This document shows, piece by piece, positions 1 through 64,000 of a DNA stretch of 64,000 nucleotides. How positions within the stretch are numbered: position 1 is the first letter of the stretch; each line of letters begins with the position of its first letter. The stretch spans positions 2,914,001-2,978,000 of the forward strand of contig NZ_LR746496.1 in assembly GCF_902729405.1 (NCBI RefSeq), given 5' to 3'. The notes under the pieces were generated by a model, which was not told where the DNA came from, did not search any database, and worked only from the letters and a program-made list of their open reading frames with translations. Source of the stretch: Acididesulfobacillus acetoxydans (GTDB lineage: Bacteria > Bacillota > Desulfitobacteriia > Desulfitobacteriales > Desulfitobacteriaceae). A program made the position numbers and the translations under genes.

Positions 1-1503
1 CTCACTCAGTTTTTGTACACTCAACTCCAGCCGGCTCTTCAAAGCGGATTTTCCCGGATCCCGGGACGATAAATCCAAGTAATTAAGCGCCAGCAAACCC
101 GCTTGCCCTTCCTGTCCCAGTTTAGCCAGCCACGGGCTAATTTCGCTTAAGAGTTCTTTGTTGGTCATGGTCCGGTTCAGGGTAGCGGGCAGATCACTGA
201 CCGCCTGCAATTCCCGGCGCAGATTTGACTCGCTGCTTCCCGGATTCCCGGCACGGTAACTTTGCCAGAAAGCCGAGGTGAGCTGAAGGAAATAGGGATT
301 GCCGCTGTCGTTAAGCAGGCTTTGACTCGAATAAAGACAAAATCGGCGGAAAGCCGCCACGCTTCCTATCCCCCGCCTGGCTTGGATCGCTAGAGTGAAA
401 GCCTCCTCGGGATTGTAAGAGCCGGGATTCCAGAGATACTGTCCAATGGTGCTGAGGGCTACTTTCGAAGCTTGGGGTTGGATCATGGGGTTAGCCAGCA
501 TTCCGCTTGCCTGAGCCGAAAGAGCGGGAGAACGGTTTTCCACGGGTCCCATGAATAACTGGGGAGCCTTTTTCTGCACGTAGGTGTAGTCATTGACGGG
601 ATAATTGTCCCAGATCAGCGGTTTTCGGCCTAAGAATTGCCCAGCTTTTTCAGCCTGACTGCCGGATATTTCTTTGTTCAAAACCCACTGGCCCGTCCAA
701 ATCACTTGAATCGAAGGGTTGAGCCGGGAACGAAGGGTGCGCCAATAGGCGCTGTCCTTCAAGCCGTAATAGTCGGTGGGGGCAAACCACAATCTGAAGT
801 TCGGGTCTTTTCCTTGTTCATCGCGCAGCACTTTATCGGCTAGGTCAACGTGAGCGCGCGGATAATCCGAGCCGTATACCCTTTGATCCGCGCTCTTCAG
901 AGTGTGTTCCACATCGTCAAAAGACAGCATAAACGTCTCTACACCGATGGAACGCAGTTGATCGATTTTGCTTTCCAAACGTTGCACCTCTTGGGCCGAC
1001 GAGAAGGTAATCGAGTCGGAGATCATTTTTCCCGTCAAGGATCCGGAAAGAGGTACCGGAATTCCCGGTGAGAGGGAATAAACAAACCAAATCCCATTTT
1101 TCTTGGCCGTTTGCACGACCGTCTTTAGCTGTTGAATTCCAGCCTCCGGATAGAGTTCTCCCCACTTGGCTCGCTGATAGGGATCATCTTTGGGAGCATA
1201 AAGATAGGTATTGAAATGGTTTTGTCCCATGAACTCCAGCATGCTGACGCGCTGGGCCATAGTCCAAGGCTGACCGTAGAAGCCTTCAATGACTCCCCGG
1301 ATGGCAAAAGCGTCGGCAGGGGCTGACGGCTCTGTCTCGGAGCCAGGAGCTTTCGGACCTGTCCCGCCGTTATTTCCCGTTGAATCGGACCAACCCGGCG
1401 GATGTGTGTTCTGCCGGGTATACCAGGTATGCAGGGCCAGGGTTCCCGCGCCCAGGAGCAGAACCATGGCAAGGAAAAGAATCGATAGACCTTTTCTCTT
1501 CAA
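1..1503 (-). CDS. GH84-type beta-N-acetylglucosaminidase, C-terminus beyond window
   Basis: 501 codons are visible and the frame is still open at base 1, so the C-terminus is missing. The start is taken as TTG at 1503, behind an AAAGGTGG ribosome site; an ATG at 1467 is the alternative. Residues 5-20 form a hydrophobic signal or anchor, followed by a Gly/Pro/Thr-rich linker. The catalytic domain opens at R69 with RGVIEGFYGQPW, a hallmark of family 84 (O-GlcNAcase/hyaluronidase-like) enzymes. The paired aspartates of the family appear at D196-D197 in LSFDDVEHT. The enzyme should hydrolyse terminal N-acetylglucosamine outside the membrane by substrate-assisted catalysis. Family assignment is firm; the natural substrate is not known. 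Confidence 0.85.
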   Translation of the reverse strand, partial: MKRKGLSILFLAMVLLLGAGTLALHTWYTRQNTHPPGWSDSTGNNGGTGPKAPGSETEPSAPADAFAIRGVIEGFYGQPWTMAQRVSMLEFMGQNHFNTYLYAPKDDPYQRAKWGELYPEAGIQQLKTVVQTAKKNGIWFVYSLSPGIPVPLSGSLTGKMISDSITFSSAQEVQRLESKIDQLRSIGVETFMLSFDDVEHTLKSADQRVYGSDYPRAHVDLADKVLRDEQGKDPNFRLWFAPTDYYGLKDSAYWRTLRSRLNPSIQVIWTGQWVLNKEISGSQAEKAGQFLGRKPLIWDNYPVNDYTYVQKKAPQLFMGPVENRSPALSAQASGMLANPMIQPQASKVALSTIGQYLWNPGSYNPEEAFTLAIQARRGIGSVAAFRRFCLYSSQSLLNDSGNPYFLQLTSAFWQSYRAGNPGSSESNLRRELQAVSDLPATLNRTMTNKELLSEISPWLAKLGQEGQAGLLALNYLDLSSRDPGKSALKSRLELSVQKLSE

Positions 1504-1679
1504 TGCAACGGTCCCCACCTTTCCTTATCGGCATTGGTTTCGATTGTCAGCCCAAGCGAGACCCGCAAGCAAAACCGCCGCACTACTCGTCAACGTCATT
1601 ATTGCTTATCAACCTGCGAATCGGCGTAAAATCTTGGCCCTTTGTGGGAATAATAATCGCAAAGGAGTTGAGCTTTAGC

Positions 1680-1769
1680 ATGAATGAACTATTGGACTTC
1701 GTGGCCGGATACTTTTTGGTCCTGCCCGAGACTGCGTCTGCCGTCTATAATTTGCTGTCACATCGGTAA
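1680..1769 (+). CDS. Possible 29-aa small protein
   Basis: ATG at 1680 follows an AAAGGAG motif by about 12 nt. The peptide begins MNELLDFVAGYFLVLP and is partly hydrophobic. It resembles no family I recognise. It may be a small membrane peptide or chance; support is only the ribosome site and the isolated position. Confidence 0.2.
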   Translation: MNELLDFVAGYFLVLPETASAVYNLLSHR

Positions 1770-1978
1770 CGAAACATTCAAGAACTATCTATTCAGATTC
1801 CCCTGAAAAAGTCCGTATTTTATAACATCCAGCCAACGCCTCCGCTGGTAAACCCTTTATTCATGCGGGTTTGGTTGGATATCTTTGGCCGAAATTTCTT
1901 CGAATTAGCAGTTTTCCAGGGGACTCTATTTACAAAGCAGAGCGAAAAATGCGCGAAAACTTTTTCGTAAGATTACTT

Positions 1979-2035
1979 ACTCAAAGGAGACTGCTTTCTC
2001 AAAGGAGACTGCAAGGAGACTGCTTTCTCAAAGGA
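1979..2035 (+). repeat. Short direct repeats containing AAGGAG
   Basis: The unit CTCAAAGGAGACTGCTTT recurs about three times, one copy shortened, ending 38 nt before the start of the 2073 gene. Each copy contains a Shine-Dalgarno-like AAGGAG that is not followed by a start codon. Confidence 0.6.
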
Positions 2036-2072
2036 CAAAAAAGAAATTCCCCTTTGGAAGGAGTGACTCTTC

Positions 2073-2273
2073 ATGGAGTGTAATGTTGGAACCACAGAAA
2101 GGGTTATCAGAATTGCGGCCGGAATTGTCATTTTGCTCGCCGGCCTGGTCTATCGCAATTGGTGGGGAATTGTCGGTTTGGCCCCTCTGATCACCGGAGC
2201 CATCGCTTACTGCCCGGTCAGCAAAATTTTAGGGATTAATACGTGCAAGCCGCGGGAGGAAACGAGCAAATAA
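2073..2273 (+). CDS. DUF2892 (YgaP-like) small membrane protein
   Basis: This 66-residue protein starts at ATG 2073 behind GAAGGAG. Its N-terminus (MECNVGTTERVIRIAAGI) and the later GLAPLITGAIAYCPVSKILGI pattern match the DUF2892 family, the inner-membrane part found in YgaP-type rhodanese proteins and as stand-alone proteins. Two hydrophobic segments at about 13-28 and 31-46 predict a membrane hairpin. Conserved cysteines are C3, near C47 and near C58. No rhodanese domain or partner gene is adjacent. Function is unknown; family assignment is fairly secure. Confidence 0.75.
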   Translation: MECNVGTTERVIRIAAGIVILLAGLVYRNWWGIVGLAPLITGAIAYCPVSKILGINTCKPREETSK

Positions 2274-2338
2274 GCCCGGTCTCCCAAATGAGCCCCCGAT
2301 CTCCCATGTGAGCCCCCGATCTGCCAAATAAGCCGGGC
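2268..2338. repeat. 20-bp tandem repeat overlapping a stop codon
   Basis: About 3.5 copies of a 20-bp unit (core TGAGCCCCCGATCTCCCA) begin inside the stop codon of the 2073 gene and run to the end of queE. The outer units contain GCCCGG and CCGGGC, which could pair, so the array may act as a weak bidirectional terminator. Confidence 0.6.
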
Positions 2339-2339
2339 C

Positions 2340-2960
2340 TCACCGAACCCCGATCAATTTATGCATTTGCACCATCAACCGGCAGAACGGATATTCCAGG
2401 ACCATCTGAAAAGCCTTTTCCACCATCTCAGGGCGAACATTTTCCGGTGAGAGAAAGATCAATGGCTCTTGACGCCTGTGCTCTTGACGCGTGTAAAATT
2501 TCCGAATAACCTCCGGCCGGAAAGCCTCGTCGACAACAAACTTGTATTCACCCACCCTTTCCGGCAGTGATGGATGAACCGCATAACCGCTTTCCTCTTT
2601 GGGAGAAACCGTCAGCCAAATGTCCGGGGGGTAACTTTCCCGCCAGGGTTGTGTTCCATTTGTTTCAACGTGGATTTTCTTCCCTGCGTGCTGCAAAGCA
2701 GCAAACAATCCGTTCAGGTCGTGAAGTAAAGGTTCGCCCCCCGTAACAATAACGTGTTCGAGGTGAATTTCTGCCAGAATTTCCTTTGCCGTCAGGTTGC
2801 TCGCTTTCCCTGACCAAGCCTCTTTCGTGTCGCACCACCCGCATCTCAGATTGCATCCTTGCAGGCGCACAAAGGCGGCCGGAATCCCGGTCCAGATACC
2901 CTCACCCTGGATGCTCTCGAATATTTCGCTGACAGGGTACGATTCAGTCAACAGGCACAT
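2340..2960 (-). CDS. queE: 7-carboxy-7-deazaguanine synthase QueE
   Basis: A radical-SAM enzyme of queuosine and 7-deazapurine synthesis that converts 6-carboxy-tetrahydropterin to 7-carboxy-7-deazaguanine. The iron-sulfur motif CNLRCGWC (CxxxCxxC) lies near residue 35, preceded by the family signature FESIQGEGIWTG, and VTGGEPLLH is the SAM-binding motif. Length (206 aa) is normal. The start overlaps the end of queD by 17 bases, so the two are translationally coupled. It is the last gene of the queC-queD-queE group; queF is absent from the window. Confidence 0.93.
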   Translation of the reverse strand: MCLLTESYPVSEIFESIQGEGIWTGIPAAFVRLQGCNLRCGWCDTKEAWSGKASNLTAKEILAEIHLEHVIVTGGEPLLHDLNGLFAALQHAGKKIHVETNGTQPWRESYPPDIWLTVSPKEESGYAVHPSLPERVGEYKFVVDEAFRPEVIRKFYTRQEHRRQEPLIFLSPENVRPEMVEKAFQMVLEYPFCRLMVQMHKLIGVR

Positions 2961-3333
2961 CCCTTTCGTCTATCTCCACATAGGAAGTGGGCGTTTCGTA
3001 CAACCTGATGAATTTGACGGGCAGCCCGGCCCGGCGGAGCACGCTGACCGCCCAAACAGAAATATTTTCCGCCGTGGTGCGGAAAGGCAAGACCTCATTG
3101 AGGAATTGATGGTCTAACCTATTAATTATTTCGGTTTTGACCACCTGTTTTAACTCTCCAAAGTCCAAAACCATCCCGTCATCTGAGGCACCCGGCCGCT
3201 CCAAAATAGTTCCGCAGACCCCTACCTGCAGCTTATACGTGTGCCCGTGGATATTTCCGCAGTGTCCATGGTGACCCTCCAGTCTATGAGCCGCATCAAA
3301 GGTAAATTCTTTGACAATGGTAGCAAACGCCAT
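2944..3333 (-). CDS. queD: 6-carboxy-5,6,7,8-tetrahydropterin synthase QueD
   Basis: This 129-residue protein of the 6-pyruvoyl-tetrahydropterin synthase family makes carboxytetrahydropterin from dihydroneopterin triphosphate. Zinc-binding histidines are visible in FDAAHRL (near residue 15) and in HCGNIHGHTY (near residues 25-34), which also carries the catalytic cysteine. It lies between queC and queE in the same direction. Confidence 0.93.
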   Translation of the reverse strand: MAFATIVKEFTFDAAHRLEGHHGHCGNIHGHTYKLQVGVCGTILERPGASDDGMVLDFGELKQVVKTEIINRLDHQFLNEVLPFRTTAENISVWAVSVLRRAGLPVKFIRLYETPTSYVEIDERDVPVD

Positions 3334-3510
3334 TCACTTTAACCTCCGCCAAGAATGTTTACCGATAGGACTAAGCTGTCCCACCGTCAAGAGTTGAGAC
3401 TGAGACGGTCGCGCCCGTAAGACTGTCCCATCCGCACTTTATGCGCGAGGTCATTTTTCCGGAACCAGTGAATTTCCCTCGCCTGCGCTTTAGGCTAAGG
3501 GGCAGGAGCT

Positions 3511-4224
3511 TCAGGGATAAAATGGCCGCGCACCGGAAGACACGGCCTTATAGGGTATCGGATCCTTATACCCGGCCTCCCGAAAAGCCTTAAGCCTCAA
3601 GGTGCAGCTGTCGCAAGTGCCGCAGGCCAGATCTTCACCCTTGTAACAGGTCCAGGTCAGCCCATAATCAACACCTAATTTAATACCGAGTTTTATCTCA
3701 GCTGACTTCGTCATGTGGATAAGCGGAGTACGGATGCTGATTTTCCTGCCATCCTGAACGGCGCACACGGTGCCCATGTTAATGGCCTTTTCCATAGCGT
3801 CTATGAATTCCTGCCTGCAATCTACGTACCCGGAGTAATCAACTTCGCTGACACCGATGAAAACATCCTGAGAGCCGATCGCTTCGGCATAAGAAGCCGC
3901 AAAGGACAAGAAGATCATGTTGCGTGCGGGAACATAGGTGATAGGAATCCTGCCCTTGTCAGGCTCGTTCTCCGGTACCTCAAGGTACTTGTCCGTCAAA
4001 GCGGAACCGCCCCAGGCATCCATGTTAGTCCTGACAACAATATGCTCTTTGACACCCGCTTTTTGAGCGACTGCTCTGGCGCATTCAAGTTCCCTGACGT
4101 GCCGCTGGCCATAATCAAATGAGATGGCATGGAGTTCAAAACCCTCGGATTTAGCCATGTAGAGAACCGTTGACGAATCCATCCCTCCGGACAACAAAAC
4201 GACTGCCCTTTTCAAACCGACCAT
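3511..4224 (-). CDS. queC: 7-cyano-7-deazaguanine synthase QueC
   Basis: An ATP-dependent ligase-type enzyme that converts 7-carboxy-7-deazaguanine to preQ0. The PP-loop [17 protein letters not shown] is at about residues 9-25, and the C-terminal zinc site CGTCDSC is present. At 237 aa it is a little longer than average. The ATG at 4224 has AAAGG directly against it, so a TTG at 4215 (start LKRAVVLL) is a realistic alternative start. No preQ1 riboswitch is seen upstream. It heads the queuosine gene group, separated from queD by 177 bases. Confidence 0.93.
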
Positions 4225-4261
4225 CCTTTGCTCTTCCGATTCTGGATTTACATCCTATTAT

Positions 4262-4330
4262 AGCATGTAGAAGTATGGCTTTGCATCCCGGTCCTCGACG
4301 GTTTCCTCGGCTCACAACAGCACGCTTGAC
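4262..4330 (-). promoter_or_regulatory. GEMM-like (c-di-GMP-I riboswitch-like) motif upstream of queC
   Basis: On the minus strand the stretch GGGATGCAAAGCCA (4289-4276), preceded by GAGGAAACC, resembles the conserved core of GEMM-I aptamers (GGGACGCAAAGCC after GCAAACC). The hairpin between the two blocks is short and the expected receptor stem afterwards is poor. A TATAAT (about 4263-4258) lies just downstream, so the segment could instead be upstream promoter DNA. Treat as a resemblance only. Confidence 0.25.
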
Positions 4331-4419
4331 TTACCCATGGAAACCCTACCGTTATCGTTTATCCATACGCATGGCAACGCAGGTCTAACGGTCTCCCGTC
4401 AGGCCCGCCGCCATCACGC

Positions 4420-5118
4420 TTAATCACCCGAATTCAGAGCCAACGGTCCGCTATCGTCTGCTCGCGTGATTCTGTCAGAAACACTGAAGCGTTCCCCATC
4501 TATCAGCCCCTGTGCATAGGCATCCGCGCGGCCCTGGTACGGCGTACCGGTATTGATGAAACGGGTGAATTTTTTCGCGTTAAAGGCGTCCGTTACTTCC
4601 TGGTCTTTCACGAGAACAAGGCCCCAGGCTTGATTGGCCTTTTTCTGTTCCTCAAACTTTTGCCGGAGACCTTTAATAAAACCTAAAGCATAATCGTTTT
4701 CAATTCCCTTGGTGCTGAAGCCATAACTTCTATGCTGATATTTCAACCTTCTGGTGGCGCTCGCAATGCAATCAAGCGCGTACTCCAGAACAATGTTACA
4801 AACCGTAATATCCTCTTCTCTGCCAAAAAAGACCACTGTATGCGTACGGTCAGTCTGGAAATAGAGATAACAACCGAAATTGTCGGCGATCAGTCCGGCC
4901 AGTCTCGCCTTCCATTTAGCCTTTGTAAAAGTGACTTGAGTCACGTTGTCTTTGATATCACTGTTGACAGCCGTAAATTCTTTAACTGCTTTAAGCGACA
5001 ACTTATGTTTGACAAGAAGTTCCTGCGCTTTGAGCATGGCTAACTCCGCCTCATAGGAATTACTGCTTTGACTTAAAGCCAACAATTTCTTGATTTTCTC
5101 TATGATTTTGGCATCCAC
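4420..5118 (-). CDS. DUF2786 domain protein
   Basis: This 232-residue protein starts with the DUF2786 signature (MDAKIIEKIKKLLALSQS..EAELAMLKAQELL), a short helical domain found in phage- and plasmid-linked as well as chromosomal proteins. The remainder (about 60-232) is of mixed alpha/beta character with no catalytic motif I recognise. It is monocistronic, with spacers on both sides. Function unknown. The family is often found on mobile DNA, so horizontal origin is possible but not shown. Confidence 0.8.
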   Translation of the reverse strand: MDAKIIEKIKKLLALSQSSNSYEAELAMLKAQELLVKHKLSLKAVKEFTAVNSDIKDNVTQVTFTKAKWKARLAGLIADNFGCYLYFQTDRTHTVVFFGREEDITVCNIVLEYALDCIASATRRLKYQHRSYGFSTKGIENDYALGFIKGLRQKFEEQKKANQAWGLVLVKDQEVTDAFNAKKFTRFINTGTPYQGRADAYAQGLIDGERFSVSDRITRADDSGPLALNSGD

Positions 5119-5503
5119 ATCAATGCCTCCTCCGGAAAAGTATCAACTGGACCTCGCCAACGACGGAGACATCGTTCTGTGCTTAAACCTTCCGACTCAC
5201 CGGTTGCCAACAGGCAACCAACCGTCGGCTTCCTTAACTCGTCCAATGGCTCCCTCCCATCTCCCTTGCTAACCCACTACAGCTTATCTTTTTTTGTCCG
5301 ACGGATCAAGTACCCGCCCCTGCCACCCTGCCATTAAGTGCCTCAAGGACCTGCCTGAGAACTTGGCAATTCACGGCTTGCCCCCCTCTTTATCTACAAA
5401 AATCATCAATCATCGACCTATTCTCAGAAATTTCTTAGTCTGGACCCTTATGATGAGGCCAGTTGCTTATACCTTTTCCAACAAACCCTGTGTTAAGCAG
5501 ACA

Positions 5504-5546
5504 AAAAAAGTAAGTATCAGATCTGCAAACAATGTTGCAGATCTGA
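5504..5546 (-). terminator. Intrinsic terminator for the 5694-5963 gene
   Basis: A perfect 11-bp inverted repeat (TCAGATCTGCA at 5517-5527, complement at 5536-5546, 8-nt loop). On the minus strand it is followed after 6-8 nt by a run of seven Ts. It lies about 150 bases after the stop of the Gly/Tyr-rich gene. Confidence 0.6.
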
Positions 5547-5569
5547 CCCGAGTGCTCCCTGAGCGCTCT

Positions 5570-5685
5570 GAGGGTATTTATCCTCAAAGGATGGCCGCCT
5601 CCTGAGAATTTCCGTCCCCGGAGAACTGCCACCCCCAGAGAATATCCCCCTCGGAATATCCCCCCTCAGAGGATGTCCGCCTTAA
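5570..5685. repeat. Degenerate ~17-bp tandem repeat array
   Basis: About seven imperfect units built around CCTC-GAGAAT-TCC follow one another between the stop of the Gly/Tyr-rich gene and its terminator, for example CCTCCTGAGAATTTCC and CCCTCGGAATATCC. Unit length varies from 14 to 18 bases. Confidence 0.5.
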
Positions 5686-5693
5686 CAGAGGTA

Positions 5694-5963
5694 TCAGCCC
5701 TTTCCCCGAACCGGCGGCAGCGGTTCCACTCGTTCCCGTGTCACATAATGACGGACAGGATAGTACACTGGATAAGGGACCATTTGCACGTAGCTATAGG
5801 CTCCGGTGAACCCATCATAGCCCGGGTGCAGGCCAGCCCCATAACCTTGCAGATGTCCGTATCCGCGCAAGCCGGTGCCCCAGTCACTGTAGCCCCCAGC
5901 CAGGCCCGCGCCGTAGCCAAAGTGGTGTCCGTATCCCGGACCGCATGCAGGTAATCCGCACAT
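5694..5963 (-). CDS. Gly/Tyr-rich small protein, spore-coat-like
   Basis: This 89-residue protein starts at ATG 5963 behind GGGAGGAAAG. Residues 1-55 are dominated by glycine and tyrosine (YGAGLAGGY, GYGHLQGYGAGLHPGY), then comes a Pro/Tyr/Val segment (VPYPVYYPVRHYV). Such compositions are typical of spore coat or exosporium proteins in Firmicutes. A CATAATAT element about 60 bases upstream resembles a sigma-K -10 box, but no matching -35 is obvious. The coat role is inference from composition. Confidence 0.6.
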   Translation of the reverse strand: MCGLPACGPGYGHHFGYGAGLAGGYSDWGTGLRGYGHLQGYGAGLHPGYDGFTGAYSYVQMVPYPVYYPVRHYVTRERVEPLPPVRGKG

Positions 5964-6113
5964 AACTCTTTCCTCCCTTGCAAGATTTCAAAAATGGGTT
6001 GACGCGTTCTCACTACCATATTATGGGTGTTAGCCTTGATGCGAAACTTGGCTACACCGGTTGCCGTCATCTTGACAAATACAAATATCTGCTTATTTAT
6101 GGTATTTATGTAT

Positions 6114-6317
6114 TTAAAGAGAATCCTCTTTAGGTAATAATGCAACTCTGATCGACACCATATTTTCATAGTATAAGCTAAATGTCAAGCACGCAGACTC
6201 GTGCTTCTTCCGTAAGATTTCCCGCCAGTAGATTCGATATTGTGCCTCGCCCTCAATGACGACCATCTCCAATAAGGGAGTGAAAGTCCTCCCGCCGCTC
6301 GGCAGAAGGACCTTCAT
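6114..6317 (-). CDS. Possible 67-aa hypothetical protein
   Basis: An ATG at 6317 lies 8 nt after a clean AGGAG, giving a peptide that begins MKVLLPSGGRTFTPLLEMV. No domain or membrane segment is recognised. It lies in a 460-base spacer between the Gly/Tyr-rich gene and the divergent YedF-like gene. The ribosome site is the only real support. Confidence 0.35.
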   Translation of the reverse strand: MKVLLPSGGRTFTPLLEMVVIEGEAQYRIYWREILRKKHESACLTFSLYYENMVSIRVALLPKEDSL

Positions 6318-6361
6318 AGAGCATGCTCCTGAATATTTTCCCGAAGATTTCGCCGGGGTTC

Positions 6362-6390
6362 TTCTCATTATCACCTTATAGTGATACAAT
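6362..6390 (+). promoter_or_regulatory. Promoter with overlapping inverted repeat before the DsrE-like gene
   Basis: TACAAT at 6385-6390 is a good -10 box. TTCTCA at 6362-6367, 17 bases upstream, is a weak -35. An inverted repeat ATCAC-6nt-GTGAT (6370-6385) sits in the spacer and touches the -10, placed as a repressor operator would be. Confidence 0.5.
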
Positions 6391-6428
6391 AGATAATATC
6401 ATAGTAATGATAAAAAAGGAGGGTCCGC

Positions 6429-6767
6429 ATGTCTTTCATCTACTTAATCAGCTCGGACACGATCGGTCACCATGAGCCGGCATTGGGGCGGAAGCTTATG
6501 GCAGCCTTTGTCCGCAATCTGGAAAAGGCCGAACAAAAACCAAACCACATCCTTTTTGTGGAGAAGGGGGTCAAGCTTCTCTTGCCGGAATTTTCCGAGC
6601 TCAATGCCCTCAGAGCTCTAGAAAATGACTTTGGGGTAAAACTTCTGGCCTGTGTCACCTGCCTGGATTACTACGGGATCAGGGAGAAGATAGAAATTGG
6701 CCGGGAGTCCAATATGGCGGAGATCATTTCAGTCATGCACTCTGCTCAGAAAGTGATTAACCTATAG
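6429..6767 (+). CDS. Stand-alone YedF-type DsrE-like domain protein
   Basis: This 112-residue protein matches the C-terminal DsrE-like domain of YedF, a sulfurtransferase-like protein linked to selenium metabolism: YLISSDTIGHHEPALGRKLM near the N-terminus, ILFVEKGVKLL in the middle, and the paired-cysteine region CVTCLDYYGIREKI near residue 75. The N-terminal TusA (SirA) domain of full-length YedF is absent. The ATG follows AAAAAAGGAGGG. No selenium gene is adjacent. A sulfur- or selenium-handling role is inferred from the family. Confidence 0.75.
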   Translation: MSFIYLISSDTIGHHEPALGRKLMAAFVRNLEKAEQKPNHILFVEKGVKLLLPEFSELNALRALENDFGVKLLACVTCLDYYGIREKIEIGRESNMAEIISVMHSAQKVINL

Positions 6768-6768
6768 C

Positions 6769-7063
6769 TTGACTTCCTTCCCGCGTTGAAACGGGAGGAT
6801 TCCCAAGTTCCGGCACTCAATATTCGCTGAGTGCTGAACCGGCAGGCCGTACAAGTGGCCTCTATGCAGTCGCCGTTAGGCCGCTGCTTTACTTGTTCCT
6901 TATACTCGAAATTTATACCCTGGCAAGCCTTGCTTCCGGGAACCCTATGGTTTAAGTTTTCAAAGAACCAGGTACTTTTTACCACAAATTTGGCCAATGT
7001 ACATGCATTCCTTTGGGGAAGGGCTCTCAGGCCCGAAATGAATTCCGAGGTTTTCCCGCACAC
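6769..7063 (-). mobile_element. Probable relic of an IS200/IS605-family right end
   Basis: On the minus strand a startless reading frame with a cysteine pair (ATCTACRFS) runs into a TCCCG/CGGGA hairpin (6779-6796), which is followed by GTCAA (6773-6769). A hairpin close to a terminal TCAA is the usual right-end arrangement of IS200/IS605 elements, where guide-RNA scaffolds also lie. No transposase or intact TnpB remains. The call rests on the end structure only. Confidence 0.4.
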
Positions 7064-7274
7064 GTTCTATAAGCAGCCTTCTGTTCGGGAAGAGGCGAAC
7101 TCGAACCGGAGGACTCCAAGAGATTTGGGGCCACTGACCCATCCGGACTCTCCTGCTCTGCGGCTGTAGGGAGGGGCTGGGCATCGGTTAGTTTCTTAGC
7201 CGGCCTTATACCGTACAAACTGCTTGCATCCCGTGTTAGGGGCCGCGTTTAAGCAGGTGTTTCCGCGTGATAAA

Positions 7275-7390
7275 GTTTCCGGGGTTTCGCGGATATAGAT
7301 GTGCATGTTATCCCGTTGAACCCGCTAGGCCATCTCCGAGAAATGCCGGGTTTCGCGGATGCAGATATGCACGCGATACGGTGATGTTCC
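7275..7390. repeat. Imperfect ~38-bp direct repeats upstream of the double-cubane gene
   Basis: Segments beginning GGGGTTTCGCGGATATAGAT (from about 7280) and CGGGTTTCGCGGATGCAGAT (from about 7348) repeat with similar downstream sequence. A weaker third copy may begin near 7391. All lie upstream of the chosen GTG start. Confidence 0.5.
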
Positions 7391-7452
7391 TGAGTTTTAC
7401 CGATACGGATGCGGTCTTGCGAAATCGAGTGAAAAGTTGGGAGGATGAAAGT

Positions 7453-8718
7453 GTGGATAATAGAGAACTGTGGGCATCTCTGGGGATGGATTTAGGGAAG
7501 CACGATGAGTTTCTGGCCCCTTTGCCGGGGGCCTATACGAATTTGTTTTTGGAGCGGTCCCGTCGTCCGCGCGCCATGTCCTATTTTGACGCGGTCGTTG
7601 GGGACATCCATGGCATCAGGGTTAAAGAACTCGTTGCCGCGAAAGAAAATGGACATAAAGTTTTTGCCACTTTCTGTGTCTATGTGCCGGAAGAGATCAT
7701 TGTGGCCGCGGGAAGCGCCTGCATCGGTTTGTGTGCCGGAGCCCAATACACGGTGCCCGCCGCAGAAAAAGTTCTTCCGCGTAACCTCTGCCCCTTGATC
7801 AAGTCGGCTATGGGATTCAAGCTGGAGCGGATTTGCCCCTATTTTCAAGTGGCGGACTGGGTAATTGGCGAAACCACCTGTGACGGGAAGAAAAAAGCTT
7901 GGGAAATCCTCAACGACTATGTCCCCACCTATGTGATGGAACTGCCGCAAAAGAAACGGGTTCAAGATAACGCTTTCTGGGAAGAGGAAGTGCGGGAATT
8001 TGCGGCCTTTGTCGAGAAGGAAACTGAAGTCAAATTGACAAAAGACAATTTGGCTGAGGGCATTGCCAAGATCAACCGGAAAAGGGCTGCTCTCAAACGC
8101 TTGGCTGCTTTGCGCCAAGCGTCGCCCGCTCCAATTCACGGTTTGGATGTATTGGTCATTAACCAGTTGGCCTTCTTTGACGACCCGGAGCGGTTTGCTT
8201 CTCGGGTTGAGCTTCTTTGTACTGAACTGGAAGAAAGAGTGGCTCAAAACGAAGGAGTCGCTCCGCCGGAGGCCCCGCGTATTCTGATTACGGGAACCCC
8301 GCAACCCATCCCCTTCTGGAAGATTCACGCCCTCATTGAACAAGCGGGTGGCGTTGTCGTGGGCGAAGAGACGTGCACGGGAGAACGCTATTACCGGGAT
8401 TTGACGGAGCCTGCCTCAAATAAAGACGGGATGTTGGTGAATATCGCCAGGCGCCCCCTCAACGTGAACTGTGCCTGTTTCACCCCCAACGCCGGCCGAG
8501 TTAAGGACATTCTCAGTCTGGCGGACAATTTGCGCGTGGACGGGGTGATCGATTTCACACTCCAATTTTGTCAGCCGTATGGGGTGGAGAGCCATACCGT
8601 GGCCAAAGAACTGGAAAAACGCGAGATCCCACACCTTAGACTGGAAAGCGATTTTTCCGAAGAAGATCAAGGCCAGCTTAAAACCCGGATTGAGGCTTTT
8701 TTGGAGATGTTGAAATGA
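7453..8718 (+). CDS. Double-cubane cluster protein (2-hydroxyacyl-CoA dehydratase subunit family)
   Basis: A 421-residue HgdB/HgdC-type protein. The start is set at GTG 7453 behind GGGAGG; the frame is open further upstream, but that part is repeat sequence. Cysteines at 75, 90, 94, 113, 128, 143, 308, 340, 342 and 373 include family patterns CVYVPEE, GEETCTGERYY and NCACF. The single ~420-aa subunit next to one activator ATPase, without a second dehydratase subunit or CoA-transferase, fits the double-cubane cluster proteins described from Carboxydothermus rather than a fermentative dehydratase. These use ATP-driven electron transfer to reduce small molecules at very low potential. The physiological substrate is unknown. 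Its stop overlaps the next start (ATGA). Confidence 0.85.
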   Translation: MDNRELWASLGMDLGKHDEFLAPLPGAYTNLFLERSRRPRAMSYFDAVVGDIHGIRVKELVAAKENGHKVFATFCVYVPEEIIVAAGSACIGLCAGAQYTVPAAEKVLPRNLCPLIKSAMGFKLERICPYFQVADWVIGETTCDGKKKAWEILNDYVPTYVMELPQKKRVQDNAFWEEEVREFAAFVEKETEVKLTKDNLAEGIAKINRKRAALKRLAALRQASPAPIHGLDVLVINQLAFFDDPERFASRVELLCTELEERVAQNEGVAPPEAPRILITGTPQPIPFWKIHALIEQAGGVVVGEETCTGERYYRDLTEPASNKDGMLVNIARRPLNVNCACFTPNAGRVKDILSLADNLRVDGVIDFTLQFCQPYGVESHTVAKELEKREIPHLRLESDFSEEDQGQLKTRIEAFLEMLK

Positions 8719-9470
8719 AAGCTGCCGGCCTGGACCTCGGCTCAGTCAACACGAAACTGGTAATTTTGGACAATGGGAAACCGGTCTTTAAGAAAGCGGT
8801 TCCGTCCCGTTTTGATCCGGTCTCTGTCGGCCGAGAATTGCTTGAAGAAGCTTGCCGGGAATATGAACCGGCGGAAACAGTGGTTACCGGTTATGGCCGG
8901 GTCAGTTTCCCGGAGAACCGGGTCGTCACGGAAATCACCTGCCAAGCGAAAGGCTGCCACTACTTTTTCCCCGAAGTTCCCTATATCCTGGATCTGGGTG
9001 GACAGGATGCCAAGGTCATTAAGAAAAACGCTCAAGGCAAGGTCGTTAGCTTTGTCATGAATGACAAGTGTGCCGCCGGTACCGGACGTTTTTTGGACGT
9101 GATCTTTAAGGGATTGGATTTGCGTCCGGAGGATACGGATTCGGCGGCTGAGGCTGAACCCGTGCCGATCAATTCGATGTGCACGGTTTTCGCCGAATCC
9201 GAAGTTATTACCCTTTTGGCCAAAGGCACTCCCAAAACATCCGTCGTGGCAGGCCTGTTCAAGAGCACGGCGACGAGGCTGGCCCGGTTCATCGAGACCC
9301 AGGGGCAAGCGGACACACTAGTATTTACGGGAGGAGGAGCCCATTATCGGCCCCTCGTCCGGCTCTTGGCCGAACAAATAGCCGCCGAAATTGTCATTCC
9401 GCCGGAACCGGAGTTGACGGCCGCACTGGGGGCGGCCTTAATCGCCAACAGAGCCCAAACCACTCTTTGA
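8715..9470 (+). CDS. Activator ATPase of the double-cubane protein (BadF/BadG/BcrA/BcrD family)
   Basis: This 251-residue ASKHA-fold ATPase shows GLDLGSVNTKLV (phosphate 1) at the N-terminus, LDLGGQDAKVI (phosphate 2), FTGGGAHYRPL (adenosine motif) and the two cluster-ligand cysteines in NDKCAAGTGRF and NSMCTVFAESEV. The homodimer holds one [4Fe-4S] cluster and passes electrons to its partner on ATP hydrolysis. It is translationally coupled to the preceding gene, which fixes the pairing. Confidence 0.9.
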   Translation: MKAAGLDLGSVNTKLVILDNGKPVFKKAVPSRFDPVSVGRELLEEACREYEPAETVVTGYGRVSFPENRVVTEITCQAKGCHYFFPEVPYILDLGGQDAKVIKKNAQGKVVSFVMNDKCAAGTGRFLDVIFKGLDLRPEDTDSAAEAEPVPINSMCTVFAESEVITLLAKGTPKTSVVAGLFKSTATRLARFIETQGQADTLVFTGGGAHYRPLVRLLAEQIAAEIVIPPEPELTAALGAALIANRAQTTL

Positions 9471-9571
9471 ACACTTTCTCTGCACTCCCTGTATAGTTAG
9501 GAAAGATCTTTAAGACAATAACCAGGGTTCAATGTATAATGACACAGGAATGCAGGGACGGAGGGATGAGT

Positions 9572-11863
9572 ATGGCTTACTCTGTTGTCGGGCAGAGCGC
9601 CCAGCGAGTTGATGCTGTGGCCAAAGTAACCGGAAAAGCCAAATACACAGATGATTTTTTTGAGAGAGACATGTTGGTGGCAAAAATATTGAGAAGCCCC
9701 TATGCCCATGCCTGGGTCAGGCAGATTGACACGGTGCAGGCTAAAGCCCTGCCGGGAGTTGAGGCCGTTCTCACCTATCATGATGTCCCCCACATAAAAT
9801 TTGCCACGGCAGGGCATCCGTTCAACCTGGATCCCAAGCATCGCGACCGGGCCGACCGGCTGATCCTGACAGATAAAGCGCGGTTTGTCGGCGACGCCGT
9901 GGCTGCCGTCGTGGCTGCGGATGAGTTAATTGCCCAAGAGGCCTTAAGCCTAATCAAGGTAGAATACGAAGAATTGGAAGCGTTGCTCACGCCGGATGCC
10001 GCGCTGAGAGAAGGAGCACCTCTCATTCACGCAGACTGTCCCCACAACATCCTGTCTGACCAGGGCTTTCACCAGGGAGACCTGGAGCAGGCCTTCGGCA
10101 GAGCGGACGTCATCGTCGAAGGGGAATACCAGACCAGCATGGTCCAGCACTGTCATCTGGAAAATCATATCTCGTACGCTTATGTCGATACTCAGGGCCG
10201 AATCGTCATTGTCACCTCGACGCAAATTCCGCATATCATACGGCGGATCGTGGGAGAGGCCCTGGGTATCCCCTGGGGCAGGGTGCGCGTCATCAAGCCT
10301 TACGTCGGAGGCGGTTTCGGAGCCAAACAGGACGCTTGCCTGGAACCGTTGACAGCCGCCATGACCCTGGCGGTGGGAGGACGGCCGGTCAAACTGAATT
10401 TCACCCGTGAAGAGTGCATGATGGATACCCGCCGGCGCCATGATTTTACATTCAGACTCAAATCCGGGCTCACCAAAGACGGCCGGCTCCTCGGCATTCG
10501 CATTGAGGCTATATCAAATACCGGGGCTTATGCCTCCCACGGGCACTCGATTGCGGGGGCGGCCGGAAGCAAGTATCGCTATCTCTATGACGTACCCGCT
10601 CTCAGCTATGAGCCCCGTACCGTCTACACCAATCTGCCGGTGGCCGGCGCTATGCGCGGCTATGGTTCACCTCAACTGGTTTATGCTCTTGAATGTCACA
10701 TGGAAGACATCGCCAGGAAAATACAATTGGATCCCATAGATCTCCGCCGGAAAAACCTCATCAAAATCGGGCATATCGATGAATTATCCGATAACAAAGT
10801 CCTGAGTTGCGGCATCCGCGAATGCCTGGAAAAAGGCAAAGCCTTGATCCGCTGGGAAGAAAAGCAAAAAGCCTTTGAGCGGCAAACGGGGGACAAACGC
10901 CGGGGTCTGGGAGTGGCTTGCTTCAGTTATGCCTCAGGCACCCATCCCGTTGGTTTGGAGATCGCGGGAGCCCGCATAGTCCTAAATCAGGACGGCTCTG
11001 TCCAGCTTCAGACCGGCGCCGCCGAGATCGGGCAGGGAAGTGATACCGTCCTAGCTCAGATTGCGGCGGAGGTTCTGGGATTGCCCCTCGGCAAAGTGCA
11101 CGTGCGATCGGAGCAGGATACAGACACGGCTCCTTTCGATACCGGGGCCTACGCTTCCCGGCAAACCTACATCAGCGGCATGGCCGTGAAGAAAGCGGCC
11201 GAGGCCGTGAAGGCAAAGATCCTGGATTTTGTCTGGGGCATGACCGATATTCCTGCTCACGCCCTCGACCTCAAAAACGAGCAGGTGGTCTACAAGCATT
11301 CCGGAGAAACGGTCCTTCCTCTCGCCGAAGCGGCCCTCAACACTTATTATGACACTGTATTCGCTCAGCCCATCACGGCGGATGTCAGCAATAATGCCCG
11401 CGTGAACGCGGTCCCCTATGGTGCAACCTTTGCCGAAGTGGAGGTCGACCTCAAGACGGGAAAAATCGAAATACTTGAGATTTACAATGTCCACGACTCC
11501 GGCACGATCATCAACCCCCGCCTGGCGGAAGGCCAAGTCCACGGTGGGGTGAGCATGGGTATAGGTTATGCCCTTTCCGAACAGCTGCTTTTCGACGAAA
11601 AGACGGGCAGACCCTTGAACAACAATCTCTTGGATTATAAACTGCCGACGATCATGGATACCCCGGACATCGGGGTCGCTTTCGTGGAGACTGCCGAGCC
11701 GACCGGCTCTTTCGGCGCTAAGTCTTTGGGGGAACCCCCGACACTCAGCCCCGCTCCCGCCATTCGCAATGCCGTCCTGGCCGCCACCGGCGCAGCCTTT
11801 AACCGCTTGCCCATGAATCCGCAGCGCGTTTTTGAAAAACTGAAACAGGCCGGGGTGATCTGA
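9572..11863 (+). CDS. Orphan xanthine dehydrogenase/aldehyde oxidase-type molybdenum-binding subunit
   Basis: 763 residues from the chosen ATG at 9572, 8 nt after GGAGGG; an upstream ATG at 9539 has no ribosome site. The N-terminus VGQSAQRVDAVAKVTGKAKYTDD is typical of the large Mo subunit. Cofactor-binding patterns follow in order: VGGGFGAKQD, GAMRGYGSPQ, GAAEIGQGSDT and GAKSLGEPP, the last carrying the catalytic glutamate at about residue 721. The [2Fe-2S] and FAD subunits that normally accompany it are not in the window, and the downstream gene is on the other strand. It should hydroxylate a heteroaromatic or aldehyde substrate with electron partners supplied elsewhere. Substrate unknown. 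Confidence 0.88.
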   Translation: MAYSVVGQSAQRVDAVAKVTGKAKYTDDFFERDMLVAKILRSPYAHAWVRQIDTVQAKALPGVEAVLTYHDVPHIKFATAGHPFNLDPKHRDRADRLILTDKARFVGDAVAAVVAADELIAQEALSLIKVEYEELEALLTPDAALREGAPLIHADCPHNILSDQGFHQGDLEQAFGRADVIVEGEYQTSMVQHCHLENHISYAYVDTQGRIVIVTSTQIPHIIRRIVGEALGIPWGRVRVIKPYVGGGFGAKQDACLEPLTAAMTLAVGGRPVKLNFTREECMMDTRRRHDFTFRLKSGLTKDGRLLGIRIEAISNTGAYASHGHSIAGAAGSKYRYLYDVPALSYEPRTVYTNLPVAGAMRGYGSPQLVYALECHMEDIARKIQLDPIDLRRKNLIKIGHIDELSDNKVLSCGIRECLEKGKALIRWEEKQKAFERQTGDKRRGLGVACFSYASGTHPVGLEIAGARIVLNQDGSVQLQTGAAEIGQGSDTVLAQIAAEVLGLPLGKVHVRSEQDTDTAPFDTGAYASRQTYISGMAVKKAAEAVKAKILDFVWGMTDIPAHALDLKNEQVVYKHSGETVLPLAEAALNTYYDTVFAQPITADVSNNARVNAVPYGATFAEVEVDLKTGKIEILEIYNVHDSGTIINPRLAEGQVHGGVSMGIGYALSEQLLFDEKTGRPLNNNLLDYKLPTIMDTPDIGVAFVETAEPTGSFGAKSLGEPPTLSPAPAIRNAVLAATGAAFNRLPMNPQRVFEKLKQAGVI

Positions 11864-11875
11864 GGGCAATCGATG

Positions 11876-12481
11876 CTAATTTATCACTGAATCGATTCGC
11901 ACTTCAGGATAGACCGCCGCGGAATAGGCCGCTGCCTGCGGCCATTTTCGGGAGACCGCCTCAAAGATTCCGGCAGAATTCGGCGGTAAACCCATAACGA
12001 TTCCGCAAGCCGTACAAAGCAAATGCCGTTTTCGATTATAGAAAGAGACCCTAAACTCGAAGCTGTGCGCTTTGTCGTCGTGATTGAATACTTTTCCTTG
12101 TACCATACCCAAGCCGGCATCGTTCCGAACCGAAACATCACGAAATTCGATTCTGCGCCTGATATTGGCTTCGGCCTTTTTCTGGATGTAAGAGGAATAG
12201 TGGGAAACTCCAAAGCAGGACACAAGTAAGAAAAACGGCAAACTCGTTAAGACGACCCGAAGAAGCAGAGAATGTTTTTTGTATTTCCACAGTAACCATA
12301 AACCCACAGGACAGACAGTCAGCAACATGAGCCAAACAAACCAGTTCGTTCCGCCGACCGGCTGAGTTCCCGGTCTCTTCTCACCTTTGGTCTTGACATC
12401 GTCCTGGTCGCGGTCAAAGCCACAGTTCCAGCACTTGGGATTTGCCGCAACGACATAGACGCCGCAGCGTGGACATTCCAT
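11876..12481 (-). CDS. Zinc-ribbon membrane protein of unknown function
   Basis: This 201-residue protein begins with a four-cysteine zinc ribbon (CPRCGVYV ... CWNCGF, residues 3-21). A polar linker leads to two membrane segments (about 47-66 and 72-93). The C-terminal ~100 residues form a predicted beta-rich domain (VSVRNDAGLGMVQGKVFNHD) of the kind seen in FxLYD/LEA-like extracytoplasmic domains. It converges with the molybdenum enzyme gene, 12 bases apart. Function unknown. Confidence 0.7.
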   Translation of the reverse strand: MECPRCGVYVVAANPKCWNCGFDRDQDDVKTKGEKRPGTQPVGGTNWFVWLMLLTVCPVGLWLLWKYKKHSLLLRVVLTSLPFFLLVSCFGVSHYSSYIQKKAEANIRRRIEFRDVSVRNDAGLGMVQGKVFNHDDKAHSFEFRVSFYNRKRHLLCTACGIVMGLPPNSAGIFEAVSRKWPQAAAYSAAVYPEVRIDSVIN

Positions 12482-12890
12482 GATCCGCCCCTCCCTGACG
12501 TTCTCAAAGTTGCTCCCAACCCACTCTCTCCACTTGGCACTCTATAGAGTTTCGCTGTGTAGTCCGAATATTCCTGCAATTACCCGCAGTGTGTGTCAAT
12601 TTTAATCTTCCAACGCGCCGAACAACTAACCTATCGAACAACACCTCCAAACAACCGGCACATCGATGGCTCCGGGGGATCAACCTGCTGCCCCTGCCTG
12701 TGCGGCTAGACCAAGGATTTTGCGTCACCTTAATGTAGTGCCAGCCCTTCTGTCTTATTACTGAATTACAGTGTCTGGGCGCTGTAAAACCCGGAAATCC
12801 ACCCTGTTGCTTGCGGACTAGGCCCTGTGCTACGATCACAGTGTTCGTGTTCTGACCACGAATCAGTTCAGCGAAGGGAAAGTGTGAACC
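12482..12890. other. Spacer, nothing recognised
   Basis: This 409-base gap separates two divergent genes and should hold both their promoters. No clear sigma-A box, repeat or RNA structure stood out. Confidence 0.4.
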
Positions 12891-13715
12891 ATGCGCGAAT
12901 CCTTGTCCGTTGCTTTACAGCACAAGAGCCGGCTTGTCTTAAAGGTCCCCGAAGTCACGCTGTACTTTTGGATCGTCAAATTATTAACAACTGCCATGGG
13001 AGAAGCCACCTCAGATTACCTGGTCTATCACATGAACCCCTACCTGGCGGTGATCCTGGGTGGGGTTGGCTTTATCGCAGCCTTAATCCTTCAGTTTGCC
13101 GTTCGCAGATATGTAGCTTATGTCTACTGGCTCCTGGTTGTCATGGTTGCCGTTTTTGGAACGATGGTAGCGGATGTGACCCATATTGTCCTAGGAGTAC
13201 CGTACTATGCCTCGACGATTACTTTCGCCATCGTGCTCATGCTGGTTTTCTTCACCTGGTCCAGAGTTGAGAAGACGCTTTCCATTCACAGTATCTGCAC
13301 CCGCCGGCGGGAAGTGTTTTACTGGATGACCGTGCTGTCTACCTTCGCCATGGGAACGGCGACGGGAGATATGACGGCTGTGACTTTTCATTGGGGCTAT
13401 TTCTCCTCAGGCGTGATTTTTACCGTTCTCTTTCTTCTGCCCTGGCTGGCTTACCGGCTTTTCGGCCTCAATGAGATTTTCGTTTTCTGGTTCGCCTATG
13501 TTATGACCCGTCCGCTCGGCGCCTCTTTTGCCGACTGGTTTGGTATGCCCCGCACTGTCGGAGGGCTTGGCTATGGCAAGGGCTTGACAAGCGTCGTCTT
13601 GACCTTTTTCATCGTCATTTTCGTCGTCTACCTGGCAATAACACGTAAGGATGTCCAGCCTGACTTGCCGGCCGGCGACAACGGCGAAAACAAGGAAGAA
13701 CTTGCCGCCCCATGA
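12891..13715 (+). CDS. COG4705-type integral membrane protein
   Basis: A 274-residue protein with about eight hydrophobic segments. Its internal repeat (KVPEVTLYFWIVKLLTTAMGEATSDYL near residue 18, then YWMTVLSTFAMGTATGDM in the second half) is the mark of the COG4705 group of uncharacterised membrane proteins: each half contains a membrane helix followed by MGxATxD. The tail is short, polar and cytoplasmic-like. The ATG follows GCGAAGGGAAAG. No partner gene is adjacent and the function is unknown. Confidence 0.75.
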   Translation: MRESLSVALQHKSRLVLKVPEVTLYFWIVKLLTTAMGEATSDYLVYHMNPYLAVILGGVGFIAALILQFAVRRYVAYVYWLLVVMVAVFGTMVADVTHIVLGVPYYASTITFAIVLMLVFFTWSRVEKTLSIHSICTRRREVFYWMTVLSTFAMGTATGDMTAVTFHWGYFSSGVIFTVLFLLPWLAYRLFGLNEIFVFWFAYVMTRPLGASFADWFGMPRTVGGLGYGKGLTSVVLTFFIVIFVVYLAITRKDVQPDLPAGDNGENKEELAAP

Positions 13716-14014
13716 GCCTTTCGCCGCTCTCAACGCTCTCTCACGGGCCCTATTTCCCGCAGCCGGCCCAACCTCTGGGGGGAACGGTCTTTCGGCATGT
13801 AAAGCCTGCCAAGAAAGATGCCCCATCCCCCGGGCTCCTTTTTTTGCCTCTAAATAGGGCAGGTGGTCCAAGGAGTCGGGACGCGCTTGGAACGGTTGCT
13901 TAAAGGCCGCCAAGTCCCATCATCAGACCCGTGGAAAATGGATTAGCCACAAGGAATTACAAGCCGCCACCAAGAGACAATATGACCCGCACAGTCAACC
14001 TTCCGGCGATATTC
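13716..14014. other. Spacer with a weak terminator
   Basis: Nothing coding is convincing. A short GCCC/GGGC hairpin (13820-13835) followed by a seven-T run (13839-13845) may terminate the preceding membrane protein gene. Confidence 0.35.
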
Positions 14015-14075
14015 TCCCTGAAACCCCCGCCTCTTAGCGTAGGCGGGGCAGGTCACTGCCGTGACTATTCAGGGG
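14015..14075 (+). other. Predicted three-way-junction RNA/DNA structure
   Basis: Three nested helices: an outer CCCTGAA/TTCAGGG pair (14016-14022 with 14068-14074) encloses a CCCCGCCT/AGGCGGGG hairpin (14025-14032 with 14041-14048) and a GTCAC/GTGAC hairpin (14052-14056 with 14061-14065). No known RNA family was recognised. It directly precedes repeat copy A. Confidence 0.5.
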
Positions 14076-14101
14076 TTGCTCGGTGCGTAGGGAAAGCGTC
14101 A

Positions 14102-14230
14102 GGCAGCAGCCCGCTTGATAACCGGCTGAGGGCGCGGTACCACTTGACAGCTGAACCTTGCCGAGGTAGACTCCACTCAAACAGCCTGAGCAGACTGTCG
14201 GCAGTCCGAGGGGGAAAGTTGAACTCGTTC
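14102..14230 (+). repeat. Dispersed ~130-bp repeat, copy A
   Basis: It aligns almost without gaps to 20660-20789, with roughly 80-85% identity by eye. Conserved blocks include CTTGATAACCGGCTGA, CACTTGACAGC, CTCAAACAGCC and GACTGTCGGCAGTCCGAG. It ends 39 bases before the start of the SNF2 gene. The terminal hairpin is imperfect in this copy. Confidence 0.8.
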
Positions 14231-14269
14231 CAACCCACATCCCCCATTCCAATAAAGGAGTATTCGTCC

Positions 14270-17200
14270 ATGCCTAGTCTAAACATTCCGGATAATATCA
14301 TTTTCGCCCTAGCCTCCAGCCGAAAGGCTTACGAGGAGGGGATAGCCCATTATCGCGCGCAAACGGTCCGAAATTTCACCTTCACCCCGAGCACAGGCGA
14401 AATCCTCGCCGCGGTCAAAGATGCTTTTCTCTACAGCGTAAAGGTCTCTTTAGGGCATGACGGCTCAATCATGTCCTATGGCTGTAATTGCCTTTCTTAT
14501 AGCGATCACACAGGAGCCTGCAGACACATTGTGGCCGTTTTAAAAACCGCCCAGAAACAGCTCGCTTCTCAAGCCCCCGCTCCGGCCCTGCAGAACCGGA
14601 TGGTTACCGAACTCCTCGCCTCCTTGGCCAATCCGCGCGAGGACATCCCCCGGGAGACGGTGCAAGTGGAAGTGGAGCTGGACATTCCTCCCAGATCCAT
14701 AGGAACGGTGCGCTTACAGTTGCGGCTGGGCTTGCGGCGCCTCTACCTCGTTAAAGATTTTAGAGAGTTCCTCACCTGTGTTCATAAAGGGAAGACCCTC
14801 GAATTCGGCAGGAGCTTTACTTACGACCCTGCCCGGCACACCTTTAAACCAGAGGATCAGAAGATCATCACGATGCTTCAGGAAATGTGGGAACAGCATA
14901 TCGCTTTAGTGGAAATGCAAGGTCCTTATTATACAACCACTCTTTTCAGCCAAAAAATGCTGCCTTTACGCGGGTATTACCTCGGAAAATTTCTGGACGC
15001 TTTGGGCGACAAAGTTTTTCAACTGGCCACCGACTCTTTTCCCAAGCAATCAACCCGCATTAACCGGTCAGAACTGCCATTAGAGTTCGCCTTGACCCCG
15101 CAGAATCAGAGTCTGGCTTTGGCCCTGAAAACGGAAGAACTTCCCTTGCAGCTGACTGCCGACGGCAGCTTCTACCTTTACCGTCAGCAGATTTACCGGG
15201 TCCCGGTCCTTCAACAGGAGACATTACCCGCGCTCCTCAATGCTCTGCGGCAGGCGCCTCGATCCAAACTTGTCGTCCCGCCCGGACAAAAGGAATCTTT
15301 CGCTTCTGAGGCCCTGCCACTGATCAACCGGACAGGCAAGCTGGTCGTTGACTCTAAATTGGCCGGCAAATTTCATCAGGAAGACCTTGTGGTGAAAATC
15401 TATTTTGACCGGCCCGAAGACAACGGCATCACCGCCCGTCTGGAGTTTCACTACGGTGGCAAAGTGATCAATCCTTTTGCTTCCGCGGCAAGCGGCCGGA
15501 CAGCCGGCGACGAAGATTTTATCCTGATTCGCGCCGTGGAACAGGAACGAAAGATCCTGGGCATCCTGGAACAAGCCGCCTTCACCGTGTCCCAAGGCAT
15601 GATCCATCTCAGTGACGATGATGACGGGCTTTTCGATTTCACGCTGAATTGTCTGCCACAACTTCGAGATCTAGCCGATATCTATTATTCTGATGAATTT
15701 AAACTCAAAATCCGCTCCGCGACCACGTTTACCGGCAGGGTTCGCCTCGACGAAAACCTGGACCTCTTGGAGGTATCTTTCCAATATAACGATATTGCTC
15801 AGGATGAGTTGGCGGACATCTTTAGTTCCCTGCGCCTGAAGAAAAAGTACCACCGCCTGCGGGACGGTTCCTTTCTTGATTTGAACCAACCCGAGCTTGC
15901 TTCCGTGGCTCTGCTGCTGGACAACCTGGACCTTAAACCCACCGATCTGCACAAGCAGGTTCTTAGCCTGCCCAAATATCGGGCCATGTACATCGACAGT
16001 TTTCTGCGTCAAGCCAACTTACCGGGCATCCAACGCAACAAGGCGTTCAAACAACTGGTTCAGAGCATTCTGGAACCCCAGGACGGGGAATTTGAAGTCC
16101 CGCAGCCGTTGCGGCGCACCCTGCGGGAGTACCAGGTAACCGGCTTCAAATGGCTCAAAACCCTCGCTTCTTTCGGTCTTGGCGGCATTCTGGCGGATGA
16201 TATGGGTTTGGGCAAGACCTTACAGGTTCTCTCTTTCATTTTGGACCAAAAAGGCGCCCAAGCCGACCCCGCTTTAGTGGTGGCTCCAACTTCCTTAATC
16301 TATAACTGGCAACAGGAAGCCGCCAAATTTGTTCCCGATTTGAAGGTCCTAGTCATTGACGGTACCCCCCGCGAAAGAGCGGCGCAGTTAGCCGGCAGCG
16401 GTCAACAGGATCTGATCGTTACTTCCTACCCCCTTCTCCGGCGGGATATCGACAAGTTTGCCCATCTGGAGTTTTCCTACTGCTTTCTTGATGAAGCTCA
16501 GCACATTAAAAATCCGCAAACCCTGAACGCTAAATCTGTCCAGCGGCTCCAGGCCAAAGGCTATTTTGTCCTGACCGGTACGCCCATCGAAAATTCCCTC
16601 TCCGAGCTTTGGTCCTTATTCAACTTTGTCATGCCGGGGTATCTCCTGTCACATCAGGAATTTCGCAAAAAATATGAAATACCCATCGTCAAGGGGGAAA
16701 ATCCGGAACCACTATCCGAATTAAGCCGGCATGTCAACCCTTTTATCCTCCGCCGGCTAAAGAAAGATGTCCTAAGAGAATTGCCGGAAAAGATCGAGAC
16801 CCAGCTCCATGCCTCTTTGACAGAACCTCAGAAAAAGATCTATTTGGCCTATTTGCAGGAAGCCCGCCGGGACATTGCCCGCGAAATTGCCGCCGTCGGC
16901 TTTGAAAAAAGCCACATCAAAATTCTGGCGGCTTTAACCCGGCTGAGACAAATCTGCTGCCATCCGGCTATGTTTGTCGAGCATTACAACGGTGAAAGCG
17001 GCAAGATGCAGCTTTTCCGGGAGATTCTCGGCGATGCCCTCGACAGCGGCCACCGGATTCTCGTTTTCTCCCAGTTCACGTCGATGCTGGAGATCATCCA
17101 GGACCATCTAAACACCGAAAAGATCGAACACTTCTATCTTAATGGCTCGACCAAAGCGGCCGACCGGGCCCAAATGGCCCAAGCTTTCAACGCGGGCTCC

Positions 17201-17512
17201 GGCCGGGTCTTCCTCATCTCCCTGAAAGCCGGGGGCACCGGCTTAAACCTGACCGGGGCGGACATGGTCATTCACTTCGACCCCTGGTGGAACCCGGCTG
17301 TCGAAGACCAGGCTACCGATCGTGCGCATCGTATCGGCCAAACCCATGCGGTCCAGGTCATTAAACTGCTCACTCAGGGCACCGTGGAAGAAAAGGTCAA
17401 CGCGCTCCAAGCCAAGAAAAAAGCGCTGATCAACGCCGTGATCCAACCGGGTGAAACGATGCTGTCCAAACTATCTGAGCAAGAACTAAGAGGACTTTTT
17501 GATCCGATCTAG
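14270..17512 (+). CDS. SWIM zinc-finger SNF2-family helicase
   Basis: 1080 residues from ATG 14270, which follows AAAGGAG; the frame is open further upstream, but that stretch is repeat sequence. A SWIM zinc finger (C72, C74, C84, H86) lies near the N-terminus and a long bacterial SNF2-associated region follows. The ATPase core starts near residue 635 with LADDMGLGKT (motif I), DEAQHIKN (motif II, about 741), LTGTPIEN (III), SLKAGGTGLNLTGAD (V) and DRAHRIGQ (VI). Bacterial RapA/SNF2-like enzymes translocate on DNA to remodel nucleoprotein complexes. The target is unknown. No methylase, nuclease or other defence partner lies next to it. Confidence 0.93.
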   Translation: MPSLNIPDNIIFALASSRKAYEEGIAHYRAQTVRNFTFTPSTGEILAAVKDAFLYSVKVSLGHDGSIMSYGCNCLSYSDHTGACRHIVAVLKTAQKQLASQAPAPALQNRMVTELLASLANPREDIPRETVQVEVELDIPPRSIGTVRLQLRLGLRRLYLVKDFREFLTCVHKGKTLEFGRSFTYDPARHTFKPEDQKIITMLQEMWEQHIALVEMQGPYYTTTLFSQKMLPLRGYYLGKFLDALGDKVFQLATDSFPKQSTRINRSELPLEFALTPQNQSLALALKTEELPLQLTADGSFYLYRQQIYRVPVLQQETLPALLNALRQAPRSKLVVPPGQKESFASEALPLINRTGKLVVDSKLAGKFHQEDLVVKIYFDRPEDNGITARLEFHYGGKVINPFASAASGRTAGDEDFILIRAVEQERKILGILEQAAFTVSQGMIHLSDDDDGLFDFTLNCLPQLRDLADIYYSDEFKLKIRSATTFTGRVRLDENLDLLEVSFQYNDIAQDELADIFSSLRLKKKYHRLRDGSFLDLNQPELASVALLLDNLDLKPTDLHKQVLSLPKYRAMYIDSFLRQANLPGIQRNKAFKQLVQSILEPQDGEFEVPQPLRRTLREYQVTGFKWLKTLASFGLGGILADDMGLGKTLQVLSFILDQKGAQADPALVVAPTSLIYNWQQEAAKFVPDLKVLVIDGTPRERAAQLAGSGQQDLIVTSYPLLRRDIDKFAHLEFSYCFLDEAQHIKNPQTLNAKSVQRLQAKGYFVLTGTPIENSLSELWSLFNFVMPGYLLSHQEFRKKYEIPIVKGENPEPLSELSRHVNPFILRRLKKDVLRELPEKIETQLHASLTEPQKKIYLAYLQEARRDIAREIAAVGFEKSHIKILAALTRLRQICCHPAMFVEHYNGESGKMQLFREILGDALDSGHRILVFSQFTSMLEIIQDHLNTEKIEHFYLNGSTKAADRAQMAQAFNAGSGRVFLISLKAGGTGLNLTGADMVIHFDPWWNPAVEDQATDRAHRIGQTHAVQVIKLLTQGTVEEKVNALQAKKKALINAVIQPGETMLSKLSEQELRGLFDPI

Positions 17513-17673
17513 AACCCATTCCCTGGTTGTATTGCCCTGTGAGTTTCCATGAAACTAGATTCCTTTTCTTTGTCTCCGTTATGAGCAGGTGTCAGCAAAG
17601 TATTGGAATATCCCAACTAAAAGGGGGAAAGCTACGCGAGGAAGCTTTTGCACAATAACGGAGGATGGAAGCA

Positions 17674-18741
17674 ATGAACAATCTCGAACAGGGAATCAAC
17701 GGCACGGCTTCGGAGACGCCCTACCACGCCATTCAACACAACCTGGAAAACATTCAGCTCACGGCGGCGGAAATCGGTCAACTGTGGAGCATGTATTTGG
17801 CAGAAAGTATGGGAGCCTGCATGCTGCCCTACTTTGTGGCCACATCGAAAGACCCCGATATCCATTCGGTCTTACAGTTCGCGTTGGATGCCTCGGTCCG
17901 TCACGTTCAAACGATAACCGCTATCTTTCAGGCGGCTTATTTCCCCATCCCCCACGGCTTTACAGACGAGGACTTTGACGTGTCGGCCAAACCGCTTTAC
18001 TCCGAGACGTTTATGCTCCTTTATGCCACTCTAATGGCCAAGTACGCTATCCTGGGCTTTGGCCTTGCCTATACCAGTTCATCCCGTCCCGACGTGAAAC
18101 AGTTCTTCGAGGGCTGTTTAAATGATTCGACGGCGATCAGCAAAAAGAGCCATGCCGTACTCCTGGCCAAAGGACTCCTTCCGAAAGCCGCCTATATACC
18201 CATCCCCGACCGGGTCGAATATACTCATGACGTACAGGGTTTTTATAAGGGTTTAATCGGGGATAAAAGACCCCTCAACGCTCTGGAAATAGACCATCTT
18301 TTCGTCAATATTATCTCCAGATCTTTGAGAAATACCTTAACGACCGGCTTCGAACAGACCACAAAATCTAAATTGATTAAAGATTATTTGTCTCGCGGCC
18401 GCCTCATAAATGATAAACAGATCGACATCCTCTCTCAGATCCTGGAAGATGACGACCTGTCCACCCCGCCAAATTACGACCACCTCGTCACAGAGTCCCC
18501 CGAGTCTCCTTTCAGTGACAAATTAATCCTGTTCCACTTTACGACGTTGACGGCTAATGCAATCGCGGGCGCAGGAGTTGCTTTGTCGAACTGCACCCGG
18601 AGTGACGTCCTCTTGACCTTCGGCCGTTTTATCGCCGAACTTGGCGACTTGGCTAAAGACGGCGTCAACCTGATGATTAAGCAAGGCTGGCTGGAAAGGG
18701 TTCCCGAAGCCGCGAATCGCAAAGAGCTGAGCAGCCAGTAA
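17674..18741 (+). CDS. DUF3231 family protein
   Basis: 355 residues from ATG 17674, 9 nt after CGGAGG; an ATG at 17665 abuts the ribosome site and is less likely. It consists of two similar halves, each a four-helix ferritin-like bundle. The first half contains LTAAEIGQLWSMYLAESM and the second LNALEIDHLFVNIISRSL. DUF3231 proteins are common in spore-forming Firmicutes and resemble coat-associated CotF-like proteins. Monocistronic. Role in sporulation is inference. Confidence 0.85.
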   Translation: MNNLEQGINGTASETPYHAIQHNLENIQLTAAEIGQLWSMYLAESMGACMLPYFVATSKDPDIHSVLQFALDASVRHVQTITAIFQAAYFPIPHGFTDEDFDVSAKPLYSETFMLLYATLMAKYAILGFGLAYTSSSRPDVKQFFEGCLNDSTAISKKSHAVLLAKGLLPKAAYIPIPDRVEYTHDVQGFYKGLIGDKRPLNALEIDHLFVNIISRSLRNTLTTGFEQTTKSKLIKDYLSRGRLINDKQIDILSQILEDDDLSTPPNYDHLVTESPESPFSDKLILFHFTTLTANAIAGAGVALSNCTRSDVLLTFGRFIAELGDLAKDGVNLMIKQGWLERVPEAANRKELSSQ

Positions 18742-19155
18742 TACTGCCGTCTCTGCATCGAGACCATGGCCCACCCGGATCTGCCTCGCCCTCCCTCTCA
18801 ACCAGCCTCTAGAGCTGTTCCCTATTTACTGTCTCCAAGGCCAAACCGATCGTCTGACCCATTAACCCTCACTCCTGTTCACTAATCTTAGGTAGGCTTC
18901 TCCTACCTCCGAGGGCCTTGCAGCGTCCCATCCTCTCTCGCCTCAGTCTACTTTCTCTGCTCTCTTTTAGCTATTCTATTCCGCAATCTTCTTACTATTC
19001 CCACTATAGTGCTTTCACCGCTCCAGCACGTATCTTACCCTATTTCTGGGAATAAGCAAAGAGTCCGCGGGATTTTCCCTGACTCTCGTCGATCCAGGAG
19101 TGCCGGGAAAGGCTTTGACTGGCGCTTCCCTGTGAATCGGTGAAGGTCTCCTCAC
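18742..19155. other. Spacer, nothing recognised
   Basis: Pyrimidine-rich on the plus strand. No gene, repeat or strong hairpin was found. Confidence 0.4.
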
Positions 19156-19640
19156 TCAGAAGAAGTATTCCGGTTCCTTTCTTGACAGTTGACTGAGACG
19201 TACGGCTACACCTATAGCTGCGTCGGATTCGAGCGTTCGGGCATTTTCCGGACACGCTTTGCTGCAGGCACAACACAGGATGCACTTTTCTTCAGCCATC
19301 AAGACACTGTTTTCCAAGTCGATAGCACCGACAGGACACTCCCGCGCACAAATTCCACACTGTGAGCACCTGTCACTCACTGCGATAGAAGCAGCCGTTA
19401 GTGCCGGGGCTTCATAGGGTCTGTAGGGGTGGGTACCCGGTACCGCGATGTCAGAAATACCATCAAGCGATGAAATAGATAGCAGCCTTTCACCTGCTTT
19501 TTTCCGAACAATTTCGCATGGTTCAGATCACTTGCGTCAGGACAGGCTGCGGCAGTAGGCGTCTTTAAGCTGGAGAAGGAGTGCTCCCCAATATATGCCC
19601 CGCAGGCGATTGGAATACATTTTTCATTGAAGGTCCCCCT
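19156..19640 (-). pseudogene. Decayed EFR1-type flavodoxin/ferredoxin gene
   Basis: The minus strand encodes the C-terminal part of an EFR1-family protein in two frames. The upper fragment (19640 to about 19503) reads ACGAYIGEHSFSS and ACPDASDLNHAKLFGKK. The lower fragment (to stop at 19156) reads CSQCGICARECPVGAI and CILCCACSKACPENA, two [4Fe-4S] motifs. The frames join at a run of six A/T (19498-19503), where one missing base would restore a single frame. The N-terminal flavodoxin part and any start codon are gone (TAA at 19641-19643). A short GTG-started ferredoxin of 74 residues could still be made. Confidence 0.7.
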
Positions 19641-19661
19641 TTAGTATCTGGCCGTACGCGC

Positions 19662-20483
19662 TCAAGACGAACACTCCTCCTGCAATGTCCGCTCAGATAA
19701 TTCCCCTTTAAAGACCGTAACGGCTTGCCCCCCGATATGGACCCGTTGATCTGACAACCTAACGGTTAAACGCCCGCCCCGTTCCGAAAGCTGGCGCGCC
19801 ACAAATTGATCTTTGTTAAGCCTCTTTTGCCAATACGGAGCCAGGCAGCAATGTGCCGAACCTGTAACCGGGTCTTCATTAATTCCCAAACCGGGAGCAA
19901 AATACCTTGACACAAAGTCTTGCTCTTCGGAAGCCGATATGCCCGTAACTATAACCCCTTCACAGGGCAGCCGGCTCAGTACCCGAAAATCCGGGTTCAG
20001 ACTGCGGACTATTTCCTCAGAGCTGACTTCTACAATATAATCGAACCGATTCTTCCCGACGTACTCGGCCTGTACACCCAGCGCTTCCAGCAACCCCTTG
20101 GGCGGATCAGCCGGACGATCCCGCTCCAGCGGAAAATTCAGTTCGATATAGCCGTTTGCGGCTTTCCTTGCCGTCAACAGTCCGCTTCTGGTGTGAAACC
20201 TGGCTTCCTCTTCTGCCGGCAGATAATTTCGCTCCCAAAGTATATGCGCACTCGCGAGTGTCGCATGACCACAGAGATCGACCTCTCTGGTTGGAGTAAA
20301 CCAGCGCAGGCTATACCCGTCTTCCTCTTGGCGGAGAAACGCGCTCTCCGATAAATTCATTTCCTTGGCGACGTTTTGCATCCACCGCTCATCAACCGGT
20401 TTAACCAACCTGCAGACGGCTGCGGGATTACCCGAAAAAGGCCGATCTGTGAATGAATCAACCTGATAGATGCTCAATCCCAT
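19662..20483 (-). CDS. PhzF-family isomerase
   Basis: This 273-residue protein has a diaminopimelate-epimerase fold. Signatures: YQVDSFTDRPFSGNPAAVC at the N-terminus, NLSESAFL with the conserved catalytic glutamate near residue 46, LRWFTPTREVDLCGHATLA, and GINEDPVTGSAHC in the C-terminal half. PhzF itself isomerises dihydrohydroxyanthranilate in phenazine synthesis, but most relatives occur, as here, without phenazine genes and have unknown substrates. No operon partner. Confidence 0.9.
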   Translation of the reverse strand: MGLSIYQVDSFTDRPFSGNPAAVCRLVKPVDERWMQNVAKEMNLSESAFLRQEEDGYSLRWFTPTREVDLCGHATLASAHILWERNYLPAEEEARFHTRSGLLTARKAANGYIELNFPLERDRPADPPKGLLEALGVQAEYVGKNRFDYIVEVSSEEIVRSLNPDFRVLSRLPCEGVIVTGISASEEQDFVSRYFAPGLGINEDPVTGSAHCCLAPYWQKRLNKDQFVARQLSERGGRLTVRLSDQRVHIGGQAVTVFKGELSERTLQEECSS

Positions 20484-20659
20484 CGTTCTTGCCCCTCCTT
20501 CTCACTCACCCTGTCGCAGCCCACTTTCCAAATAAATTCTGCAATCTGTTAAGAAATCCTGCATATCTCCGCTTCACTATTAGAATTAACATCGCCAACA
20601 CTATCAGACCAAACATCGGCCCAGTCCCCGCACTTTTCAGGACGGGAAGGAGGACGAAA

Positions 20660-20789
20660 GGCAGCAGCCCCCTTGATAACCGGCTGAAGGCGTGGGTAGC
20701 ACTTGACAGCCCGACCTTGCCGATGTAGACTCCTCTCAAACAGCCCTCTCGGACTGTCGGCAGTCCGAGAGGGCCAGTTGAACCCATTC
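20660..20789 (+). repeat. Dispersed ~130-bp repeat, copy B
   Basis: Second copy of the element at 14102-14230. Here the distal end forms a perfect 13-bp stem (20744-20756 with 20761-20773) capped by TCGG. No T-run follows, so it is not an intrinsic terminator. It ends 77 bases before the lipoprotein start, in the same orientation relative to the downstream gene as copy A. Confidence 0.8.
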
Positions 20790-20866
20790 TGCTTAAGAAA
20801 ATAAGCTCATAGGCACGGTTTCTTTCCGTTCCGTGCGATGATTTTAAGAAAGGCGTGGGAATTATT

Positions 20867-21730
20867 ATGAAAAAATCAAAGCTGGCTGCAGCCGCCGCTG
20901 CCCTTGTAGCAGCGAGCCTGTTACTGGCTGGATGCAACCCGGGCAGCAAACCCCCACAAACGCCACAACCACCGACTCAGCCATCAACGCTTTCTCCAAG
21001 CAAACCTGGAAGCACAGGATCCAGCGGTTCAACACAGCCTGAAACTCAACCGGCAAATACCGATTGGTTGCCCAACCATCGCACCGTGGTAAGAAATAAG
21101 GCGGAAGTTGTGTTTCTTAATCCGGATCGCGGCTGGAAGATGGTCTACGGTCTAAGCGCCATGATGAGCGAATCTGTGGACCTCTATGACACGACAGACG
21201 GAGGCAAGAACTGGACCAAAATTTCGGTTGCTGGTCCTACACATACTTCTGCAACAGGATCAGCAAGTCTGCCTGCCGGAACATTGCCCTACGGGGGAAT
21301 TAAAAACGGTCTCAGTTTCGTGAACACCAGCACAGGTTGGATCACGGGATACGTTCCGGCTGTGAATTATCCCTGGATTTTTGTTACACATGATGGCGGC
21401 CATACCTGGGTGCACCAGGAGTTACCGGTGCCCAAGAATATAGCCCATTATGCCAGTATGACCTTCGATTTGACACCACCGGCCTTCTTTACTTCTAAAG
21501 ATGGTATTTTAGTCGAACGAATCGCGGATGTGCCACGGGGGATAGCTCACCCCGCTTACGTCTTTTTCTTTACCCAAGACGGAGGCCGTACCTGGGTGGA
21601 TCAACCCTCGTCCGCTCTGGAGCTGAGTTTTCCCGCTTCCGATCCGAAACGGTCTGGCCAAAGCTTCTCGGTCACAGTCAATGGTATAACCTGGCATACG
21701 GTCGACCATGGTTACACTTGGACTAAGTAA
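20867..21730 (+). CDS. Lipoprotein with YCF48/BNR-type beta-propeller repeats
   Basis: 287 residues from ATG 20867; a GTG at 20855 is an alternative. A lipoprotein signal peptide ends in LLLAGC, so the mature protein is anchored by its cysteine outside the membrane. A Pro/Ser/Thr-rich linker of about 45 residues follows. The rest is a propeller-like domain with Asp-box style motifs TDGGKNWTK, HDGGHTWVH, QDGGRTWVD and VDHGYTWTK. The role is probably binding or assembly at the cell surface; no specific ligand can be named. Confidence 0.85.
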   Translation: MKKSKLAAAAAALVAASLLLAGCNPGSKPPQTPQPPTQPSTLSPSKPGSTGSSGSTQPETQPANTDWLPNHRTVVRNKAEVVFLNPDRGWKMVYGLSAMMSESVDLYDTTDGGKNWTKISVAGPTHTSATGSASLPAGTLPYGGIKNGLSFVNTSTGWITGYVPAVNYPWIFVTHDGGHTWVHQELPVPKNIAHYASMTFDLTPPAFFTSKDGILVERIADVPRGIAHPAYVFFFTQDGGRTWVDQPSSALELSFPASDPKRSGQSFSVTVNGITWHTVDHGYTWTK

Positions 21731-21756
21731 AGGCATCATCCATTCCCCAATGCCAA

Positions 21757-21795
21757 AACCCCACAAGAGCAATTCTAAAAACTCTTGTGGGGTTT
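21757..21795 (+). terminator. Intrinsic terminator of the lipoprotein gene
   Basis: The stem ACCCCACAAGAG/CTCTTGTGGGGT (12 bp) has a 12-nt loop and is followed by TTTATGT. It lies 28 bases after the stop codon. Confidence 0.85.
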
Positions 21796-21900
21796 ATGTC
21801 ACTTTTAGGAAATATAAATACCATGTTACGCTGAAATAGAGCAGCCTTGCTATAGCCATGTAATTTGCTACTACCCATTATAAAATTCATAAGTATTGCC

Positions 21901-22218
21901 CTACCTCACCAACCATCCGTAATCCTGCCTACAATCAATGATATAGTCTACATACACCTTCTGATCCTTAATCTGATACAGAATCAGATACCATTTCTCA
22001 ACGAACATCTTATGATACTTGTTAAGAGGTATAAATTCCGCATTGAGAAAAGAAAAACGCTCCGGCATGGTGGAAAGGGAGCGAATAGCGTCCATAAGGT
22101 CGTTTTTTATCTTACACGCAGCAGTAGGACTTTTCTGTGCCAAAAACCGAACATGGCCCGCCAGCATCTGACGGGCACGGTCAGAAACAAGCACCTTATA
22201 TACGGGCTTTTTTTCCAT
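21901..22218 (-). CDS. RelE/ParE-family toxin
   Basis: 105 residues from ATG 22218 (MEKKPVYKVLVSDRARQML); an in-frame ATG lies 15 bases upstream. The pattern DRARQMLAGHVRFLAQKSP in the N-terminal helices and the C-terminal strand KVYVDYIIDCRQDYGWLV are typical of the RelE/ParE fold, whose members cleave ribosome-bound mRNA or block gyrase. Its start overlaps the end of the antitoxin gene by 23 bases, the usual arrangement for these pairs. Confidence 0.85.
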   Translation of the reverse strand: MEKKPVYKVLVSDRARQMLAGHVRFLAQKSPTAACKIKNDLMDAIRSLSTMPERFSFLNAEFIPLNKYHKMFVEKWYLILYQIKDQKVYVDYIIDCRQDYGWLVR

Positions 22219-22486
22219 GTTCCACCTCATCAATAATGCTTTCTAAATAGCTGTCTAATTCGTCCGGTGTAGTTCCAGCGCGGCCTGCCAGACGATCCTC
22301 CTCGACAGCCAACAGTTCTTCACGCAGCTTTAGCATTTTTTCACGGCGGGCAAACGTATCTATATCCATAACCACAAGATCGCCCTCGCCGTTTTTCGTA
22401 AGATACACAGGCTCCCCGGTAGATCTACATAAATCCGCGATTTCGTTGTAATTCTGCCGGATGCTTGCGGACGGTTTAATCTGCAT
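22196..22486 (-). CDS. Phd/YefM-family antitoxin
   Basis: 96 residues from ATG 22486, which lies 9 nt after GAGGAG. The N-terminal MQIKPSASIRQNYNEIADLCRSTGEPVYLTKNG pattern is the Phd/YefM DNA-binding domain; the acidic C-terminal helix (about 55-96) would wrap the toxin. It should autorepress the operon through its N-terminal domain. Overlap with the RelE-like gene makes the pairing secure. Confidence 0.88.
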   Translation of the reverse strand: MQIKPSASIRQNYNEIADLCRSTGEPVYLTKNGEGDLVVMDIDTFARREKMLKLREELLAVEEDRLAGRAGTTPDELDSYLESIIDEVEHGKKARI

Positions 22487-22650
22487 GGTATCAACTCCTC
22501 GTAGTAACATTCTGATAATATTATACTCCTTTCGTGCTATGAAATCAATCAACAATTCGGTTACAACCTTAATCGAGCCAGTGTTTCAAGGAAGCAATAT
22601 GAATTGATAAGGTCTTACGTCAATGCGCTAGCATCAACCCCCGTAAGGCA

Positions 22651-22677
22651 AAAGAAAAAAAGCAGGGCAGCCTGCTT
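22651..22677 (-). terminator. Intrinsic terminator of the PemK-like gene
   Basis: On the minus strand AGCAGG-CTGC-CCTGCT is followed by seven Ts. The stem starts inside the stop codon of the PemK-like gene. Confidence 0.8.
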
Positions 22678-23029
22678 AGTCCTTGCTATGTATTGACTCA
22701 ATCTGCTGGATTAGAAAATTAAAATCCGTTTTAGGTATTGTTCCCATAAAATCCTTGTCTGTAACCAAACTCTTAAGTTGCTCTCGTGAAAGCTCAAGTA
22801 GCCTGAACCCCAGACCCCATGTAGGCTCAAAAAGGCCCGCCCTGCGCCAGTTCACTATAGGGATTTTATACCGATCATGGTACTTTGGCGGATCATGTGG
22901 TGGAACGGAAGTGGTAGCAACTAAGATCAAAAACTCATTTTCGGCTTTAGCAACAATTATTACTGGCCGTCTTTTCGATTCATCGGGAGCGTCCTCATAA
23001 GCGACATCAAGCCAAAAAACTTCACCTAA
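22676..23029 (-). pseudogene. PemK/MazF-like toxin gene without a usable start
   Basis: The reading frame encodes a full-length toxin body: GEVFWLDVAYEDAPDESKRR, PVIIVAKAENEFLIL, TTSVPPH, and a tail ending IQQIESIHSKD. It opens with ATA-TTA just after a TGA (23042-23044) and has no ATG, GTG or TTG before the conserved GEVFWLDV. An ATG at 23045 lies in another frame and would join this one after a single inserted base around 23030. Either the toxin is inactivated by a one-base deletion or it starts at a rare codon. A shortened protein from TTG 22930 would lack the N-terminal strand. Confidence 0.6.
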
Positions 23030-23047
23030 TATGGAAGGTATTCATTT

Positions 23048-23254
23048 TTAGCTAAAGCTTTCTCCCTCGTTCATGATGTAACGATGGTCTCTGTTGTTTT
23101 TATCCAGCAAGACTTTGCCATTCCTTACTTTTGGGCGCACAACAATTTCACCCAGCTTTTTGGGAGACAAAGACAGACCTTTGTAACCTTGCCCTTTCAG
23201 GAGCATGCTCAGGTTCTTTTTCTCCCCTTCACTTCTTCCCTTTTCTTCCTCCAT
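23048..23254 (-). CDS. Small charged protein, possible antitoxin partner
   Basis: 68 residues starting at ATG 23254 after AGGGGTGA. The N-terminus is highly charged (MEEEKGRSEGEKKN); the rest reads as a mixed small domain (LSPKKLGEIVVRPKVRNGKVLLDKNN is its core). It stops just upstream of the PemK-like frame and in the same direction, the position of an antitoxin. No known antitoxin family is recognised, so the role is inferred from position only. Confidence 0.5.
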   Translation of the reverse strand: MEEEKGRSEGEKKNLSMLLKGQGYKGLSLSPKKLGEIVVRPKVRNGKVLLDKNNRDHRYIMNEGESFS

Positions 23255-23419
23255 ATCATATCACCCCTAGTCACTGATAGGTAGTATGACCAATTTTGTT
23301 GAACCTAATGGATTTTATTTCCCTGAGGAACCGGAAATAGCCCCCGGCTTTCATCTTGTCCTGTCTATTCCTTTTTGAGCTCGTCCCCATTGTGGTCAAA
23401 TTTAGTGGTCAAAACAGAC

Positions 23420-23461
23420 TCTCTGGAAATAAACAGAAGCGGGCTTTCTTCAAACCCGCTT
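23420..23461 (-). terminator. Likely terminator downstream of tRNA-Pro
   Basis: AAGCGGG (23437-23443) pairs with CCCGCTT (23455-23461). On the minus strand it is followed by CTGTTTATTTCC. Position fits tRNA transcription termination; the T-run is imperfect. Confidence 0.5.
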
Positions 23462-23475
23462 CCTGTAAGGCTTTC

Positions 23476-23501
23476 TTGGTCGGAGCGACACGATTTGAAC
23501 G
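23476..23501 (-). repeat. Duplicated 3' end of tRNA-Pro, putative att site
   Basis: 26 bases are identical to the 3' end of the tRNA gene at 23554-23579 (including the T-arm portion CGATTTGAACG). The two copies are 78 bases apart. Such duplications mark attachment sites left by tRNA-targeting integrases. Confidence 0.65.
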
Positions 23502-23554
23502 CCGCTCCTGTAGCAAATACCGCTAAATGCGATGTGTTTTGAGCCTGATTTTAT

Positions 23555-23631
23555 TGGTCGGAGCGACACGATTTGAACGTGCGGCCTCTACCACCCCAAG
23601 GTAGCGCTCTACCAAACTGAGCTACGCCCCG
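23555..23631 (-). tRNA. tRNA-Pro (anticodon GGG)
   Basis: A cloverleaf is complete: acceptor CGGGGCG/CGCTCCG with one G-T pair, D-arm GCTC...GAGC, anticodon stem CTACC/GGTAG with loop TTGGGGT (anticodon GGG), T-arm with TTCAAAT, discriminator A and an encoded CCA. Length 77 nt with CCA. Confidence 0.95.
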
Positions 23632-23696
23632 ACGACGCTTATATAAAATAGCACATTTTTGCCAAGAATGCAAGGTTATTTTTCAGGTTTCGGACC

Positions 23697-24143
23697 TCAG
23701 CTTTGCGCAATGACCTCGATCTTGCGCACACCGTCCAGGGAGCCCAGCCCTTCCAGCAGCTTTTCGGGTATGTCCAACATTCCCGCTGTCTCTATGGCTA
23801 CGGACACGTGAGCGATCCCCTGCAAGGGGATGTCCTGATTGATGGTGAGGACGTTTCCTCTGACTGAGGCGATGAAGTTTAGGACTTGGGAGAGGATGCC
23901 GGATTTATTCTCAAGGATCAGGGAAAGCGTGATGATCTTCTCGCGGCTCGCCTCGTAGAAGGGGAAGACCCCTTCTTTGTATTTATAAAAAGCACTGCGG
24001 CTCAACGCGACTCTCTCCACCGCTTCGTTGATCGTATCGACGTCTCCTTTGGCCAACAATTCTTTGGCCTGAGCTGTTTTGAGAATTGCTTCCGGCAGAA
24101 TCTCCTTACTGACAATCAAAAAATCCCTGCTCTTGATCACCAA
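23697..24143 (-). CDS. pheB: ACT-domain protein PheB
   Basis: This 148-residue protein has an N-terminal helical segment (ILKTAQAKELLAKGDVDTIN), followed by a helix-turn-helix-like stretch VERVALSRSAFYKYKEGVF. The C-terminal ACT domain (about 72-145) reads IITLSLILENKSGILSQVL. This architecture matches the PheB/UPF0735 family, named from a possible link to phenylalanine synthesis. ACT domains usually bind an amino acid. No amino-acid operon adjoins it here, so the ligand is uncertain. Confidence 0.85.
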   Translation of the reverse strand: MVIKSRDFLIVSKEILPEAILKTAQAKELLAKGDVDTINEAVERVALSRSAFYKYKEGVFPFYEASREKIITLSLILENKSGILSQVLNFIASVRGNVLTINQDIPLQGIAHVSVAIETAGMLDIPEKLLEGLGSLDGVRKIEVIAQS

Positions 24144-24330
24144 TGCGCTTCCCCTCTATCCCTTTGCTCTCGACTCACCATCCTCATTATAGGCCAGCCG
24201 CCGTTGCTTGGCAAGAAAACGGACAGCCTGCCTTTCGCAGCCTCCGGAAACACAGCGTACCTCCCCCGACCGTCACTCCCCTTTTGGACGACGCCGTCCC
24301 CTGCTCCAAGGCTTTCCGCAACTCAAAAGC

Positions 24331-24375
24331 AGGAAAAATAACCGGACCCTTCAGCTTCACGCTGAGAGGTCCGGT
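24331..24375 (-). terminator. Intrinsic terminator of spoIVA
   Basis: A long hairpin (ACCGGACC plus CAGC arms, 24341-24355 with 24361-24375). On the minus strand it is followed by TTATTTTTCC. It starts 15 bases after the spoIVA stop. Confidence 0.9.
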
Positions 24376-24389
24376 CCGGTCAGTGAATT

Positions 24390-25874
24390 TCAAATGATGA
24401 TGCAAATCAGTCCCCCGTTGCCGTCGTTAACGATGCGTTGCAGCGTATCCTGCAGTTTGTGCTGGGCGTTTTCCGGCATCTTGTAGAGTTTGTTTTGAAT
24501 CCCTTCGCGCACCAGGTCATGCAGGGATTTGCCGAAGATGTTGGACTCCCAGACTTTCTTGGGATCTGTTTCAAATTCATCCAGGATGTATTTGACAAGT
24601 TCTTCGGCCTGCTTCTCAGTTCCGATCAGGGGTGTGATTTCGGTCGTCACGTCAGCCCTGAGAATGTGCAGCGAGGGGGCGCTGGCTTTGAGCTTGATAC
24701 CGTAATGCCCGCCTTGCTTAACGAGCTCCGGTTCCTCCAGGAACATCTCTTCCAACTGGGGAGTGACCACACCATAGCCGATATTGCGCACTTCTTCGAT
24801 GGCGGGGGATAATTTGTCCCATTCTTTCTTGGCCCGGCTGTAATCGAGAACCAGACGCATTAACGTGTGTTCTCCTTCCATGGTGATCCCGGTGAGTTCC
24901 TCCAGGACCTTGTTGAAGAGCCCTTCGACGGCCGTCATTTCAATCTGAGCGACTCCGGTGCCAAGGTTCATCTCCTTTAAGGTCACTTCTTCGGCATGCG
25001 GGCACTCGGCCAGGCCGTCCAAGGACTGCTCAATATCCCGGACCCGGTGCACGCTCTCAATGACTTTGCGCACCGTTTCCTCAAAGCTTGCCCTCACGGG
25101 GTGGCTGGGGTCCAGCTCTTCCACCCATTTGGGCAGATTAATATTGACTTCTGCCACCGGAAACTCGTAGAGGATCTCCTCCAGAATCTGGGTTATGTCT
25201 TCCGGGGTCATCTCCAGACAATCCACCGGGATCACCGGTACGGAATATTTCTCTTCCAGGGAACGGCAAAGTTCCATGGTATGTTCCGCATAGGGACGCG
25301 TTGTATTGAGGACCACCAGGAACGGTTTGCCGAGTTGGCGCAACTCGTCTATAACCCGTTCCTCACTGTCGAGGTAGGCTTCCCGAGGGATATCGGTTAT
25401 CGAGCCGTCTGTCGTCACCACAATTCCGATGGTCGAATGATCAGTGATGACTTTGCGGGTTCCTATTTCGGCGGCTTCTTGGAAAGGTATGGCTTCTTCA
25501 TTCCAGGGAGTGTGAACCATCCGGGGTTCTTCACTCTCTTCGGTTTCATATCCCACAGCACCGTCAACTGCATATCCGACACAATCCACAAGTCGCACAT
25601 TCATGAAAATAGTGTCGCGCAGGACGATCTTGACCGCCTCCGAAGGAATGAACTTCGGCTCCGTGGTTGTGATCATTCTGCCTGCACCGCTTTGCGGAAG
25701 TTCGTCCTTAGCCCGCTCCCGTTCAAACACGTCCAGGATGTTGGGCAGGACCAAGAGATCCATGAATCGTTTGATAAAGGTGGACTTCCCTGTGCGGACC
25801 GGACCTACGATACCAATGTAGATATCGCCTCCTGTGCGCTCAGCGATATCTTGAAAAATGTCCACTTTTTCCAC
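24390..25874 (-). CDS. spoIVA: Stage IV sporulation protein A
   Basis: A 494-residue cytoskeletal ATPase that polymerises on the forespore outer membrane as the base of the spore coat. It begins VDIFQDIAERTGGDIYIGIVGPVRTGKSTFIKRFMD with the Walker A motif GPVRTGKST; Walker B lies in VRLVDCVGYAVDGAVGYE. Length and full-span similarity match the family. Single gene with its own terminator. A sigma-E-like element lies about 125-150 bases upstream. This is firm evidence for an endospore former. Confidence 0.97.
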   Translation of the reverse strand: MEKVDIFQDIAERTGGDIYIGIVGPVRTGKSTFIKRFMDLLVLPNILDVFERERAKDELPQSGAGRMITTTEPKFIPSEAVKIVLRDTIFMNVRLVDCVGYAVDGAVGYETEESEEPRMVHTPWNEEAIPFQEAAEIGTRKVITDHSTIGIVVTTDGSITDIPREAYLDSEERVIDELRQLGKPFLVVLNTTRPYAEHTMELCRSLEEKYSVPVIPVDCLEMTPEDITQILEEILYEFPVAEVNINLPKWVEELDPSHPVRASFEETVRKVIESVHRVRDIEQSLDGLAECPHAEEVTLKEMNLGTGVAQIEMTAVEGLFNKVLEELTGITMEGEHTLMRLVLDYSRAKKEWDKLSPAIEEVRNIGYGVVTPQLEEMFLEEPELVKQGGHYGIKLKASAPSLHILRADVTTEITPLIGTEKQAEELVKYILDEFETDPKKVWESNIFGKSLHDLVREGIQNKLYKMPENAQHKLQDTLQRIVNDGNGGLICIII

Positions 25875-25998
25875 TTAAAATTCCCTCCCTTTTGAGTGCT
25901 GTCCCAAAATTGGGGAAGGGCCCCCACCTTATCTCCCTTCCACCTCCCTAGCGGCTGTATGAGTCCCCGGTGACTGGACTAGCACGTTAAGCAGTATA

Positions 25999-26027
25999 AG
26001 TATATTGCCTGCTTTGGGGGAATATGC
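25999..26027 (-). promoter_or_regulatory. Possible sigma-E promoter of spoIVA
   Basis: GCATATT (26027-26021) matches the sigma-E -35 consensus exactly. About 14 bases on, AATATACTT (26007-25999) is a partial match to the -10. It lies about 125 bases upstream of spoIVA, which sigma-E controls in Bacillus. Confidence 0.4.
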
Positions 26028-26117
26028 CAAACTTGTGCCTGGAAATTTGCGCATATCCCGCGGGACAATTCCGGACATTTTCCAAAGAGAAAGAGAACCT
26101 GGAGCGACCTGAAAAAA

Positions 26118-27149
26118 TTACACCCGCTTTACAGCCTCCCTCTGTAATCGAACGGCGGCCACCTCTTCCAATTCATGCCGTTTTCCTCTCTCCATCAGAT
26201 TGGACACGGCGGCTTTGGGATCCGCGCCCGCAAACAGGACCTGGAAAGCCTCCTCCACGATAGGCATGGCAATTCCTTTCAGCCGGGCCAATTCGTGAGC
26301 GACCCGCGTCGTCCGCACCCCCTCAACGACCATCCCGACTTCGCTTAAGACTAGGTCCAGAGGTTTTCCCTCTCCCAAGGCCACGCCTGCCCTCCGGTTC
26401 CGGCTGTGCCGGCTGGTGCAGGTAACGATCAAGTCCCCCACTCCGGCTAACCCGGCGAAGGTCAACGGATCTCCCCCCATGGCCGTGCCCAGGCGGGCGA
26501 TCTCCGCTAAGCCGCGGGTCATAAGGGCCGCTTTCGTATTGTCCCCATAGCCCAGACCCTCTGCAATTCCCGTGCAAAGGGCAATCACGTTTTTCAAAGC
26601 TCCGCCCAATTCCACACCGACCAGGTCCGGGTTCGTATAGACGCGAAAGCGGGGCGTCATGAACAGATCCTGCACTCTCTGAGCCGTCGTCAGTTCCCCC
26701 GCCGCCACCACCGTGGTCGGCATGTTCAGGCCGACTTCTTCGGCATGACTCGGTCCGGACAAAACTACCACCGGGTGTCCGGGAAGCTCTTCTGTCAGCA
26801 CTTGCGAAAGGCGCTTGTGTGACCCTTCTTCCAAGCCTTTGGCCGTATTGACGATCAGGGTCTGGGCCCTGAGATGCGGTGAGGCCAAACGGGCCGCCTC
26901 CCGAACCCCGTGGGAGGGGATGCTGAAAACGACCAGATCAGCATTCAGGGCGGCAAGATCGGTCGTCACTTGCAAATCCGGAGGAAACATCACTCCCGGG
27001 AGATAGCGGGCGTTTTCACGCCGCCTGCCCATCTCCTCAACTTCTTCGCTCCGCCTGCCAATCAAAGTGACGGAATAACCCGCCTGAGCCAACAGCACTG
27101 CCAGGGCGGTGCCCCAGCTGCCCGCCCCGTTCACCGCAACCTTTACCAT
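26118..27149 (-). CDS. gpsA: NAD(P)-dependent glycerol-3-phosphate dehydrogenase
   Basis: This 343-residue enzyme reduces dihydroxyacetone phosphate to sn-glycerol-3-phosphate for phospholipid synthesis. The nucleotide-binding [21 protein letters not shown] is at the N-terminus, and [50 protein letters not shown] (with the catalytic lysine) and [12 protein letters not shown] are all present. It follows plsY, which uses its product, and der in the same direction. Confidence 0.97.
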
Positions 27150-27273
27150 GAATACTCAGGCCCCCTTTCTCCTTGCTTGAGACACTTCGCCTTTAAGCAG
27201 TCAACGCGGGTCAAATTGCGAGTCAATCGGAAACTGAGTCAATTGGAAACTGACGCCATCGTTCCCTGAGAGC

Positions 27274-27864
27274 CTAACGTTTCCTCTTGCCAATTTTATG
27301 CTCCGTACCCTGGAGGATGCGTTGAAAATTCGTCCTATGCCTGATTAATACCACGGAGGCTGCCACTACCCCAAACACCCGGTAGGCGAGCGGCATCTTC
27401 AGGACCAGCACCGAGACAGCGACCGTCAGGGCGGCCGCGGCCGAACCCAGGGAAACATAACGGGTGGCCAGCACCAGAATGAGGAAAACAGCCAAGGCCG
27501 CCAAGGTCACCCTGGGCATGAGAACCGCGATAATACCCAAACCGGCGGCCACTCCCTTCCCGCTCGGCTGAAAACGGAAAAAGGGGTTCCAGCTGTGTCC
27601 GGCCATGGCCAGCAAACCGCCCGCGATCCCGCCCCAGGGGCCGAAGAAATGGTAGCTGAGCCCCGCCGCCAGAGCACCTTTGAGCGCGTCCCCGCAAAGG
27701 ACGGCTATCCCCAGCTTCGGCCCGAGCAGGCGGAAAGCGTTGGTCGTCCCGATATTGCCGCTTCCATGCTTGCGCACGTCAATATGCTTGGACAGTCCCG
27801 CCAAATAGGCAAAAGGTATAGCCCCGAGGAAATAGGCAAGCAAAAAGACCGGATAATTGCCCAT
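27274..27864 (-). CDS. plsY: Acyl-phosphate:glycerol-3-phosphate acyltransferase PlsY
   Basis: A 196-residue integral membrane enzyme that acylates glycerol-3-phosphate with acyl phosphate. Conserved cytoplasmic motifs: [21 protein letters not shown] (motif 1), [22 protein letters not shown] (motif 2) and [15 protein letters not shown] at the C-terminus. About five membrane segments. Adjacent to gpsA, the supplier of its substrate. Confidence 0.96.
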
Positions 27865-27994
27865 CTTTTCTTCTCTTCCCTTTCTATACTGTTCTTCCGT
27901 TCACTTTCCTTCTCCACTCTTCTTTCCGGTTCCCCGTTTCGTTTAATTCGGGTCGTTCCTTCCGCACCCCGATCCGGGCAGACGGCATGTTCGC

Positions 27995-29335
27995 CTAATC
28001 TTCCTCAGGCTCTCTTTGCCGGGTAACGAGCCGCAGAGGTGAACCCTCAAAGCCAAAGGTTTGACGCAGCCGGTTCTCCAAATAACGCCGATAAGAGAAA
28101 TGCATCAGTTCGGGGGCGTTGACAAAAAAGACAAACGTCGGCGGCTTCACCCCGGCCTGGGTGGCGTACAGGATCTTCAGGCGGCGTCCTTTGTCCGTGG
28201 GAGGAGGGTTGAGGTGAATCCATTCCCGGATTTGCTCATTCAAGACGGCTGTGGCCACCCGGGTTGAATTCTGTTCCGCGACGAAATCCACCAGTTCCAG
28301 GATCTTGTTAACCCGCTGTCCGGTTTTGGCCGAGATAAAGAGAGTCGGGGCATATTGCAGGAAACCGAGTTCTTCCCGGACATCTTTTTCAAACTTGTTC
28401 ATGGTCTTATCGTCTTTTTCGATCAGGTCCCATTTATTAATGATGAGAATAATTCCTTTGCCTGACTCATGGGCATAGCCGGCAATTTTCTTATCTTGCT
28501 CCGTCACCCCTTCCGTGGCGTCCATCAGCATTAAAACGACATCCGAGCGGTCCACCGCCCTCAGGGACCGCACCACACTGTAATGTTCCGTCAGTTCGGC
28601 GATCTTGGCTTTGCGCCTCATCCCAGCCGTATCGATCAGGACATAGTTTTTGCCCTCCCGGCGGAACGGGGTATCAATAGCGTCCCGGGTCGTACCGGGA
28701 ATGTTGCTGACGATGACTCTTTCCTCTCCCAACAGGCTGTTGACCAGAGAGGACTTGCCGACGTTGGGCCGGCCGATCACCGCGATGTGAATGACGTCCG
28801 GCTCGGCGTCCTCCCCCGGATCCGGCGGCAGTTGAGCAACCACAGCGTCCAGGAGATCCCCGGTATTCAGCCCATGGACGGCGGAGACAGGGACCGCCTC
28901 CCCCAAGCCGAGTTCGAGCAATTCGAAGAGTTCGGCCTCGGCTTTATCAAAGTTTTCCACCTTGTTGGCTACTAAGATAACAGGCTTGGCCGAACGGCGC
29001 AAGAGGTGGGCGATAGTATAGTCATCGGGCGTCAAGGCCGCTTGGGCATCCACCAAAAAGAGGATCACATCCGCTTCCTCCACGGCCAATTCGGCCTGCC
29101 GGCGCATCTGGGCCGAAAGAGGAGTGCTCAGATCTCTGAATTCAATCCCGCCGGTATCGATCAGGCTGAATTTCCTATTCAGCCATTCCGCGTCCCGGTA
29201 AAGCCGGTCACGCGTAATTCCCGGCCTATTTTCCACGATCGCCACCAGACCGCCGGCAATACGGTTAAAGAGCGTGGATTTGCCCACGTTTGGCCGGCCC
29301 AAGATAGCCACAACCGGTTTAGTCAATGTCATCAC
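27995..29335 (-). CDS. der: Ribosome assembly GTPase Der (EngA)
   Basis: A 446-residue protein with two tandem G domains and a C-terminal KH-like domain. The first P-loop [12 protein letters not shown] is near residue 13, the second [15 protein letters not shown] about 185, each with DTGG/DTAG and NKxD (VANKVE, INKWDL) motifs. It acts in 50S subunit maturation. The start overlaps the preceding DUF512 gene by 17 bases. Confidence 0.97.
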
Positions 29336-30650
29336 CTTCCCATTCCGCAGCCAAAATCGCTCTCAGGAAAGCCCTGCCATCGTTTTTAACCACGATGCAG
29401 TTCCCTTCTATCTGTTCTTCCAGCCAGACCGGGTCCCGCTCATCCAGGAAGAGCTCTTCTCCGGCTTTGAGCATGACTTCCGGGATAAGGAAATCCTCCC
29501 CCTTTAGCTTTCCAGCCTGGGCGGCGATGTCGCACGCCGTCACTAAACCGGCCACCGTCACTTCCGGCCCGAAGAAATCATTGACCACACCGATCACGTG
29601 CAGGTCCAAGCCTTGGACGCGTTTACACAACCGGTCCCGCCAGTCTCGGAAGAACTTCAGGGCCGACACACCGGTGATGAGGTGCAGGCGGCGGGGCGGC
29701 ACTCTCTCGGGCAGGTCTTGCCAAACACTCTCAATCTCGGCTTGGAATTTGCTCGCCATGCCCACCCCGTTTTCCAGCTGGGGAAAATCATCGTAAATTT
29801 CTGCTCCCGGAAATTCCCGACCGGCCGACACGTAAAACTCGTCGGCCAAGTAAACCAGATGCCGTCCGTATCTGGCCTGAAACTCCTGCTGCCAGGCTTC
29901 CCCGGCTCTCAGCACCTTCAGCGCCTCCTCCGCGGTGCAAGGGCGAAGCGGAGGCAGACCGGCCCGAAAACGGGTCAAACCGACGGGAACCACCCCAATC
30001 GATTGCACAGCCGGAAATAAAGCGGCCAGATTGCGCACGGTTTCTTCCAGCACTTGAGCGTCATTATAACCGGGTACCAGGACGATTTGGGTATGGAGTG
30101 TGATCCCGCCCTCGGCCAGACGGGTCAGCTGCTTGCTGATATCCCCGGTGCGCGGATTCCGCATCATCGTCCTGCGCGCTTCGGCATCCCAGGCGTGCAC
30201 GGATATGTAGAGGGGGCTTAAATGAAACTTGAGAATGCGTTCGAACTCCCCGTCCGTCAGATTGGATAAAGTGATGAAACTCCCCTGAGTCACAGAGAGG
30301 CGATAATCGTCGTCGCGGGCATAGAGCGTCGGCCGCAAGCCGGGCGGCATTTGCGCCACGAAGCAGAAAACGCAGTGATTACGGCAGAATTTCAGTCCCT
30401 CCGCTCCGACTCCCCGGAACTCCAGACCGAGGTTTTCGCCCGGCTCCCGTTCAATCTCGCATTCCACAATGTCTCCGTCCCGATCCCTCACCAGAATCGT
30501 ATAAACATCCTCAGCCGTCAGGTACTGAAAGTCGATAATATCTTTAATTTCTCGCCCGTCAACAGAGAGAATCTCGTCTCCGGGCCGTATCTCCAGTTCA
30601 TCCGCTATGCTTCCTTGTTGCACCCTGGCCACCACCAAGCCTTGTGACAC
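29319..30650 (-). CDS. DUF512 radical-SAM-like protein with N-terminal PDZ domain
   Basis: 443 residues from the preferred GTG at 30650; the frame is open further upstream but lacks a ribosome site there. A PDZ-like domain comes first ([27 protein letters not shown], residues 5-31). Next is the iron-sulfur motif CRNHCVFC (CxxxCxxC, about residue 87) of a radical-SAM-like barrel, then the DUF512 C-terminal domain (about 235-430). The gene is widely conserved upstream of der in Clostridia. Its substrate is not known; the PDZ part suggests protein interaction. Confidence 0.9.
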
Positions 30651-30789
30651 ACAAATCCCCCGCTTCCTCTCCGGATTGGCCAAAACTCTATGCCGAGTAG
30701 ACAACAACCTTGTCACACAGAAAACCGAAACCGCAAAGGGTGCCAACCCTCTTCCGGTGATCCCCCTCCGCCTGCGGGTATCTTTTAGC

Positions 30790-31929
30790 CTACGGTTGCC
30801 TTGTGGCCGGGGATACCTCTTCAGTGACGGACGGCTTTTCACCGGCAGGCGCCTTTTCGCTCACCGGTATTTTTTCCGTCATGGGCGCCTTCCCGTCCGG
30901 GGATATTTCTCTGCCGACTGATACTTTGCCGCCGGCGGGGCCCCTTCTGCCGTCTGACCCCTTTGCGCCTGGGCACGACTTTTCTGCGGACAAAGGTCCC
31001 TCCTCATAAACTTCGCTGCCTTGAGCGAACCATCCGTCCGGGGACGATACCTCTTGCCCAAAGGGCGTGTCTTCCGCAGGGGATTGCCGCCTCCACAGGT
31101 ACAACCCTTCTTCGGAGAGCGACCCCGACCCTTTCAGGGAAAGAGACCCCGGCCCTTCTTCCGAAGATAATCCTTCTCCCTCGGATAACCCTTCCCCGAA
31201 GTCAGACCCCTCCCGAAAGCTTGACCCCGCCCCGAACGCTGGCCCTGCCCCGGCGGGCAAACCCTCGCCCGGGAAAGGATCGTCCGTGCGGCTTAGTTCG
31301 GGCCCAAGGCTTTCAGACTCCAGGCCTTCGGGCTCCAGGCTTTCAGTCCCAAGGCTTTCGCCTCGCCGGCGTTTAAATAAGTGCCAAGCTTTTTGACCCA
31401 AGGCGCTGACCACTAAACCCGCCAGCGTGAAATGCCAGAGAAAAGGGTCGGGAATGTCCCTGTGCAAAACAATTCCTTTGAGGGCAAACAGATTGAACAA
31501 CTCACTCAGGACCAGCCCTCCCGACACCCCGACCGCCGTTCCCCAATAGGTTTGGGAAGTGAACAGGGCTGCCAAAAAGAAGCCGGCGGCAAAGAGCCAA
31601 TGTTCGGGCGGAAGCACTCCCGGCTCATTCACAATCAGAAGATCTTGCGACAAGAGCACGAGACTCGGGACAATCAGAGCCTGCATGGGATGGGACGCAC
31701 GGCGCCAGGCCATGACCAGAAAAACGACGATCACGGCTGCCCTTGCCAAGCTCCAATGCCAAACCGCTCCGGTATTAACAAACCCTTCCAGAAACCTTCC
31801 TCCCAGCCAGGTCAGGCTGAGAAGGCCTAACATTTTGCGCTCCGGCAGTCTCTCGGCCCAGGCGACTAAAGCCGCGACCAGGAGCAGCATATCTCCATAA
31901 GGAATGACCAAAGGATTCTCCTCCTTCAT
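30790..31929 (-). CDS. Membrane protein with a long low-complexity tail
   Basis: 379 residues from ATG 31929, 9 nt after AAGGA. Residues 1-185 contain about six hydrophobic segments (including YGDMLLLVAALVAWA and YWGTAVGVSGGLVLSELF). From about 190 the sequence is disordered and repetitive: Glu/Ser/Gly/Pro-rich units (SLGTESLEPEGLESESLGPE, GEGLSEGEGLSSEEGPGS), then APMTEKIPVSEKAPAGEK. The tail is presumably cytoplasmic. The N-terminal part resembles prolipoprotein-diacylglyceryl-transferase-like membrane proteins in hydropathy only. Function unknown. Confidence 0.65.
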   Translation of the reverse strand: MKEENPLVIPYGDMLLLVAALVAWAERLPERKMLGLLSLTWLGGRFLEGFVNTGAVWHWSLARAAVIVVFLVMAWRRASHPMQALIVPSLVLLSQDLLIVNEPGVLPPEHWLFAAGFFLAALFTSQTYWGTAVGVSGGLVLSELFNLFALKGIVLHRDIPDPFLWHFTLAGLVVSALGQKAWHLFKRRRGESLGTESLEPEGLESESLGPELSRTDDPFPGEGLPAGAGPAFGAGSSFREGSDFGEGLSEGEGLSSEEGPGSLSLKGSGSLSEEGLYLWRRQSPAEDTPFGQEVSSPDGWFAQGSEVYEEGPLSAEKSCPGAKGSDGRRGPAGGKVSVGREISPDGKAPMTEKIPVSEKAPAGEKPSVTEEVSPATRQP

Positions 31930-32083
31930 GTGCATCATTCCTTATTCTTCCCAAGAAACGAAGTTTTCATCGTCCATGGCAATTCTTCTCACAGCTTCCG
32001 ACCGGCCCAGGCCACGATAGGCCGGCAGCGTCCGAATCCTTCTTCTACGCTGTCTCCGGACTCCGCTATCACGGTTCTCGCTC

Positions 32084-33268
32084 TCACTGACTCAACCCGC
32101 TGTGACCGGATGTCCTGCCGGCAGACTTACGGCTTTGCGGCAGAGTGCGGTAACGGGAGATATTCAGCAGAATACCCAACTCCACCAGTGTGATTAAGAG
32201 GGAATTCCCGCCGTATGAGATCAGAGGCAAGGTTACCCCGGTCACCGGTATGACACCCGTGACCACGGCCAGGTTCATGGCCGCCTGGACGGCCAGGCTG
32301 GAGGTGATGCCGAAGGCCAGCAAACGGCCGAAGCGGTCCGGGCAGCTGCGCGCGATCTGAAATCCCCTGACGATCCAGAGCGCAAAGAGGATAATAAGGG
32401 CCAAGGCCCCTGCCAGTCCCAGTTCCTCACCCACTATGGCAAAAATGGTATCCGTGTGGTTTGCGGGCAGAAAACCGTATTTCTGCATGCTCCTCCCCAA
32501 CCCCACCCCGAAGAGGCCCCCCGAACCAAGAGCTATCTCGGCGTTGGTAATCTGATAGCCGGCATTGGGGTAGGCCCAGGGATTGAGCCAGACGAGAATA
32601 CGCTTCCATTGATAAGGCTGATGCCGCACGAGAATGGTGCCAAGTATCCCGGCGGCCGGAAGAGCCACGGCAAACCAGCCTGCCGCCAAATCCGTCTGCA
32701 AAAACATGGCTCCGGCCGTAAAGAGCAGCACCAGCATCGTTCCCAGGTCCGGTTGTTTGTAGATCAAGAAGAGGACCGGGAGCAAGGCCGCCAGGGGAAC
32801 CGCCAAGTCCCGCAGTTTTCGCGCCGGATAGCGCTCTAGGGTGTGGGCAAAGAAGAGAATCACGGAGAGCTTGGCAATTTCCGAAGGCTGGATGCTGAGA
32901 CCGGCGATTCTGAGCCAGCGGGCCGACCCTGAAGTCACAATACCCGCGTGGGTATAGAGTACGAGAATCAACAAAACATAGGTGACAAGCATCCCCACCC
33001 CCGCCAGCCTGCGCCAGAAGGTGAAGGGAACCATGACGGCGATGACGGCGAGAGCCCCGCCCAACCCCGTCCACTTCAACTGCTGGAAGAGGTAGTAATA
33101 ACTGTCATGGGTTATGTCGAATGCGTTCACGGCCCCGGAACTGAGCACCATGATTAAGCCGAAAGCCAAAAGAGCCACGCTCAAAAAGACTAGGGCAAAA
33201 TCCAATCCCTGCGGGGCGGGGAGTACGCGCTTGTTGGCTCGGGTCCGGTTCTGCCGTCGCTCCTGCAT
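32084..33268 (-). CDS. ftsW: FtsW/RodA/SpoVE-family peptidoglycan glycosyltransferase
   Basis: 394 residues from ATG 33268 behind GGGAGA; an in-frame upstream start at 33313 is less likely. A SEDS protein with about ten membrane segments. Family motifs: SGSARWLRIAGLSIQPSEIAKL, KQPDLGTMLVLL, NAEIALGSGGLFGVGLGRS, FIAxxGEELG-type region IFAIVGEELGLAG, and VTGVTLPLISYGGNS. These polymerise lipid II with a partner class B PBP, which is not in the window. It cannot be told whether it serves division (FtsW) or the spore cortex (SpoVE). Confidence 0.92.
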   Translation of the reverse strand: MQERRQNRTRANKRVLPAPQGLDFALVFLSVALLAFGLIMVLSSGAVNAFDITHDSYYYLFQQLKWTGLGGALAVIAVMVPFTFWRRLAGVGMLVTYVLLILVLYTHAGIVTSGSARWLRIAGLSIQPSEIAKLSVILFFAHTLERYPARKLRDLAVPLAALLPVLFLIYKQPDLGTMLVLLFTAGAMFLQTDLAAGWFAVALPAAGILGTILVRHQPYQWKRILVWLNPWAYPNAGYQITNAEIALGSGGLFGVGLGRSMQKYGFLPANHTDTIFAIVGEELGLAGALALIILFALWIVRGFQIARSCPDRFGRLLAFGITSSLAVQAAMNLAVVTGVIPVTGVTLPLISYGGNSLLITLVELGILLNISRYRTLPQSRKSAGRTSGHSGLSQ

Positions 33269-33301
33269 CCAAATCTCCCTTCCTCCGACGCGAATACGTA
33301 A

Positions 33302-33335
33302 ACGACTTCTCACTCCGGAAGGAGTAAGAAGTCGT
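33302..33335 (-). terminator. Strong hairpin between ispH-rpsA and ftsW
   Basis: A 15-bp stem with one mismatch (33302-33316 with 33321-33335, GGAA/TTCC loop). On the minus strand it is followed by TTTACGTATT. A second hairpin made of GTTGCAAC repeats lies between it and the rpsA stop. It probably acts as terminator or processing site. Confidence 0.6.
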
Positions 33336-33385
33336 ATCCTTTGTATCCTTCAAAAGCGTTGCAACCTGTGAAGTTGCAACCCGGA

Positions 33386-35464
33386 TTAGTCCTCGCGCTC
33401 CTCGGCGGGAGTTCCGGACAGTGCCTCGCCGATTGTCACCGGCGCCACATCCTCCTGAGCTGCCAGAGCCTCGGCATTGTTCCGGGCCGCCGCTTCATTG
33501 AGCGCTTCGCGGATGCTCAAACTGATCCGCTTCTCACCCGCTTTCACCTCAATGACTTTGGCGCTGATCATATCACCTACCTGAACCGCGTCTTCCACCT
33601 TGGCGATACGATGATCCGCCAGCTGAGAAATATGAATGAGGGCGTCAATACCGTCTTCCAGCTGGACAAAAGCTCCGAAGGGGGCCAAACGCACGACTTT
33701 GCCGCTGACCATGGAGCCCACCGGGTATTTCTCGGCGGCGCTGGCCCAGGGGCTCTCCTTGAGCTGTTTCAACCCCAAGGAAATCTTGCCGTTCTCACGA
33801 TCAATGCGCAGGACCCGAACCTCGATCTCCTCCCCTACCTGGACTATCTCCGAAGGGTGTTTAACCCTCGAATAAGCCATATCGGAAACATGCAAGAGCC
33901 CGTCAATCCCGCCGATGTCAACAAAGGCTCCGAAACTCGTCAAACGGCGCACGATCCCTTGGACAGTTTCACCCTCCTGCAGAGTTTCCAGCAGGTGGGC
34001 GCGTTTGCTGCTCTGCTCCTCACCCAGGATCACTTTCTGCGAGAGAACGACTTTCTTCTTGTCCCGATCGAAATCAATGATCCTGAGTCGTAAAGTCTGA
34101 CCCAGGAATTGGTTTAAGTCTTCCACATAATTCAACTGAATCTGTGACGCCGGCACAAAACCGCGCATGCCCACATCCACCAAGAGCCCGCCCTTGACCA
34201 CTTCCGCTACTTTGGCCCGGATCTCGCCCTTGTTCTCGTAAACTTCCTCCAGGTGCTGTACAGCCTCCATTTCACCGGCCCGGCGCTTGGAGAGCACAGG
34301 ATACCCCTCTTCATTCTCGACCCGCAGGACGAGCGCGGTTATCGAATCCCCCAGGGACACGACTTCTTCCGGTTTATGTACCTTGGCCACGGATAGTTCC
34401 CGTAAAGAGATAACTCCCTCTGATTTCCAGCCGATGTCGACAAAAACTTCGTCGTCCGTGATCTTGACGACCGTTCCGCTTACCAGCGCGCCCCGGTGAA
34501 TGCCCTGCAACCCTTCATCCCAGGACTCCATGTTCCTTTCCTTATGCTCAAGATCCGCATGCTCAAGGTCTGCCGCCGTCTCTTCGGCGGGCTCCTCCTC
34601 CCGGACCGATTCAGTCGCCATTGTTTGGGAATCCATTTCGTTCATTTCTGCCATCTTCCTGTAAACCTCCTCAATAATCCAATCCGGTGTGGAAGCCCCG
34701 GCCGTCAAGCCGGCGGTTACGGCCCCCGCAAACCAGATTTTTTGCAATTCCACAGCTGTTTCTATCAGGTATGTCCGCGTCAGCCCAGCGCAGATGTCAG
34801 CCAGCTTCCGCGTATTCGCGCTGTTACGTCCTCCCGCCACGACCATAACGTCCACCGTTTTCGCCAATTCCCGTGCCGCCGTCTGGCGCTCCTCCGTGGC
34901 GTTGCAAATGGTATTGTGCACGGTGAGGGAATCCGTATGGTTCTCCAGCTCGCTGACGATCCGGCGGAAGTTTTCCGCGGGCTGGGTCGTCTGCGCCAGG
35001 ACCGCAAGGGAAGAAAAATACGGCAGCTCCCGCGCTTCCTCCAACTTTTCGATCGCGATGGCCCTCGGGCCGGCCCAACCCAAAATACCCTGAACTTCGG
35101 GATGGTTTTTGTCACCCACGACGATAACCTGGCTTACCTCGGCGGCTTCCGCGGCTAGACGCTGGGCTTTTTGCACAAACGGGCAAGTCGCGTCCACTAT
35201 TTCCATGGCCGCGCGCCGGGCCGTCTCGTAGACGGAAGGCGGCAGCCCGTGCGAACGGACGATCAGGGTCGGAGTCCGCCCCAGGCCGTCCAGAGTGTCA
35301 ACCACCCGCAACCCTTTTTCCGCCATGCGTTCGACGACCTGCTGATTATGAATAAGAGGCCCGAGCGATACCGTCTCCGAAACCCCAGCCGTGCGTTCCG
35401 CCAACTCCAATGCCCTCTTAACTCCGAAGCAAAACCCGGCTTTCGCGGCTCGAATAACTCTCAA
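33386..35464 (-). CDS. ispH-rpsA: Bifunctional IspH (HMBPP reductase) - ribosomal protein S1 fusion
   Basis: 692 residues from TTG 35464, which has GGGAGGG 6 nt upstream. Residues 1-280 are IspH: the last enzyme of the MEP isoprenoid pathway, with iron-sulfur ligands in AGFCFGVKRAL, VDATCPFVQKA and ICNATEERQ, plus the active-site TAGASTPDWIIEEV. A linker rich in Glu (about 290-325) leads to four S1 RNA-binding repeats (motifs such as VDIGWKSEGVIS, GMRGFVPASQIQ, ITSFGAFVDIGGIDGLLHVS-type RLTSFGAFVDIGGIDGLL, and RLAPFGAFVQLEDGIDALIH). The same fusion is known from several Clostridia. Confidence 0.97.
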   Translation of the reverse strand: MRVIRAAKAGFCFGVKRALELAERTAGVSETVSLGPLIHNQQVVERMAEKGLRVVDTLDGLGRTPTLIVRSHGLPPSVYETARRAAMEIVDATCPFVQKAQRLAAEAAEVSQVIVVGDKNHPEVQGILGWAGPRAIAIEKLEEARELPYFSSLAVLAQTTQPAENFRRIVSELENHTDSLTVHNTICNATEERQTAARELAKTVDVMVVAGGRNSANTRKLADICAGLTRTYLIETAVELQKIWFAGAVTAGLTAGASTPDWIIEEVYRKMAEMNEMDSQTMATESVREEEPAEETAADLEHADLEHKERNMESWDEGLQGIHRGALVSGTVVKITDDEVFVDIGWKSEGVISLRELSVAKVHKPEEVVSLGDSITALVLRVENEEGYPVLSKRRAGEMEAVQHLEEVYENKGEIRAKVAEVVKGGLLVDVGMRGFVPASQIQLNYVEDLNQFLGQTLRLRIIDFDRDKKKVVLSQKVILGEEQSSKRAHLLETLQEGETVQGIVRRLTSFGAFVDIGGIDGLLHVSDMAYSRVKHPSEIVQVGEEIEVRVLRIDRENGKISLGLKQLKESPWASAAEKYPVGSMVSGKVVRLAPFGAFVQLEDGIDALIHISQLADHRIAKVEDAVQVGDMISAKVIEVKAGEKRISLSIREALNEAAARNNAEALAAQEDVAPVTIGEALSGTPAEERED

Positions 35465-35741
35465 CCCAGTCCCTCCCAACAACCTGTGACCAACAGCCTA
35501 CCGGAATACTTCGCCACGGAGCGCGGAAAATCCTTCTCCGGGCCGTGTTTTTTCCCCTCTTGGGCGGGTACAACTTTTCTGCCGCCCTGAAGCCCTCTGC
35601 TTTTCAACTCTACGGTCATTTTTCTCTAAGGCACAAGGATTGATACACTGCCGATGATTTTCTCTTCGCCATGGTTCCCCCTCATATCGTCACGGTTTCT
35701 CTGATAGTTAAGGTACCCCTGATACGTAAAAAAATGCAGGG
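35465..35741. other. Spacer upstream of ispH-rpsA
   Basis: 277 bases between plsC and ispH-rpsA. A promoter for ispH-rpsA is expected here, but no convincing box pair or leader structure was recognised. Confidence 0.3.
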
Positions 35742-36326
35742 TTAAAGTTCATCAATTGCCCGCATGATGCGCTCAGCCACCCATTCCCTCCGGTTCGCGA
35801 CACCCTCCGGCGCTTTGAGTTGATCAAGGGTCAAAGGCTTGCCCACTACCAGTCTCAGCCCTCCCCTGCCTCCCCTTAACAGGCGGTTGGTCCCCCGCAC
35901 TTTGACCGGCACCACGGGGGCTTTGCTCCTGTCCATGATCAGCACCACCCCGGGCAGTGCTCTTTGTACGTCTCCCGTTTTGGACCGGGTCCCTTCCGGA
36001 AAGAGGCCCAATACCCGGTCTTCTTTCAGGATCGCCAAAGCCTGCCGGATAGCCCCGGTGTCCGCTTGCGCCCGGTTGACCGGAAACGCTCCCACTTTCC
36101 GAATGGCCCAGCCCAAGAAAGGCACAGAAAATAACTCCTCTTTGGCCATGTAGGAAACTTGCCGGTTTAAGCCGCAGCCGACCAAGACCGGATCCCAGTT
36201 GCTGATATGGTTGACGGCCAGGATGACGGGGCCCTTCTTCGGTATATTCTCGAGGCCCTCTATTTTCCACCCCTTCAGCTGAAAGAAAGTGCGAAAGAAT
36301 CTCCTGGCAAAACCGTAAAGTGTCAT
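35742..36326 (-). CDS. plsC: 1-acyl-sn-glycerol-3-phosphate acyltransferase
   Basis: This 194-residue membrane-bound acyltransferase makes phosphatidic acid from lysophosphatidic acid. The catalytic HxxxxD motif is in [12 protein letters not shown] (near residue 38), and the substrate motif LFPEGTRSK is near residue 110. Normal length. Its start overlaps the cmk stop (ATGA), an arrangement common in Clostridia, so it is cotranscribed with cmk. Confidence 0.95.
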
Positions 36327-37012
36327 CTCAAACCCCCCCGGGCCATGTCCAAAATCCTGGCCACGGTTTCCTCAATGTCCAAACGGGTCGTGTCGAGAAT
36401 GACCGCGTCCGGTGCAGCCCGCAGGGGAGAAGCCACCCTGTTTCGGTCCTGCCGGTCCCTTTCCTCCAGGTCGCGCACGACTTCAGCCAAACTCGCTTCC
36501 TTGCCCGAGCTTTTGAGTTCCTGCCAGCGCCGGCGAGCCCTCACCTCCGGCTCGGCCGTGAGAAAAATCTTCAACCCCGCCTGCGGCAGCACGTGGGTCC
36601 CGATATCACGGCCGTCCATCACGATACTCCGACGCTCCGCCTCGGCCTGCTGCAACTCGACCAGACGCTTGCGCACACCCGGGTAGGACGCCACCAGGGA
36701 TACCGCCCGGCTGACCTCGGGAGTCCGGATGGCTTGGGTCACGTCCTCCCCGTCGCACCAAACGCCTCGTTCCTTCGAAAAATATATGTCCGTTTCATAG
36801 GCTAAACGTGAGACAAGCTCCTCATCGGTTAAAGGCACTTTATTTTTTACGGCCTTGTAAGCCAGGGCCCGGTACATCGCACCGGTATCGAGATAAAAAA
36901 TCCCCAGGCGCTCCGCTACTTTTTTGGCTACGGTACTTTTGCCCGAGCCCGCCGGGCCGTCGATGGCGATCTGCCGGCTGCCTTCTTTTCCCTCTTCCAA
37001 TCCGTTTGCCAA
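36323..37012 (-). CDS. cmk: Cytidylate kinase
   Basis: A 229-residue enzyme that phosphorylates CMP and dCMP. The P-loop [23 protein letters not shown] begins near residue 16. Downstream family patterns are [25 protein letters not shown] and the arginine-rich lid [11 protein letters not shown]. The first dozen residues are a variable leader. It precedes plsC with overlapping stop/start codons. Confidence 0.97.
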
Positions 37013-37344
37013 GGCCGTTGCTCCTTATCCCAGACCTTATTTAGGACCTCGTCCGTCAGGACCAATGCCTTAACATAAGACCCCGTCCATCCGGACCAAA
37101 GCCATTATAGCATAAAGAGATCAGGCAAGCCACCCGTCCTTCCCCGCAACGGGGGGCTTCCGTGGGGCCTTACGCTCTGTCGCCGGCTCCTACGCAAATC
37201 CCCGGGCGGATTGTTATCGTCCGGGAAAATTATCGTCTCGCGGACAATCATGGTCTTGCGGCCGACGTTCCTCAGTCGGGAAAGAAAAGACCCCTTGTTC
37301 TCTGTTGCCATGGGAATGCGGCCCAAGTATCTGCCCGGTAATTC

Positions 37345-38055
37345 CTACCCGGTAATTCCTGCCATGAGCAGGGTGGCCACCAGGTTATTCAGGGAGTGGA
37401 AAACCATAGAGGGGTAGAGAGAACGATTCTTGGAATAGAGATAGGCCAGCATGAGACCCAGGACAAAACGGGGAATGAAGCCCACCAGTTGAAGATGCAA
37501 ACCGGAAAACAAAGCAGCGCTGAGGACCGCTGCCGTCCCCGGTCCGAAGTAGGATTTCAGGCTGCTGAAAATGATGCCGCGAAAGAGTGTCTCCTCAATC
37601 ATCGGGGCCAGCACTGCCGCCAAAAGCACGTTTAGGAGCAGGGTTAAAGCGGAGACATGGGTCAGGAGCACCGTGTATACATCCTTCTTCGGCAGAGAAA
37701 TTCCATATTTGTAAATGACCACGGCATAGGCTACATTGATCACCCAGGCGAAAATATAGAGCCCTACGATCCTGCCCAGAAGCGGCTTTACGGCCACGCG
37801 GCGCCAGCCCAGATCCGCCCAGGTCCAGTGCCTGACTCTTTTCAGGAAGCAAATCAAGCCGAGGAAAGAAGCCTGGGTGGCAAAGCCGTTGGCGTAAACC
37901 AAGACCTGTTCGTTTTTCCAGCGGGCGGACAACCAGAAAGTGAGGCCGCCGAGAACCGCATAAATGACGATAATCCCCAAGATGACAATGCCCAGGTCGC
38001 GCCAGCCCAAACGCCTGACCCGAACCACCGGAACCACTGTTTCAGGTTCGTCCAT
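37345..38055 (-). CDS. CPBP-family intramembrane metalloprotease (CAAX-type)
   Basis: 236 residues from ATG 38055, 9 nt after AAAGGGG. Several membrane segments, with the family motifs EETLFRGIIFSSL (EExxxR), FSGLHLQ (FxxxH-type) and HSLNN, which hold the metal-binding and catalytic residues. Members include prenyl-protein Rce1-like proteases and bacteriocin self-immunity proteins. No bacteriocin genes are nearby, so a general membrane proteolysis role is more likely. Substrate unknown. Confidence 0.88.
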   Translation of the reverse strand: MDEPETVVPVVRVRRLGWRDLGIVILGIIVIYAVLGGLTFWLSARWKNEQVLVYANGFATQASFLGLICFLKRVRHWTWADLGWRRVAVKPLLGRIVGLYIFAWVINVAYAVVIYKYGISLPKKDVYTVLLTHVSALTLLLNVLLAAVLAPMIEETLFRGIIFSSLKSYFGPGTAAVLSAALFSGLHLQLVGFIPRFVLGLMLAYLYSKNRSLYPSMVFHSLNNLVATLLMAGITG

Positions 38056-38135
38056 CCCTAAGACCCCTTTGCGCCAAATTCGGGGGGAAAGCAACGGAGC
38101 CCCCCGCCCGCCCCACGATCCCTATTATACGGGAT

Positions 38136-38786
38136 TCAGAGCAAAAGGGAACGCAGTTCCTCCACACTTGCCACCTCATAGTCGGGGCCTGACCGCTCCG
38201 CCTCCTCCGGCTGGCCGTAGCCGTAACGCACAAAGATGGCGGCAATACCATTCCGACGCGCGCCTTGAACATCAAAGGAGCGGTCCCCCACCATCGCCGT
38301 TTGCGCCCGGGCGGAAAGAGGAAGGCCGCGCAGGGCCTCACCCACGAGTTCTTCTTTATCCGTCCGGCTTCCGTCCAGTTCGCTGCCGATAACGCGCCGG
38401 AAAAAACTCCTCAGCCGGAAGTGCTCCAGGATCTTTTCGGCGAACACCCTGGGCTTGGATGTAACAACCTGAAGCTGGACGCCTTCCGCTTCCAAATCGG
38501 CCAAGAGTTCGGGAATGCCGGGATAAACGGTGTTCTCGAACATCCCCTTCGTCACGAACCTTTCCCGGTACAGTTCGACCGCCTGCCGCAGCAGGTTTTC
38601 GTCCTCAGTCCCCAGAAGCAAGCGGAAACTGACGACCAACGGGGGCCCGATGACCCACTCCAGGAGATCCTCCTCCGGAGCCGGATAACCCAACCGCGTC
38701 AAAGCGTAGCGCACCGAGCGGGTGATACCCACCTTCGGATCGGTCAATGTCCCGTCCAAATCCCAAAGCACTCTCTCAAAGCGCAT
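38136..38786 (-). CDS. HAD-family phosphatase (phosphoglycolate phosphatase-like)
   Basis: 216 residues with the HAD motifs in order: DLDGTLTD (residues 9-16, nucleophile and acid/base aspartates), VVTSKP (motif II), K near 143 in the GSRTDKEEL region, and VGDRSFDVQGARRNG (motif III/IV). The alpha-helical cap between motifs I and II matches the Gph/PpaX group. The start follows AAAGGAGG. Candidate substrates are phosphoglycolate, pyrophosphate or nucleotides; none can be chosen from sequence. Confidence 0.9.
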   Translation of the reverse strand: MRFERVLWDLDGTLTDPKVGITRSVRYALTRLGYPAPEEDLLEWVIGPPLVVSFRLLLGTEDENLLRQAVELYRERFVTKGMFENTVYPGIPELLADLEAEGVQLQVVTSKPRVFAEKILEHFRLRSFFRRVIGSELDGSRTDKEELVGEALRGLPLSARAQTAMVGDRSFDVQGARRNGIAAIFVRYGYGQPEEAERSGPDYEVASVEELRSLLL

Positions 38787-39107
38787 GCCGCCTGCTTCCT
38801 CCTTTACCCAACGCTTCGCGCGGAAGCCACTGGCTTCAGACTCTTCAGACGTCTTTAAGCATGGGGTGGTTGACCTCTTTCAGAGCCATTCCCGCACCTA
38901 GGCTTCCATCGCAGTTAGAGTGTAAACCTCTGCTTTCACCAGTATACACCTTTATGGCAGCTTCTGCCGGCCGGTTCATCCGATCAGTCTGAAGCGATGC
39001 GTTGTACCCCGCAAAAGCCCGCCGGTGAACCCTGCTCGGCCCCGCAAGAACCCGGAACCTGAGTCTCCCGGAACCAGAGTCCCCCGGAACCAGAGTCCCC
39101 CAACCTT
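38787..39107. other. Spacer with a startless coding-like stretch
   Basis: The minus strand holds an open frame without a good start (about 39007-38845, containing MNRPAEAAIKVYTGESRG) that ends near a GGTCAACC stretch. It may be a decayed element end. At 39060-39107 CGGAACCAGAGTCCCC is repeated in tandem. Confidence 0.35.
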
Positions 39108-40091
39108 CTAAGGAGATTTCTGCAAGCTCCTGCTGATATCTTCCTCCAGGAAATATTTCATTTCCGTCACCGGCACATAGGCCAGCCCGGTTTCCAAAGA
39201 GACCGGAGGAAGGGTACGTAAAAAATCCGCCCAAGCCTGTGGGGGACGTGCCCCCAGTTTGTTGAACAGGTCGATCGCTTTCTCGACGCTGGCGGCGAAG
39301 AGAGCGGGCAGTGTAGTCTCATTCAGATCTCCGCTCACCGGATGACGCCAGGCTGCCCGAGTCTCAAAGAAAGATAGGTTCAGAGGCTGCGGATAGAAAA
39401 GCGCTTCCAGTTTAGCGCCGCCGGGGTGTCCCAACCTGCGATAGAACCGCAAAATCCGCCAAGGGACGGACCATTTGAACGCACTCTGCAGAAGCCGCTG
39501 ATTGCGCCAGGCCCGCCAAAAATGCCTGCGGCTCCCCTCATCGCCGGCCGGCGCGTAACGTTCGATTAAGAGACTCAATGCTTCTTGGCCACGCCGACCC
39601 GCAGAACGCCACAAGCCGGCCAGGCTCTGGGAATAGAGCAAAGGCTGGCGGGTCTGCAACCAGAGGTCCAACCCTGTCTCCAAGAGGCGGTGGTGAAAGA
39701 CAGCCCGATTGCGCCGGGCCGGGTCGGGGTCAAAGTAATTGCCGCTTAAATAGTAGACCGCGGGATGGAAGGTGCTGTCCGTCACAAAATGCGTCAACAG
39801 CCCCAAGCAGAAAGCCAAAAGATAATCTTTCCCCGGCTCCCGCAAGGACTCGGTCAATATATCGCAGAGCGGAACCAGGGTATTTTCCCCGTTGACCCCG
39901 TGCAAGTGATTGCCCATGCGCTCCAAGCTCACTCCGGCCGCTGCCGATAAATCATAAAACGGAATGTCATGAGCCACCGCCCCCAAGTAATAAAGATCCG
40001 GCGCTTGGGCAATTAAATCGCGCACCGGCCCCGCTACTCCCCCGCTGACCGCTCCGCGGGCCACCTGCCAATGGGTCAGCTCTTTGGGCAT
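39108..40091 (-). CDS. Zinc-dependent phospholipase C-like protein
   Basis: 327 residues. It starts MPKELTHWQVARGA and contains the histidine- and aspartate-rich motifs of the bacterial zinc phospholipase C/GPI-PLD N-terminal family: AHDIPFYDL, MGNHLHGVNGENT, FCLGLLTHFVTDSTFHP and FHHRLLETGLD. These would bind a trinuclear zinc site. No secretion signal is seen, which differs from secreted phospholipases and suggests a cytoplasmic relative. Substrate uncertain. Confidence 0.8.
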   Translation of the reverse strand: MPKELTHWQVARGAVSGGVAGPVRDLIAQAPDLYYLGAVAHDIPFYDLSAAAGVSLERMGNHLHGVNGENTLVPLCDILTESLREPGKDYLLAFCLGLLTHFVTDSTFHPAVYYLSGNYFDPDPARRNRAVFHHRLLETGLDLWLQTRQPLLYSQSLAGLWRSAGRRGQEALSLLIERYAPAGDEGSRRHFWRAWRNQRLLQSAFKWSVPWRILRFYRRLGHPGGAKLEALFYPQPLNLSFFETRAAWRHPVSGDLNETTLPALFAASVEKAIDLFNKLGARPPQAWADFLRTLPPVSLETGLAYVPVTEMKYFLEEDISRSLQKSP

Positions 40092-40302
40092 CCCCTGTCA
40101 CCCCATTTTCCGCGCCCTCGCATCTCGGTCCCGATACACCCCGCCCGGGCTCTAAAGAAACTGCCCCCGGATCCTTATTATTATTCTTGTGCTGCAAGAA
40201 ATATCCTTGTGCAGACCCCGTCTGATAAAATGGATTTCGTTGCGGCTATGCAGATTGAGAGCAACCGGGCTGAACGCCCTTAGGATGCTGGGCAGGAGAA
40301 TG

Positions 40303-41598
40303 TCAGCGCTTCACGATTTGGTCCAAAACCGCGAGAAAATCCGGGAAGGACACAGCCGCCGCTTCCATCCCTTCGACGGCCACTCCCTCCTGGGATAGGA
40401 GTCCGGCCACGGCCCAGGACATCGCCAGACGGTGATCGCCGTAACTTTTGGCCCTTCCACCCGGCAAGCGCTTTTTGCCCCGGATGCGCAATCCGTCCGG
40501 GAGTTCCTCAACGTCCGCACCCAAGCCTCGCAGGCCGTCGGCCACTGTCTGGATCCGGTCCGTTTCTTTAACCCTTAATTCAGCCGCATCGCGAATCACG
40601 GTCTCACCCTCGGCCAAACTGGCCGCGACAGCCAAGATCGGAACCTCGTCGATGAGGCGGGGTATAATCTCCCCGGCAATCTCTGTTCCGTGCAAATCCG
40701 CCGGGCGTACGCGTAAAGTGGCCCTGCCTTCACCGGCCGGTTCCCGCTTTGCCAGCACTTCAATATCCGCCCCCATCCGGCGCAGGACGTCCAGAATCCC
40801 TGTCCGGGTCGGATTGATGCCCACCTCCGGCAAGACGATCTCCCCCCGGCCCGCCAGACTTCCCAAGACGAGGAAAAAGGCGGCTGAAGAAATGTCGGCC
40901 GGGACCGCCACCGTTTGCCCCCTCAGGCGGGAACCCCCGCGAACCTGCACCATCCTGCCCTCCATCGTCACCGGAACCCCAAATGCCCGCAGCATTCTCT
41001 CCGTATGGTCACGGGAGACCTGCGGTTCCTCAACACTTGTCACCCCGTCCGCCCCGAGACCCGCCAGGAGCAGGGCGGACTTCACCTGGGCGGACGCTAC
41101 CTCCGTCCGGTGAGCATATCCCTTGAGTCCGCCGCCACGGATAGTTAAAGGAACAAAGTCGCCGTTACGGCGCCCGATGATCGCTGCCCCCATCCGTTTC
41201 AAAGGATCCGTGACTCTGCGCATGGGCCTTTGCCGGATGGAAGCGTCCCCGGTCAAAGTCGCCGCTAAGGGAGAGGCGGCAAGTGCCCCCAGAAACAAAC
41301 GAGCCGTGGTTCCCGAATTTCCCACATCCAGGACATCTTCCGGCTCCCGCCAGTTAGCCGTTCCCTTGCCCTGCAGCCAGACCTCGCTTCCCCGGCGCTC
41401 CCAGGTCACACCCAGCTTCGCCAAGCAGGCCAGCGTGCTCAGGCAATCGTCCCCTGCCAGAAAGTTGGTGATCCGGGTTTCTCCCTCGGCCATCCCGCCG
41501 AGCAAGGCCGCCCGGTGCGAGATCGATTTGTCCCCCGGGACGGTCACCGTTCCCTCAACCGCGGAGGCCGGTTTGACCATAACTCCACTCATTTTCAC
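40303..41598 (-). CDS. aroA: 3-phosphoshikimate 1-carboxyvinyltransferase (EPSP synthase)
   Basis: This 431-residue enzyme condenses shikimate-3-phosphate with phosphoenolpyruvate. Motifs: VPGDKSISHRAALLGGMAEG at the N-terminus, LDVGNSGTTARL, RPMRRVTDPLKRMGA and the late RVKETDRI and GDHRLAMS. GTG 41598 lies 6 nt after GGAGG and is the likely start, with ATG two codons on as alternative. It begins 1 base after tyrA ends, in the order aroF-tyrA-aroA. Confidence 0.97.
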   Translation of the reverse strand: MKMSGVMVKPASAVEGTVTVPGDKSISHRAALLGGMAEGETRITNFLAGDDCLSTLACLAKLGVTWERRGSEVWLQGKGTANWREPEDVLDVGNSGTTARLFLGALAASPLAATLTGDASIRQRPMRRVTDPLKRMGAAIIGRRNGDFVPLTIRGGGLKGYAHRTEVASAQVKSALLLAGLGADGVTSVEEPQVSRDHTERMLRAFGVPVTMEGRMVQVRGGSRLRGQTVAVPADISSAAFFLVLGSLAGRGEIVLPEVGINPTRTGILDVLRRMGADIEVLAKREPAGEGRATLRVRPADLHGTEIAGEIIPRLIDEVPILAVAASLAEGETVIRDAAELRVKETDRIQTVADGLRGLGADVEELPDGLRIRGKKRLPGGRAKSYGDHRLAMSWAVAGLLSQEGVAVEGMEAAAVSFPDFLAVLDQIVKR

Positions 41599-41599
41599 A

Positions 41600-42508
41600 C
41601 TAATCCTCCCACCTCATTGTCCGGCGCACCCGGGCCGCGGCCCGGAAAGATCCGGCGATTCCCTCTCCGTCCCGGCTTAAAAGGCAGTCCTTAAGTTCGT
41701 CCAGCCGCTTCTGCCAACACTCGAGTCCCGCGAGAATCGCTGCCCGGTTCTTGAGCGCAATCTCCCGCCACATCTCGGGGGAGCTCTCCGCCACGCGCGT
41801 CGCTTCCCGAAAACTGCGCCCGGCCAGTTCCAGAGCCGAGTCTCCTTCCCGGGAGATATCTTGTGCCGCCAGGGCCAAAGCTACAGCCAGAAAATGCGGC
41901 ACATGGCTTACCATCGCCACTTCCTCGTCATGCCTTTCCCGCCCGCGCAGGACCACATGAGCCCCCATATCTTCCAAAAGCGCTGTCAGACTGAGAAGGG
42001 CATCTTCCCGGCAGCCTTCCGGCGTCAGCACGTAGGGGTACCCTTTGAACAAGTCCGGAGTCGCGGCTTGAATTCCGGATTTTTCCGAACCTGTCATGGG
42101 GTGCCCGCCGATGAACCAGACGTCCTTGCCTAAAAGTTCCGGCATTTCGGCACAGATCTCCGCTTTCAGGCTGCCGACATCCGTGATGATCGCCCCCGGC
42201 CGGATTTTCCCGCTTAAGCCTGTTAAGCCCATTAAGCCCGGCAGAAGCAACGGCAGGGGAAGCGCTAAAACGATGAGATCAAAATCAAAATACTCGGGCA
42301 TACTCAAATATCCCTCATCGATCCAGCCCATCTCCCGGGCCCGCTCCAGGCTGTCAGGACTGTGATCGACGGCCAAAACCCGCCAGCCCCGCGTATGTAA
42401 GGCCCCGGCCCAGGAACCCCCGATTAGGCCGAGACCCACCACACAAGCCAGCGGGCTGCTCTCTCCCAGCCAACCCGGGGAGAGCCGCTTCCGCTCAACG
42501 ACCGACAT
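41600..42508 (-). CDS. tyrA: Prephenate dehydrogenase
   Basis: A 302-residue enzyme that oxidatively decarboxylates prephenate to 4-hydroxyphenylpyruvate for tyrosine. The NAD-binding motif VGLGLIGGSWAGALHTRG is near residue 24. GGHPMTGSEKSGIQAA is the substrate-site signature, and SHVPHFLAVALA follows. No C-terminal ACT domain is present, so tyrosine feedback through such a domain is not expected. Its start overlaps the aroF stop (TAATG). Confidence 0.95.
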   Translation of the reverse strand: MSVVERKRLSPGWLGESSPLACVVGLGLIGGSWAGALHTRGWRVLAVDHSPDSLERAREMGWIDEGYLSMPEYFDFDLIVLALPLPLLLPGLMGLTGLSGKIRPGAIITDVGSLKAEICAEMPELLGKDVWFIGGHPMTGSEKSGIQAATPDLFKGYPYVLTPEGCREDALLSLTALLEDMGAHVVLRGRERHDEEVAMVSHVPHFLAVALALAAQDISREGDSALELAGRSFREATRVAESSPEMWREIALKNRAAILAGLECWQKRLDELKDCLLSRDGEGIAGSFRAAARVRRTMRWED

Positions 42509-43536
42509 TAGAGGACCGCCCCTTTCAGTTCGCGATCCAGCACCTGGGCCAAGCGTGACAAATCCCGCATCATCAGCCGGAAATTCTCCGGAGTCAGAGA
42601 CTGCTTGCCGTCCGAGAGGGCTTTTTCCGGCTGGGGATGGACTTCCACAATCAGCCCGTCGGCTCCGGCAGCCAAAGCCGCTTTCGCCATGGGAGCCACC
42701 AGATTCCAGCGCCCTGTTCCATGACTGGGGTCAACAATGACCGGAAGATGGGAAAGCTCATGCAGGGCCGGCACCATGCTCAGATCCAAAGTATTCCGAG
42801 TGTATTCCTCGAAGGTGCGGATGCCGCGTTCACAGAACATGACCCGATAATTGCCCCCATCCATGATATATTCCGCCGCCATCATCCACTCTTCCAGAGT
42901 CGAAGAGGGACCGCGTTTGAGGAGAACCGGGCGGTCCACTTTCGCCACTTCCTTTAAAAGGTAGAAGTTTTGCATGTTGCGCGCCCCGATTTGCAAGACA
43001 TCGGCATACGAAGCCACTAATTCCACGTCCCGGACATCCATGACCTCGGTCACAATCAGCAGGCCGGTTTCTTCGCGCGCTTCCGCCATATAGCGCAATC
43101 CTTCTTCACCCAGGCCCTGAAAAGCATAGGGGGAAGTTCTGGGCTTGAAAGCGCCGCCCCGCAGGAAAGTCGCTCCCGCCTCGCGCACCCGGTGGGCCGT
43201 CTCCAGAAGCTGACTCCTGCTTTCCACCGCACAGGGGCCGGCCATGACGTGAATCTGCGAACCCCCGATCTCATGATCCCCGATTTTAATAATGCTGTCG
43301 GAAGGATGAAACTCCCGGCTTACGAGTTTATAAGGTGCCAATATTGCTACCACCTTCTCTACCCAAGGTAAAGCCTCAAGATCCAGCGCTTCCAGGTGCG
43401 AACGGTCCCCGATCGCGCCGATCAGGGTTTTCTCCACGCCCTGCGAAAGGTGAACCTTGAAACCATGTTCAGTCAGCCTGTCTGTCGTTTCTTTGATTTC
43501 GGCTTCTCCGCTGCCATGCTTCAGAACAATGATCAT
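42508..43536 (-). CDS. aroF: 3-deoxy-7-phosphoheptulonate (DAHP) synthase, type I-beta
   Basis: 342 residues from ATG 43536, 8 nt after GAGGG; an upstream frame extension is less likely. An N-terminal ferredoxin-like regulatory domain ([17 protein letters not shown], about 1-70) precedes the TIM barrel with [59 protein letters not shown] and [12 protein letters not shown]. It is the entry step of aromatic synthesis. It heads the aroF-tyrA-aroA operon, lying downstream of the trp genes in the same direction. Confidence 0.96.
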
Positions 43537-43612
43537 CTCTTTTTCCCTCATCTTTCTACCGTACTTGCCATGCTGCTGTCCCCGGGGACCATTCACTCTC
43601 TGCCGCTGCCGA

Positions 43613-43645
43613 TTATTGTATTGTATTTTATTCTATTCTATTGTC
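43613..43645 (-). repeat. Pentanucleotide repeat in the aroF upstream region
   Basis: About six AATAG/AATAC/AATAA units in tandem on the minus strand, roughly 80-110 bases before aroF. Several overlapping units resemble -10 boxes, so it may also be promoter DNA. Confidence 0.5.
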
Positions 43646-43767
43646 TTAGGTAAAATTTGGTTCTCCCGGCCGGGTCGCCACCCGGCCCCGACTAAAACCC
43701 TAGGCTTGAACGGGAGAATTTCACCGACACGGCCACGTGCTTCTAATTCCCATGCGGTATTCCCTGG

Positions 43768-43805
43768 CTGAAGAACAACAAAGGCACCCTGAATAGAAGG
43801 GTGCC
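43768..43805 (-). terminator. Intrinsic terminator of the trp operon
   Basis: GGCACCCT (43783-43790) pairs with AGGGTGCC (43798-43805), 7-nt loop. On the minus strand TTTGTTGTTCTTC follows. It lies about 240 bases after trpA. Confidence 0.7.
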
Positions 43806-44042
43806 GAAAATTTCACCACTCCCATCCTACTGTACTACCCCATCCGATCCATCCTTAAACTCCTGCCTTTCCCCTCCTGCCGCTCCCGGAACCAAACCGG
43901 GATAATTATCTGACCCGATCGGGATTTGAAAACGCCGTCCTGCCGTCCTGCCGTCGTACTGTGAAAACAGGAATCTCCACCCCCGTAAACACCTTTATTC
44001 TTCGTATTTTAGCATAAATGTCCTTTCTCAACAACCGTACTT

Positions 44043-44882
44043 TTAAGAATTTAAGAATTGCGGGTTTTCCTGCCAAAGGCCGCTGAGCCAGGCATACACT
44101 CCTTCTTCGGCTTTTCCCAGTTCACTTCCCTGCAGACCGGTTTGATCCAAGCCGGAAAGACGCTCCACCAAGGCGCTGCCGACGATGACACCCTCCACGG
44201 CCGGGGCCAAGCGTTCCACCTGTTCGCGGCTGCGCAAACCGAAGCCGACACAGCGGGGAAGACGCAAATCACTTCCCAAGCGGGCAATGAAATCCAGAAC
44301 CTCAGGCGCGATGCCCGACTCCCCGCCCGTGATCCCGTTCTTGGCCAAGACATAGACAAAGCCGCCCTCCGCCTCTTGCAAAGCTTCAATGTCTTCCGCC
44401 TCACTCGTCAGCGCGGCCATAGGAATAAAGGCCAGTCGGCGGCCCACCAGTTGTCCGGCCCTCTCCCGGAATACCCGCCCTTCCCGCCAGGGCAGGTCCG
44501 GCAGGATCAGACCGTCCACCCCCGCCTCCGCGGCTTCCCGCACGAAATCGTCCCAACCGTAACGTAAGAGGGGGTTCAGATAACTCATGAGGAGCAGGGG
44601 AGTCTCACGTTCCCGGCGAAAATCGCGCACCATGGCTAAGACCCGGCTCAGCCTCATCCCGGCTGCCAGAGCCCGGCCCCCGGCTGCCTGGATCACCGGC
44701 CCGTCGGCCATCGGATCACTGAAAGGCACTCCCAGCTCCAGGATATCGACACCCGCGTCGGCCAACCCGGACAGCCGGCGCAGGCTCGTTTCATAATCGG
44801 GATCCCCCGCCATTAAATAAGCTATCAGGCGGGTCAGGCCCCGGCCCGGGCGGGCAAAGGCCTCCTGCAATCTTTCACTCAT
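44043..44882 (-). CDS. trpA: Tryptophan synthase alpha chain
   Basis: 279 residues from ATG 44882, which overlaps the trpB stop (ATGAGTGA); the frame is open further upstream inside trpB, but that is a shadow. The enzyme releases indole from indole-3-glycerol phosphate. Catalytic glutamate is in [17 protein letters not shown] (near residue 50) and the aspartate in [23 protein letters not shown] and [12 protein letters not shown] follow. Last gene of the operon. Confidence 0.96.
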
Positions 44883-46200
44883 CTGAATCCCTCCTCGCGA
44901 GATAAGCGGACAGGGTCTCGACATCTTTGTCCCCTCTCCCGGATAAATTGACGACAATGACCTTTTCGCTGCCGAGCTCCGGCGCCAGCCTGACGGCATA
45001 GGCCAGAGCGTGGGCACTTTCCAGCGCGGGCAGGATGCCCTCGGTTTGGCAGAGTATTTCACAGGCCCGGACGGCTTCCTCATCCCCGACCCGCACATAC
45101 TCGGCCCTGCCGCTTTCTTTGAGATAGCTGTGCTCCGGACCCACCCCGGGGTAATCGAGACCGGCTGAGACGGAATGCGTGGGCAGGATCTGCCCGTCGT
45201 CATCCTGGAGCAAATAGCTGTAGGCCCCGTGCAGAACGCCCGGTTCGCCCAGACCCAACGTTGCCGCATGGCCCTTGGGTTCGTCCCCTTTTCCGCCGGC
45301 CTCCACCCCGATCAGGCGGACGGAGGGATCGCCAATGAAGGGATGGAAAAAGCCGATGGCGTTGCTCCCGCCCCCCACGCAGGCCACCAAGGCATCAGGC
45401 AGGCGGCCCAAAACCTTCAGAGCCTGTTCTTTAGTCTCCCGCCCGATCACGGCCTGGAAATTCCGCACCATGGTCGGGAAGGGATGGGGACCGGCCGCCG
45501 TGCCGAAACAATAAAACGTATCCTCGACATGGCTCACCCAATCGCGCAGGGCTTCATTGATAGCGTCTTTCAAGGTTTTAGAACCCTGGCTGACCGAGCG
45601 TACCTCCGCTCCCAATAAACGCATGCGCAGGACATTCAAACGCTGCCGCCGGATGTCCTCTTCCCCCATATAAACGATGCAGGACAAACCGAACAAGGCA
45701 CAGGCGGTCGCCGTGGCCACTCCGTGCTGCCCCGCTCCCGTTTCGGCAATAACCCGCGTTTTCCCCATGCGTTTGGCGAGCAGTACCTGGCCCAGCGTGT
45801 TATTGATTTTATGGGCCCCGGTGTGATTCAAATCTTCCCGCTTCAAGTAAATCCGCGCTCCGCCCAGCTGGGCGCTGAGACGCTCCGCGGCATAAAAGAG
45901 AGAGGGGCGCCCGACATATTCCCGCAGAAGCCGCCCAAACTCCTCTGTAAAAGCCGGATCTTGCTTTGCCTCCGCATATGCTTTTTCGACCTCGCGCAAG
46001 ACCGGGACCAGGGTCTCGGCCACGTAAGCTCCGCCGTACGGACCGAAGCGGCCCGGCCGCTCATCCCCAGCGGCCATCAGCGCGTGCCGGCTCTCACTCT
46101 TTACTTGGTCCTCTTTTTGCCCGCGCAGGCCACCCTTTTCTGTGAGGCTTTCCTTTTCCCCGGCGCTTTCCGGGACGCCGACGCTTTTTAGGACACTCAT
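44875..46200 (-). CDS. trpB: Tryptophan synthase beta chain
   Basis: 441 residues from ATG 46200, 6 nt after AAGGAGAG. PLP enzyme joining indole and serine. [19 protein letters not shown] marks the true core start; [19 protein letters not shown] holds the PLP lysine; [15 protein letters not shown] and [15 protein letters not shown] are the substrate and phosphate motifs. The first ~45 residues are a charged extension ([20 protein letters not shown]) not found in typical TrpB1 proteins. It follows trpD directly; no trpC or trpF lies between. Confidence 0.96.
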
Positions 46201-46299
46201 TTTTTCTCTCCTTTCCCACTCTTTCATCCGCTATCGCCGGTGAGACTCTCGCTTCTGAGGGGCTTCTTCGGTCGGGAGTGGTTCCCCTGACCGGCCCCT

Positions 46300-47325
46300 T
46301 TAAAGAGCCAAGCTCTTTGCACTTCCGGCTTGCAGGGCCTCCAGCTTACCCAAGGCCGCGCCTGAGTCAATGCTCTCGGCAGCCATTAGAATTCCTTCCC
46401 CGATGTTTCTCGCTTTGCCCGCCGCAAAAAGAGCCACGCCGGAGTTGAGGAGGACGACATCCCGTTTGGGTCCGGGCCTTCCTTCCAGGACCGCCAAAGT
46501 GTGACGGACATTTTCTTCAGGCCCTCCTCCCCGCAGCTCGACCGGAGAGCAGCGTGTCAGACCGTATTCCTCCGGTGTCAGGCGGAAGGGGAAAAATTTG
46601 TCCCGCTCGACCAAAATCGCCTGAGTGGCTGCCGTCAAGCTGACTTCGTCCAGACCGTCCTCTCCCACGACGACAATCGCCCGCTCCACCCCCAAAATCT
46701 GCAGGGCTTTAGCCAGCTTGGGCAAAAGAATGAGGGAAGACACCCCCAAGAGTTGGTAGGGCGCCTGAGCCGGGTTCAAGAGCGGGCCGAGCAGGTTGAA
46801 AATGGTCCGCACTCCCAACTCACGCCGGTGGGCAGCCACCTTGCCCAAGGCCGGATGGTATAAGGGAGCAAAGAGAAAAGCCATCCCTATCTCCCGCAGG
46901 TTAGCGGAACTCTCGCGCGGGCTTAGATCCAGCGGTACTCCCAGGGCCTCCAAGACATCGGCGCTGCCGCAGCGGCCTGAGGCAAAACGGTTGCCGTGCT
47001 TGGCCACCGGCACCCCCGCCCCCGCCACGACAAAGGCCGTCGTAGTGGAAATATTGAACGTTCCTCCCCCGTCTCCGCCCGTTCCGCAGGTGTCAACCGT
47101 CCCGGAAGGCGCCGGGATTCTCTCGCTCAAACTCCGCAGGACCCCGGCAAAGGCTGCTATTTCCTCCGCCGTCTCTCCTTTCAGCCTCAGCCCGAGAAGC
47201 AAGGCCCCGATCTGGGCCCCGGTCAGGTCCCCGGCCATGAGTTCCGTCATTACCCCGCCCGCCAGTTCGGCGGACAAATTTTCTCCCCGGCTCAGATTGT
47301 CCAAAGCCTCACGAATCGCACTCAT
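46300..47325 (-). CDS. trpD: Anthranilate phosphoribosyltransferase
   Basis: A 341-residue enzyme that transfers phosphoribose from PRPP to anthranilate. Motifs: DTCGTGGDGGGTFNISTTTA (PRPP site, near residue 80), KHGNRFASGRCGSADVLEALG, and VVGEDGLDEVSL. Normal length, not fused to TrpG. Lies 37 bases after trpG. Confidence 0.97.
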   Translation of the reverse strand: MSAIREALDNLSRGENLSAELAGGVMTELMAGDLTGAQIGALLLGLRLKGETAEEIAAFAGVLRSLSERIPAPSGTVDTCGTGGDGGGTFNISTTTAFVVAGAGVPVAKHGNRFASGRCGSADVLEALGVPLDLSPRESSANLREIGMAFLFAPLYHPALGKVAAHRRELGVRTIFNLLGPLLNPAQAPYQLLGVSSLILLPKLAKALQILGVERAIVVVGEDGLDEVSLTAATQAILVERDKFFPFRLTPEEYGLTRCSPVELRGGGPEENVRHTLAVLEGRPGPKRDVVLLNSGVALFAAGKARNIGEGILMAAESIDSGAALGKLEALQAGSAKSLAL

Positions 47326-47362
47326 CCTCTGCTCTCCTTTCTCAGCTCATCTTCGTTAATAT

Positions 47363-48001
47363 TTAACCGTACTTTCGCTCCGGGCCGGGGGCGGCCGTGT
47401 TCCCCTCCACCACGCTCAGGAATGTTCGCAGGATCGTGTCCCCGTCCGGTGTCAGAATGCTTTCCGGGTGAAATTGCAACCCGTAAAACGGGTATTCCCG
47501 GTGTTCTATCCCCATAACCAGACCCTCTGCCGTTTGGGCCGTTATCGCCCACTGCGGACCGAGACTTTCCTTCTCCACCATCAGAGAATGGTAACGGCCC
47601 GCTTTAAACCCTTGTTCCAAGCCGGCGAACAGGCCCTCCCCGCAATGATAAACGGCAGATGCCTTCCCGTGCACTATCTCGGGCGCCCGGACCACTTGGC
47701 CGCCGAAAGCCATGGCCAGGGCCTGATGTCCCAGGCAAACACCCAAGATCGGCAGCGCTCCGCCGCCCCGGGCGGCCCTTTCCCCCAATTCTTGCACTAG
47801 TTCCAGGGATATGCCGGCTTCCGCCGGAGTGCAGGGACCCGGTGAAAGAATGATGCCGGCGGGTTTCTCTGCTAAAATCTCCGCGACCGTTCTTTCGTCG
47901 TTGCGCCAGACCCGCACCTCCTCTCCCCCCAGGCGTCCCAGAGCCTGAGCCAGGTTGTACGTGAAAGAATCATAATTATCGATCACCGTCAACAACTTCA
48001 T
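47363..48001 (-). CDS. trpG: Anthranilate synthase component II (glutamine amidotransferase)
   Basis: A 212-residue class I glutamine amidotransferase. IDNYDSFTYNLAQALG begins the protein, the catalytic cysteine is in GVCLGHQALAMAFGG (near residue 88), and FHPESILTPDG carries the catalytic His-Glu. It supplies ammonia to TrpE and could also serve PabB, since no pabA is seen. Its start overlaps the end of trpE by 26 bases. Confidence 0.95.
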   Translation of the reverse strand: MKLLTVIDNYDSFTYNLAQALGRLGGEEVRVWRNDERTVAEILAEKPAGIILSPGPCTPAEAGISLELVQELGERAARGGGALPILGVCLGHQALAMAFGGQVVRAPEIVHGKASAVYHCGEGLFAGLEQGFKAGRYHSLMVEKESLGPQWAITAQTAEGLVMGIEHREYPFYGLQFHPESILTPDGDTILRTFLSVVEGNTAAPGPERKYG

Positions 48002-49712
48002 CCACCGCTTTCATCAAAGCCATCGCCTTCTGGAGCGTTTCCGCATACTCTCTTTCCGGCTGAGAGTCGTAGACTATTCCCCCGCCGGCTTGGACATTTA
48101 CCGTATCCCCGCGAACCTGCAAAGTGCGAATGGTGATGCAGAAATCGACATCCCCGTTCCAGCGCGCGATCCCCAGGGCGCCACCGTACGCTCCTCTGCG
48201 TTCAGGCTCCAATTCCTGCAAGATTTCCATGGCGCGGACTTTGGGAGCACCGCTCAGAGTACCGGCCGGAAAAACCGCTTTCAGAGCCGAAAGACCGTCT
48301 TCCCCCCGGCGCAATTCTCCTTCTACGGTGGAGACGAGATGCATGACATGGGAGAAGCGCTCCACCTTGGCATATTGACTGACCTTGACACTGCCGCAGC
48401 CGGCTACCCGCCCGATGTCGTTCCGCCCCAAATCCACCAGCATGGCGTGTTCGGCGTTCTCCTTGGCATCGAGGCGCAATTCCTTTTCCCTGGCTTTATC
48501 GACCGCTTCACTGGGACCCCGCGGCCTGGTCCCGGCAATCGGGCGGGTTATCACGCGCTTTCCCAGCGTGGAGACGAGGAGCTCGGGAGAACTTCCGACC
48601 AAAGTCTCCTTCTCTCCCTCCAAATAAAACATATAGGGGGAAGGATTAAGGAGCCGCAGCCTTTCATAAATCCGCCAAGGGCTGGCTTTCGCCCGGCGGG
48701 AAAAGCGCTGGGAGAAAACCCCCTGAAAAATATCTCCCGCCCGGATGAATTCCTGAATCCGGCGAACCTTCTCCAGATAAGAAACGCGGTCCATGTTGCT
48801 CCGCCAAGGCTCAGGCGGCTTTTCCTCCCGGGGAGGACCCGGGACCGGCCCACCCGCCTCCGCCGGCCGCACCGGTTGTCTCTCAAGTGCCGCCCCCCGC
48901 GGTCCACCGGCAAGCGATCCCTCAGCCGGCAGTATCGGTTCTCCCCGTTCGGGCGGCGCCGGTTCTTCCGCGAACTGTACCCCTACGGGCTGTTTAGATC
49001 CTTCGGGAGAGGGTATTTCCCTCGCCTCCGAAGAGCAGCCCCCCTCCCGGGAGCCAGACACACCCCGTCCGGGGATTTTCAGGTCCGGCCCAGAGTTTGT
49101 TTCGTCTTGGTCTATTCCCGCGCTCCCGAGAAAATCCGTGATCGCGCGACCCCAGCCGGCAAGGAGGTCCTCCGCTCCGGCCCTTGTCTGCGCGAATACT
49201 TCCAAAACCAGGCGGTCCTCTTTGGGCAGCCAAATAATATTCACCGGGCAGGCGCGGAAGAAATACGAGGGTGCGGCCGCGGTAGACCGGGGTTTTTGCC
49301 AGACAAGCCCCCACTCGTAATCAAAATAGCCGATCAGTCCGCTCTCCAAAGCGGGGGCGCACGTTCCCCCGCCGCAGGGCTGACAGTTCCGGCGCCAGGC
49401 CCGAAGAAATTCCCTCAGTTCCTCGAGCGGATCGTGTCCCGGCCGGTATTTACCTGTCACCGGCCAGCCTTGGCCGAACCCCAGATACGAGCGTTCGTGC
49501 TCGCGTTCCTGCCCTTCCAGGACGAACCGGCAGGGCATTCCCAACCGCTCTCCCAACCGGGCCAGCTGCAAAATTCCCGCTTCCGGCCGGAACTTGGCAC
49601 TGATTGAGCCCCATTCCTGACTTGCCGCAAACACTTTTGTGCTCAGCTGTTCCAACTCCTGACTTGCGAGCAGCACCTTTCTCCTCACCTCAGCTTTCTC
49701 TCCCGGCATCAT
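47976..49712 (-). CDS. trpE: Anthranilate synthase component I
   Basis: About 578 residues from ATG 49712. The frame is open up to 49784, but that stretch is the leader terminator. The chorismate-binding C-terminal half is complete: IFQGVFSQRFSR, NPSPYMFYLEGEKETLVGSSPE, RPIAGTRPRG, LVDLGRNDIGRV, and GTLSGAPKVRAMEIL. Between the N-terminal domain and this half lies a linker of about 100 residues rich in Gly, Pro and Glu (about 225-325), absent from ordinary TrpE. The site equivalent to the tryptophan-feedback LLES motif reads FVLEGQ. The linker encodes no recognised domain. Confidence 0.93.
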   Translation of the reverse strand: MMPGEKAEVRRKVLLASQELEQLSTKVFAASQEWGSISAKFRPEAGILQLARLGERLGMPCRFVLEGQEREHERSYLGFGQGWPVTGKYRPGHDPLEELREFLRAWRRNCQPCGGGTCAPALESGLIGYFDYEWGLVWQKPRSTAAAPSYFFRACPVNIIWLPKEDRLVLEVFAQTRAGAEDLLAGWGRAITDFLGSAGIDQDETNSGPDLKIPGRGVSGSREGGCSSEAREIPSPEGSKQPVGVQFAEEPAPPERGEPILPAEGSLAGGPRGAALERQPVRPAEAGGPVPGPPREEKPPEPWRSNMDRVSYLEKVRRIQEFIRAGDIFQGVFSQRFSRRAKASPWRIYERLRLLNPSPYMFYLEGEKETLVGSSPELLVSTLGKRVITRPIAGTRPRGPSEAVDKAREKELRLDAKENAEHAMLVDLGRNDIGRVAGCGSVKVSQYAKVERFSHVMHLVSTVEGELRRGEDGLSALKAVFPAGTLSGAPKVRAMEILQELEPERRGAYGGALGIARWNGDVDFCITIRTLQVRGDTVNVQAGGGIVYDSQPEREYAETLQKAMALMKAVDEVVDGDR

Positions 49713-49729
49713 ACGCCGGGATTCAAAGA

Positions 49730-49764
49730 AAAATAAAAAACCAGCACTCAAATGAGTGCCGGTT
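49730..49764 (-). terminator. trp attenuator terminator
   Basis: On the minus strand a 10-bp stem ACCGGCACTC/GAGTGCTGGT (49763-49754 with 49749-49740, one G-U pair, loop ATTT) is followed by TTTTTATTTTTC. It ends about 18 bases before the trpE start, so it must be bypassed for trp expression. A competing helix is possible between AGAUGAG (49786-49780) in the triplet array and CUCAUUU (49756-49750), which takes the loop and the top of the 5' arm. Confidence 0.85.
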
Positions 49765-49779
49765 TCATTACACCAGAAC

Positions 49780-49835
49780 CTCATCTCAGCTCAACTCAAC
49801 TGCGCGGAACCCTCATCTCTGCTAAAACTCAACTA
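49780..49835 (-). promoter_or_regulatory. Putative TRAP-binding site (proximal NAG array)
   Basis: On the transcript, five triplets (UAG, GAG, UAG, GAG, GAG), a 9-nt gap, then CAG, GAG, GAG, GAG, GAG. Within each block the spacers are 2 nt (one is 3). Allowing one degenerate triplet in the gap gives eleven registers, matching the 11-subunit TRAP ring of Bacillus. The 3' end of the array overlaps the presumed antiterminator. No mtrB gene is in the window. Confidence 0.7.
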
Positions 49836-49878
49836 GTTGTAAATTGTGACTTAGTAGTCAAACTGCGGACCGGCTTGC

Positions 49879-49950
49879 CTAACTCTAACTCTGACCTAAC
49901 TCTGACTCTGACCTAACTATAACTATAACTCTAACTCTAACTCTACACTA
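49879..49950 (-). promoter_or_regulatory. Second NAG-triplet array (distal), period about 6 nt
   Basis: About a dozen UAG or GAG triplets at mostly 6-nt intervals (3-nt spacers), built from tandem TTAGAG, TTATAG and TCAGAG hexamers. TRAP tolerates 2-3 nt spacers, so this could be a second binding site. Alternatively it is a microsatellite from which the proximal site evolved. Confidence 0.6.
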
Positions 49951-50112
49951 ACCGCTGAACTCGGAATCTGCTCCCCTAAGCTCGAATCGACTCTAAACCT
50001 CCAGCGAACTTTAAGCCCAATCCCTATGCTGCACCCTAAACCTGCTTACCCACTTAACCCTGATCCAAGCAAAGGCTGTTCGCTCCCAGTCAGTAACTCT
50101 CCCTACATCAAG

Positions 50113-50140
50113 TATATAGGAGAGGGGTCTTTTCCGTCAA
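50113..50140 (-). promoter_or_regulatory. Sigma-A promoter of the trp operon
   Basis: TTGACG (50140-50135) and TATATA (50118-50113) with 16-bp spacing, or TATACT with 18 bp. Predicted transcript start near 50106, giving a ~390-nt leader. Confidence 0.75.
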
Positions 50141-50199
50141 TACCCATTTTAAAGATCTCTACACCCAGATGTTTTGCCTAATCCACTCACCTAACCCCT

Positions 50200-50562
50200 T
50201 CACTGGGCCGCCAAATCTTTGCGCAGACTCACGGCCCGGCGGAGATAAATGTGGCGTATCTCTTTCTGGGTCAGTTCCGTGTTGACATGGAGCAAAACCC
50301 TGATGCAGAGCGGCATGGCACCCTGCACCGGAATCTCCGTGGAGCAGAGCAAAGGGACGCGTTCCCAGCCGATCTCCCGGGCAAAAGAAGCGGGAAATTC
50401 CGCATTCAGATCCGGGGTCACAGTGAAAACAGCACTCACGATCTCCTCTAACGCAAGATTGTTCTCCCTGACAATCGCCTGGAGCAATTCCTGGGTCGCC
50501 GTCCGAATCTCTTCCGCCGTATTTTCCTCCACGCTAGTGGCTCCTCTTATTCCCCGCACCAT
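50200..50562 (-). CDS. aroH: Monofunctional chorismate mutase AroH
   Basis: 120 residues from ATG 50562, 8 nt after AAAGGAG. The trimeric AroH-type fold is indicated by [18 protein letters not shown] at the N-terminus, [40 protein letters not shown] and VLLHVNTE. It converts chorismate to prephenate, the substrate of TyrA encoded 8 kb away. It lies between hutP and the trp operon, in the same direction. Confidence 0.96.
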
Positions 50563-50639
50563 AAGACCCACTCCTTTCCTTCCCGTCTTATCCTTCCGTC
50601 CGGTCCCAGCCTCCGCCCTTCCCGTCCTTCCTGTCCTGC

Positions 50640-51065
50640 CTAGAGGCTTTCTTTGGGTGCCGCCCGGTGGCCCAAACCCATGGCCACTTCATCCAAGTGC
50701 AAGAGCCCGACCCCAAAGAAAATAGCCACGGTCAGGTGCTCGTCACGCCGCGCAACCCCGATTTTGCCGCCCACATTGAGCCCTATGGCTTTAGGCATGA
50801 TCTGGGTCAGCGCTTCACGCGTCGCTCCCGCAACCGCTCCTTCGTCTCCGTGGGTCTCCTTGATCACCCCTTCGCGCTTGGCAGCCACCACGGCCCGCTC
50901 GATAATTTTCTTCACGGAACTTACGTAGTCCCCGCCGTAATCCACGGCCGCGGTCTTAATCCCCTGCCTGGCGAAGAACTCCTTAAGTTCAGTCTCTTCC
51001 TCCCGGCTTTCCGTCATTGCCATCTTCAGGGCAGCCATCGCTACCCGTTTGCTTTGGGCAATCAT
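50640..51065 (-). CDS. hutP: HutP-family RNA-binding antiterminator
   Basis: This 141-residue protein matches HutP along its length: [20 protein letters not shown] at the N-terminus, [29 protein letters not shown] in the middle and [20 protein letters not shown] at the end. HutP hexamers bind L-histidine and Mg2+ (through conserved histidines such as those in the last motif) and then UAG-rich RNA, opening terminators of histidine-use genes in Bacillus. No hut genes are in the window. Its own leader has a promoter, UAG motifs and a terminator, which suggests autoregulation. Confidence 0.92.
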
Positions 51066-51132
51066 AAACTTAACCCCCCATCCTCGCAGAAATACCGCTC
51101 TCCGGATATAAGCGGCTCATACTTTCCAAACA

Positions 51133-51161
51133 GGACAAAAAAGACACCTTGCCCGGTGCCT
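51133..51161 (-). terminator. Intrinsic terminator in the hutP leader
   Basis: On the minus strand GGCACC (51160-51155) pairs with GGTGTC (51148-51143), one G-U pair, 6-nt loop, followed by six Ts. It lies about 70 bases upstream of the hutP start, in the leader rather than after a gene. Confidence 0.65.
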
Positions 51162-51272
51162 CGCTCCTCCTAAGCCCACCGTCCTTCCCCTATGCCACCT
51201 ATGTACCCGCCAAACACTTTCTTCACCGTACTACCGGGCCGTCTCCCAAAAAACCGGCCCTGCCTGGAATGA

Positions 51273-51301
51273 ATTATAATCTCTCCGCTACCCTATTGCA
51301 A
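51273..51301 (-). promoter_or_regulatory. Sigma-A promoter of hutP
   Basis: TTGCAA (51301-51296) and a perfect TATAAT (51278-51273) with exactly 17 bp between. Predicted start near 51266. Confidence 0.85.
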
Positions 51302-51449
51302 TATCCGACGTGCGCGGACTTCAAGCCGGGTCCCATTTTCTCCGGCAGAAACGGTGGGGTCTCCTAACCTCCATCTCGCCGCTATCGCGGCGATTCAAAC
51401 GGTAACCCTTTTGCGGCATGGGTGTCTGTACCCGAATAGTTACCCTTCT

Positions 51450-52046
51450 CTAAGGGCTCACCGGAAGCGTCTGAACGTTGCCGTCAATGAGGTAGGCCCG
51501 ATTAAGAGGCGGCTGCCGCAAACGGCTGTCCTCTTGCGCAACCTGAACGCGCACCGGTCCTGTGACCGCACGCCCATCAAGGAGGACTTCCCCTTTGAGC
51601 ACCTGCGTGTTCAAGGTTCCCCGACTGAGATCCCCAATTAAGCGGCCGTTTTGCCAAACCCTGACGGCGGCAGGCGGTTCAGCCCGCAATACCAGTTGGT
51701 ATTCCTCCCGGCCCGGCTGTTGCCCGGGCTGTTGACTTGGCTGCACGGCTGCTTGCCAGTCCGGCTGCTGAGCCGGTTGCCGGGTCGGCTGTTGTGCCGG
51801 AACTCCGCCCGTGAGAGCGGAGGCCGGAACCGTAAGAGGCGGGTTCTCTACTTTCGCCGCCATGGCAAAATACAAATCCAACGGATTCCTGGCTCTCCCT
51901 ATTTGGACCAGCACCAGCGCCAGGGAAGCGAGAATCATGACCTGAATCAATAGTTTTTCCAGGCGGTTCAGTCTGTTCAAGCGGTTCAAACGGTTCAAGC
52001 GGCTGGACACCGCTCCCCAAGGTCGGTACCTCCGGCGCATGATCAT
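51450..52046 (-). CDS. Membrane-anchored protein with Leu-Asn-Arg and Gln-Pro repeats
   Basis: 198 residues. A cytoplasmic N-terminus contains four tandem RLN repeats (SRLNRLNRLNRLNRLEK), predicted as an amphipathic helix. One membrane segment follows (about 33-50), then a Gln/Pro-rich spacer (PAQQPTRQPAQQP). The C-terminal ~85 residues form a beta-rich domain (VRVWQNGRLIGDLSRGTL) that would lie outside the cell. The domain resembles none I can name. Convergent or unlinked to hutP; function unknown. Confidence 0.65.
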   Translation of the reverse strand: MIMRRRYRPWGAVSSRLNRLNRLNRLNRLEKLLIQVMILASLALVLVQIGRARNPLDLYFAMAAKVENPPLTVPASALTGGVPAQQPTRQPAQQPDWQAAVQPSQQPGQQPGREEYQLVLRAEPPAAVRVWQNGRLIGDLSRGTLNTQVLKGEVLLDGRAVTGPVRVQVAQEDSRLRQPPLNRAYLIDGNVQTLPVSP

Positions 52047-52081
52047 CCCCCCACGAACAGTCTATGCGCCGTGGGGCCGAG

Positions 52082-53341
52082 TCAGACCGAGCCTTGCGCA
52101 TACCGTCCGGCGGCGCGCCCCGCCCTGTAACCCATGGCAAAAGCGGCCTGAAGGTTGTAGCCGCCCGTGACACCATCCACATCCACCACTTCCCCCGCCC
52201 AATAAAGACCTTGGACGCTTTTGGAAGCCATGGTCTTGGGGTCGATGGTTTTGACATCCACTCCACCCGCGGTCACGATAGCCGCAGCCAGGGGCAGAGT
52301 CCCGCTGACTGTCAAGGGCAGGCTTTGCAAGAGGGCCGCCAAAGACCGGCGTTCATTCCGGGTCACCTGGTGCACGACCTTGTCCGGGTCAATCCCGGCC
52401 AGCCTAATGATAACCGGGATCAGGCTCTGGGGCAAGAGGGCATTGAGCGCGTTTTTAAACTGCTTATTGGCAGCCTGGCTGAAATCGCGCTGTAAACGCC
52501 GGTCCAGTTGCTCGGGGTTGAGACCGGGTTTGAGATTAACTTCCAGTTTAACCCGCTTCCCTTGCCTGAGCGCGTCCCCAGCCAGCCGGCTCAAGGTCAG
52601 CACCAAGGGACCGGAAACCCCGAAATGCGTAAACAGCATTTCCCCCAAATCAGAAGCTTGTGCCCGACCGTCCACTTTTAAAGTCACCGCGACATTGCGC
52701 AAGGAAAGTCCTTGCAGTTCACTTACCCAACCTTCCGCCGTACGCAGGGACACCAGGGCCGGTCGGGGGGAGATCACCCGGTGACCCAGGTCTTGGGCAA
52801 AGCGATAGCCGTCTCCGCTTGAACCGGTTGCGGGATAGGTTGCCCCCCCGGTACAGACGATGACCGCCTTGCCGGGGTAAGTCCTGCCTCCGGCGACCCG
52901 GACGCCCCGCACTTTTCCCCCGACGGCAATCACCGCCTCCGCCGCCTGTCCGAGCTTGACCTCGACGCCGGCAGCCGCCAGGAACTTAGACAAGGCCCGC
53001 ACCACGCTCTCCGCTTCGCCGGCAACCGGAAAAACCCGGCCGCCCCGTTCGACTTTAGTTTCAACCCCATAGCCGGCCAGAAACGAGCGCAGGCGCACAT
53101 TGTCGAATTCGTGCAGTATCCCCTGCAGAAACCGTCCGTTACCCGGGTAGCAAGCACAAAAATCCGAGATGGGTTTGTCATTGGTGATGTTGCATCTGCC
53201 CTTGCCGGATATCGCAAGCTTGCGGCCCAGACGGTCATTTTTCTCAATCAAAAAAACGCGGGCTCCGCCGGCTGCCGCCTGCCCCGCCGCCATCATTCCG
53301 GCGGCGCCCCCGCCGATAACAAGGACCGTGTTCTCTGCCAT
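52082..53341 (-). CDS. HI0933/BaiN-family FAD-dependent oxidoreductase
   Basis: A 419-residue flavoprotein. The N-terminal dinucleotide fold VLVIGGGAAGMMAAGQAAAGG is followed by NDRLGRKLAISGKGRCNITND, a strong family signature. CTGGATYPATGSSGDGY is the second FAD motif and AGEVVDVDGVTGGYNLQAAFAMG the third. The family includes YtfP and the bile-acid enzyme BaiN; most members have no known substrate. Upstream is the polyferredoxin gene, 31 bases away and in the same direction, which could supply electrons. Confidence 0.92.
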   Translation of the reverse strand: MAENTVLVIGGGAAGMMAAGQAAAGGARVFLIEKNDRLGRKLAISGKGRCNITNDKPISDFCACYPGNGRFLQGILHEFDNVRLRSFLAGYGVETKVERGGRVFPVAGEAESVVRALSKFLAAAGVEVKLGQAAEAVIAVGGKVRGVRVAGGRTYPGKAVIVCTGGATYPATGSSGDGYRFAQDLGHRVISPRPALVSLRTAEGWVSELQGLSLRNVAVTLKVDGRAQASDLGEMLFTHFGVSGPLVLTLSRLAGDALRQGKRVKLEVNLKPGLNPEQLDRRLQRDFSQAANKQFKNALNALLPQSLIPVIIRLAGIDPDKVVHQVTRNERRSLAALLQSLPLTVSGTLPLAAAIVTAGGVDVKTIDPKTMASKSVQGLYWAGEVVDVDGVTGGYNLQAAFAMGYRAGRAAGRYAQGSV

Positions 53342-53372
53342 GCTATTCCTTTTACTGTTCCTTTCTAAAAAA

Positions 53373-54416
53373 TCACTCCGAGGCGGATGGCGAAGAAATA
53401 TTGCCGTCCCCTTCGGGAGCGGATGTCGCGCAGGCTATGCACAACGGCGGCTCCGAATTGTCAAAAATCTGCTTACCGCAGCGGCCGCAATAACGCGGGC
53501 TCCCTTCGTGCAGGAGGATTTTCCCCGTCAGCACCCGGTGAGAAAACGGCTTGAGGACAAAATCCAAAGCCTTGGACTGGCAGATCTCGACACAGCGCCG
53601 GCACTGCACACACTGGATCGGCCGCAGCACCAGCTGCACTCGCCCCTCTTTTTCCCGTTTCTCCAAGGCCCCCTGAGGGCAAATCGCGGTACAAACCCCG
53701 CAACTGGTGCACGAAGTTCCGACAAAGAGGGCCTGAAAAGGAATTTCCTCTTCCGGACACCCTTCCAAAGCCTCGGCTAACCATTGACGGGTGCGCGGGA
53801 TGTCATAAGTTTCGTCCGCGGCCAGTCCGGGCAGAAATCCCTCAACCTTCTTCCAGCCCAGTTCGCGCCATTCTTTTAATCCGGCTGGCCGCCGGGCACC
53901 CGGCAGTGAAGGCTTGACAACCTCCTCACCCCGGTCCGGCTTGACCTGAATTTGCACGAAGGGATGCTCGGGCCATTCTTCGTGCAACTGGCCAAAAATC
54001 TCTACCGACCGGGCGCAAGCCCGGCGATCTTCACATTCGGCACAAGCCCCGGTGAGAATACGCACGGGTTTAGAACGGGCCAGCAACATGAGGGTCAGCC
54101 ACAGGTCTCGGTCCGCCAGGCCGAGACAGGGGATCTCCCAGCCCAAGGGAGCCGCCTGCGGACAATTTAGGACGATCTCCTCCGCTTGAAAAAGGTAATC
54201 GTGCAACCCGTCGCTTCCCCGATCGACAAAACCGTCACTGGGGCAAGCGGCCATACAGACCCCGCACTCCGTGCAGGTCGCCGGATCAAGCTTTCTGAAT
54301 TCGCTGATCGCCTGGTGCGGGCAGGCGTCAATGCAGATACGGCAAGCCCTGGCAAACGGCTTCTTGACATTGAGACAATTATACGGATGATGCAACATCT
54401 GACTATTTACCGCCAC
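53373..54416 (-). CDS. Polyferredoxin-like 4Fe-4S protein
   Basis: 347 residues with four ferredoxin-type motifs: CRICIDACP (near residue 26) and CTECGVCMAACP (near 47) at the N-terminus, CTSCGVCTAICP and CVQCRRCVEICQ in the C-terminal half. It also has a CGRCGKQ...CIAC zinc-ribbon-like tail, and CAECEDRRACARS in the middle region resembles the selective disulfide/hydrogenase-type CCG-like region in cysteine density only. Start is GTG 54416 or ATG 54398. Soluble electron carrier; partner unknown but possibly the adjacent flavoprotein. Confidence 0.88.
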   Translation of the reverse strand: MAVNSQMLHHPYNCLNVKKPFARACRICIDACPHQAISEFRKLDPATCTECGVCMAACPSDGFVDRGSDGLHDYLFQAEEIVLNCPQAAPLGWEIPCLGLADRDLWLTLMLLARSKPVRILTGACAECEDRRACARSVEIFGQLHEEWPEHPFVQIQVKPDRGEEVVKPSLPGARRPAGLKEWRELGWKKVEGFLPGLAADETYDIPRTRQWLAEALEGCPEEEIPFQALFVGTSCTSCGVCTAICPQGALEKREKEGRVQLVLRPIQCVQCRRCVEICQSKALDFVLKPFSHRVLTGKILLHEGSPRYCGRCGKQIFDNSEPPLCIACATSAPEGDGNISSPSASE

Positions 54417-54487
54417 CGCTTACACCCCCATTCATCCGGCCCCCAAGAATCTCCTCTTGCACTCCGTTTGACTGTTTCTTCTCCCGC

Positions 54488-55201
54488 TTACAAATCTTTC
54501 AGAGTCTCATTTTCCACTCCGATCAGATGGTCCAGCATCCGTTGACTCGCCTTCGCCGCATCGCGCTCGCGGACGGCTTCCAAAATACCCGCGTGTTCAT
54601 GGTAGAGTTTTTCCAGCATCGACTTGGAGCTGAACATTTTCCTCCGGCTTATTTTCAGCGTCTGGTGCATCGTATCTGAAATTGAGTTCATAATGCGCAC
54701 GAGGATTTGGTTGTGCGTCGCCTGGGTGACGGCAAAGTGAAAGCGGTGATCGGCCACTTCGCCCAACTCGCCCGTCTCCAGATCCTGGCGCATGATTTCC
54801 AAGGCCTCGGACATTTCCCGGATCTCAGGTTCCTCCGCGCGCTCGGCCGCCAACCTGACCGCCTGCGTCTCCAAAATCTTGCGCACTTCCATCAATTGCT
54901 CCACCGTGTCTTTCTCCAGGGCCAACACCCAGGCCAGCGGAGCCACTACCGAATCCATGTTGACATGCCTGACGTACGTTCCTTCACCCGAGCGCACCTC
55001 AACCAGCCCCATCATCTCCAAAGCGCTGAGAGCCTCGCGCACCGAAGCCCTGCTGACCTGAAGGCGCTCCGCCAGTTCCCGCTCGGAGGGTAGGCGATCG
55101 CCTGGTTTCAGTTTACCCCCCGCGACCAGTTTCCGTAATTGTTCGGCTATTTCTTCGTATATTTTGCGTGTCTTGATTGGTTTTAGCTCCAAATCTGTCA
55201 T
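54488..55201 (-). CDS. FadR-subfamily GntR transcription regulator
   Basis: 237 residues. The winged helix-turn-helix is at 12-75 (LKPGDRLPSERELAERLQVSRASVREALSALEMMGLVEVRSGEGTYV). An all-helical FCD ligand domain with metal-type residues (HRFHFAVTQATHN, YHEHAGILEAVRERD) follows. FCD regulators respond to small carboxylates such as lactate, glycolate or fatty acyl compounds. It lies upstream of the polyferredoxin gene on the same strand, 72 bases away, so it may regulate that cluster. The ligand cannot be deduced. Confidence 0.93.
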   Translation of the reverse strand: MTDLELKPIKTRKIYEEIAEQLRKLVAGGKLKPGDRLPSERELAERLQVSRASVREALSALEMMGLVEVRSGEGTYVRHVNMDSVVAPLAWVLALEKDTVEQLMEVRKILETQAVRLAAERAEEPEIREMSEALEIMRQDLETGELGEVADHRFHFAVTQATHNQILVRIMNSISDTMHQTLKISRRKMFSSKSMLEKLYHEHAGILEAVRERDAAKASQRMLDHLIGVENETLKDL

Positions 55202-55297
55202 TCCTCATTTCCCGGCCTAGTGTCCAGACCTTTGCCTGCCAATCTCCAGTGTAACATGTCCTTTAGGCCGAAAGCTAGTGGGCATTTCAGGCAACTT

Positions 55298-55762
55298 TCA
55301 CTGGAAAAGTCTCTGTTCAAGCGCGGCCAGTTCTTGTTGGTAAATCTGACTCAGCCGGAAAAGAAGCCGTTCCAGATCCAGACGATGAATGGTCACTTCT
55401 TCCGGACTGACAAACTCGATTTTGCGGAACTCCGGCTTGAGCAGGATGGGCAGCAGATCGTCCAGATTCTGCAAACGCAGCTTCAGAATGACCGGAGCGT
55501 AAGCCACATCCTTACTTTTGCGGCCTTTGTTCTCTCTCATAGTGTATATATCCGGGCTCAGATCAAAATCTTCGATGACAATTCCCTGGAGGGGCACATT
55601 GCGCAAGAGGGCCACTTGCTGCTCGCGGAACAGCTCTGCCATCTCCTCTCTGCCTTTTCCCCCGAAGAAAAAGCGGCTGCTCCGGGGCTCACCCTTAAAA
55701 TCCAGGCGAACAAGTACTCGGATATGTTCTGTCAGGACTTCCTCACCGATACGAATTTTCAC
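55298..55762 (-). CDS. Conserved hypothetical protein
   Basis: 154 residues starting at a GTG behind GGGGGAT. Apparent beta-rich N-terminal half (RVLVRLDFKGEPRSSRFFFGG), then acidic and basic helices, ending in a Leu-rich helix (LERLLFRLSQIYQQELAALE) that could form a coiled coil. No membrane segment, signal or catalytic motif. It is divergent from the 55925 gene. I do not recognise the family. Confidence 0.6.
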   Translation of the reverse strand: MKIRIGEEVLTEHIRVLVRLDFKGEPRSSRFFFGGKGREEMAELFREQQVALLRNVPLQGIVIEDFDLSPDIYTMRENKGRKSKDVAYAPVILKLRLQNLDDLLPILLKPEFRKIEFVSPEEVTIHRLDLERLLFRLSQIYQQELAALEQRLFQ

Positions 55763-55924
55763 ACTCCATCCCCCATTAGTTCTTTAATGATGTTCGCCCA
55801 TAGCGCGCCGGGGATTTGTCCAGATCTAGATTCCAATATTCTACAAGAAATCCCTTTCTCCTTCTTCGCGCGCGTGAACCTCAACGCTTAAGGATATACT
55901 AGTGCCAACGCACACATAGGGGGA

Positions 55925-56443
55925 ATGAAAATGTTAAGAACGGTTGTTGCTGTCTTCAAGGGACCCGCTCAGACCAAAGAGGCTTTGGAGGAAATCCAGG
56001 GGGAGTCATTGGCCAATAGCAAAATATCTCTGGTTGTCCGCCAAGACTTCCTGCGGCAGCGTAATTTTGCCGAGGAAATCGCCAGTGAACTTTCCTATCG
56101 TCCGGTGGAAAAAAACCTCGACCTATTTAACGCCTGGCTCGTCCAAGCTCCTCCGTTCGATATTCCTAATCTCGGGGTTACTTTGGCCGCCGGACCGATA
56201 GCCAACACACTCAGTCATTTGCCTGACGGCGCCGGCCTGGCGGACGCCCTCCTCAGCCATGGCCTAAGCGGTGAGAGAGCCCGGCACTACGAACACGAAG
56301 TCCGCACCGGTCATTATTTGGTCTTAGTTGAAACCGAGCGGGAAAAGGTCAATTCCGTGGCCAATGCCCTCTCCTCCTTCGGCGGGCGCGACGTCGAGAA
56401 ATGGTCCAAAGAATTGGAACACCCGCTTTTCCCCGCCCACTAG
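55925..56443 (+). CDS. Uncharacterised protein, general-stress-17M-like
   Basis: 172 residues from ATG 55925 after GGGGGAA. The N-terminal strand-helix unit (LRTVVAVFKGPAQTKEALEEI) and later Gly/Ala-rich stretch GVTLAAGPIANTLSH followed by AGLADALLSHGLSGERARHYEHEVRTGHYLVLVE resemble the stress-response DUF1269/YflT type. Residues 119-126 (RARHYEHE) are the most family-like. A TATACT lies about 30 bases upstream. It is the only plus-strand gene in the right half of the window. Confidence 0.65.
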   Translation: MKMLRTVVAVFKGPAQTKEALEEIQGESLANSKISLVVRQDFLRQRNFAEEIASELSYRPVEKNLDLFNAWLVQAPPFDIPNLGVTLAAGPIANTLSHLPDGAGLADALLSHGLSGERARHYEHEVRTGHYLVLVETEREKVNSVANALSSFGGRDVEKWSKELEHPLFPAH

Positions 56444-56452
56444 GGTAAGACG

Positions 56453-57211
56453 TCAGTCTTCGTTGACATCAGCCGCCGGCAGACCTGTGATCTTCCTTAA
56501 CGCTTCCACTTCCCGCCTGTTCAGGACCCTGAACAAGCCCGGTTTCAACGTGCTCTCCAGACGGATAGGGCCGAAACGAACGCGCTCCAGCTTCAAGACC
56601 GGATAGCCCAAAGCCGCAAACATACGACGCACTTGCCGGTTTCTGCCCTCGTGGATGGTGATCTCGACAATCTCGCACTCCCTTTCCCGGCCCGCTGTTC
56701 TGACCCGGGCCGGAGCGGTTTTTCCGTCCTCAAGGAAAATCCCCGTCCTCAGTGCCCGGAGGGCCTCGGGCGCCACCCTTTGCCGCAGTGTCACCCGGTA
56801 GGTCTTCTCCACCCCGTAGCGAGGGTGAGTGAGGCGATAGGCTAATTCCCCGTCGTCAGTCAGAAGCAAAAGCCCGGACGTATCAAAATCCAGACGTCCC
56901 ACCGGATACACCCGAACCGGCACCCCGGACAGAAGATCCACCACCGTCGGGCGTCCCCGCGGGTCCCGGGCGCTGCTGATGACCCCGACCGGCTTATTCA
57001 GGAGATAATAATGCCGGCTTTGACCGGCGCGGACCGTATGGCCATCAAGGCGAACCTCGTCACTCTCCAGGACTTTCCTCCCCATATCGGTGACGATCAG
57101 GCCGTTGACCGCGACACGGCCGGCCCGGATCATCACTTCCGCCTGCCTTCTCGAAGCACAGCCGGCCTGAGCCAACAGTTTTTGCAGGCGAATTCCAGCC
57201 GCTTGTTCCAT
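56453..57211 (-). CDS. rluB: 23S rRNA pseudouridine synthase RluB-type
   Basis: A 252-residue enzyme with an N-terminal S4 RNA-binding domain (IRLQKLLAQAGCASRRQAEVMI) and the RsuA/RluB catalytic domain. The catalytic aspartate is in PVGRLDFDTSGLLLLTDDG (near residue 105). HEGRNRQVRRMFAALGYPV is the C-terminal signature. It modifies U2605 of 23S rRNA in E. coli numbering, or a neighbouring site. It converges with the plus-strand 55925 gene, 9 bases apart. Confidence 0.95.
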   Translation of the reverse strand: MEQAAGIRLQKLLAQAGCASRRQAEVMIRAGRVAVNGLIVTDMGRKVLESDEVRLDGHTVRAGQSRHYYLLNKPVGVISSARDPRGRPTVVDLLSGVPVRVYPVGRLDFDTSGLLLLTDDGELAYRLTHPRYGVEKTYRVTLRQRVAPEALRALRTGIFLEDGKTAPARVRTAGRERECEIVEITIHEGRNRQVRRMFAALGYPVLKLERVRFGPIRLESTLKPGLFRVLNRREVEALRKITGLPAADVNED

Positions 57212-57235
57212 CGTGTCTCCTTTGACTCAGCCGGC

Positions 57236-58666
57236 TTACCCACTTTTGCCCGCTTCCGGCTCGGGGCGGGCGGAATGCCCCAGCCGGAAAATTCCGGGCC
57301 CTACTTCCGGGTAAAGGCGGCGAATTTCCGCTGTAAAGCCGGGAGGCTGCCGGGTATTGGGGGAAACGACCAGGTAGGCGGCGGCTGAATCCTCCACCTC
57401 GCGGACGCTTGCCGGCAGGGAGCCTCTACTCAACCTGAACCCCGGTGTCCGCGCATAATAAAGCGTCATGGGAGGGGAATCGCTAAGAAGCAAATACTGA
57501 CCGGGCCGGAGATGCTTCCTCAGCCAGCCGGCCTGGACAAGATAGTCCGGATTCCAGGCATACCTCGGCGTAAGCAGGCGGAAGCCGTTAAAACAGACGA
57601 GACTCAGCACGACCACAGCCAGCACATTTCCCGGCGTGTCTTCAATTTTTCCCAATCCCCCGGCCGCCAGCAAGCAAACCCACGGGACTAGGGGAACGAG
57701 GTAATAATCCAGCGGAATGCGCAGGCAGACCACCGCCGCATAGAGCACATTGACCCCGCCCCAGATTAGCAAGGGCCGGCGGGCCGCCGCGGGCTGCCAC
57801 GGCAGCAGACAAACTCCCAACAGGGCCGCCGTCAAGAGAATACGCGTGAATCCATTGTAGATATTAACCCCGAGGGCCACAGGAAAGAAGTTTTTTCCCG
57901 AAGCCACCTGCCGGGTGAGAATACCTGAGACAAATTGCCCTTGTCCCCGGGTGCCGAGATGCACCCAGCCATAGTATAACACAACCGGCACCATACTCAC
58001 CACGAGGTAAAAAAAGAGAGCCCGCAAGAAGCCGGCTTTCGGCTGTTTCCGGGGCCAAAAAGCCAGCGTCAGGGCCACCGGCAGGAGCATCAATTGCGGT
58101 AATTTAGCCAGAGCGGCACCCGCAAACCCCAAAGCCGGCCCCAGAGGAAGCCCCCGCTGCCCGTTTCTCTGCCAGCGGGCGGCCGAAGCCAGGGCCCAGA
58201 CGCTGAAGGCCTGGGCCACCGGCTCCGGCATCACCACCCGTCCATAATAGACTGCCAAAGGGGTGACCGCATAAAAGCCCGCGGCCATGAGAGCCATACG
58301 CTCGCCCAGGAGGCTCCGGCTCAGATCGTAGAGCCCCCACAGGGCCAGCAGGGAAAAAAGAATGGCCCAGAGCCGTCCCCAGATGTCCGCCCAACCAAAG
58401 AAAGTCCAGGTCCAGGCGAGAAGGTAAGGCAAGAAAGGGAACTCCAGCTCCACCTTCTGCGGCACGCTGCCATCATAGAGAAGCCGGGGAAAAAAGACGT
58501 TCGGGATATGGGTCAGATGCCCCAGCATGTTGAGCCCCATGCTGGCCGTATCCGCCTGCCTCCAGGCCTGGTCATCGAGCAGGGGGTTCATAAGTCCCCG
58601 CAGCCGCAGGCCGAGCGCCAAGGTGACGATACAGATAAAAATGAGCCGTTTTGCCGCCTTGTTCAC
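57236..58666 (-). CDS. GT39/ArnT-like membrane glycosyltransferase
   Basis: 476 residues with about ten membrane segments. The N-terminal loop LLDDQAWRQADTASM carries the acidic residues that serve catalysis in GT-C enzymes such as protein mannosyltransferases and ArnT. It uses a lipid-phosphate-linked sugar as donor outside the membrane. Its start overlaps the end of the GT2 gene (ATGA), whose product is the kind of enzyme that makes such a donor. Acceptor unknown. Confidence 0.85.
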   Translation of the reverse strand: MNKAAKRLIFICIVTLALGLRLRGLMNPLLDDQAWRQADTASMGLNMLGHLTHIPNVFFPRLLYDGSVPQKVELEFPFLPYLLAWTWTFFGWADIWGRLWAILFSLLALWGLYDLSRSLLGERMALMAAGFYAVTPLAVYYGRVVMPEPVAQAFSVWALASAARWQRNGQRGLPLGPALGFAGAALAKLPQLMLLPVALTLAFWPRKQPKAGFLRALFFYLVVSMVPVVLYYGWVHLGTRGQGQFVSGILTRQVASGKNFFPVALGVNIYNGFTRILLTAALLGVCLLPWQPAAARRPLLIWGGVNVLYAAVVCLRIPLDYYLVPLVPWVCLLAAGGLGKIEDTPGNVLAVVVLSLVCFNGFRLLTPRYAWNPDYLVQAGWLRKHLRPGQYLLLSDSPPMTLYYARTPGFRLSRGSLPASVREVEDSAAAYLVVSPNTRQPPGFTAEIRRLYPEVGPGIFRLGHSARPEPEAGKSG

Positions 58667-59517
58667 TCTTCAACCCACTCTTCGGACCACTCTTCAGACC
58701 AATCTTCAGACCGTTCCCGCAAGCCCCCATATGCGGTGAACCGCCTGTGACGGAAAATCAAGGCGACATACCCTGAAATCGTGGCCCAAATCTTCATTTT
58801 ACTTGCGCCCTGTTTCCGATCATAACGCAACTCAAAAGGAACCTCACTCCAGCTGCGGCAAAGCGGGGCCAGTTTGAGCAATAACTCCACCGTGGCAGAG
58901 AAGTCGGTGCTTTCAATCAGCCGCTCGCCGTAGGCGGCAAACCCTTTGCGTACCAGACCCAGCCGGTAAGCGCGAAAACCGCAGGAATAATCCCGGATGC
59001 CCGGAAGCGGAAACGCACACTTCATCACGATACCCGCGCCGCGAGAGAGCATACGCCTGAGCGGCGACAAACCTCTTTGTCTCCCGCCCGGGGCATAGCG
59101 GGAAGCGATGACCAGATCGTCTCCTTCCCGGATCCTCTGGTAAAGAAGAGGGATCAGCTCCGGCGAATGGGTATTATCCGCATCCAGGGTGACAATCACA
59201 TCCGGCCAGGGGGCACCCGCCCCTTCCCGGCCCGCGGGACCCCCGTTTTCCGTCCAACCCCCGTGTTTGTACTCCAGCACCCGCCTGAAACCGCTGAGCA
59301 GGGCCGGACCCAAGCCCATATTCTCCCCGTGGCTTACAGCCTCGACCTGTTCGGAAAGGGACGTATACTCCCGTATAATGGTGCCGGTTTGATCCCGGCT
59401 CCCGTCATCCACGACAATGATCCGGTAAGGCAAGCCGCCGCAGGCTTTTTTTGTGTTCTCTAAAAGTGCCGGCAGTCCCTTCTCCTCGTTGTAGGCAGGC
59501 AAAATAATAAACAGCAT
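58663..59517 (-). CDS. GT2 glycosyltransferase (dolichol-phosphate mannose synthase-like)
   Basis: 284 residues. The GT-A fold begins FIILPAYNEEKGLPALLEN and contains IVVDDGSRDQTG and VTLDADNTHSPEL (DxD-type). LFKG-type region RDYSCGFRAYRLGLVRKG follows. The C-terminal tail is an acidic tandem repeat (SEDWSEEWSEEWVEE). It probably loads a sugar onto polyprenyl phosphate for the downstream GT39 enzyme, with which it is translationally coupled. Confidence 0.88.
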   Translation of the reverse strand: MLFIILPAYNEEKGLPALLENTKKACGGLPYRIIVVDDGSRDQTGTIIREYTSLSEQVEAVSHGENMGLGPALLSGFRRVLEYKHGGWTENGGPAGREGAGAPWPDVIVTLDADNTHSPELIPLLYQRIREGDDLVIASRYAPGGRQRGLSPLRRMLSRGAGIVMKCAFPLPGIRDYSCGFRAYRLGLVRKGFAAYGERLIESTDFSATVELLLKLAPLCRSWSEVPFELRYDRKQGASKMKIWATISGYVALIFRHRRFTAYGGLRERSEDWSEEWSEEWVEE

Positions 59518-59587
59518 ACCACCGTTCCCCCTTTTGGTTCAACAGTAGTATGCTCCATGTCTGAAGGAATAAACCCGGCTGAAAGCG

Positions 59588-60124
59588 TTAAAAAACCTTG
59601 GTCACTATCCAGATGGCAGCCAAGAGTCCGACCAGGTCTGCCAGCAAACCCAGCTTCAGTGCATACCGGTATTTCCGGATTCCGACAGAACCAAAGTACA
59701 CCGTCAGGACGAAAAACGTGGTATCGGTACTTCCTTGCAAAGTGGAAGCCAAACGGCCGATGAAGGAATCCGGACCGTAGCGGTAGATAAGCTGGGTCGC
59801 GACTCCCAGAGAGCCGGACCCGCTCAGCGGACGCATGATAGCGAGCGGGATAATCGCCGTCAGATTGGGGTCAAGCCCCAGGCGCAAGAGGACCGGACGC
59901 AAGGCTCGGCCCAACAATTCCAAGGCCCCGGAGTCGATGAAGATGCGCATGGCCACGAGCATCCCGATCAAAAAGGGGAGAATACGCACGCCGGTCTTAA
60001 ACCCTTCCTCCGCACCGGAAACGAAGGATTCATAGACCGGAATCTTGCGCAAGAAGGCCACGACCGGTATGACCAAAAGCAAAAACGGAATCGCCCAGCG
60101 CGAAATCTCTCCCAGCGCACTCAT
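59588..60124 (-). CDS. spmB: Spore maturation protein B
   Basis: 178 residues with about five membrane segments of the nucleoside-recognition (Gate) type: PFLIGMLVAMRIFIDSGAL and MRPLSGSGSLGVATQLIYRYGPDS are the family signatures. SpmA and SpmB act together in spore core dehydration. Its start overlaps the spmA stop (ATGA). Confidence 0.96.
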   Translation of the reverse strand: MSALGEISRWAIPFLLLVIPVVAFLRKIPVYESFVSGAEEGFKTGVRILPFLIGMLVAMRIFIDSGALELLGRALRPVLLRLGLDPNLTAIIPLAIMRPLSGSGSLGVATQLIYRYGPDSFIGRLASTLQGSTDTTFFVLTVYFGSVGIRKYRYALKLGLLADLVGLLAAIWIVTKVF

Positions 60125-60702
60125 GATTTTTGCCCGCGCCGAAAAAAGCGGTCCGCGATCATCGCAGCAGTCATCGCACAGCCGGTGGCAAAGATGGTGG
60201 GGCCGATGATCTCAGTCGGATGCGCCGATTGGGCTTTGAGCCGCACCGCGATAATTGTCGCCGGAACCAGCGTAATGGCCGAGGTGTTCAAGGCCAGGAA
60301 CGTGCACATGGCCGGGCTGGCAACCTCCGGCTCCGGATTTTCTTTTTGCAGTTCCTGCATGGCTTTTAAACCGAAAGGAGTGGCCGCATTACCCAGGCCC
60401 AAAAGGTTGGCGCTCAGATTCATAATAATCGCGCCCAAGGCCGGACTGTCAGGTTTAAGAGAGGGAAACAAAAGGCGAAGGGCCGGTCCGAACAGACGCG
60501 CGATCCCTTGGACCAGACCCGCTTCCTCCGCCAAACGCATCAGCCCGAGCCACAGGCTCATGACCCCGATCAGTTCAAAGGCGACCTCCACTCCCATCTC
60601 TGCGGCTTTAAGGGCCGAGGCGGTCACCGTATCGATTCTTCCTGTGACCGCAGCTACCAAGATGCCGCCTGCCAGCAGAATAAGCCAAATTAAATTGACC
60701 AT
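60121..60702 (-). CDS. spmA: Spore maturation protein A
   Basis: 193 residues with several membrane segments. Signatures: GVMSLWLGLMRLAEEAGLV and MNLSANLLGLGNAATPFGLKAM. Cotranscribed with spmB. A possible sigma-E promoter lies just upstream at 60721-60749. Confidence 0.96.
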   Translation of the reverse strand: MVNLIWLILLAGGILVAAVTGRIDTVTASALKAAEMGVEVAFELIGVMSLWLGLMRLAEEAGLVQGIARLFGPALRLLFPSLKPDSPALGAIIMNLSANLLGLGNAATPFGLKAMQELQKENPEPEVASPAMCTFLALNTSAITLVPATIIAVRLKAQSAHPTEIIGPTIFATGCAMTAAMIADRFFRRGQKS

Positions 60703-60720
60703 ACCCTACCCCCCTCGTCT

Positions 60721-60749
60721 CAATTTATGAGACAGAAGGGTGAATTAGA
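60721..60749 (-). promoter_or_regulatory. Possible sigma-E promoter of spmAB
   Basis: CATAAATT (60729-60722) is close to the sigma-E -10 CATACAMT. TCTAATT (60749-60743) lies 13 bases upstream as a partial -35. Confidence 0.4.
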
Positions 60750-60786
60750 ATATGGACAGAGAGTGTCTCACCGGGTCGGCCCTGTC

Positions 60787-61227
60787 TCAGGTATCCTCGA
60801 TCCCCAAGTCGTCTTCATCATCCCGCTTTTTCTTGAACAAACCGGACACTTTGTCGATGAGATCCGGAACCGTATCGATAATCCGTTCGACCACCGCGTT
60901 GCTGTCCACCGGCAATAGGCGCACCTGGCCGTTGCCGACCACCAGGAAACCGACCGGCTGAACGGACACACCGCCGCCGCTGCCGCCGCCGAAAGGCAGA
61001 GCATTCCCTCCCTGCTCCCCTCCGTTACCCTGGTCCTGACCCTGCTCATCCGCAGGCAGAAATTCGCTTCCGCCGGCAGCAAACCCGCAAGCCACCCGCG
61101 AGACCGGAATGATCACCGAGCCGTCATGCGTTTCCACGGGGTCTCCCACAATTGTATTCACGTCAACGATTTGCTGAATGCTTTCCATCGCTGTCTTCAT
61201 GAGTGCTTCGATAGGATGATTGCCCAT
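60787..61227 (-). CDS. ytfJ: Sporulation protein YtfJ (GerW family)
   Basis: 146 residues. HPIEALMKTAMESIQQIVDVNTIVGDPVE at the N-terminus and VACGFAAGGSEF are family signatures. A Gly/Gln-rich loop (GQDQGNGGEQGGN, GGGSGGG) separates them from VSVQPVGFLVVGNGQVRLLPVD. GerW is needed for germination of Bacillus spores with L-alanine. It lies 4 bases after the DUF2953 gene, as in Bacillus ytfI-ytfJ. Confidence 0.95.
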   Translation of the reverse strand: MGNHPIEALMKTAMESIQQIVDVNTIVGDPVETHDGSVIIPVSRVACGFAAGGSEFLPADEQGQDQGNGGEQGGNALPFGGGSGGGVSVQPVGFLVVGNGQVRLLPVDSNAVVERIIDTVPDLIDKVSGLFKKKRDDEDDLGIEDT

Positions 61228-61231
61228 GGCA

Positions 61232-61891
61232 CTACCCCCTTTTTCCCAACCGGCTTTTTCCCAACCGGATTGTCCGCAGCAAACTTATGCCGGCAAAAAT
61301 AATATGGCCGATACGCAATTGGAATATACAATGAATGTCACAGGAAAAGCCGGGTGTTTGAAAAAGAGGAGTGACCTGAAGCAAGGGTTTTTTCACCCGA
61401 ACTTGAATCTGACGGTAAAACCGGGTCAAAGCGACACCGAGAACCGACCAGAAAGCCCCTGCGGCCAAGGCGGTATTGACCGGATCCCGGCAGCCGATCG
61501 CGACCCGCCACTCCAGGGCCGTACAGTATATGCTCCGGTAGAAGCGCGCCCGGGCCCGCCTGAATCCCGCCATGATCCGGTGCAGCCTGGGCCAGAGCCT
61601 GAGGAAAAAGTGACGGCGCACATAGCGGACACGGGCCTGCGTTTTCATTTTGCTCCGCGTCCGGCCCGAGCGAACGCTCGGGTCCACTTCAATCAGGGGA
61701 CCCTTTTCCCAGGAAAACTGAATGGTCGGAACCTGGAGCTTAAACTGCCATAAGCCATGCAAAGCCCGGAGACCAATCTCCAGATGGTCCCGCTCATCTT
61801 TGCGCCGGTAGCGGAAATCAATCTGAGCTTTAATGACCAAACTGAGGGCCAGCCAAAACAGTAACGCCAAAAAAAGAGCCAGTATCCGCAC
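61232..61891 (-). CDS. DUF2953 membrane protein (YtfI-like)
   Basis: 219 residues starting at GTG 61891. One N-terminal membrane segment (ILALFLALLFWLALSLVI), followed by a basic, predicted beta-rich domain (RYRRKDERDHLEIGLRALHGLW). A second hydrophobic stretch lies near 143-158. The conserved place directly upstream of ytfJ, in the same order as Bacillus ytfI-ytfJ, supports a sporulation-linked role, not shown directly. Confidence 0.85.
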   Translation of the reverse strand: MRILALFLALLFWLALSLVIKAQIDFRYRRKDERDHLEIGLRALHGLWQFKLQVPTIQFSWEKGPLIEVDPSVRSGRTRSKMKTQARVRYVRRHFFLRLWPRLHRIMAGFRRARARFYRSIYCTALEWRVAIGCRDPVNTALAAGAFWSVLGVALTRFYRQIQVRVKKPLLQVTPLFQTPGFSCDIHCIFQLRIGHIIFAGISLLRTIRLGKSRLGKRG

Positions 61892-62094
61892 GAAATCACC
61901 CCGTCACCATCCGGAACCTCCTAAAATCCTACGATTCCCAATTTGGCAAACGTTTATACCGGTGCCGCGGCTGCCTCTATTTCTTCAGTGTCTGCCTGCC
62001 GTGAGTTCGGGCGTTCGCTCGTCCCTTTCGGGACTTTTTTCTCACCGAAGGGCGTACTCTCCGCGGCATTTTCTGGGACCGTGTTGGCCCGGCA
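61892..62094. other. Spacer with a plus-strand terminator-like hairpin
   Basis: GTCCC-TTTC-GGGAC followed by six Ts (about 62019-62038) reads as an intrinsic terminator on the plus strand, where no gene is present. No other structure is evident. Confidence 0.35.
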
Positions 62095-62850
62095 CTATTC
62101 GCCCCCATCCCCTCCGGCGGTATCCTTGCGGACGCCACCTCCTCCGGCGCCGCCTACCCCGGTCGTCTCAACCCCGGCGCCGTCCCCACCGGTGCCCTCT
62201 TCCCCGATCGTCTGCTCTCCGGCCGTGTCCTCCCGGGCCGTGTCCTCCCCGGCGCTCTCTTCCCCGGCCTTGATCCCTCCCACGGCATCTTTGCTGAACA
62301 CTCCGCCGGGCCCTTCTGCCGCTTCCTCCGCCGGCTCGAAACGCAGGGCGGGAAGCTCGGAGAGAGAGAGCAAACCGAAGTGAGTCAAGAAGCGGTCGGT
62401 TGTGCCGAAAAGCACCGGACGGCCCGGCCCTTCTTTCCGTCCCACTTCTTGAATCAGGCCTTTCTCCGCCAGAGTAGCTACAGCCGTATCTGACTGAATC
62501 CCGCGCAAAAATTCGATCTCTCCCCTCGTCACCGGCTGCCGGTAGGCCACGATCGAGAGGACCTCCAAGGCCGCTGCGGATAACCCGGTCACAGGCTGTT
62601 TGTACAAGAGCTCTATGTAAGGCGCAACCTCCGGCTTGGTCGCCAAACGGAACCCGCCGTTGACTTCCGCCACAGTCAAGCCGCGGGAATCACGCCCATA
62701 GCTTTCCTGTAAATCCCGAATCAACTCCGTGACATCCTCCCGGTTCATCGCCAAGATCTCCGCCAGGCGTTCGCGGGACAGGGGCTCTTTGGCCACAAAC
62801 AAAAGCGCTTCCAGGGCGGCCATTTCCGCCTCGCGAAAAAGCACGGTCAC
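62095..62850 (-). CDS. scpB: Segregation and condensation protein B with an unusual Gly/Glu/Thr tail
   Basis: 251 residues. Residues 1-170 are a normal ScpB with two winged-helix domains: MAALEALLFVAKEPLSRERLAEIL, VTGLSAAALEVLSIVAYRQPVTRGEIEFLRG and GRKEGPGRPVLFGTTDRFLTHFGL. From about 175 a low-complexity tail of roughly 75 residues follows, rich in Gly, Glu, Ala and Thr (EDTAREDTAGEQTIGEEGTG). It binds ScpA and SMC in chromosome condensation. Its start overlaps the scpA stop (ATGA). Confidence 0.96.
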   Translation of the reverse strand: MTVLFREAEMAALEALLFVAKEPLSRERLAEILAMNREDVTELIRDLQESYGRDSRGLTVAEVNGGFRLATKPEVAPYIELLYKQPVTGLSAAALEVLSIVAYRQPVTRGEIEFLRGIQSDTAVATLAEKGLIQEVGRKEGPGRPVLFGTTDRFLTHFGLLSLSELPALRFEPAEEAAEGPGGVFSKDAVGGIKAGEESAGEDTAREDTAGEQTIGEEGTGGDGAGVETTGVGGAGGGGVRKDTAGGDGGE

Positions 62851-63626
62851 TCCTCCTCAGCAAATTCCCAGGCCCTGGCCGTCGGAAAGAGGAAAATCTC
62901 GTTGCCGGAGGAAGACTGTTCCGCCCGGATCCTTCCGTCTTTCAGCAACTCCAAAACGGCCAGGAACGCCACCACCGCTTCCAGCCGGTCCGGGGTGCGC
63001 AGAAGCCGGCGGAAACCGATCCCCCTCGGATGCCAAAGCACCCGCCGCCAGACATCTTTCAACATGACTTGCAGAGCTATCTCGTCCGGCTTCAGATGCT
63101 CTATGTCTTCTCCCTTTTCCGCCCTGGCCAAAACTTGCCCAAAAGCCTGCCACAGGTCGGCAAAAGAAACGCCCGCCAAGGGATCTCCCGCTCGGGCTTG
63201 ACGCCTAAGGGCTTCCACATCCGGTTCCCGGAAAAAGCGCCGCCCGGTCGTTCCCTGCAAGCTGCCCAGCCATTGGGCCGCCTCCTTGTAAGCCCGGTAG
63301 GACAGGAGCCGTTCCACCAGTTCCTGGCGCGGGTCTTCCGTGGTCACGCTCTCTTCGGGCCTGAGCGGTTTCGGCAGCAGAAGAGAAGACTTAATGTAAA
63401 GGAGTTGAGCCGCCAGAACCAAGAACTCGCTCGTCACTTCCATGTCCAGCGAGCCCATCCTCTGCAGCGTCCGCATGAACTGTTCCGCAATCCGGGCAAT
63501 GGGAATATCACAGATATCCACTTTTTCCGCTTGAATCAGCTGCAGGAGCAAATCCAGCGGTCCTTGGAAAGCGGGCAGTTCGACCAGAGGGGCCGGATGA
63601 CTTTTTTCCGGATGACTCTTTTCCAT
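62847..63626 (-). CDS. scpA: Segregation and condensation protein A (kleisin)
   Basis: 259 residues. FQGPLDLLLQLIQAEKVDICDIPI at the N-terminus binds the SMC neck, TSEFLVLAAQLLYIKSSLLLP follows, and the C-terminal winged helix (VVAFLAVLELLKDGRIRAEQ) binds the SMC head. ScpA is the kleisin of the SMC-ScpAB complex; smc itself is elsewhere. Confidence 0.96.
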   Translation of the reverse strand: MEKSHPEKSHPAPLVELPAFQGPLDLLLQLIQAEKVDICDIPIARIAEQFMRTLQRMGSLDMEVTSEFLVLAAQLLYIKSSLLLPKPLRPEESVTTEDPRQELVERLLSYRAYKEAAQWLGSLQGTTGRRFFREPDVEALRRQARAGDPLAGVSFADLWQAFGQVLARAEKGEDIEHLKPDEIALQVMLKDVWRRVLWHPRGIGFRRLLRTPDRLEAVVAFLAVLELLKDGRIRAEQSSSGNEIFLFPTARAWEFAEEE

Positions 63627-63649
63627 ATGAAATCAGACTCCCGCGGCCT

Positions 63650-64000
63650 TCAATGCAACCAGGGTGCAAAAATAAGCTGGCCGATATTCCAATAAAGATT
63701 AAAAAGCCCGGACATGAGCGGAGAGAGCACAAACCCCAAGACGTTAGTGAAGAGCACTAAGGCCAAGATCAGCATGCCGTAGGACTCCAGAGCCCAAAGG
63801 TAACGGGCATAGCGCGCCGGCAGGAATCCGCTCAGAACCGCAAAACCGTCCAAAGGGGGAATCGGAATCAGGTTAAAAATGCCTAAGCCCAGATTCATGA
63901 GAATAATGGCCATAAAGATGTCTTGGATAACCCGGTTGTATTGGTTCCAGAGAGGGACCGGCAGCAGGATGGATGTCACCAGGAAAAGCATCATGGCTAA
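63650..64000 (-). CDS. Site-2 protease family (M50) membrane metalloprotease, N-terminus beyond window
   Basis: The last 116 codons of a minus-strand gene that enters at the right edge. The motif NLIPIPPLDGF (NPxD-type third metal-ligand motif of M50 proteases, near the middle of the visible part) and three hydrophobic segments identify it. The HExxH motif would lie upstream of the window. An apparent ATG at 63994 is internal. Such genes often neighbour scpA in Clostridia. Substrate unknown. Confidence 0.85.
   Translation of the reverse strand, partial: LAMMLFLVTSILLPVPLWNQYNRVIQDIFMAIILMNLGLGIFNLIPIPPLDGFAVLSGFLPARYARYLWALESYGMLILALVLFTNVLGFVLSPLMSGLFNLYWNIGQLIFAPWLH

Follow-up and report, generated by a model that had tools for sequence, protein, structure and literature searches.

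How a bacterium outside the genus Bacillus controls its tryptophan operon, and what a leader with two triplet-rich stretches contributes to that control, are the questions raised by the region upstream of trpE in Acididesulfobacillus acetoxydans, which is probably an acid-loving, sulfate-reducing organism. In Bacillus, the ring-shaped protein TRAP wraps a string of GAG and UAG triplets and stops transcription. The window analysed here is a stretch of 64,000 nucleotides (NZ_LR746496.1, positions 2,914,001 to 2,978,000), and it comes from a genome represented by a single contig of 4.52 Mb; strain INE is described as having one 4.52-Mbp chromosome, with CEB3 as its nearest relative (PMC8982180). 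Peptococcaceae bacterium CEB3, the sole other genome of the genus in our collection, served as the sister strain for comparison. On the minus strand the leader is followed by trpE, trpG, trpD, trpB, and trpA, while aroH (chorismate mutase, 50571-50200) lies upstream of it. The features of the locus, in window coordinates, are as follows.

50111-50140, minus strand: sigma-A-type promoter TTGACG-18-TATACT, from a pattern scan; both boxes kept in CEB3
50016-50104, minus strand: 5' part of the leader, common to CEB3, with irregular NAG triplets that are denser in CEB3
49854-50015, minus strand: 162-nt segment without counterpart in the CEB3 leader (by comparison with CEB3; an insertion here or a deletion there)
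49879-49945, minus strand: distal array, a GTTAGA-like hexamer repeat of 11.5 copies with overlapping UAG/GAG, from repeat analysis and triplet scan
49812-49835, minus strand: proximal block 1, UAG-tt-GAG-ttt-UAG-ca-GAG-at-GAG, read directly; kept with changes in CEB3
49780-49802, minus strand: proximal block 2, CAG-tt-GAG-tt-GAG-ct-GAG-at-GAG, read directly; four GAG kept in CEB3
49780-49786, minus strand: antiterminator 5' strand AGAUGAG, part of the final two triplets; predicted to pair with 49756-49750
49737-49766, minus strand: intrinsic terminator GAAACCGGCACUC-AUUU-GAGUGCUGGUUUU plus U tract, from a scan; conserved in CEB3
49750-49756, minus strand: CUCAUUU, 5' terminator arm and loop and also antiterminator 3' strand, from folding; kept in most related leaders
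49702-49720, minus strand: small hairpin CCCGGC-GUAUGAU-GCCGGG, from the sequence, between terminator and ribosome-binding site
47976-49676, minus strand: trpE, inferred start most likely GTG 49676, preceded by AGGTGAGGAG
47363-48001, minus strand: trpG, above the TIGR00566 cut-off
46300-47325, minus strand: trpD, above the TIGR01245 cut-off
44875-46227, minus strand: trpB (open frame), above the TIGR00263 cut-off
44043-45269, minus strand: open frame with trpA, the domain at residues 147-374, above the TIGR00262 cut-off

The first-pass annotation had described a sigma-A promoter and a terminator before trpE, and both were recovered by the scans (50140-50111 and 49766-49737). With the transcription start placed from the position of the promoter, the leader measures about 370 nt from promoter to terminator; promoter, proximal array and terminator are all kept in CEB3 despite the change of the region between them. 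An in-frame ATG at 49712 offers an alternative start for trpE, lacking a ribosome-binding site. The 6-bp G+C hairpin at 49702-49720 is the same in CEB3 except for one loop base, and is possibly a translational element. TrpE itself (47976-49676) contains a long spacer, roughly residues 190-290, where its alignment with relatives is poor or fails altogether, and this is probably why its score falls under the full-length TrpE equivalog cut-offs.

The same annotation had read ten proximal NAG triplets in two blocks of five, and direct reading bears this out: nine (G/U)AG and one CAG follow each other at a period of 5 nt, bar one 6-nt step. The two blocks are separated by 9 nt, which departs from a strict spacing of 2-3 nt; this gap excepted, the array falls in the range of about 9-11 (G/U)AG triplets, 2-3 nt apart, before trpE. 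The proximal region scored higher than all of 500 dinucleotide shuffles, and the same shuffle test gave no array signal on the opposite strand of this region.

TRAP-type control had been proposed on the basis of these triplets, with the absence of an mtrB homologue named as the result that would speak against it. A search of the genome found one copy of mtrB (G000:C1:3196699-3196899, 132 bits), whose product lies above the NCBIfam MtrB equivalog cut-off. Its alignment to the TRAP of B. subtilis scores 97 bits, and it retains F32, E36, K37, D39, K56, and R58, the RNA-binding residues being taken as given in PMC3184956 and PMC4027176. The frame has 85 codons, and an internal ATG would yield 75 residues, the length of B. 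subtilis TRAP. We also observed that MtrB (L001, 1495-1752) ends at residue 73 when numbered as in B. subtilis and has Thr72, which in B. halodurans has been connected with rings of 12 subunits (PMC3184956). For anti-TRAP, the genome search returned no gene above the cut-off; a single sub-threshold match lies within a 379-aa frame and, judged from its place and length, is probably a DnaJ zinc finger.

The proposal gained further support from the co-occurrence of arrays and mtrB among relatives, where we scored the trpE upstream regions for triplet chains against shuffles. All 16 scored relatives of the class with mtrB carry an array before trpE, as do 25 of 29 other mtrB-bearing genomes (24 by score, of which L167 was the weakest and barely scored, plus L186, whose array was missed by the start-site estimate and was added). 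A T-box was found at three of the four mtrB-bearing loci devoid of an array (L170, L171, L181). Conversely, 15 of 16 relatives without detected mtrB have no array, and T-boxes are present in three of these 15 (L194, L199, L202). The single exception, G043, has an array and no detected mtrB; since its assembly is 76% complete and a congener possesses mtrB, the lack of the gene may be no more than an assembly gap. Before trpE in anaerobic Bacillota, arrays and T-boxes thus take each other's place according to whether mtrB is present. The co-occurrence gives strong support for a function of the arrays, although related genomes do not count as independent observations. In one relative (G088, the genome with the Desulfoscipio geothermicus locus L080) an insert of ~150 nt divides the array before trpE (L175) into two blocks; its ends are inverted TTTGAAAAG / CTTTTCAAA, and it is perhaps a small mobile element that lies within the TRAP site.

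We then asked of the leader whether its fold offers the alternative structures that had been suggested for it. In folded transcripts ending before the 3' terminator arm, AGAUGAG is predicted to pair with CUCAUUU at a probability of about 0.9-0.98, and once the 3' arm is transcribed the terminator prevails. The same fold switch appears in CEB3 and several other relatives and is less clear in L022 and L026. Furthermore, A/G-U forms the final 2-nt spacer in 17 of the 30 leaders, whereas among the remaining spacers it occurs 19 times in 161 (Fisher p = 3e-7); a need for UGAG to pair with CUCA would produce such a bias. When the pairing of terminator arm and array was tested automatically, comparison with shuffled arrays of the same composition gave no discrimination, and this test is uninformative because any array rich in G, A, and U can pair with CUC; the case for the antiterminator is therefore built on conservation and on the few leaders that were folded directly. 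By these predictions the leader can pair as a standard antiterminator/terminator switch overlapping the last triplets.

Combined together, these results lead us to read the region, with a probability of about 0.9, as the leader of a TRAP-regulated trpEGDBA operon in which the proximal array would work the switch and the distal stretch would not be needed for it. When tryptophan is ample, the ring of TRAP, whose mtrB gene lies elsewhere in the genome, would wrap the ten proximal triplets of the nascent RNA and sequester AGAUGAG away from CUCAUUU, so that the terminator would form and transcription stop before trpE; that TRAP blocks the antiterminator is taken by analogy with B. subtilis (PMC4027176). 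When tryptophan is low, TRAP would be off the RNA, the antiterminator would form first and RNA polymerase would read through to trpE. The distal stretch might help in the capture of TRAP and would be dispensable for the switch. Counting against a TRAP site are the single CAG of the proximal array, its 9-nt gap and its ten rather than eleven triplets. It is very improbable that the triplets are incidental and that trp is instead under a T-box or a Trp-codon leader peptide: T-boxes do precede trpE in several relatives, but no T-box or trp leader model matched in the window, no tandem Trp codons were seen in the leader and the arrays track mtrB. The search of the window found no Rfam leader of any kind, the T-box (RF00230) included, and a T-box leader was rejected for want of a match.

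The distal stretch required separate consideration. The first-pass annotation had counted about a dozen triplets at a period of roughly 6 nt; the period of 6 stands (17 nt fits too), while the count holds only when CAG and irregular spacing are admitted, as the longest strict (G/U)AG chain with 2-3-nt spacers has five triplets. Shuffles of the same composition scored equally high in 8 of 500 cases. The suggestion that the distal array arose by duplication of the proximal one was discarded, since the period is 6 rather than 5, the sequence is different and the hexamer repeat falls inside the 162-nt segment 50015-49854 that is absent from CEB3. A search of the genome found no second copy of the distal segment. 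Even so, the leader as a whole is rich in triplets: its 377 nt contain 40 (G/U)AG, overlaps included, and 12 CAG, compared with 18.6 (G/U)AG expected from base composition, and about 30 non-overlapping (G/U)AG form a chain of 265 nt, the highest number of the compared set. Other long leaders have 23 (L186), 22 (L022), 19 (CEB3, L037), and 18 (L024 and L178) non-overlapping triplets; several relatives have 15-23, most mtrB-bearing leaders having 8-12. Over-long triplet sites are a recurring variant in this clade.

In the distal stretch the leader has probably undergone a lineage-specific expansion of simple sequence, and a microsatellite origin is likely because the genome contains several other short tandem arrays with AG. 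Intergenic AG arrays of 5-nt period occur at G000:C1:307680-307957, 1510091-1510208, 1760182-1760209, and 2016267-2016369 (L149, L150, L151, L218); they resemble TRAP sites by pattern and adjoin no tryptophan gene. One of them, made of about five repeats of GATAGATGAGGATAGACGAA, is flanked by the genes of a response regulator and a thymidylate-kinase-like protein. Pattern scans of the genome for further TRAP targets returned intergenic microsatellites and chance coding matches, with trpE the sole tryptophan gene, and arrays were found upstream of none of pabB, mtrB, and trpC.

Whether such an expansion is wholly neutral, leaving the proximal array to work alone, is in our estimate about an even bet. 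The arrays unlinked to trp elsewhere in the genome, the absence of the segment from CEB3 and a match to the TRAP pattern that is weak given the composition all fit a stretch with no regulatory role, but its period of 6 and its UAG/GAG content suit TRAP spacing, it lies on the RNA strand inside a TRAP leader, and triplet-rich upstream stretches recur among relatives. The distal array may help the growing transcript to catch TRAP. A stronger version, a tandem site which loads two rings, or where one ring is caught distally and then passed to the proximal array, we consider unlikely. TRAP binds RNAs with at least seven triplets (PMC4027176), and the roughly 30 triplets of this leader, along with the irregular upstream triplet cluster of the CEB3 leader, could accommodate such an arrangement; against it stand the strict distal chain of five, the 8 of 500 composition-matched shuffles that score as high as the distal stretch, and the sufficiency of 8-12 triplets in most mtrB-bearing leaders. 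If it were true, termination would be buffered when TRAP is scarce, in a lineage that has no anti-TRAP.

TRAP attenuation as such is already known, and this leader is a further example of it, with an unusually long triplet region. As in the trpEDCFBA attenuation of B. subtilis, the RNA-contacting residues of MtrB are kept, (G/U)AG triplets stand 2-3 nt apart, the antiterminator strand lies within the last triplets and a terminator precedes trpE (PMC4027176). Unlike B. subtilis, which has eleven triplets, A. acetoxydans has ten, split by the gap, together with the extra distal triplet-rich stretch, and it has no anti-TRAP over the cut-off. The pathway genes are also distributed differently from trpEDCFBA: trpC and trpF (G000:C1:2986524-2988103; L223, L224) lie ~23 kb upstream of the trpEGDBA operon, outside the window, and inspection of the region upstream of trpC found no TRAP array, so that TRAP may leave these steps of the pathway uncontrolled. 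The trp leader of Bacillus halodurans, with 19 NAG triplets and a 12-subunit TRAP, shares with ours triplets beyond the need of one ring and Thr at TRAP position 72, whereas our leader has more triplets and residue 15 of our TRAP is Met, not Lys (PMC3184956).

Close counterparts are also found in Desulfotomaculum relatives, Moorella, heliobacteria, and Pelotomaculum, which likewise combine mtrB, an array and a terminator before trpE; their leaders differ in having mostly 8-12 triplets in one or two blocks and, in heliobacteria, a UUCG terminator loop. A collection of species-level genomes gave 328 mtrB-like matches, and most of the 80 listed are in non-Bacillus Bacillota. The emphasis of the first-pass annotation on a TRAP leader outside Bacillus was therefore correct, though not new in kind, since triplet leaders and mtrB occur widely among anaerobic Bacillota. 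Reviews of trp regulation by Gutierrez-Preciado (2007) and Merino (2008) reportedly noted TRAP outside Bacillus; a search of the open-access literature, with subscription papers outside its range, found no paper on TRAP leaders in these anaerobes. TRAP very probably governs trp in A. acetoxydans, and the natural leaders that have 15-30 triplets, this one the most, offer material on which register a ring adopts when its site is over-long and on whether extra triplets matter.
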